32,330 nt of DNA. Origin: an uncultured Opitutaceae bacterium (lineage in GTDB: Bacteria > Verrucomicrobiota > Verrucomicrobiia > Opitutales > Opitutaceae). The notes beneath the pieces are model-generated. The model saw nothing but the letters and a program-made list of their open reading frames with translations. It was not told the DNA's origin and did not search any database. The stretch spans positions 1 through 32,330 of the forward strand of contig CALDFV010000240.1 in NCBI GenBank assembly GCA_937942145.1. The letters run 5' to 3'. Positions 1-32,330 of this stretch are shown piece after piece. Position 1 is the stretch's first letter. The number at the start of each line of letters is the position of its first letter. Both the position numbers and the translations under genes were made by a program.

Positions 1-57
1 GGGCGCTCGGAGATCGCCCGCTACCTTTGTTTCTTTCGGGCCAGATGGCGTGCTCTC

Positions 58-1896
58 TTGATTGCCCTTGTTACATTGTTAGCCTCAACCGCAAACTCGG
101 CTGCTACCGACAAGCCCGTCTTGCACGGACGCCATTGGGTGGCGATCACGGGCAAGCCGCTTGGGGCGACGGCGGGGGCCAAGATGTTTGAGCGTGGGGG
201 AAATGCGATTGATGCCGCTTGCGCGATGCTGGGAGTGGTATGCACAATGTATGACGATGTCGCTTGGGGAGGGGAGACGCAGGCACTGATTTTTGATCCG
301 CGAACGGGTAAAGTGGTCGGAATAAATGGGCTGGGTGTGGCTCCTTCAGGAGCGACTGCGGAGTTCTTCGATGGGATGGAATTTGAAGGCAAGGCGCTGA
401 AGTACCCGCCGGGTGAGGGGCCATTGGCGTCTTTAACTCCGGGGAACCCTGGCGCGTTGATGGTCATGCTGGCTGAATTTGGGACCTTGTCCTTGAAGGC
501 GGTATTGGAACCCGCCATGCAGATGGCGGAAGGGTATCCGATTGAGGAAGAAACGGTTCGAAAGATCGAGCGAAGCGAGGAGAAGCTCAAGCAATGGCCG
601 TACTCAAAAAAGTTGTTTTTTCCTCATGAAGATGCGTTTCGCGAGGCCCCTCGGGCCGGCGAAATCTGGCGTCAGCCGGACCTTTTGAATACGCTGCAAA
701 AACTAGTGGATGCGGAGCAAGCAGCGCTGGAAATGGGTAAGGACCGGAAGGCAGCGATTATGGCGGCGTACGACCGCTTTTATCGAGGGGACATTGCCGA
801 AGCGTTTTGTCGAGGATCCCAAGAGGTAGGTGGGCTGCACCAAGTCGAGGATCTGGCGAATTGGTCGGTCAAGATTGAGGAACCCGTGCAAACAACCTAC
901 AAAGGGATTGAGGTTTACAAGCTGACTAGCTGGACGCAAGGGCCGGCATTGCTGCAGACTTTGAATTTGCTCGAACCGCTCGACCTTCAGTCGATGGGGT
1001 ACAACAGCGCTCGATACATCCACACGCTTTACCAGGCGATGAATCTGGCATTTGCGGATAGGGATTTCTATTATGGCGACCCTGACTTTGAGCCCAAAAC
1101 TCCGATACAAGGCCTGCTTTCCAAGGAGTATGCGGCGGATCGATGGAGGCTCGTTGATCCTACTTTCAATCTCCCAGACATCCGTCCCGGAGATCCTTAT
1201 CTCTTCCAGGAGGGAGACAACCCCTTTCCCGATCTTCTTAAAAACTGGTCTAATTTGAAGTCGGCTAAATATGAGGAATTCGCTGAACAGGAGAGACTGG
1301 ATAAGGAATTTCTCTTGGGCACTACTTCTATCCAAGCAGCGGACAAGGAAGGCTGGGCCATATCCATCACCCCAAGCGGAGGCTGGTTGCCGGTACCGGT
1401 GGCGGGGAGCACCGGCATTGGCATGAACCAGCGAATGCAAAGCTTCGTGCTCGATCCAGCGGAGAATCCTTACAATGTGATTGAGCCGGGAAAGCGTCCC
1501 AGGGTAACGCTGACGCCGACGATCGCTTTAAAGGATGGAAAACCCTTTCTGGCCTGTGGTGTTCAAGGTGGGGATACTCAGGACCAAAACATTCTGCAGT
1601 TTTTTCTCAATATGGTCGAATTCGGGATGACGGTACAGGAGGCGTGCGAGGCCGCCAACCTGACCAGTTTTCAGATGCGAAGTTCCTTTGGGGAACATGA
1701 TGTGCAACCGGGAAAGCTAACTCTGGTCGAGGAGGTGCCGTCTTGGGTGCGAAAGGACCTGGAGCGACGGGGCTATTGGCTGAAGTTTGAAGACAAAAAT
1801 TCCGGTCCCCTCACCGCGATCTACTTCGACCGGGAGCATGGCACTTTCTGGGGTGGCGCCAGCAACTTTGGCGATGACTACGGAATAGCCTGGTAG
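58..1896 (+). CDS. Gamma-glutamyltransferase-family protein (Ntn-hydrolase); true start may lie upstream of the window
   Basis: 612-aa ORF with ERGGNAIDAACAM near the N-terminus and an LGTTSIQAADKEGWAISITPSGGW block typical of the GGT family autoprocessing Thr region. The frame stays open back to base 1 and only a TTG start is visible. Confidence 0.85.
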   Translation: MIALVTLLASTANSAATDKPVLHGRHWVAITGKPLGATAGAKMFERGGNAIDAACAMLGVVCTMYDDVAWGGETQALIFDPRTGKVVGINGLGVAPSGATAEFFDGMEFEGKALKYPPGEGPLASLTPGNPGALMVMLAEFGTLSLKAVLEPAMQMAEGYPIEEETVRKIERSEEKLKQWPYSKKLFFPHEDAFREAPRAGEIWRQPDLLNTLQKLVDAEQAALEMGKDRKAAIMAAYDRFYRGDIAEAFCRGSQEVGGLHQVEDLANWSVKIEEPVQTTYKGIEVYKLTSWTQGPALLQTLNLLEPLDLQSMGYNSARYIHTLYQAMNLAFADRDFYYGDPDFEPKTPIQGLLSKEYAADRWRLVDPTFNLPDIRPGDPYLFQEGDNPFPDLLKNWSNLKSAKYEEFAEQERLDKEFLLGTTSIQAADKEGWAISITPSGGWLPVPVAGSTGIGMNQRMQSFVLDPAENPYNVIEPGKRPRVTLTPTIALKDGKPFLACGVQGGDTQDQNILQFFLNMVEFGMTVQEACEAANLTSFQMRSSFGEHDVQPGKLTLVEEVPSWVRKDLERRGYWLKFEDKNSGPLTAIYFDREHGTFWGGASNFGDDYGIAW

Positions 1897-1946
1897 TTCG
1901 TTATTCCGCTTTGACCTGAGAGCTTTTCTAAATCAGGGTTTTCGCT

Positions 1947-4832
1947 TTGCTTATGAGACCCATGTTGCGACCGCTTTGCCCCGTTTCCCTTTTAGGAGTT
2001 TTACATCTCGCTGGGACGGCCGACGCGTCGGTTGATTTTGCCCGCGATATCCAACCCATCCTAAATGCGAATTGTGTTGAGTGCCATGGGGGCGTAAAAG
2101 CCGCTGGAGATGTTTCTTTCGTCTATGAAGACCGGGTCATCAATTTCATCGGAGATTCCGGAGTTCCCATCGTCAAACCCGGAAAACCCGACGATTCCGA
2201 GCTCATTTACCGCATTACCACTTCCGACGAAGACGATCGAATGCCTCCACCGGATGAACATGATGCTCTCACGGAAGATCAAATCGCTCTGTTTAAGAAA
2301 TGGATCAATGAAGGAGCCGAATGGAGCGCCCACTGGGCCTTCCAGGCAGCCGAACGTCCAAGCATTCCGAAATCTTCATTGGACGAAAAAGCCAATGGAA
2401 ACATTGATCGCTTCTTGTTCCATAGGCTGGAGGCGGAAGGCCTCGAGCCAAGCCCACCGGAATCTCCCGGCCGATTGCTCCGACGGCTCAGCTTAGCGCT
2501 TACGGGCCTGCCTCCCACAAGCAGCGAACTCGACGCGTTCGAATCGGCATACGACATCGACCCGAAGCAAGCAGTTGAAAACAGGGTAGATGACCTGCTC
2601 AGCCAACCAGCATTTGGAGAACGCTGGGCGTCCATGTGGCTCGACCTGGTACGCTACGCCGACTCGGGTGGTCTCGGACAGGATCAAAAGAGGACGATCT
2701 GGGCATACCGCGACTGGGTCGTCAAAGCCTTCAACGACGATCTCCCTTTCGACGAATTCACTATAAAACAGTTGGCGGGCGATCTACTGCCCGATCCGAG
2801 CCTCGACGATCTAGTGGCCACAGCTAGCCAGCGGAATACTCAAACCAACGACGAGGGAGGGACCGATGACGAAGTTTTTCGGGTCGAGGCGGTGGTCGAT
2901 CGAATCAACACGACCTGGCAAACCTGGGGCTCGATGACCTTCAACTGCGTTCAGTGCCACGACCACCCCTACGATCCCTTCCGCCATGAAGAATACTATC
3001 AGTTTATGACGTTCTTCAACAACACGGCGGATTCGGATCTACAAAAAGACGAGCCGTTGTTGAAAGTACCCGAGAACCCAAATCAGTATGAAGAAGCGAC
3101 GGAATTGAGACGCCGCATCCTCGAGCTCAAAGAGACGTTCTGGGAACAAGGAAACACGTTAAAGGCAAGCGCCGACTGGCAACACGTAAAGGGCCTCGAA
3201 GTCGCGTCCAATAATAGCACCCAGTATCAAGTCGACGACTCAGCCGGCTACTCCGAATTCCAAACTGTGGGAACAGTTGAGATAAAAACTCACACAATCA
3301 TTACCATCCCCGCCTCGAGTGTTGAAGACCAGCCAACTTCCGCTCTGCGTCTCACGGTATTGCCCATCGATCCCGATACCGCCGTCGACAATCCCCCATG
3401 GGGTTTTCTCGTAGACAAAATCGAAGCGGAGATCGTCGATGAAGCAGGCAATCGAATGCCTGTATGTTTCAAAGCTTCCGCTCCAGACGTACCATGGATG
3501 CCCACGGAACCGATGGAAACGATTCCTCCAAATGGGGGAGGCTGGGGAGCGGATTCAAGGGTTCACTACGCCCGTGATATTGCTCTCATCCCGGAAACGC
3601 CAATTAAACTAAAGGTAGGGGAACGCCTTTCAATTCGTATCCATTGTAACAAGACGGGGCACGGAAGTCATCCCATGGCCATTCAACGCGGCCGATTAGA
3701 TATTACCTCGGATGATCGATGGACGGAGTTTGTATCGGAGGGAGCGCATTCGTACGCCCTCATGCGGGAAATCGATCGATTAACTAGGCGCTATTCTGAA
3801 ATCCCGGGAACCACCGTTCCGATAATGCACCGCCGTCCGCCACAGCTCGCTAGGCCAACTCGCATATTCGAGCGCGGCAACGCGTTGGAGAAAGGAGAGG
3901 CCGTTACCGCAGCCATTCCTGCCTCCCTCTTGAAAATCGCTCCCGCCGAGCCAGATCCCGATCGCCTCACTATGGCCAGGTGGTGGGTATCCGATAACAA
4001 TCCGCTAACTGCCCGCGTATTCGTCAATCGACTATGGGAACAGCTTTTTGGAGCCGGCATTGTCTACACGCTCGAAGACTTTGGATCATCTGGGGAGAAG
4101 CCATCCCATCCAGAGTTGATCGACTATCTGGCTAGGCGTTTTCAAGAGGACTATAACTGGAGCGTGAAGTCCATTTTGAGAGAGATCGTTCTCAGCTACG
4201 CCTTCCAGCAATCTTCTACGATTAATCCCAAACTCAACCTGCGCGATCCAGACAATCGACTGCTAGCCCGTGGGCCTCGACTGCGACTTACCGCGGAAAT
4301 GGTTCGCGATAACGCGCTGGCCGTCAGCGGACTGCTTTCTACCGAAATTGGCGGCCCTCCCGTGCATCCACCAATTCCCGAGGGCATCTGGCAGCCTTTC
4401 CTCAGCCGAGACAAATGGGAAACTCCCGAAAGAGACGATGGTGACCGGTACCGAAGAGCGATCTACACCTACGTAAAACGCAGTATCCCCTATCCGACTT
4501 TCGCTAGCTTTGACGCCCCGTCCCGGGAATTCTGCAATCCTCGTCGTCTAAATTCCAATACGCCTTTGCAAGCACTTGTAACCCTAAATGACACCGCCTT
4601 CGTTGAATGTGCGGAAGCTCTCGGGGAAAAACTGGAAGGTGGTTTCTCAAGCGGGCCCATCAGCGAGTGCCTCTCACTTGCCTACAGACTTGTTACGGGT
4701 CGCAATCCACCGGACTCCTCTTTGCGAGAGCTCGTCCGATTGTATGAGGAAATGCTGCAAGAGTCGCCAGAAAAGGCATCAACGGTCGTTGCTCAGGTGC
4801 TGCTAAATCTCGATGAATCCCTCACTTATTGA
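1947..4832 (+). CDS. PSD1 / DUF1549-DUF1553 domain protein with N-terminal cytochrome c-like CxxCH motif
   Basis: Signal peptide, FARDIQPILNANCVECHGG haem-binding motif, FGERWASMWLDLVRYADSGG (DUF1549-like), and C-terminal CNPRRLNSNTPLQALVTLND (DUF1553-like). Confidence 0.9.
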   Translation: MLMRPMLRPLCPVSLLGVLHLAGTADASVDFARDIQPILNANCVECHGGVKAAGDVSFVYEDRVINFIGDSGVPIVKPGKPDDSELIYRITTSDEDDRMPPPDEHDALTEDQIALFKKWINEGAEWSAHWAFQAAERPSIPKSSLDEKANGNIDRFLFHRLEAEGLEPSPPESPGRLLRRLSLALTGLPPTSSELDAFESAYDIDPKQAVENRVDDLLSQPAFGERWASMWLDLVRYADSGGLGQDQKRTIWAYRDWVVKAFNDDLPFDEFTIKQLAGDLLPDPSLDDLVATASQRNTQTNDEGGTDDEVFRVEAVVDRINTTWQTWGSMTFNCVQCHDHPYDPFRHEEYYQFMTFFNNTADSDLQKDEPLLKVPENPNQYEEATELRRRILELKETFWEQGNTLKASADWQHVKGLEVASNNSTQYQVDDSAGYSEFQTVGTVEIKTHTIITIPASSVEDQPTSALRLTVLPIDPDTAVDNPPWGFLVDKIEAEIVDEAGNRMPVCFKASAPDVPWMPTEPMETIPPNGGGWGADSRVHYARDIALIPETPIKLKVGERLSIRIHCNKTGHGSHPMAIQRGRLDITSDDRWTEFVSEGAHSYALMREIDRLTRRYSEIPGTTVPIMHRRPPQLARPTRIFERGNALEKGEAVTAAIPASLLKIAPAEPDPDRLTMARWWVSDNNPLTARVFVNRLWEQLFGAGIVYTLEDFGSSGEKPSHPELIDYLARRFQEDYNWSVKSILREIVLSYAFQQSSTINPKLNLRDPDNRLLARGPRLRLTAEMVRDNALAVSGLLSTEIGGPPVHPPIPEGIWQPFLSRDKWETPERDDGDRYRRAIYTYVKRSIPYPTFASFDAPSREFCNPRRLNSNTPLQALVTLNDTAFVECAEALGEKLEGGFSSGPISECLSLAYRLVTGRNPPDSSLRELVRLYEEMLQESPEKASTVVAQVLLNLDESLTY

Positions 4833-4859
4833 ATTTCGTATCAAAAACTTTCTTAATCG

Positions 4860-6347
4860 ATGAATCTCGAATCGCTACTCCAAGAATCTCGCCGACGTTC
4901 TCTCGAACAGGACACCCGACGACAGTTCATCACGCGCTGCGCGACCGGACTCGGAGCCATGTTTCTCGCCAGTCAAAACGCTTCCAGGGCCTCAGTTTCG
5001 TCGTCGGGACGAAGCTCCTCCAATCCCTTCGGACAGCTGGCAACCCATTTTCCCAGTAAAGCCAAGCGGGTAATCTATCTTCACATGATCGGGGCTCCGA
5101 GCCAATTGGAGCTGTTCGATTACAAGCCGGATCTCAAGCGACTGGATGGCCAGCCCTGCCCGCAATCCTTTCTCGAAGGCAAGAATTTCGCCTTCATACA
5201 GGGCACTCCCAACATGCTGGGCCCCCAGTTTCCGTTCAAACAGCATGGAGCTTCCGGAGCCTGGGTATCTGACCGGCTTCCCCATTTCTCGAAGGTCGTC
5301 GACGACGTCAGTTTCATCAAAACCCTGCAAACCGATCAATTTAACCACGGGCCCGCTCAGCTAATGGTTCACTCCGGTCAGCCGCGAATCGGCTATCCGT
5401 CCATAGGTTCCTGGGCCACTTGGGGAATGGGTACCGAAAATGCCGATCTCCCCGGATTTGTCGTTTTGCTTTCCGGTGGCCGCATCCCTAGAGTTGGCAA
5501 GGCCCTCTGGGGATCGGGCTTTCTTCCCTCGGTTTACCAAGGGGTCCAATGCCGCTCCCACGGAGATCCCGTTCTCAATGTATCCAACCCCAAAGGGATG
5601 ACGAGAGACTTGCGACGTCAGGCCTTGGATACCATTCGAAATCTGAACCAGCAGACCCATGACGAATTCGGCGATCCGGAAACGCTAACGCGGATCGCCC
5701 AATACGAAATGGCGTTTCGCATGCAAATGGCCGTGCCCGACGCTATGGATATCGAAAAAGAGCCGGATAATGTTCATGAGCTCTACGGTACAGAACCAGA
5801 CAAGGAGAGTTTCGCCAATAACTGCCTATTGGCCCGTCGATTGGTTGAGCGCGGAGTGCGCTACGTACAGCTGTTCGACTGGGGATGGGACTCACATGGA
5901 GCAGCAAGTTCCGAGGCGTTAAACGGTGGCTTCCAAGACAAGTGCCGCGAGGTCGACAAGCCTATGGCCGCTCTGATCACGGATCTCAAACGAAGAGGCC
6001 TCCTCGAGGACACCCTAGTCGTCTGGAGCGGCGAATTCGGCCGAACCCCCATGCGGGAAAACCGAGGCGGAACCAATGAAAGAAAATATGTTGGGCGCGA
6101 TCACAACCCGGGGGCATTCACGGCTTGGATGGCGGGCGGAGGGGTTAAACCAGGCATGTCCTATGGCGAGACCGACGAAGTGGGCTACAGTCCCGCCGTT
6201 GATCCTGTCCCTCTGGAAGACTTTCATGCGACTCTACTCCACCTGCTCGGCTTCGAGCACAAGAAGCTGAGTTTACCCTTTCAAGGTTTGGATCAGCGTC
6301 TCACTGGCGTGAAAGACGCCAAAGTGATAAGGGAGTTGCTGGCGTGA
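4860..6347 (+). CDS. DUF1501 domain protein (sulfatase-like, Tat-type N-terminus)
   Basis: DTRRQFITRCATGLGAMFLAS N-terminus; HMIGAPSQLELFDYKPDL, WDSHG, WSGEFGRTPM and GRDHNPGAFTAWMAGGGVKPG motifs. Adjacent to the PSD1 protein, the usual partner gene. Confidence 0.9.
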   Translation: MNLESLLQESRRRSLEQDTRRQFITRCATGLGAMFLASQNASRASVSSSGRSSSNPFGQLATHFPSKAKRVIYLHMIGAPSQLELFDYKPDLKRLDGQPCPQSFLEGKNFAFIQGTPNMLGPQFPFKQHGASGAWVSDRLPHFSKVVDDVSFIKTLQTDQFNHGPAQLMVHSGQPRIGYPSIGSWATWGMGTENADLPGFVVLLSGGRIPRVGKALWGSGFLPSVYQGVQCRSHGDPVLNVSNPKGMTRDLRRQALDTIRNLNQQTHDEFGDPETLTRIAQYEMAFRMQMAVPDAMDIEKEPDNVHELYGTEPDKESFANNCLLARRLVERGVRYVQLFDWGWDSHGAASSEALNGGFQDKCREVDKPMAALITDLKRRGLLEDTLVVWSGEFGRTPMRENRGGTNERKYVGRDHNPGAFTAWMAGGGVKPGMSYGETDEVGYSPAVDPVPLEDFHATLLHLLGFEHKKLSLPFQGLDQRLTGVKDAKVIRELLA

Positions 6348-6358
6348 AATTCGAGACT

Positions 6359-6420
6359 CGTAGGAGCGGCTTTATGCCGCGATTTGTCCTCTTCCATCAC
6401 AGTATAAAGTCGCTCCTACA
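6359..6420. repeat. REP-like palindromic element in the DUF1501-sulfatase intergenic region
   Basis: Left arm GTAGGAGCGGCTTTATGC (6360-6377) and right arm GTATAAAGTCGCTCCTAC (6402-6419), inverted with 16/18 matches. The left arm also holds an internal GCGGC-TTTAT-GCCGC hairpin. Confidence 0.75.
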
Positions 6421-6551
6421 TTCTGAAAAATGAAATGCGGACCAATCAATGGTACCCACAAAGTCCACAAAGAGAATGAAGCAAATACAATTGGGTTGAG
6501 AAATCTTGGTTGCCCTCAGTGGTCTTCGCAGGCGACGCTCCTATTAATTTT

Positions 6552-8027
6552 ATGAAACTATTGGCTTCGTTATGCTCTCGTATACAATTCTTCTATACAG
6601 GGTTGTTTATTTTGTCTTTCTCCCTGTTCGCGGAGAGACCTAACGTTTTATTTATTGCAGCGGATGATCTGCGTACGGATCTGAATTGCTACGGTCAAAC
6701 GCACGTGATCACTCCGAACTTTGACCGGTTAGCAGCTGAGGGCATCCTTTTCGACCGAGCTTATTGTCAGCAAGCGGTTTGCCATCCTTCTCGAGCGAGT
6801 CTGATGACTGGGAAGCTGCCTGATACAGTCGGCGTGACCAGTCTGTACACTGACTTGCGCGTGGCCGCTCCTGATGTTGTGACCATTCCTCAGCACTTTC
6901 GCCAACATGGCTATGTTGCGGAAAGTTTTGGTAAGATCTTCCACAATGGGCATGGGCATCATGGGGATCCTGGATCATGGACGGTTCCTCCGCACCGTTT
7001 TGGAGACGGGCAGCAGTACATGCTGGAGGAGAGTCGAGAAGCAAGACGCGTCAATCGTGAACGACTGGCAACGGCGGAAGGTGCGGGAGAACGTCTTGGT
7101 GGACCTAAAAACGGACCCGTCATCGAGAGTTCGAAAGGAACGTATTCAGAGTATAGCGATGGAGCGATGATGCTGAACGCGCGAGAGGGACTCAAGCGAC
7201 TGGCGGGCGGTAGGGATCCCTTCTTTTTAGCGGTTGGCTTTTCGAAACCGCATTTGCCGTTCAATGCTCCGGAGAAGTACTGGAATCTTTATGAACGAGA
7301 TAAGCTGAAACTACCGGACAATCCTTATCCCCCTAAAGATGTTCCATCCTACGCCCTTCACACGAACGGCGAACTGAGATCCTATCAAGGTGTGCCATGG
7401 AAAGGGGATATTCCGGACGAGTTGACCTTAGAGCTTCGCCATGGCTACTACGCCTGTGTCAGCTATATAGATAGTCTGCTTGGTGACTTGCTAGAAGATT
7501 TGGATGCGCTGAGGTTGCGAGACAACACGATCATCGTTTTCTGGTCCGACCATGGCTTTAAACTGGGGGAACACTCTCTGTGGCACAAGCACACCAACTT
7601 TGAACTGGATTGCCGGGTACCGTTCATGATCTCCGCTCCGGGATACCGGAAGGGAAAGCGAACCGGATCGCTCGTCGAGCTGCTCGATATTTATCCGACG
7701 CTTTGTGATCTCGCAGGCTTACCCATTCCCACAAACTTAGAGGGGACGAGTTTACTTCCCATTCTAGAGAATCCGAAGAATACGGTACGCAGTTTTGCCC
7801 GCAGCCAGTATCCAAGAGGTTCGAACATCATGGGCTACACGATCAAGACGGACCGCTACCGATACGTGGAATGGACGGATACGCGCACCAACGAAGTCGT
7901 CGCCAAAGAGCTGTATGACCATTTTGTTGATGGCCCGGAAAACGTGAACCAGGCGAACAATCTTAGCTATCAAATAGAGATGGGTTTGCTTTCGGAAAAA
8001 GTCAGTACGTTTAATGGAGCTCCTTGA
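6552..8027 (+). CDS. Sulfatase (iduronate-2-sulfatase-like), FGly type
   Basis: RPNVLFIAADDLRTDLNCYG and VCHPSRASLMTGKLP (C-x-P-S-R formylglycine motif). ATG at 6552 followed by a hydrophobic signal peptide is preferred over the TTG at 6510. Confidence 0.92.
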   Translation: MKLLASLCSRIQFFYTGLFILSFSLFAERPNVLFIAADDLRTDLNCYGQTHVITPNFDRLAAEGILFDRAYCQQAVCHPSRASLMTGKLPDTVGVTSLYTDLRVAAPDVVTIPQHFRQHGYVAESFGKIFHNGHGHHGDPGSWTVPPHRFGDGQQYMLEESREARRVNRERLATAEGAGERLGGPKNGPVIESSKGTYSEYSDGAMMLNAREGLKRLAGGRDPFFLAVGFSKPHLPFNAPEKYWNLYERDKLKLPDNPYPPKDVPSYALHTNGELRSYQGVPWKGDIPDELTLELRHGYYACVSYIDSLLGDLLEDLDALRLRDNTIIVFWSDHGFKLGEHSLWHKHTNFELDCRVPFMISAPGYRKGKRTGSLVELLDIYPTLCDLAGLPIPTNLEGTSLLPILENPKNTVRSFARSQYPRGSNIMGYTIKTDRYRYVEWTDTRTNEVVAKELYDHFVDGPENVNQANNLSYQIEMGLLSEKVSTFNGAP

Positions 8028-8068
8028 AAATGGGCCCGCTTGTAATTTGTGGTAGATTTTAATGAAGA

Positions 8069-8842
8069 ATGAATAGGCCTGTCGTTATTATCGGAATCGG
8101 AGAAGTCGCTGGCGTACTTGCCAGAGCATTCCTGCGTGTTGGGCATCCTGTTGTACCAGTAACGCGACACATGGATATCATCGCTGAGGCCAAGGAGATC
8201 TCGGACCCCCTAATGGTAGTCTTAGGAGTGGGAGAGAAGGACTTTTCGTCTGTAGTGAAAACGATTCCTGATGGATGGAGGGATCGATTGGTTCTTATTC
8301 AGAACGAGCTGCTGCCTCAAGACTGGGAGGTTCATGGGATTGAGAATCCCACGGTCCTTTCCGTATGGTTCGAAAAGAAAAAAAGCATGGACTACAAGCC
8401 GCTCCTGCCAACACCGATATTAGGACCCCATGCTGACTTGATCGCCGAATCGCTAGTCGGTATTGATATTCCTTGTACAGTATTGGAAAGCCGTGAAGAA
8501 ATGCTTGTCAACCTTGTGCAAAAAAATGTGTTCATTTTGACGACGAACATCGCGGGTCTCGCTCTGGATGAGGGTGCCACGACGGCGACGCTTTGGGGCG
8601 AGAGCAGGCAGTTGGCATTGGATTTGGCGAATGACGCCATTGACTTGCAAGAAGCGCTGACGGGCCAATCCTTACCTCGTGAACTACTCATAGAAGGTCT
8701 GGTACAGGGATTGGGGGCGGATCCCCATCACAAATGCAAAGGACGCTCAGCTCCAGCCCGTCTCGCCCGAGCGATTGCAATTGCCGATGAAGAGGGAGTG
8801 AAAATAAAGTCAATTCGAGATCTGGCCAAGCGTTTGAATTAA
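8069..8842 (+). CDS. Rossmann-fold protein, possibly ketopantoate reductase-like; function unknown
   Basis: N-terminal VVIIGIGEVAGVLARAFLRVGHPVVPVTR dinucleotide-binding-like motif over 257 aa; helical C-terminal half. Confidence 0.6.
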   Translation: MNRPVVIIGIGEVAGVLARAFLRVGHPVVPVTRHMDIIAEAKEISDPLMVVLGVGEKDFSSVVKTIPDGWRDRLVLIQNELLPQDWEVHGIENPTVLSVWFEKKKSMDYKPLLPTPILGPHADLIAESLVGIDIPCTVLESREEMLVNLVQKNVFILTTNIAGLALDEGATTATLWGESRQLALDLANDAIDLQEALTGQSLPRELLIEGLVQGLGADPHHKCKGRSAPARLARAIAIADEEGVKIKSIRDLAKRLN

Positions 8843-8934
8843 CGGTTGAGCCCGCCGAGATTGAATGGGAATTCTCCTCGTTCGCTGTGACTAAAGGTCT
8901 CTATCAAGATCGTAATGAGATTCCTGGGTAATAC

Positions 8935-10236
8935 CTATAATGATACCCCGTCGTGAGTCTTGATGTACTCGGGATCGATTTTCACGCCGAGCCGAGGGCC
9001 CATGGGGACTTTGATAGTTCCGTCGATGCTCTCAAAGGGTTCCGTATTACTCTCCACGGGAACGACGGTTCCATTGGCGTCGCAAGTATGGAACATTTTG
9101 AACTCGTGGTATTCGGCGGCGGGGCAGACGGAGACCATTTGCAGCATGTAAACGTATCCGAGACCTCCATCCGAAATGTGCGGAGTGATTTGAAGTCCGG
9201 CAACTTCTGCCATACGAGCAACCTGCATAGCGCGAATCATACCAGCATAATAGAAAAGGTCGGGCTGCACGATTTGAAAGACTTCGTTGCCGATCAGATA
9301 GCGGAACGCATGTATGCCAAATTCCTCTTCACCACCGGCCATGGGAATGTCGAGAGCGAGCTCAACCAGCTTCTGCTCCTCATACCAATCCCACGGAATA
9401 GGCTCCCCATAGAAGTAGTAGTTGTACTCTTCGAGAATCTTGCCAATGCGAATGGCTTCCTTGACGTCGTAGGTCCCATTGCCGTCGATCATTAAGACGA
9501 TTTCATCGCCGAACATTTCCCGAGCCATGCGTATCAGTTTTTCGGTCCGCCCGGGCGCGTTCTCGTTATTGCGACCGAGATTGTCGCCACGACCGGCTCG
9601 AATCTTGATGGCCTTAGCTTTTGTCGCTTCTTAGTCTTGTCGTACCAGTTCGAGCGATGTCTTCGGGCTCTTTCTTTCTCAGCTCTCCTAAGCGGGTCCC
9701 CAAATAGATAGCTACCTCAGGATTGACCAGGTCCCCAATCAATTGGCCCGCAGGTTTGCCGACAATATTCTCAAGCATATCGAGAATGGCGAACTCGATC
9801 GATGCGATTTACACGCATAGGGGAATGCCTTGCCGCTTGATGTTGTTTTCGTGGGCGTTGTAGATGAGCTCATCTAAGTCCCGGGCGTCTTTGCCTGCGA
9901 AATGGTGGTGGAGGTTGTGAACGAAGGTCGGCCAGCCGGACTTGGCGATGAAAGGGGGCTAAATAGAAAGGCCCTCGGCTCCCTCTTTGGAGCGGACACG
10001 GCAAATGCAGTTGTCACGATCGCGCAGCAACTCCAGCGAGTAGATGATGACTGGGCTTGGAAACAGCTCGCGTTTGAGCACGGGTTGTTTGAGTACCGTG
10101 TCCAGTGCGGCATAGCGCTCACTTAGAGGATGGATTCCACGCTTCGAACTGCAGGAAATAAAGGGGAAAGCGAGTGATGCGCCTCCTGCTAGAGTGGCGG
10201 ACTGGATGAATTGACGTCTTGAGCTAATTACGATGG
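8935..10236 (-). pseudogene. Degraded mandelate racemase / muconate lactonizing enzyme-family (enolase superfamily) gene with Tat-like signal
   Basis: The reverse complement reads SSRRQFIQSATLAGGASLAFPFISCSS (Tat-like). In-frame stops lie at 9959-9961 (TAG) and 9809-9811 (TAA), followed by at least one frameshift around 9616-9650. The 3' part (8935-9528) is open: DEIVLMIDGNGTYDVKEAIRIG...MAGGEEEFG...QPDLFYYAGMIRAMQVA. Confidence 0.8.
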
Positions 10237-10320
10237 GCTGTGGGATTGAGGTGAACTTGAGCAGATTAATAGGGATTGGTCGAATCTCAAGTGGCTCGCT
10301 GGAATTTAGAATTATGTATC

Positions 10321-10365
10321 CAAAAATCTCTGAAAACCCTATTTGAATGGGATTTTTGTTTTTCG
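10321..10365 (+). terminator. Possible intrinsic terminator / hairpin
   Basis: CAAAAATC (10321-10328) and GATTTTTG (10351-10358) inverted repeat, with an inner CCC/GGG pairing and a following T-rich tract. Confidence 0.35.
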
Positions 10366-10437
10366 ACTCTCAGTCGATGAATGGGCATTGTCACCGAATT
10401 CAGTTGCTTAAGAGGAATATGAATCTATGCGGATGGG

Positions 10438-11373
10438 ATGGATCACTATTTCCACTCTTACGGAGGCCTTGGGCTGCAGCGTTACATGGTTTCGGACAAG
10501 CCTCGAACAGATTCGTTTGCGGCAGCGATTAAGGAAGTTGTTCAGGAGGGGGACGAGGTTATCGACGTAGGTACAGGCACGGGACTTTTGGCGATACTAG
10601 CTGCCAAGGCAGGAGCCAAGAAAGTCTATGGGTTAGATGACTCGGATATCGCGGAAGTTGCGAAGACGCTGGTCGAGCGAAATGGACTGACGGACGTGGT
10701 GGACATTGTACGATGCAATGCCAGCAATTTTGATTTAGGAAATACCACGGATGTGATCGTGAGCGAATGGCTTGGTCTCCTTGCCTTTGCGGAAGCGATG
10801 CTGGATGATCTGATTGTGGCCCGAGATGCAAACTTGAAGCCCGGCGGTACTATGATTCCATCAGAGGTGGATGTGCTCTTGGCTCCAGTGAGCTGTCCCG
10901 ATCTGTACAATCGGGAAGGGCCGGGATTTTGGCGGGAGCCGATTCACGGAATCGACTATTCGATTTTGGAGGAATTGGAGCAAAATCAGGAACTGTCGCT
11001 GCAAATCAGGGTGCCGGCGGAGTCAATGCTAGCAAAAGGGCAGCCGATGGTTTCCTTGAATTTGGCAACTGCCTCGAGCGAGGATCCATGGGAACGCGGA
11101 GAGCTTGAGTTTCAAATGGAACGCGGAGCCCGTCTGGATGGATTCGTGGGCTGGTTCTCTATGCAGCTTTCGCCCTCGGTCCGTCTCGATACGGGGCCTG
11201 ATTCCCCTCTGACCCATTGGCGTCAGATTCATTTCCCATTCAAGCCATTCGATGTGGAGGCGGGGCAAATCCTGAAGGTAAGGTACACCCTCGACCGTTC
11301 GGAGCAGCACTCTCGGGCCATCCTTCTTGATCTGGCAGTTGGGGAAAATCGCTATTGTTATCAAGTCGGATAG
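10438..11373 (+). CDS. PRMT-like (protein arginine N-methyltransferase family) class I SAM-dependent methyltransferase
   Basis: YFHSY (YFxxY-type motif), VIDVGTGTGLLAILAAKAGA (SAM motif I), SEWLGLLAFAEAMLDDLIVARDANLKPGG (double-E-loop-like), and SPLTHWRQIHFPF (THW loop-like). Confidence 0.8.
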   Translation: MDHYFHSYGGLGLQRYMVSDKPRTDSFAAAIKEVVQEGDEVIDVGTGTGLLAILAAKAGAKKVYGLDDSDIAEVAKTLVERNGLTDVVDIVRCNASNFDLGNTTDVIVSEWLGLLAFAEAMLDDLIVARDANLKPGGTMIPSEVDVLLAPVSCPDLYNREGPGFWREPIHGIDYSILEELEQNQELSLQIRVPAESMLAKGQPMVSLNLATASSEDPWERGELEFQMERGARLDGFVGWFSMQLSPSVRLDTGPDSPLTHWRQIHFPFKPFDVEAGQILKVRYTLDRSEQHSRAILLDLAVGENRYCYQVG

Positions 11374-11531
11374 AGATGTAGGCGCTCGGTCCATCGACGA
11401 GCTCAGGGTAGTAAGCCGATTTTGAACCCAGCTCGCCCGACACGCGGGATTGGGCCCGAGATTCTTTGCCTTTGAGTTGATGGGCAGTTAACGGTTGCAA
11501 AGGGGTCGGTTGAGTTACTTTTTTAAACCAA

Positions 11532-12464
11532 GTGAATCGATATGCTGTTTTCGTTCGTTCGTTTGCCGCCGCCGTGGCGGGAGGTTCCGTTTTCGCTGCG
11601 GCCGAATGCGTCCGTTTGGATATTGAGGCCGACGAGATCTTGCAAATCCCTCAGTTAAGTGACGGTGAGCCGTCGGCGGGTAAGCGGGTTAATCTAATAG
11701 CTCCCGAGTACTTGGGTACCGAAGTTTTCCATACGCTCTATTTGCCAAGGAACTGGAGATATAAGGGAGAAAAGTTGCCCATAATTTTTGAATACACGGG
11801 TAATTACTTTCCTAAATCAGGATCGACGGGCGAGGTTGAAGATGCAGGGCTAGGTTATGGTCTGTCAGGAGGTAAGTTTATTTGGGTCTCATTGCCTTAC
11901 ATAAGCCAGGATCATAAGGACAATCAGGTGACTTGGTGGGGCGACGAGCGCGCAACGGTTGAGTACGCAAAGGTCAATGTGCCGCGGATTATTCGAGAGT
12001 ACAACGCGGATCCCGAAGCGGTGTTTTTGTGCGGTTTTTCCAGGGGGGCGATTGGGGTGAACTATCTTGGTCTCTATGATGTCGAGGTTGCTCGATTATG
12101 GTCGGCCTTTATTACTCATGACCACTTTGATGGGATCAAAGAGTGGAAAAATACCGAATGGGGAACGCCGATGGAAAAGTACCGTGCGGGAGCGATTGAA
12201 CGCCTGAAGCGAGTGGGTGATCGGCCTTACCTTGTCAGCCAAAATGGTGGCACATCTGGTACGAAGGAGTTTATTGAATCGGTTTTGCCGACCACCGACA
12301 ATTTTACGATCAGCAATATCAATACAAACGAGATCTTCGGGAGCTTCCCTCATCCAATAGCCGTTCATCCGCATACTGATAGGTGGACATTCATTCCGAG
12401 CAAGTACCGCTTAAGAACGTGGAAGTGGATCAATAGGGTGGCGGGACTTTCAAAACCAGAATGA
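11532..12464 (+). CDS. Secreted alpha/beta hydrolase / esterase-like protein
   Basis: Signal-peptide-like N-terminus; VFLCGFSRGAIGVNYLGL contains a GxSxG nucleophile elbow. GTG start. Confidence 0.7.
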   Translation: MNRYAVFVRSFAAAVAGGSVFAAAECVRLDIEADEILQIPQLSDGEPSAGKRVNLIAPEYLGTEVFHTLYLPRNWRYKGEKLPIIFEYTGNYFPKSGSTGEVEDAGLGYGLSGGKFIWVSLPYISQDHKDNQVTWWGDERATVEYAKVNVPRIIREYNADPEAVFLCGFSRGAIGVNYLGLYDVEVARLWSAFITHDHFDGIKEWKNTEWGTPMEKYRAGAIERLKRVGDRPYLVSQNGGTSGTKEFIESVLPTTDNFTISNINTNEIFGSFPHPIAVHPHTDRWTFIPSKYRLRTWKWINRVAGLSKPE

Positions 12465-12779
12465 TTGCAGGAATGTTACCCTTTTCTTTTTGATACGCTG
12501 AGGAAATGGGCATTGCCGGAGCGGTGATGCTCCTCTTAGGGGTCTTTTCTGTATTGAGAATGCAATACGCTCGGATTTCCTCAGACGATTACGAGATCCA
12601 GGGCGTGAGTTTTTGACCGGAGGGAAGGAGTGAGATTGAGGGCTCTGATGAAACGATTCACTGAAGATTAGCAAAATCGTCGTTTTCGGCACTTGCACCC
12701 GTTGTAAGATTGGAAAACGTTTTATAGCTCAAAGGACTGAGCAGGAGGGTAGCCATGCTGAGAATCCCGTAAATTTGAA

Positions 12780-14366
12780 ATGGGTCGAATAGAGATCAAA
12801 GCGCTAATTGTTGAATCGGATGCGTCGAGGACAAATCGGATCGTCGCGCTTCTCGAGAGATCAAACGATCAACGGTTTCGTTGTTGCACTGCAAATTCCT
12901 TGGTGCGGGCGAACAAGCTGCTTGTAGAAAAGCGATGTGACATCGTGCTAAGTTCCCTCGAGCTAGTGGATGCCAAAGGATTGGATTCACTTGTCTCGTT
13001 TAACCTAGGTAGAGCGGATACTCCTGTCATAGCTCTCGTAGAAGGAGCAGAGTCTGATTCGGTATTAAATGCGGCTCGAAGCTTGTCCGATGATTGCCTC
13101 TTTTGGGGAGAGCTCGGGGAGGATAGCCTTGTTCAATCCATTTCCTATGCGCTCGAGCGCCGTCGCATGCTTCGAGAACTGCAGATTCAGCGGACTGAAA
13201 AAGTCGGAGGGTATGAGAATTCCCATTATCGAGGGATCTTGGATAAGATTGATGAGGCGGTCTTTGTCGTTTCCAGAGAAGACGGGGTTTTATTGTACTC
13301 GAACGAAACCGCTAAGCGTTGGTTTGGCGCAAATATGGGTGAAGCCCTCGAGGATGTACTGGAGTACGATCTCCTTGAAGTTGAGGAGGTCGAGATGGAG
13401 ATCTCCATCAAGAATTCTAGCTATCCGCGAGCGGAACTGAGGTCCTTATCTGTGGATTGGGGCACGGAATTGGCGTGTCTCATTTCGATGCGGGACATAT
13501 CTAAGCAGAAGAGAGCGGAGGACGCTTTTCTGGCGAGTCAGAGGAGGCTGGATCTAGCCACGAGGGAAGTAGGGTTTTGGTCATGGAATTTGGCGAGCCA
13601 AGAGGCGCAATTTAGTGACTCGCTACGAAGGACGTTGGGTTACGAGCAGTCTGTATTTTGCGATACATTTTCAGATTTCGAGGAATTGGTTCACCCAGAG
13701 GATAAAGATCGAGTAAAAGCTGAATTTCGCGTTATTGCCGGTGATTCGATATATGATTTTGAATTGAGATTTAGAATACGTTGTGGAGATGGCCTCTATG
13801 CGAGCGTGGGAATGAGAGGTGGTCGAATTCCATTAGGGGATCCAGAGCCGGTTGTGATTGGGGGCTCGTTGTTCTGGCTGAACGACAATAAGGAGAATTA
13901 TGTTTCCACGAATTCTGGAAAGGCCGGTTTTGAAGAACCATCCAAAATACAAAGGAAATCCGTCAAGAAGAATTTGGCTGCGGGTGGAATCGCCTTGATC
14001 GTAGACGACGAAGAGGTGCTTCGCAAAGCCCTAGACTCTATTTTGGCTTCCTATGGATTCACTACGCTACTCGCCAATGATGGGGTAGAAGGGATAGAGC
14101 TTTACGAAAAGCATCAGGGGGAAATTGAAATCGTAATTATCGATATGAATATGCCCCGTGTTGATGGTAGTAAAGTTTTTGAACGGATACGAAAGGATGG
14201 TGATCGTATCCCGATTATAATGACGAGTGGAAACGATGACAAGCAGGCATTGCCGTTCTCAGATGGGGAGAAGGAGAACTGTGACTTTCTCTTGAAACCG
14301 TTCGGACTAGCTGATGTGAAGCAAGTCGTAGACCGGTTTGCCGGAAAACCGGTTGCTTTTGAATAG
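12780..14366 (+). CDS. Multi-domain signalling protein: N-terminal degenerate receiver, two PAS domains, C-terminal receiver
   Basis: N-terminus ALIVESDASRTNRIVALLER...CDIVLSSLELVDAKGLDSL (receiver-like). PAS segments at about aa 150-240 and aa 255-350 (REVGFWSWNLASQEAQFSDSLRRTLGYEQ...LVHPEDKDRVKAEF). C-terminal canonical REC: ALIVDDEEVLRKALDSIL...VIIDMNMPRVDG...IIMTSG...FLLKPF. Confidence 0.8.
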   Translation: MGRIEIKALIVESDASRTNRIVALLERSNDQRFRCCTANSLVRANKLLVEKRCDIVLSSLELVDAKGLDSLVSFNLGRADTPVIALVEGAESDSVLNAARSLSDDCLFWGELGEDSLVQSISYALERRRMLRELQIQRTEKVGGYENSHYRGILDKIDEAVFVVSREDGVLLYSNETAKRWFGANMGEALEDVLEYDLLEVEEVEMEISIKNSSYPRAELRSLSVDWGTELACLISMRDISKQKRAEDAFLASQRRLDLATREVGFWSWNLASQEAQFSDSLRRTLGYEQSVFCDTFSDFEELVHPEDKDRVKAEFRVIAGDSIYDFELRFRIRCGDGLYASVGMRGGRIPLGDPEPVVIGGSLFWLNDNKENYVSTNSGKAGFEEPSKIQRKSVKKNLAAGGIALIVDDEEVLRKALDSILASYGFTTLLANDGVEGIELYEKHQGEIEIVIIDMNMPRVDGSKVFERIRKDGDRIPIIMTSGNDDKQALPFSDGEKENCDFLLKPFGLADVKQVVDRFAGKPVAFE

Positions 14367-14372
14367 TGGAAC

Positions 14373-14385
14373 CGGGCCTGGCCCG
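14373..14385. terminator. GC-rich hairpin between convergent genes, candidate terminator
   Basis: Perfect inverted repeat CGGGCC-T-GGCCCG in the 27-bp gap between the convergent REC/PAS gene and pdhC. Confidence 0.35.
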
Positions 14386-14393
14386 AATTTGCT

Positions 14394-15671
14394 CTAGATG
14401 AAAATGAAGGCTGGGTTTTCGAGGATCGTCTTGAGCGACTGGAGGAATTGGGCTCCGGTCGCCCCATCGACAACACGATGATCGCAGCTCAGGCCGATTT
14501 TCATTATTTGCGCGGCCTCAATACTTCCGTTATCTCGGACGACTGGACGGGCGATTGTGGCGCCAACTGACAGAATTCCTGCGTTTGGAGTGTTGATGAT
14601 TCCGTAAAATCCGGTTACGCCGAACATACCGAGATTGGTTACCGTGAAAGTGCTTCCGGACATCTCGTTGGGGGAAAGTTTTTTCGATCTGGCCTTAGTG
14701 ATTAGTTCTTTCGCTTCTGCTGAGATTGATTTCAGGGACTTTGCCTCCGCATTTCTGATGACTGGGGTCAAAAGGCCGTCTTCGATTGCCACGCCAAAAG
14801 AAATGTCGACGGAACTATGTTGCCGGATGGTCTTTCCTGCCCAAGAGCGGTTCATTGCGGGAACCCGGCGTAAGGCTTCGGTTGCTGCTTTCAATATGAA
14901 ATCATTGACACTAAATTTGACGCCTCCTGGCTCCGGTGGAAGGGCGGCTAACTCCGAATTGAGTTGTTTGCGCAAGTCCAGCAGTGCACCGACATCGATT
15001 TCTGATTCGAGATAGAAGTGAGGAGCGGTCGTTTTGCTCTCTTGGAGCCGTTGGGCGATGATTGCCCGCATTTGGGAAACCGGAATGTCCTCGGCTACAG
15101 CTATCCCGCCCGACGTGGAAGCAGGGACATCAGTTGAAGTGGCTTGGCCCACAGATCCTGAACCCGCTCCCAGCACGTCTTTCTTAACAATTCGACCGTT
15201 GGGACCAGAACCGGTCAATTTGGAAAGATCGACGCCCTGTTGTTCCGCAATCTTCCTGGCTAGCGGGGATGCTTTGATTCGACCGGTAGCCTCTTTTTCT
15301 TGAGTAGGAGCAGGTTCTGCTTCTGAAGTTCCTGAATCCGATGATGCATTTTTTGAGGTCTCAGGTTCTGCATTAGCCTCTGCGCTTGCGGGAGTATCCG
15401 TTGCCGGCGTGGACTGGATATCAATGGATTCTCCTTCTTCGCCGATGGCGCAGATGGGAGATCCAACGGGCACTTGGGCGCCGACGGCGGCAATCTGCTT
15501 CAAGAGCACACCCTCGTCAAACGCTTCCAGTTCCATGGTTGCCTTGTCGGTTTCGATTTCGGCAATGACGTCGCCGGACTCTACGGTGTCGCCTTCATTC
15601 TTGAGCCAGTTAGCGACGGTTCCCACTGTCATGGTGTCGCTAAGTTTGGGCATGTCGATTATAGTGGCCAT
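14394..15671 (-). CDS. pdhC: Pyruvate dehydrogenase complex E2, dihydrolipoamide acetyltransferase
   Basis: One lipoyl domain (GDVIAEIETDKATMELEAFDEG), E3-binding domain (KASPLARKIAEQQGVDLSKLTGSGPNGRIVKKDV), and catalytic CDHRVVDGATGAQFL. Confidence 0.95.
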   Translation of the reverse strand: MATIIDMPKLSDTMTVGTVANWLKNEGDTVESGDVIAEIETDKATMELEAFDEGVLLKQIAAVGAQVPVGSPICAIGEEGESIDIQSTPATDTPASAEANAEPETSKNASSDSGTSEAEPAPTQEKEATGRIKASPLARKIAEQQGVDLSKLTGSGPNGRIVKKDVLGAGSGSVGQATSTDVPASTSGGIAVAEDIPVSQMRAIIAQRLQESKTTAPHFYLESEIDVGALLDLRKQLNSELAALPPEPGGVKFSVNDFILKAATEALRRVPAMNRSWAGKTIRQHSSVDISFGVAIEDGLLTPVIRNAEAKSLKSISAEAKELITKARSKKLSPNEMSGSTFTVTNLGMFGVTGFYGIINTPNAGILSVGATIARPVVRDNGSIEAAQIMKIGLSCDHRVVDGATGAQFLQSLKTILENPAFIFI

Positions 15672-15707
15672 ATTCTGTCGGAAATTATTTGTGGTGATTT
15701 TATCGGG

Positions 15708-16682
15708 TCAGCAGATCTCCAGTACTTTCTTTACGACCACATTGGCTTTGGGAAGCTGGATTTTCTCCAGAGGTGGACTGTAAATTGCCGGCGCGTCGAT
15801 CGCAGATATCCGCTGGACGGGAGCGTCGAGATAGTCGAAGGCTTGGTTCTGAATCAGGTAAGCGATCTGGGCATCGACACCGCAGAAGGGTTTGTTCTCT
15901 TCTACCAGCACGGCGCGACTCGTCTTTTTGACTGAATTGACAATCGTTTCCTCATCTAGGGGGCGGATTGATCGCAGGTCCACGACTTCTGCATCAATAT
16001 CATGCTCCGTCTTCAATATTTCTGCTGCCTCCAGGCAAACCAGTACGGAGGGTCCGTGCGCGATTAGTGATAGGTCGGTGCCTTCCCGCGTAACCTTTGC
16101 CTTTCCGAGGGGGACCGTGTAGTCTTCGTCCGGAACTTCGCCCACGTCATTATACATGATGGTACTCTCCATGACATAAACCGGGTCGTTGTCACGGATG
16201 GCGGACTTCATCAAGCCTTTGGCATCGTAAGGATTGGACGGGCAGACAACTTTAAGACCCGGAGTGTTGGCGATAAAGTTTTCTGGAGTGTGAGAGTGAG
16301 TGGCTCCAACACCGGTGCCGCCGTTTGCGGGTCCTCGAATAACGATTGGCACATTGATTTTTCCTCCAGACATATAGCGGACGCTGGCGGCATTGTTAAT
16401 GATCTGGTCCCAGGCAACGTAGGCGAAGCTCCAGAACATGAGTTCCATAACCGGTCGTATCCCGAGCATGGATGCGCCAATCCCCATTCCGATAAAACCC
16501 GCTTCACTGATCGGAGCATCGACAATTCGTTTGGGCCCGAATTGCTTCAGGAGTCCCTCTGTGACTTTGTAAGCTCCATTGTATTCCGCAACTTCTTCGC
16601 CGATAATTACGACGTTTTCATCGCGATTGAGCTCTTCTATCATAGCGTTTTTAAGCGCTTGACGGTAACTGATTTCTGGCAT
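15708..16682 (-). CDS. pdhB: Pyruvate dehydrogenase E1 component beta subunit
   Basis: MPEISYRQALKNAMIEELNRDENVVIIGEEVAEYNGAYKVTEGL...RIVDAPISEAGFIGMGIGASMLGIRPVMELMFWSF, canonical E1beta. Confidence 0.96.
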   Translation of the reverse strand: MPEISYRQALKNAMIEELNRDENVVIIGEEVAEYNGAYKVTEGLLKQFGPKRIVDAPISEAGFIGMGIGASMLGIRPVMELMFWSFAYVAWDQIINNAASVRYMSGGKINVPIVIRGPANGGTGVGATHSHTPENFIANTPGLKVVCPSNPYDAKGLMKSAIRDNDPVYVMESTIMYNDVGEVPDEDYTVPLGKAKVTREGTDLSLIAHGPSVLVCLEAAEILKTEHDIDAEVVDLRSIRPLDEETIVNSVKKTSRAVLVEENKPFCGVDAQIAYLIQNQAFDYLDAPVQRISAIDAPAIYSPPLEKIQLPKANVVVKKVLEIC

Positions 16683-16730
16683 GATAAAATTCCCTGATTG
16701 GTTTTGCGTATCTAAAAATAAGTTACGAAT

Positions 16731-17888
16731 TTAATCGTTGAAGAAAATTCGACCCTCGGACTGCTTTTGATCTGGATTGTCCTCTTCCCAGTACACGTCT
16801 TTCAATATGTCCTCTTCGATTGGAAACTCGCTTTGCTCCGCGAAGGCGGCAGACTTTTCTGCTTCCTCTTTCGCAGCGAGGTCTATTTCTTTGATGCCAT
16901 CGTCGTCCAACAGTTTTGATTCAAGCAGATAGTCGCGGTAAAGGATTATTGGGTCATGGTTTTTACGGTAGTCGTCGATTTCCTCCTTGGAACGATATTT
17001 CTTGTGGTTCGCATCGGCGATGGAGTGACCCTGATATCGGTAGGTATGGATCTCCAGAAGGGATGGCTTGGACTCATCTCGGGCTAGATCCATCGCTTTC
17101 TTAACCCCTTCACGAATATCGAAGAGGGACTCTCCGTTAATCTTGGCCCAGTTCATATTGTATCCATCCGCTCTTACAGCAATGCCAGCTTCGGGATGCA
17201 CGCTGGAACGTTCCTGGGAAGTCCCCATTGAGTAGCCATTGTTTTCGATGATGTAGACGACGGGCAGGTCCCATAGGGAAGCGATATTCAATGATTCGTG
17301 GAAGGCCCCTTGGTTTACGGCTCCATCTCCAAGGAAGCAAAGGGCACAACCTTTTTTCTCCTGGTATTTCAGGCCATATGCCAGACCGGCTCCTAACGGT
17401 GTTTGTCCCGCAACGATTCCATGTCCGCCCCAATAGTTTTTGCTGGGGTCAAAGTAGTGCATCGAGCCACCTTTTCCTTTGGAGCACCCGGTAGCCTTCC
17501 CAAAAAGCTCAGCCATGCATTCGTCCATACTCATCCCAACTGCGAGAGCGTGTCCATGATCACGATACGCGGTGATTACGTGATCATTTTCCTCCATTAA
17601 AGAGACGCAACCGACAGCGATGGACTCCTGTCCAATGTAGAGGTGCAGGAAACCTGCGATTTTCCCCTGTTGGTAGGCACGAAGGGACCTCTCCTCGAAT
17701 CTTCTGATTCGGACCATTTCCCGGTAGAATCCAATCAGCTCTTCGGCCGTCAGTTTGGCGTTGGCGGGAGTTTTGGCTTCTTTGGCGAGATTTGCCTTTG
17801 TCGGCTTGGGTCGCGCAGATTTCTTTGGTGCGGTGGTTTTGGTCACGATTTGAGTTTTTTCTAATTTGAGCCGGAAGAATGATGGCAA
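16731..17888 (-). CDS. pdhA: Pyruvate dehydrogenase E1 component alpha subunit, with Lys/Ala-rich N-terminal extension
   Basis: RRFEERSLRAYQQGKIAGFLHLYIGQESIAVG, GHGIVAGQTPLGAGLAYGLKY and FLGDGAVNQGAFHESLNIASLWDLPVVYIIENNGYSMGT (TPP-binding). Confidence 0.95.
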   Translation of the reverse strand: MPSFFRLKLEKTQIVTKTTAPKKSARPKPTKANLAKEAKTPANAKLTAEELIGFYREMVRIRRFEERSLRAYQQGKIAGFLHLYIGQESIAVGCVSLMEENDHVITAYRDHGHALAVGMSMDECMAELFGKATGCSKGKGGSMHYFDPSKNYWGGHGIVAGQTPLGAGLAYGLKYQEKKGCALCFLGDGAVNQGAFHESLNIASLWDLPVVYIIENNGYSMGTSQERSSVHPEAGIAVRADGYNMNWAKINGESLFDIREGVKKAMDLARDESKPSLLEIHTYRYQGHSIADANHKKYRSKEEIDDYRKNHDPIILYRDYLLESKLLDDDGIKEIDLAAKEEAEKSAAFAEQSEFPIEEDILKDVYWEEDNPDQKQSEGRIFFND

Positions 17889-17948
17889 TTTTCTTCAATG
17901 ATCAAGGGCATATCGCAGATCCTAGAGTTTCTTGCAGGTATTTGGGCG

Positions 17949-18455
17949 TCAGGATTTGCCTTCCCAACCTTCAATCACTTGTTCCACGACGATTTCCAGG
18001 GGTTGCCCTGGCTCGCAATTGGCTCGAGCGGACACGAAACTGTCTTTGTAATCGTCGTAGATCGCCCAAAGTCCCTGACGGTCGGTTTCAGGTATCGGAA
18101 GGGTGTCGATTTGTTCCCGCGAGAAGAATGAGAACGTTCCCTCGTCTATGGCTTCAGGAAGTTCGTGAATCGCTAGTTGGCTGTCGAATAGGAACATTAG
18201 CCAGTGATTACTCCCTTCGTAAGCTTTCTCCGCGATCATGCAAAAGAGGTGGAGTTGGGAAGGGTCAATTTTAAGCCCAATTTCCTCGAACGTCTCTCGA
18301 GCGGCGCATTGATGGGGGGATTCACCCGTCTCCATTTCAAGCTTTCCGCCAATAGGGCTCCAGAGACCCTGATTCGGAGATTTCTTTCTTTTTAGCATCA
18401 GGAACTCTCCTTTGATGTTTCTGATGAAGATCAGGACGCTTATCTTATATTTCAT
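17949..18455 (-). CDS. NUDIX hydrolase
   Basis: Nudix box-like segment GGKLEMETGESPHQCAARETFEEIGLKI. Confidence 0.9.
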   Translation of the reverse strand: MKYKISVLIFIRNIKGEFLMLKRKKSPNQGLWSPIGGKLEMETGESPHQCAARETFEEIGLKIDPSQLHLFCMIAEKAYEGSNHWLMFLFDSQLAIHELPEAIDEGTFSFFSREQIDTLPIPETDRQGLWAIYDDYKDSFVSARANCEPGQPLEIVVEQVIEGWEGKS

Positions 18456-18579
18456 GGGATCTGGCGGAGTTCAGGCAGTGGAGAGAGATAGGAGGGTCAA
18501 GCGGAAAGCGAGAATCAAAAAGACGCGGAAAGACGTGCAAAGTCTTGCGGGATATCAATTCTTTCGCTAACCAAGGATA

Positions 18580-19182
18580 ATGTCTCGCCAATTCAGTATA
18601 TTCAGCTTTCTGCTGATCCTCTGTTTGCCTTTTTTTGTTGAGGGGTCGGTCGGAGTCCGTGACATTGAACTTGACCGACTCAACGGGAATTCTTCATCAG
18701 GCGATTGGCTAGAGTGCACTATCGAAGTCGAGGTGAGGCGAGATTCGCAGGACCCTACCCGCAAGAACCCGAGTTATGTGGACGATTTGGTGGTAAAGCT
18801 GATGCTTGGCGTGGAAGTGGAAAGCGAGTCGGGGAAAACCTTCGAGTTCTTCCGATCTGAAGCCGCCCTGGTCTCCTTGAAGGAAGGGCGTCACTACATA
18901 CGATTTTATCTGCCGCCTGAGATTGTGGAAAGGGACCGGGTGCGGAACGAAGTTCATTCCTTTTTGGTTCAGTTAGCGCGGTCCGGGGGCCCTGTTTTCG
19001 AGACAGTTTCGCGACAGTTGGAAAGGCCGCAGGTCAAAGACAGTTTCCTTAAACGGATCGAGGAAGAATCCCCTCAAAATGACGGCATTCTCCTGCCGCA
19101 GTTTAAAACGCCTTTCTCTGACGCCTATTCTCGAGAAACCCCCAGCTACCGAGACTTGGACACTCCAGTCTTGGTTCCTTAG
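18580..19182 (+). CDS. Small secreted pilus-associated protein, Amuc_1102-like
   Basis: 200-aa protein with a signal peptide, immediately upstream of the PilM/Amuc_1100/Amuc_1099/secretin genes. The assignment rests mainly on gene context plus general resemblance. Confidence 0.6.
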   Translation: MSRQFSIFSFLLILCLPFFVEGSVGVRDIELDRLNGNSSSGDWLECTIEVEVRRDSQDPTRKNPSYVDDLVVKLMLGVEVESESGKTFEFFRSEAALVSLKEGRHYIRFYLPPEIVERDRVRNEVHSFLVQLARSGGPVFETVSRQLERPQVKDSFLKRIEEESPQNDGILLPQFKTPFSDAYSRETPSYRDLDTPVLVP

Positions 19183-19428
19183 CTCTCAAAAAAGTTCGCC
19201 TGCCTGAAATCGGTTGATTTTTGGATGTTGCGCCGCTGTGAAATGGGTGAAATTGCTTATTGTCGTTAGTGAATCGCTCTTTGTTTTATGTCATGTGAGG
19301 AGCAATTCGTAGCAGGTGGGAAGTAATTCAGGGTTACATGGAATAGTGCATCGGTGTAAACACTTGTTGGTCGACCGTTTTTTCTTGTACCGATCTGATG
19401 TATTTCAAAAAATAGTAAAGAATTACAA

Positions 19429-21123
19429 ATGAGACCTCCTCACTACCTAGTTGTAAGCTGTGGCTCGAGCCACATTGCTGCTGTTCATCTGTCGATGAAC
19501 ACAAGCGGTCGCTGCGAGTTGGTCAACTACTGGAGGAAGGAACTAGATCAGTCGCTCAGCGAGCCCCTGCTCTGGCTCAAGGCGGCATCCCAGTCTTTTG
19601 GCGATGTCCGCTCTCGCTTCAAGGGTGACATGCCTGTGGGGTATGCGCTTCCTGGCAATCTGGTACTGACGAAGTATCTGAAGATCCCCCAAGTTCCTGT
19701 GAAGAAGCGGGAAAAGGTGGTCGCGTTTGAGGCCAGGCAGAATATCCCGTACCCGATTGCGGATGTGGCTTGGGATGACTATCTGATCGACGAAGATGAT
19801 CTGGACTTCGAAACCGTCATCGCCGCATCCAAATCTGAGCTTGTGGAATCGCTCTCACTTTACGGAAAGCAATCCAAGATGGATCCAGATGTGATTGAAC
19901 CGACTTTTGTGGGTTTGATCAATGCCTTCAGGTTCAACGAGCCCGAAGCCAGCGGTTGTTCGCTTCTTTTGTCGATCGGCGCAAAGTCGACCGACATTGT
20001 CTTTTTCGATGGTAGCAAGTTCTATTCAAGAAATGTGTCTCTAGGGGGTAACACAGTAACCCAGGAAATTCGAGGCGCTTTAGATTTGCCCTTTGATGAT
20101 GCTGAGAACATCAAGCGAGCTGCGAGCGCGGGTGACCCTTTACCAACGGGGGAGCAAATCGCCTTTAGGGAGGCTCAAGACAGCTTCCTCAAGAAGCTCA
20201 ATGTAGAAATCAGTCGAACCCTTGCCATTTACAAGAATCACGGATACGATGACGATCCCGTTCGGTGCTACATTACTGGGGGAGGGTCTCTGCTGCCGAA
20301 TCTCCAAGGTGGTTTGGGAGACCGTCTCGGTATACCTGTGGGGCACTTCGATCCCTTGAAAGAGGTTCGAGTTTCTACAAGTTGTTCTGACGAGAAGCTC
20401 GAAATGGATAAGGCTTTTCTCGCGGAGGCGATTGGAATCGCGATAGGGCGGTTTTTGCCCGACTCGACGCAAATCAATCTGCTCCCGAGGAGTATCCTAT
20501 GGCAGCGGAAATTTAAACGCCAGCAACCTTACTATCTTTTTGCGGGCCTCGTGGCGTGCGCGGCGATCGCATTGCCACTTGTTAACACAAAAATAGCGGC
20601 ACAACGATACGAAGAGGAGATCCGTAATCTAGATTCGAAAGTGATTCCTCTCCGGGAGCTCAATACTCGCATCAATAATCGAATAGCCGATATTGAGAAA
20701 TTGAGAAGCGTGATTGGGGAGGCGAGTATGATCGCGGAGAGTCGTTCAAACTGGATACAGTTTCTGAATGACATTCATTCGCGGCTCGACGACGTGGAAG
20801 ACGTATGGATAGACCGAATAGAGGTGGCCCGTCCGGTAACTCTCGCCTCAAATACTTCTAACCGTTTCAATTCTAAGCGAAACAACGCGAATGCTGCAGA
20901 ACCCAGCAAGGTCCGCCTTCATCTGGAAGGGCGGTTGCTCGATGTGTCCAATCCCCTTTCGACAGTGAGCCAGGAGTCTAATCGCCGGGTGTCGGCTCTG
21001 TTGGACAGCTTTGCTGCGTCCGAGTTTGTTGAAGGTCTGGAAAACGAGAGTTTCGACAATAACGTGCCTGGCATTCTGAAGTTTAATTTCACTTTGGTGG
21101 TCGATTCCGCCCGCCCATTGTAA
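19429..21123 (+). CDS. PilM-like actin-fold pilus assembly protein with C-terminal PilN-like segment (Amuc_1101-like)
   Basis: PilM-like region: KREKVVAFEARQNIPYPIADVAWDDYLI, LLLSIGAKSTDIVFFDGSKFYSRNVSLGGNTVTQEI, CYITGGGSLLPNLQGGLGDRLGIPVGHFDPLK. Then a TM helix (YYLFAGLVACAAIALPLV) and a coiled-coil/PilN-like region. Confidence 0.85.
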   Translation: MRPPHYLVVSCGSSHIAAVHLSMNTSGRCELVNYWRKELDQSLSEPLLWLKAASQSFGDVRSRFKGDMPVGYALPGNLVLTKYLKIPQVPVKKREKVVAFEARQNIPYPIADVAWDDYLIDEDDLDFETVIAASKSELVESLSLYGKQSKMDPDVIEPTFVGLINAFRFNEPEASGCSLLLSIGAKSTDIVFFDGSKFYSRNVSLGGNTVTQEIRGALDLPFDDAENIKRAASAGDPLPTGEQIAFREAQDSFLKKLNVEISRTLAIYKNHGYDDDPVRCYITGGGSLLPNLQGGLGDRLGIPVGHFDPLKEVRVSTSCSDEKLEMDKAFLAEAIGIAIGRFLPDSTQINLLPRSILWQRKFKRQQPYYLFAGLVACAAIALPLVNTKIAAQRYEEEIRNLDSKVIPLRELNTRINNRIADIEKLRSVIGEASMIAESRSNWIQFLNDIHSRLDDVEDVWIDRIEVARPVTLASNTSNRFNSKRNNANAAEPSKVRLHLEGRLLDVSNPLSTVSQESNRRVSALLDSFAASEFVEGLENESFDNNVPGILKFNFTLVVDSARPL

Positions 21124-21127
21124 TTCG

Positions 21128-22108
21128 ATGTTCTGGCTCAAGCGAAATCCTTTTTTCTATCTCACTCTTGGGCTGCTTTTGGTGGTCGCGATTGGGGGGA
21201 TGCTTTACACTTCGAAGGATGCGGATAGGCTCGATCAGCTCAAGGATCAGTATGAGTCCAAGGACAAGCAATTACAGCTTTTCTTGAGTCGATCTCCCGC
21301 TCCCACGAAAGCCAATCTTGCCGTTTTGGACCGAAATTATGAGCAATTGATGGAGGAGTTTAAGAAATCCCAAGCTTCTCTTAATCTGAGTACATTCGAC
21401 AAGGATCTGTTTTTTGGAAAACCGCCTTCGAACAGCAACGATGCCTTCTTCATGATCGCCAAGTACGTCGAGGATGCCCGGCGACTGGCAATTAGCAGTG
21501 GCGTGAAAACGGTCGAGGGCAGCCGATTTGGGTTTAAGCAGTACGAGAACGTGGGACCATCGAAAGAGGATATTACTCGGGTCCATCGGCAGACGAAGAT
21601 TATGGAAGCCCTGCTTCAAGCCCTATTTGACTCAGGCATCAGCGAGTTCGTATCCATCAAACGTGAAGGATCGGAAGAAGCTCAGCCGCAAGTGAAAGGG
21701 AGAAGTGATTCAACTTCGAACGGGGAATTATTCAGTTTAGAAGGCGATGGCTTGGTTCGCAGCACGGCTTCATTCGATTCTCTGGCCTTCCGGTTGGAAT
21801 TCAAGGGTCAGTCCCTCGCTATGAGAGGATTCCTGAATCGAATCACGGGTTCGTCTTTGCCCTTTTCAGTGCATGAAGTTGATGTGAAGCTCGAACGTGA
21901 ATCTGGGTCTGATGAAGGTCGCAGTGCGATTATTGACAATCCGTTCTTGAGCGAAGAAAACTCGAATGCGCAATCAAGGGCGGTTCAGGTGCCTATCATA
22001 TCGGAAAACGAGTCTCACTTCGGTGTGACCTTGGAGTTTCTTGAGTTGATTGATAGTGGGGAATTGACTGAGGTGGAGCTTGTGGAAAAGGGAAGTGGCA
22101 ATGTTTAG
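21128..22108 (+). CDS. Amuc_1100-like pilus-associated membrane protein
   Basis: N-terminal TM helix (FYLTLGLLLVVAIGGMLYTS), coiled coil (DQLKDQYESKDKQLQLFLSRSPAPTKANLAVLDRNYEQLMEEF), then a periplasmic domain. Sits between the PilM-like and Amuc_1099-like genes. Confidence 0.7.
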   Translation: MFWLKRNPFFYLTLGLLLVVAIGGMLYTSKDADRLDQLKDQYESKDKQLQLFLSRSPAPTKANLAVLDRNYEQLMEEFKKSQASLNLSTFDKDLFFGKPPSNSNDAFFMIAKYVEDARRLAISSGVKTVEGSRFGFKQYENVGPSKEDITRVHRQTKIMEALLQALFDSGISEFVSIKREGSEEAQPQVKGRSDSTSNGELFSLEGDGLVRSTASFDSLAFRLEFKGQSLAMRGFLNRITGSSLPFSVHEVDVKLERESGSDEGRSAIIDNPFLSEENSNAQSRAVQVPIISENESHFGVTLEFLELIDSGELTEVELVEKGSGNV

Positions 22109-23045
22109 ATTTAGTCTATCAGAATTTTTGGATAAGTTCATCCTACTGGTTGCGATGGTCGTTTTTCTTCTGATGGGGATTATGAGCATCAAGAGTGTGA
22201 AAAGTTTAGATACACTATCTAGTCAAGACATGCCGATGCTTTCAGAGAATAAGGTGGACGTGGAGCCGTTCGTTGTAGATAGGCATATCCCTAAGTCAAT
22301 TTCCTGGGCCCCTCCTCAGCCTCAATCTCGTGGAGAGGATTGGGTTTTCGATGTGTTTACGCCTCCGGTGCTTTACTACAACCCTGCCTCGCGAGAGTTT
22401 ACGGTAACTTCTCCGGAAATAACGAACTCGAAATCCAAAGATCCTTGGAAGGCGTTTGAGATAGAGCTTGTTGAAGTGAGGCAGCGCCCGTACCGGCTCC
22501 AATTGGTTGGGTATGCCGGAGAAGAGGGTAACTACATGGCTTATTTCGAGTTCCTGAATACCAATGAACTTCTCTTGGCTAAATCGGGCAAAATGCTTGT
22601 GGAAGCAGGGGTTAAAGTCCTTTCTTTCGAAGTGAAGCAGATGGAGGTCGAGCAAGAGGGAAGCATGCCGGTCTTTGAAAAGGTGGGTGTTGCCCGATTG
22701 CTTGACTATGAGACTAACGAAGAAGTTTATCTCACGAATTTGGAGACGAAAATGTTCTCTGATCTGGAGGCCAAAGTTCGTTCTACTGAGAATGGAGACG
22801 TTTATGTCGTTCGTGAAGGAAGCCAGGTTGAGCTGGCAGATAGTTCATATGTGATCGGGGCTCTGTCAGACAGCCCTCCGGAAGCGATGGTAACGAAAAT
22901 TTCTATCGATGGCGGAAAACGCCTTTCCAAATTGCTCAAGCCGTCTGCGACTGACGATTTGCTGAATCAAGGTAACCAAGATCAAGGTACTTACAGTCCT
23001 TTCGCGATTAGGCCAAAAATCGTCTCTCCGAAACCCAATAGTTAA
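22101..23045 (+). CDS. Amuc_1099-like pilus-system protein (single TM, PilP-like position)
   Basis: ATG at 22101 overlaps the upstream stop (ATGTTTAG). N-terminal TM helix LDKFILLVAMVVFLLMGIM; sits between the Amuc_1100-like and secretin genes. Confidence 0.65.
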   Translation: MFRFSLSEFLDKFILLVAMVVFLLMGIMSIKSVKSLDTLSSQDMPMLSENKVDVEPFVVDRHIPKSISWAPPQPQSRGEDWVFDVFTPPVLYYNPASREFTVTSPEITNSKSKDPWKAFEIELVEVRQRPYRLQLVGYAGEEGNYMAYFEFLNTNELLLAKSGKMLVEAGVKVLSFEVKQMEVEQEGSMPVFEKVGVARLLDYETNEEVYLTNLETKMFSDLEAKVRSTENGDVYVVREGSQVELADSSYVIGALSDSPPEAMVTKISIDGGKRLSKLLKPSATDDLLNQGNQDQGTYSPFAIRPKIVSPKPNS

Positions 23046-23071
23046 TTTCCCCAATCAGAGCTCCCAAGCCT

Positions 23072-25633
23072 ATGAAAAACTTAAAATCACATTTTTCGAA
23101 ATTCGCTGTATACGCTGCAGTTGCCATGATTTCGATCGTCTCGACAAGTTCCTCCTTGGGACAGAGTGAGATCGATACCAAGATCCGATTGATGTCGGAG
23201 GCTCTGCAAGCACGCGACTCGGGAGACTTGGAGAAAGCCCGAGAGCGATTGAATCAGCTGTTGGAGATTACACCGGCTGACCGTTCAGTCCAAAGCATTC
23301 TCAAAAGCGTCGATAGCATGATCGCTGACAAGAACAGTGCGGGTGGCTCGAACGCTGCGTCGGCAGCCGCAGATCGAAGGGCAGCCCTGCAAAGCGAAGC
23401 GGAATATTTGGCGCGACTAGAGGCAGAGCGTATTGAAAAATCAATGGTGAGCGCTCGAGAGATTCGTGAAATCGCTTTAAGACAAAGTAAGCGCGGTGAC
23501 TTTCCGCTCGCTCTCAAAACCATTGATAGCGCGATTGGAATGCTGGAGCCGAATCCATTGACGCAAACGCTGATTGATGAGCTCAAGCGCGATCAGCGGG
23601 AGATCTTGAGAAAGCAATCGACGAGCGATGCCCGGCGTGTGTCCGCCGCCGAATCCTCAAATGGACTTTTGCCTATCGACCAGATCAGTCCAGATTTCGT
23701 CAATCTTCAGCAAGAGATTGAAGCATTGTCACTGCGCGGCCGGAGCCAGTTCATCGCAGGCGATATCGACGGAGCGGAGTCTTCCTTCAAGCAAATCGAA
23801 GCGCTAGATCCCAATAGCGCGATGGCGAAAAGCTTCCTTGTGAAGATCTCTCAAGAAAGACAGTCATTGGCTTACCTAAATAAACTGAAGTCTAGGGAAC
23901 AGCTTCTGGAAGAAGTCTCTAGCGCCTGGCAACGTCCGGGTATTTACGAAGAGCGTCCAGATGTGAACCCAACGGTGTTAGGCCCTGCTCCATTGCTGCA
24001 GAAGCTGGACCGGATTGTCATAGCCAATGTCAATTTTACTGAAGTCCCTCTTAACCAAGCAGTGAATACGCTAAGCGCGATTTCCGAGGATTTTGATAAC
24101 ACAGATATAGGAGCACCCGGTGTAAATCTCGTGCTCCTAGATCCAGAGCGGATCAATCCTACCGTGAACATCACGCTCCGCCATTTGTCGCTGAGGCGAA
24201 TATTGGATTTCATTGTCGACTCTGTTGGCTTTCAGTACGAAATCCAGGAAGATGCGGTAGTTCTGCGACCAGGAGGTGAAAATCGAAATCTGAATACAGA
24301 AGTATTTCCCGTTTCCCGGTCCACTGTAATTCGGATGACTGGATTGTCGGGTTCTTCGACTGAAAGCGCGTTTGATGCGGATCCATTCGCTTCTGGTGGT
24401 GGCACATCATCACCTGCAAGAGGAATGGCGAGCGATGCATTCACCATTCAAAATTTCTTGCAGCAGGCGGGGGTAGATTTCAGCAACACCGAAGGTAGCA
24501 CAATGGCTTACGACGGATCGGCGATGATTGTGACCCAATCCACGCGAAACCTGGAGCGTATCCGAAATATACTGAATCGGTATACCGATGTTAAGCAGGT
24601 CGAAATTGAAGCTAAGTTCCTCGAGGTTCAAGAAGGGACGATCGAAGAATTGGGATTTGATTGGATACTGACCCATGACGATAGCAGAACAAGTAGTAAT
24701 CCAAATGGAACGGGTGAGGACTACCGGAGTTCACTGAGAAGTCTCTCTGATACAAGTTCCCCCTCAAATGTATCGAGTGCTATTTTGATCGACGGACTGG
24801 AAGTCGAGCGGATTACACCTCCGGATATTCCAGGTGGCGTGCCTCTTGGGGTAGGCAGTGAGCCTTTGACACGAATTTTTGGGGACATCGGAAAGATGAG
24901 CGTGGACGTTGCCGTTCGCGCACTTTCCCAGACTTCCGGATCCGATCTGTTAAGCGCTCCTAAAGTAACCGTGCTTTCCGGAAACCAGGCGGAAATAAAC
25001 GTTAGCCAGGAGTTTCGTTACCCGACCCGCTACACGGATACTGAGAGTAATGTTGGTAATACCAGTGGTAGTATCAACGGTGGAGGTGCTGCTGGAGTAA
25101 CGATTACACCTGGTACGCCAGAAGATTTCGAAACTAGAAATATCGGAGTCGAACTCTCGGTAACGCCAATCGTTGAAGAGGATGATTACAGTATTACTTT
25201 GGAGCTCAACCCGAGCGTGACCGAATTTGAAGGATTCGTCGAGTACGGCGGGCCGAGCGTCGCATTGACTGCGGACCGCACAGTGAAAGTTCCCTCGGGT
25301 TTCTATCAACCGATTTTCGCGGTGAGGGAAATCTCAACCAAAGTTACCATATGGGATGGGGCAACCGTGGTAATGGGTGGTTTAACGCGTGAAGACGTGA
25401 TCACGGTTAACGACAAAGTTCCTTTTCTTGGAGACATGCCATTTTTCGGGCGGTTCTTCCGCTCTGAAGGTGAGACGTCCTCCAAGCGGAATTTGCTGAT
25501 ATTCGTTACGGCAAATCTGGTTAGTCCTGGTGGATCGCCCAAGCGTCAAACCCTTCGAGGGGTACAGCCAGGGGCACTCTTCCAGAATCCGACAATTGTA
25601 ACTCCGGGCGGAAGCGAGTCACGGAGTCAATAG
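23072..25633 (+). CDS. Type IV pilus-type secretin (PilQ/Amuc_1098-like outer membrane protein)
   Basis: Signal peptide, N-terminal TPR-like helices, STN-like VNITLRHLSLRRILDFIVDSVGFQYEIQEDAVVLRPG, and secretin core (LLSAPKVTVLSGNQAEINVSQEFRYPTRY...VELSVTPIVEEDDYSITLELNPSVTEFEGF...VVMGGLTREDVITVNDKVPFLGDMPFFGRFFRSEG). Confidence 0.93.
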   Translation: MKNLKSHFSKFAVYAAVAMISIVSTSSSLGQSEIDTKIRLMSEALQARDSGDLEKARERLNQLLEITPADRSVQSILKSVDSMIADKNSAGGSNAASAAADRRAALQSEAEYLARLEAERIEKSMVSAREIREIALRQSKRGDFPLALKTIDSAIGMLEPNPLTQTLIDELKRDQREILRKQSTSDARRVSAAESSNGLLPIDQISPDFVNLQQEIEALSLRGRSQFIAGDIDGAESSFKQIEALDPNSAMAKSFLVKISQERQSLAYLNKLKSREQLLEEVSSAWQRPGIYEERPDVNPTVLGPAPLLQKLDRIVIANVNFTEVPLNQAVNTLSAISEDFDNTDIGAPGVNLVLLDPERINPTVNITLRHLSLRRILDFIVDSVGFQYEIQEDAVVLRPGGENRNLNTEVFPVSRSTVIRMTGLSGSSTESAFDADPFASGGGTSSPARGMASDAFTIQNFLQQAGVDFSNTEGSTMAYDGSAMIVTQSTRNLERIRNILNRYTDVKQVEIEAKFLEVQEGTIEELGFDWILTHDDSRTSSNPNGTGEDYRSSLRSLSDTSSPSNVSSAILIDGLEVERITPPDIPGGVPLGVGSEPLTRIFGDIGKMSVDVAVRALSQTSGSDLLSAPKVTVLSGNQAEINVSQEFRYPTRYTDTESNVGNTSGSINGGGAAGVTITPGTPEDFETRNIGVELSVTPIVEEDDYSITLELNPSVTEFEGFVEYGGPSVALTADRTVKVPSGFYQPIFAVREISTKVTIWDGATVVMGGLTREDVITVNDKVPFLGDMPFFGRFFRSEGETSSKRNLLIFVTANLVSPGGSPKRQTLRGVQPGALFQNPTIVTPGGSESRSQ

Positions 25634-25711
25634 CCCGTCGACTGATAGGCCTCTCAGTTATTCCACATTTGATATTTGCTCTTCCTCGTGTGGATGCGCG
25701 AGGATTGCATT

Positions 25712-26602
25712 ATGCCAAAGTACTTGCTCGTTGACGGATTCAATATGGCGTTTCGCGCCTATTATGCCGTTCATGAATTAGCCCGTTCCGACGGATTTCC
25801 AACGAATGCGCTCTACGGTTGGGTTCGCTCGATGTGGAAGCTCGTGGACGATCAGAAGCCAGATGAGACGATCGTCTTCTTCGACCTTGGAGGAGCCCAG
25901 GCGAAGCTGGCATTATTGCCTGAATACAAGGCGAATCGAGGTGAAACTCCCGAGGATTTTGAGAAGCAGGTTCCGATTATCAAGGCTCTCACGCAAGCGA
26001 TGGGGTATGGGATATACGAAGAAGACGGAGTCGAGTCCGATGACATCCTCGCTGCTTATGCGAATCGGTTATGTTCCAGGGAAGAGAATGCCCATGTGAT
26101 GATAGTGAGTGCCGACAAGGATTTTGCCCAATCGGTGACAGATCGAATCCACATGCTGTTGCCGCCCCCCACGGCGAATCCAAGACTGGGTTGGCGCGTA
26201 CTTGATCCAGAAGGTGTGGAAACTAAGTTTGGAGTAAAAACCACCCAAATAGCAGACTATTTGTCACTCATCGGAGATACGTCGGACAATATTCCCGGAA
26301 TTCCTGGCGTGGGTCCGAAGACCGCTGTGAAGTGGTTGAATGAATACAATGATATCGAAGGAGTTTCCAGTAACTCAAGTAGCCTAAAGCCAGTTCGATT
26401 TCAGGAGATTGTTCCGACGATGAGTGAACAACTGGCGATTAACCGGAAGATTATTACTTTTGATCCGGATTGCGGGCCGGAGTTTATTCCCTCGGGTGTA
26501 GTCGACCCAACAAGCCTTTTCAAAATCCTTGAAGAGATGGAGATGAAAACGCATCTGAAAGAAGCAAAAAAGCGGTATTCTCAGGGCGAGTTGGCTCTGT
26601 AG
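25712..26602 (+). CDS. Stand-alone 5'-3' exonuclease (PolA N-terminal-type / FEN-like)
   Basis: KYLLVDGFNMAFRAYYAVHELARSDGFPTNALYG, EEDGVESDDILAAYA, VSADKDFAQSV, YLSLIGDTSDNIPGIPGVGPKTAVKWL (H3TH). No polymerase domain follows. Confidence 0.92.
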   Translation: MPKYLLVDGFNMAFRAYYAVHELARSDGFPTNALYGWVRSMWKLVDDQKPDETIVFFDLGGAQAKLALLPEYKANRGETPEDFEKQVPIIKALTQAMGYGIYEEDGVESDDILAAYANRLCSREENAHVMIVSADKDFAQSVTDRIHMLLPPPTANPRLGWRVLDPEGVETKFGVKTTQIADYLSLIGDTSDNIPGIPGVGPKTAVKWLNEYNDIEGVSSNSSSLKPVRFQEIVPTMSEQLAINRKIITFDPDCGPEFIPSGVVDPTSLFKILEEMEMKTHLKEAKKRYSQGELAL

Positions 26603-26727
26603 ACTATTGCGCGTCTGACCGTACTTCGTTTTTCAAGCTAGGCGGGAAAATCTTCGTATCTCGTAATGATCGATTTTTGGGATTTCCAATTTGGCGACAT
26701 CCGCACGTGGCCCAGAGGGCGAAACGG

Positions 26728-26802
<75 letters not shown>

Positions 26803-26916
26803 AACCGTTGGAAAGGGAGGAAAAAGTGCTCCAAATCTAAGTCAAGTCAAGTTTCCTTTAGATCTGGTGTAGATGTTCCGATGGATTGCCCCCCGGCCGG
26901 AACCCTAATGGAAGAG

Positions 26917-27228
26917 TCAATTTGGGGATACTGCGGCAAGGAGCTTTCTAATTTCGGCTTCCGGTGCCTCATGCTCTTGCTCAATTGCGAGTTTGAGGGC
27001 TCGATTTAGTTCAACCCTTGCCTCCTCCATTCTTTTTAGAGCTATTTGGCATTTAGCTTTGAGAATCGAAGCCATCATCCAATCCGGCTTCTTTTGCTGG
27101 CACTTTTCGAACAGAGGAATCGCCTTGCTAGGATTCCCCTCATCCATAAGCGCTTGGCCGAGTGAAAAGCGGAACAATTCGTTCTCTGGATTTGCGGCGA
27201 GGAGCTCTTTGAATTTCTCGGACTTCAT
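26917..27228 (-). CDS. Small TPR-repeat protein
   Basis: 103 aa with TPR-like ENELFRFSLGQALMDEGNPSKAIPLFEKCQQKKPDWMMASILKAKCQIALKRMEEARVELNRAL. Confidence 0.8.
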   Translation of the reverse strand: MKSEKFKELLAANPENELFRFSLGQALMDEGNPSKAIPLFEKCQQKKPDWMMASILKAKCQIALKRMEEARVELNRALKLAIEQEHEAPEAEIRKLLAAVSPN

Positions 27229-27265
27229 TGTATTCTACGATTGTTCCAGCTGAATGGCTGGGAAC

Positions 27266-29365
27266 TCATTGGCGGGGCGGGATTCTACGAAGGGTTGGAG
27301 AGATGGATTCATCAATGTCGCGAAAACGATCTTCGCGGTCTGATTGGTTCATGCGAATGAACTTGGACTTTGGTAAACTCTGCAAGAATTGGCGACCATA
27401 AGATTTTTGCAGTACGCGGGAATCTAGAATCGTGATGATTCCCTGGTCGTCTTTTTTTCGTATCAGTCTGCCGATGCCCTGTCGGAACTTAATTAGAGCC
27501 TCTGGCAACGTCATTTCTGCGAATGGATTTCCACCTTGTTCTTTGATCCGCTCGGACTTCGCTTCAGCGATGGGGTGGGTGGGAACATCGAATGGGAGCC
27601 GCGTCAGTATGACTTGTGACAGAGCGGGTCCAGGAACGTCTACGCCGGTCCAGAAGCTGTCGGTTCCAAAGAGAACGCCATTGCCAGAGTTTCGCAGACC
27701 GGCGGAAAGTTCGGATCGATTGAGTCCTTGTCCTTGGGCAAAGAACGCGCGACCGGAATCGAGAAAGTGAGATTCAAGCGCATCACCGGCTTTCCTAAGG
27801 TCTGAGTAGTTAGTGAAGAGGACAAGCGTACCCCCCGCTACACGATCCACGCAGAATTTAATGTAGTCGATCAGTGTCTCGATTGCCAGTTTCGCTTCTT
27901 CGGGAGTGGGAGCGGGAATATCGCTCGCAACGTAGATCCGGGTATTGGCTTCGTAGTCGAAGGGCGATTCGACTCGGTGGGCGGTTTTGCCTTCGGCACC
28001 GACTTTTAATTGAAAAGGGACTAAGTCTTGCGCGATCGAGAGCGTAGCGCTGGTAAGGACCACTGAGCGATCTTCGCCAAACAATTCTTCACGGAGGTAG
28101 GGCGCGATCTCAATGGGCGCGGTGCGCAATGTGACAATTTGGTTTCTCCGGCCACTTCGTTCAATCCAGTGGACATGATCCTCTTCTGCTAGGTCGATGA
28201 AACGTCGGATTCCTGCGTAGTAGCTGTGCACTCGGTTTCTCTGGTCCTTGAGCTCGTCGTGCATCGCCCCGTCTTCGATCTTCGAAAGAATGCCATCCAT
28301 AACTTGGACCACTGCTTTAAGCGGAGAAACAATGGTGGGCTCGCACCAGTCAGGCTCTGAAATACGGGCAATAGGGCGTTGAGACAGTCGAGTAGCCGCA
28401 ATGTATCCAAAAAATTCCTGCGAAGCTTCTTGTGCGTCTACGATAGCTTGAAGCTGTTTAGGGTGAGCCCACTTGCGGACAACACCTGACTTTCGTTTCG
28501 GATTAAACAGACTCTTAAGTTGACGATCGAGACCATAGGAACTGATACGAGCTCCGAAGTGTTCGGTCGCGACTTCGGCAGTTGTATGCGCCTCGTCAAT
28601 AATAAGAAAGTCTTCAGGAAGGAGAATCCCCTTGGCGTTGGGAGCCAGACCTCCGGCGCTCAGGAGAGCGAAGAGGAGACTGTGGTTTACGATGACCACT
28701 TGGGCTTTGCGCATTTCAGCCCGAGCTTTTTGGTAGTAGCAGGTGTTTGGGTTGCAGTTCTTTCGATTACAGGCTGAACCTTCGGCATTGACCATTTCCC
28801 ACACATCGTAGTTGGGAATCGGATTCATCTCTTGGCGCAGGCCCGATTTAGTATTTTGCGACCAGTCTGCGATTCGTTTCAGCTCATCGATCTCATCGTT
28901 TGGGAATAATTCCGTCTTGTTGGCGATCGCGTTGGCCAGGCGGGTGGGGCAGAGGTAGTTTCCTTTTCCTACAAGAATGACAGACCGGAATTCAGCATAT
29001 TTTTCCAGTTCGGGAACTTTGCGAAATAGAGTGCGGCAAATCGGCAAGTCGTTTCTTTCGATCTGCTCCTGTAGGGCAATCGTATTGGATGAAACGATAC
29101 AGGGTCTTTTCGAATCGATAGAGTGGATGACTCCTGGAACTAGATAAGCAAGGCTCTTCCCGACACCGGTTCCTGCTTCAAAAACAAGCGGTTGGTCTTC
29201 CTGCATGGATAAGCTGACCGCTTTGGCCATAGAACTTTGTTCAGGGCGGTGCTCGAGAGAGAGAGCGGTCTGCAGCCAGCCCATTTCGTTGAAAACGCGT
29301 GCAACGGTATCGGTCAGGTAAGGGGTCGGCGAGCGGCTTTCTGCACCTTCGTTAGGCGAAATCAT
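27266..29365 (-). CDS. dinG: DinG/Rad3-family ATP-dependent helicase
   Basis: Walker A-like FEAGTGVGKSLAYLVPG, Fe-S-type cysteines CNRKNCNPNTCYY, DEAH box (LIIDEAHTTAE), and C-terminal FRQGIGRLIRKKDDQGIITILDSR. Confidence 0.92.
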   Translation of the reverse strand: MISPNEGAESRSPTPYLTDTVARVFNEMGWLQTALSLEHRPEQSSMAKAVSLSMQEDQPLVFEAGTGVGKSLAYLVPGVIHSIDSKRPCIVSSNTIALQEQIERNDLPICRTLFRKVPELEKYAEFRSVILVGKGNYLCPTRLANAIANKTELFPNDEIDELKRIADWSQNTKSGLRQEMNPIPNYDVWEMVNAEGSACNRKNCNPNTCYYQKARAEMRKAQVVIVNHSLLFALLSAGGLAPNAKGILLPEDFLIIDEAHTTAEVATEHFGARISSYGLDRQLKSLFNPKRKSGVVRKWAHPKQLQAIVDAQEASQEFFGYIAATRLSQRPIARISEPDWCEPTIVSPLKAVVQVMDGILSKIEDGAMHDELKDQRNRVHSYYAGIRRFIDLAEEDHVHWIERSGRRNQIVTLRTAPIEIAPYLREELFGEDRSVVLTSATLSIAQDLVPFQLKVGAEGKTAHRVESPFDYEANTRIYVASDIPAPTPEEAKLAIETLIDYIKFCVDRVAGGTLVLFTNYSDLRKAGDALESHFLDSGRAFFAQGQGLNRSELSAGLRNSGNGVLFGTDSFWTGVDVPGPALSQVILTRLPFDVPTHPIAEAKSERIKEQGGNPFAEMTLPEALIKFRQGIGRLIRKKDDQGIITILDSRVLQKSYGRQFLQSLPKSKFIRMNQSDREDRFRDIDESISPTLRRIPPRQ

Positions 29366-29448
29366 AGAATATTGAGATAAGGATATTTACTCTGTTCAAG
29401 AGACGCGATCGTCGAGACAAATAACTCTGATGCCTTCCAGCAGCTACT

Positions 29449-29988
29449 TCACTCGCCTATGAAAACATGGTCGCCGGCTTCCACGGAATTGTACAGAGCC
29501 AGCATATCGACGTTCGATAGTTGAATGCAGCCCCCACTGGCAGGGCGACCAATCTTGTTTTCATGGTTCGTGCCGTGAATGTAGATGAATCTCGAGTAGG
29601 AGTCGCAGTCCTCTCCTTTGTTGAACCCCGGCTCAAGTCCCTCAAGCCAGAGAATCCGAGTGGTAATTAAGTTGGGTTTCTGGTCAGCAGAATCGAGATC
29701 CTGATAGCGTTTGCCGATGCTGACCCGTCCCTTGAAGACTTCGCCCAGCACGGCTCCGTTTCCGATTTTATCGCGAATTCGATGCAGACCCAGCGGCGTC
29801 CCTCCGGAACCGTCAGTATTGGAAGGCGGTTTTAGTCCGGTAGATACCTTGTATTCGATGAGAGTCTGGTTGTTTTCGAGGAGGTACAAAGCCTGCTTTT
29901 CGATTGATACCAGCAAGCGTCGCGCTGAGGGCTTGATATTTAGCGCTTCAACCTTATCGGTGTACGGCTGATTTAATTCGGGAATCAT
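29449..29988 (-). CDS. L,D-transpeptidase (YkuD family)
   Basis: RLLVSIEKQALYLLENNQTLIEYKVSTG and YIHGTNHENKIGRPASGGCIQLSNVDMLALY (HGT...S.GCI/R catalytic motif). ATG at 29988 taken; the ORF extends to a TTG at 30093. Confidence 0.88.
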   Translation of the reverse strand: MIPELNQPYTDKVEALNIKPSARRLLVSIEKQALYLLENNQTLIEYKVSTGLKPPSNTDGSGGTPLGLHRIRDKIGNGAVLGEVFKGRVSIGKRYQDLDSADQKPNLITTRILWLEGLEPGFNKGEDCDSYSRFIYIHGTNHENKIGRPASGGCIQLSNVDMLALYNSVEAGDHVFIGE

Positions 29989-30103
29989 TTGGAGAGTATG
30001 GTCGATCGGCAACCGTCCAGAGTTGATTGAATGATCCGAGCGGGTCCATTCGTTTCCATCGAAGACGATGGATCGGATAGAAATTTTAGACAAATTTAGA
30101 ACA

Positions 30104-31105
30104 ATGGGTTACAAAGTAGGTATTGTGGGCGCGACCGGAGCGGTCGGCCAGGAGCTGATTTCTCTCTTGGAGAGCAGAAAGTTTCCGCTGGATGAGTTGA
30201 AACTCTTCGCGTCGAGCCGCTCTGCGGGCAAGAGCATGTCAGCATTGGGGGAGTCTGTCATCATTGAAGAGGCGACCGAGTCGTGTTTCGATGGACTGGA
30301 CTTCGCGATATTTTCTGCGAGTGGAACTTTGTCGAAGGCGCTTTGCCCCGCAGCGGCAGCAGCGGGTGTCGTAGCGATCGATAATAGCTCGGCCTTTAGA
30401 ATGGATCCGAGTGTCCCTCTTGTCATACCGGAAATCAATGCGGCAGCGGCAAGGGAGCATAAGGGAATTATCGCGAATCCTAACTGTACAACCGCTATCA
30501 CCTTAATGGCGACGTTTCCGCTGCATCAGCGTTTTGGATTGAAGCGCTTGATTACCTCAACCTACCAAGCGGTCAGTGGAAGCGGGGTTGCGGCTATGGC
30601 GGAACTAAAAAACCAAATGGGCCAGATTTCCCGCGGGGAAGCGGTTGCAGTGGAGGCCTATCCTTACCAGATCGCTCTAAACGCGTTGCCGCATGTCGAT
30701 TCGTTCCTGGATTCTGGATATACTAAGGAGGAGATGAAGATGTTGAATGAAAGCCGGAAGATCATGGATTTGCCCGATCTGATTGCGTCCTGTACTTGTG
30801 TTAGGGTTCCGGTGATGCGCTCGCATTCGGTTTCGGTGAATGCTGAATTTGAAAAAGAGGTCTCTGTCGAGGAGGCGAGAGTAGCCATCGAATCAGCTCC
30901 GGGTATTGAGTTGGTGGATGACCCAGAAAACGGCAGATATCCGATGCCGCTTGATTTCGCGGAAAAGGAGGCTTGTGGAGTGGGTCGTTTTCGCAAAGAC
31001 CTCGCCTTTGAAAATGGGCTGGCCTACTGGGTGGTAGGGGATCAGCTCTGGAAAGGGGCGGCGCTGAATGCGATACAGATCGCTGAGTGCCTTTGCGAAG
31101 GATAA
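30104..31105 (+). CDS. asd: Aspartate-semialdehyde dehydrogenase
   Basis: MGYKVGIVGATGAVGQELISLLESRKFP, IANPNCTTAITLMATFPLHQRFGLKRLITSTYQAVSGSG; ATG at 30104. Confidence 0.95.
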   Translation: MGYKVGIVGATGAVGQELISLLESRKFPLDELKLFASSRSAGKSMSALGESVIIEEATESCFDGLDFAIFSASGTLSKALCPAAAAAGVVAIDNSSAFRMDPSVPLVIPEINAAAAREHKGIIANPNCTTAITLMATFPLHQRFGLKRLITSTYQAVSGSGVAAMAELKNQMGQISRGEAVAVEAYPYQIALNALPHVDSFLDSGYTKEEMKMLNESRKIMDLPDLIASCTCVRVPVMRSHSVSVNAEFEKEVSVEEARVAIESAPGIELVDDPENGRYPMPLDFAEKEACGVGRFRKDLAFENGLAYWVVGDQLWKGAALNAIQIAECLCEG

Positions 31106-31173
31106 GCAGGTTGCGCTGCCAAGGATGAAATATCGAGTTGCCGAAGTCACGGAATTCTAAATAGTCAGTTCAC

Positions 31174-31635
31174 ATGAGTTTGCGAATCTTGGCCCTTTTG
31201 GGGGGAATGATAACCCTTTGTTTGTCTAGCCTCATTGCCCAGACAGACATAGCTCCCTATGCGTCCGAAGCGGATTTAGGGAAGCTCATTGGGCAGAAGG
31301 CTAGACTGGAAGGGGTCTATCATAGAGACGCTTTCAATGCTCCTGCCATCGCGATCAGTGGCCGTGTCTACTATTTATTAGAGAATCCTCCCAATAAACG
31401 GTCCTACAAATTTCCTTCAGAAAGCAGTTTCGCGAGTATCGAAGGGATCCTTTACTTGTACGATGGGGACCTGCAGTTCAATGAGCTCTACAGCGCGATT
31501 GGCAAGCGGTACTATTTTTTTAGTATGGATGACGCTAGGATCAAATTTGGCGTCTCGCTTAAATCGAAAAACCAACCGAGGGAAATTGTTCCAGCAACCA
31601 AACCGGCCGTAGACCCGGATGCGTCGCGTTTTTAG
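31174..31635 (+). CDS. Hypothetical secreted protein
   Basis: 153 aa with an N-terminal signal peptide (ILALLGGMITLCLSSLIAQ); no family recognised. Confidence 0.55.
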   Translation: MSLRILALLGGMITLCLSSLIAQTDIAPYASEADLGKLIGQKARLEGVYHRDAFNAPAIAISGRVYYLLENPPNKRSYKFPSESSFASIEGILYLYDGDLQFNELYSAIGKRYYFFSMDDARIKFGVSLKSKNQPREIVPATKPAVDPDASRF

Positions 31636-31860
31636 GTGCTGTAGAGAATCAAGTCGTCGATCTCGCTGATGCCTTGGAGATGGCGATGATGCGGAAGGAA
31701 GGGTTGGATTGAAGCTGACGATTGCGAGTCTCTCGCGAAAACCTTTCGTGTTATTCCGTCATCGCTCCCTAGGTGGATTCGCCAAAGCCATTGAGGTTCC
31801 TGTGGGGTCATTGGCTGGAAGAAACTTTCTTATAAAAGAAAATCGGCCGACGGAAAGTGG

Positions 31861-32330
31861 TGCGAGAGGAGGGATTGGATTGAACCTGGAATGGTTCAAG
31901 TCCTCTGGACTAACGCTTCGCGTCAATCCATCTTCGCTCCTTGAGTCGCTTCGTCTAACCCCTTGGGGGTTGCTCGTCCCTCCTTCGATACGCTTGCGGG
32001 CAAATAGCCTTCTTGAGTAAGGGGGATCTGCGGGCGAGAAAATGGTGCGCGAGGAGGGATTGGATTGAACCTGGAACGGTTCAAGTCCTCCGGACTAACG
32101 CTTTGCGTGATCCCATCTTTGCTCCTTGAGTCGCTTCGTCTAACCCCTTGGGGGTTCTCGTCCCTCCTTCGTTACGCTTGCGGGCCAATAGCCTTCTTGA
32201 GTAAGGGGAATCTGCGGGTGAGAAAATGGTGCGCGAGGAGGGATTGGATTGAACCTGGAACGGTTCAAGTCCTCCGGACTAACGCTTCGCGTGATCCCAT
32301 CTTCGCTCCTTCAGTCGCTTCGTCGAACCC
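31861..32330. repeat. Tandem repeat array, ~184-185 bp unit, at least 2.5 copies, continuing beyond the window
   Basis: Near-identical units begin TGCG(A/C)GAGGAGGGATTGGATTGAACC at 31861, 32046 and 32230 (spacings 185 and 184). Each contains GGATTGAACC...GGTTCAAGTCC, and the first two also contain CTAACCCCTTGGGGGTT. Confidence 0.95.

Follow-up and report, generated by a model that had tools for sequence, protein, structure and literature searches.

The window, that is, the whole stretch of 32,330 nucleotides analysed here, comes from a marine relative of Akkermansia and contains five uninterrupted open reading frames in series on the plus strand at positions 18580-25633, as had been claimed from the sequence alone (the sequence-only reading). 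Gene 1 (18580-19182) codes for an Amuc_1102-like small secreted protein of 200 aa, gene 2 (19429-21123) for an Amuc_1101-like PilM-PilN fusion of 564 aa, gene 3 (21128-22108) for an Amuc_1100-like, PilO-like single-TM coiled-coil protein of 326 aa, gene 4 (22101-23045) for an Amuc_1099-like protein of 314 aa and gene 5 (23072-25633) for an Amuc_1098-like secretin of 853 aa. Genes 2 and 3 are separated by 4 bp and genes 4 and 5 by 26 bp, while genes 3 and 4 overlap by 8 bp if the ATG at position 22101 is taken as the start of gene 4; this internal ATG is probably the true start, rather than the listed TTG at position 22080. The gap between genes 1 and 2 (19183-19428) measures 246 bp, compared with a median of about 78 bp elsewhere, and no promoter or terminator signal was found in it, the scans remaining at or below chance. 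By hydropathy, each protein possesses one membrane or signal segment, which is N-terminal in the products of genes 1, 3, 4 and 5 and located around residue 367 in that of gene 2. The predicted signal peptides, membrane helices and PilM, coiled-coil, TPR and secretin domains bear out the protein types that had been assigned from the sequence. The window also lacks genes for PilB, PilT, PilC and the prepilin peptidase, as previously noted; these are encoded on other contigs of the same genome.

In gene order, strand and protein types, the locus resembles the Amuc_1102-1101-1100-1099-1098 cluster of Akkermansia muciniphila, that is, MUL2 and its secretin, which has already been published (Ottman and colleagues, PMC5332112). 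This likeness, proposed in the sequence-only reading together with a search against the family models, is borne out by the family scores and by synteny. For genes 1, 2, 3 and 5, the corresponding Amuc family was the best or the sole NCBIfam match, with E values of 5e-116 for Amuc_1098, 7e-82 for Amuc_1101, 6e-22 for Amuc_1100 and 1.7e-5 for Amuc_1102, and by this measure the matches are far beyond chance. None of these four genes reached the equivalog cut-off of its family, the scores being 389 bits against a cut-off of 750 for NF042912, 276 against 650 for NF045709, 78 against 180 for NF038287 and 24.5 against 55 for NF042424, which indicates that they are divergent relatives. Strict membership of the four families was rejected, as all scores were under the cut-offs. 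Gene 4 had no informative NCBIfam match. BLASTP identity to the Akkermansia locus L139 was 29% for the 1098, 26% for the 1101 and 23% for the 1100 protein, with no significant match for the 1102 protein. Besides this low identity, the window differs from the Akkermansia cluster by its place in the Opitutales and by its flanks, a divergent NUDIX hydrolase gene and pdhA (pyruvate dehydrogenase E1 alpha) upstream and a 5'-3' exonuclease gene downstream. The proteins could have fallen into the ordinary PilMNOPQ families without a specific affinity to the Amuc families, and this was not the case: the secretin scored 389 bits with the Amuc_1098 model versus 115-140 bits with those for PilQ, MshL and GspD (GspD being next best with 140), and the gene 2 product 276 bits with the Amuc_1101 model versus 111 bits with PilM. 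These scores support a specific affinity to the Amuc_1098-1102 set.

The product of gene 2 combines a PilM domain with the internal membrane helix. It matches PilM_2 (PF11104) with 85 bits, above the cut-off of 27, and hence carries a PilM actin-like domain by the measure of this model. An AF2 model of the protein (pLDDT 88.7) displays the PilM fold, followed by a long helix and an alpha/beta domain, and a Foldseek search with this model placed Pseudomonas aeruginosa PilM structures at the top, the first being the PilM:PilN construct 5eou, closely followed by the PilM-PilN complex 2ych. At the junction of the two halves lies an INLLP motif (20473-20487, plus strand), the PilM-binding peptide expected of PilN. 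Across 49 homologues, L351 of this motif never varies and P353 hardly ever does; the strict motif is present in 19 of 73 homologues and looser forms (SLLPP, NLxPP) in many others. The PilN-like half (20476-21102, plus strand, approximately residues 350-558) comprises the membrane helix, the long helix and the alpha/beta domain. The profile of the 1101-like family matches Myxococcus PilN (3jc8_Na) over residues 351-526 with an E value of 2.4e-7, and hhalign aligned this half with the PilN-like tails of other systems of the phylum with a probability of 98.3%, versus 1.2% for a reversed control. The N-terminal half matches PilM in all 49 gene 2 homologues. A PilN as found in canonical PilMNOPQ systems is thus present, though fused to PilM, and the fold, profile and motif evidence shows the Amuc_1101-like protein to be a PilM-PilN fusion.

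The gene 3 product consists of an N-terminal membrane helix and a coiled coil and matched no family other than NF038287. An Opitutales-only 1100 profile recovered the Amuc_1100 crystal structures first (3.4e-5). When compared with pilus proteins by hhalign, the 1100-like family aligned with PilO along most of its sequence, with a probability of 87% versus 0.3% for the reversed control; the probability for PilN was 6%. All conclusions drawn here from hhalign rest on the results for profiles A5 and A2C only; profile A3 was left out as artefactual, since its "matches" extended, at 99%, to the unrelated A1. Profiles A3 and A4 contain Akkermansia rows, which makes their PDB matches partly circular, and A5 and A6 were made to avoid this circularity. 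The PilO Pfam model PF04350 matched none of 47 Amuc_1100-like homologues. Overall, the profile comparisons suggest with moderate confidence that the Amuc_1100-like protein is most like PilO. A literature search, with most subscription papers outside its reach, found no paper that assigns Amuc_1100 to PilO.

For gene 4, the AF2 model contains an N-terminal TM helix, a disordered linker and periplasmic beta domains, and had no significant fold match in the PDB. The BLASTP match to the Akkermansia 1099 protein was weak (E value of 0.015 over 60 aa), and in a targeted search of one locus, a phylum-wide 1099 profile recovered the Akkermansia protein weakly, with 17 bits. Gene 4 and Amuc_1099 share the same position and topology, and in Akkermansia-type loci gene 4 was seen as an open reading frame in the right place, not by the automatic profile. 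No Pfam PilP match was obtained for gene 4, and a genome search with the PilP model is uninformative, as the model was silent throughout, controls included. Topology and position make the Amuc_1099-like protein a candidate for PilP. A signal peptide is predicted for the gene 1 product, in which no prepilin GFxxxE motif is obvious. The top PDB match of an Opitutales-only 1102 profile was Amuc_1102 (7dsz), at a weak E value of 0.09; the E value of 2.4e-33 obtained with the phylum profile is partly circular, as that profile holds Akkermansia rows. Single-sequence searches of the PDB with genes 1 and 3 gave no match.

The product of gene 5 contains a signal peptide, TPR, STN and Secretin domains according to Pfam, with the secretin pore domain encoded at 24920-25522 on the plus strand (PF00263, E value of 1.6e-36). 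With the PilQ model TIGR02515 it scored 115 bits, below the cut-off of 284, whereas the generic Secretin domain was recognised. In a tree, gene 5 groups with Amuc_1098-type secretins, apart from the GspD and the PilQ of the same genome. Amuc_1098 itself has been named PilQ and localised to the outer membrane by Ottman and colleagues, who also noted relatives in other Verrucomicrobia (PMC4960237). The Amuc_1098-like protein is accordingly a secretin of the PilQ type that bears TPRs. The contrast that had been drawn between an Amuc-type and an ordinary PilMNOPQ locus partly dissolves, as the former has the look of a diverged PilM-N/O/(P)/Q set.

The same five-gene order is found in dozens of Opitutales loci and independent genomes. 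Among 80 loci that were fetched by the secretin, the usual flanks are NUDIX/pdhA before and an exonuclease after the cluster, and many of the incomplete five-gene patterns stem from short contigs. The survey across Verrucomicrobiota that the sequence-only reading had suggested also recovered the exact order in locus L141, recognised as A. muciniphila by the identity of its 1100 protein with that of the Amuc_1100 crystal (6lad). The order occurs as well in further Akkermansiaceae and in more remote lineages of the phylum, several of them with tandem secretins. The Amuc_1098 model matched 379 of 388 genomes, but also E. coli and seven other controls. This count is inflated by generic secretins, and we therefore used the Amuc_1100 model, which matched 302 of the 388 Verrucomicrobiota genomes (160 of 198 genera) and one of 14 controls, B. 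subtilis; it was over the cut-off in 36 genomes, and the weakest matches (approximately 1e-4 to 1e-6, mostly in family f22) are doubtful. An Amuc_1100 match is missing from the genomes of family f11, which probably represents the Methylacidiphilales and for which an absence has been published, and also from part of the window's own family. All six f11 genomes have neither a secretin nor a PilC. Five nearly complete genomes of the window's family (G010, G080, G088, G143 and G284) have no Amuc_1100 match and weak secretin matches to the Amuc_1098 model, and these are apparent lineage-specific losses.

A search of the window's own genome for the partner genes, likewise proposed beforehand, found them on other contigs: pilB adjoins pilT, which is apparently split over the ends of contigs C33 and C134, pilB-pilC are on C129, another pilC is on C197, further PilB-like ATPases are on C211 and C52 and a prepilin peptidase is on C72. 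PilB, PilT, PilC and PilD, the partners needed for a type IV pilus, are thus all encoded. The genome also codes for a complete, separate type II secretion system on C100 with GspD, GspE, GspF and pseudopilins. A separate PilMNOP-like set (L134, C47:104-8869) has a PilQ-type secretin of 560 aa beside pilins that carry N-methylation motifs; no Pfam or NCBIfam model matched the PilM-like and PilN-like proteins of this set. Because of this second set, it is not settled in the window's genome which set is served by PilB, PilC and PilT. Smaller genomes are more telling in this respect, and those considered were selected for being informative and are not a random sample. Three small Opitutales genomes (G149, G176 and G305, 97-98% complete) possess exactly one secretin and one PilC alongside the five-gene cluster, with matches for pilB-pilT-pilB-pilC together on another contig, an arrangement read directly in G149 and G176. 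With a single secretin and a single PilC, the cluster must serve the pilus in these bacteria. A. muciniphila (G113) has two Amuc_1098-type secretins and only one PilC; its PilB and PilT are encoded separately, elsewhere in the genome. In another small Opitutales genome (G108, 99% complete), the only secretin match (C6:72220-72626) is broken by stops, and PilB, PilT and PilC are kept. Two genomes of 0.9 Mb from family f13 (G036 and G057) have one secretin of approximately 630-650 aa, no PilC and no PilB.

We propose, with a probability of roughly 80%, that the locus codes for the outer membrane secretin and the inner-membrane alignment complex of a Verrucomicrobiota type IV pilus. The gene 2 product places its PilM-like actin-fold domain in the cytoplasm, followed by the INLLP-type motif and the membrane helix, and its PilN-like domain in the periplasm. 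The Amuc_1100-like protein would be the PilO-type partner, and the gene 4 product, judging from topology and position, may provide a PilP-type link to the gene 5 product, a PilQ-type secretin with N-terminal TPRs. On the same grounds, the secreted product of gene 1 might be a periplasmic or surface accessory. PilB, PilT, PilC and the prepilin peptidase, whose genes lie on other contigs, would serve this module in trans, and pili passing through the secretin could mediate attachment, motility or uptake. The sequence-only reading had offered as alternatives a lineage-specific alignment/secretin module served from elsewhere and a non-canonical pilus-like secretion system; the former fits best, except that the module is phylum-wide and not narrowly lineage-specific. 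Canonical type IVa systems share with the window the PilM fold, a PilN-like domain with INLLP, a PilO-like partner and a PilQ-type secretin, as well as PilB, PilT, PilC and PilD in the genome. In contrast to canonical PilMNOPQ, PilM and PilN are fused, TPRs precede the secretin, the 1100 and 1099 proteins escape the PilO and PilP Pfam models and an extra secreted protein opens the cluster. The missing fold match for 1099 and the missing PilO Pfam match for 1100 count against the proposed explanation, as do the separate PilMNOP-like set on C47 and the retention of PilC in G108, whose only secretin match has internal stops.

The locus could instead code for a dedicated uptake or attachment device like MUL2, in which polysaccharide would be captured or imported by the secretin together with the periplasmic proteins and a pilus is secondary or absent. 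In A. muciniphila, MUL2 has been tied to the accumulation of mucin, and in aquatic Akkermansiaceae to attachment to particles (PMC13174399, PMC12418764), and the second PilMNOPQ-like set of the window's genome could be the actual pilus machine. However, the cluster co-occurs with PilB, PilC and PilT and is the sole secretin module in the three small genomes, and PilM-PilN and PilQ are pilus-type parts; we consider such a device unlikely, and since a capturing pilus would fit it as well, it may be no true alternative. It is highly improbable that the cluster is a diverged type II secretion apparatus in which a GspL/M/C/D-like set exports folded proteins: the secretin and inner-membrane scaffold come from the same superfamily, PilM-PilN fusions resemble GspL in layout and four of 49 gene 2 homologues match T2SSL weakly, but the N-terminal half is PilM throughout, the secretin has a much stronger affinity to Amuc_1098 than to GspD, and the type II system on C100 has separate genes, its own ATPase and pseudopilins and a secretin on a separate branch of the tree. 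A type II identity was rejected on the basis of this complete system and the separate secretin branch.

Returning to the pilus alignment complex, we predict that the locus is an ordinary pilus gate and scaffold for this phylum and not special to the gut. Amuc_1100 has been studied as a therapeutic, host-active outer-membrane protein of the gut probiotic Akkermansia. Its relative at the PilO position in marine, freshwater and other Verrucomicrobiota predicts a native site and role for the protein, the site being the inner membrane and periplasm. On balance, we favour the view that the Verrucomicrobiota inherited the Amuc_1098-1102 locus as their ancestral type IV pilus alignment complex, based on the PilM-PilN fusion and a PilQ with TPRs. 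Amuc_1100 would then be its PilO equivalent, an inner-membrane scaffold protein that free-living marine bacteria have conserved, and the host effects would be incidental. What is new here is the extension to the Opitutales, the mapping of the PilM-PilN fusion and of PilO, and the argument for a pilus role from co-occurrence with a single secretin. Free-living relatives such as Pelagicoccus are candidate models for the locus, which is represented in Pelagicoccus mobilis by L026.

Further Amuc_1098-type secretins were seen in several loci. In Akkermansiaceae, a second one lies away from the cluster (L140:8885-13084, L144:5648-9784 and also L142), and its partner in both L140 and L144 is a conserved protein of approximately 520-550 aa with a single TM helix. 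Tandem secretins directly follow the cluster in L145:8204-14065, L146:8155-13205, L147:8154-13535 and L148:1839-7144, and those of L145 (genome G078) are reported in a single open frame of 1954 aa. Lastly, two loci from records titled Akkermansia muciniphila (L080 and L086) are Opitutales-like, with approximately 45% secretin identity to the window and are probably mislabelled MAGs.
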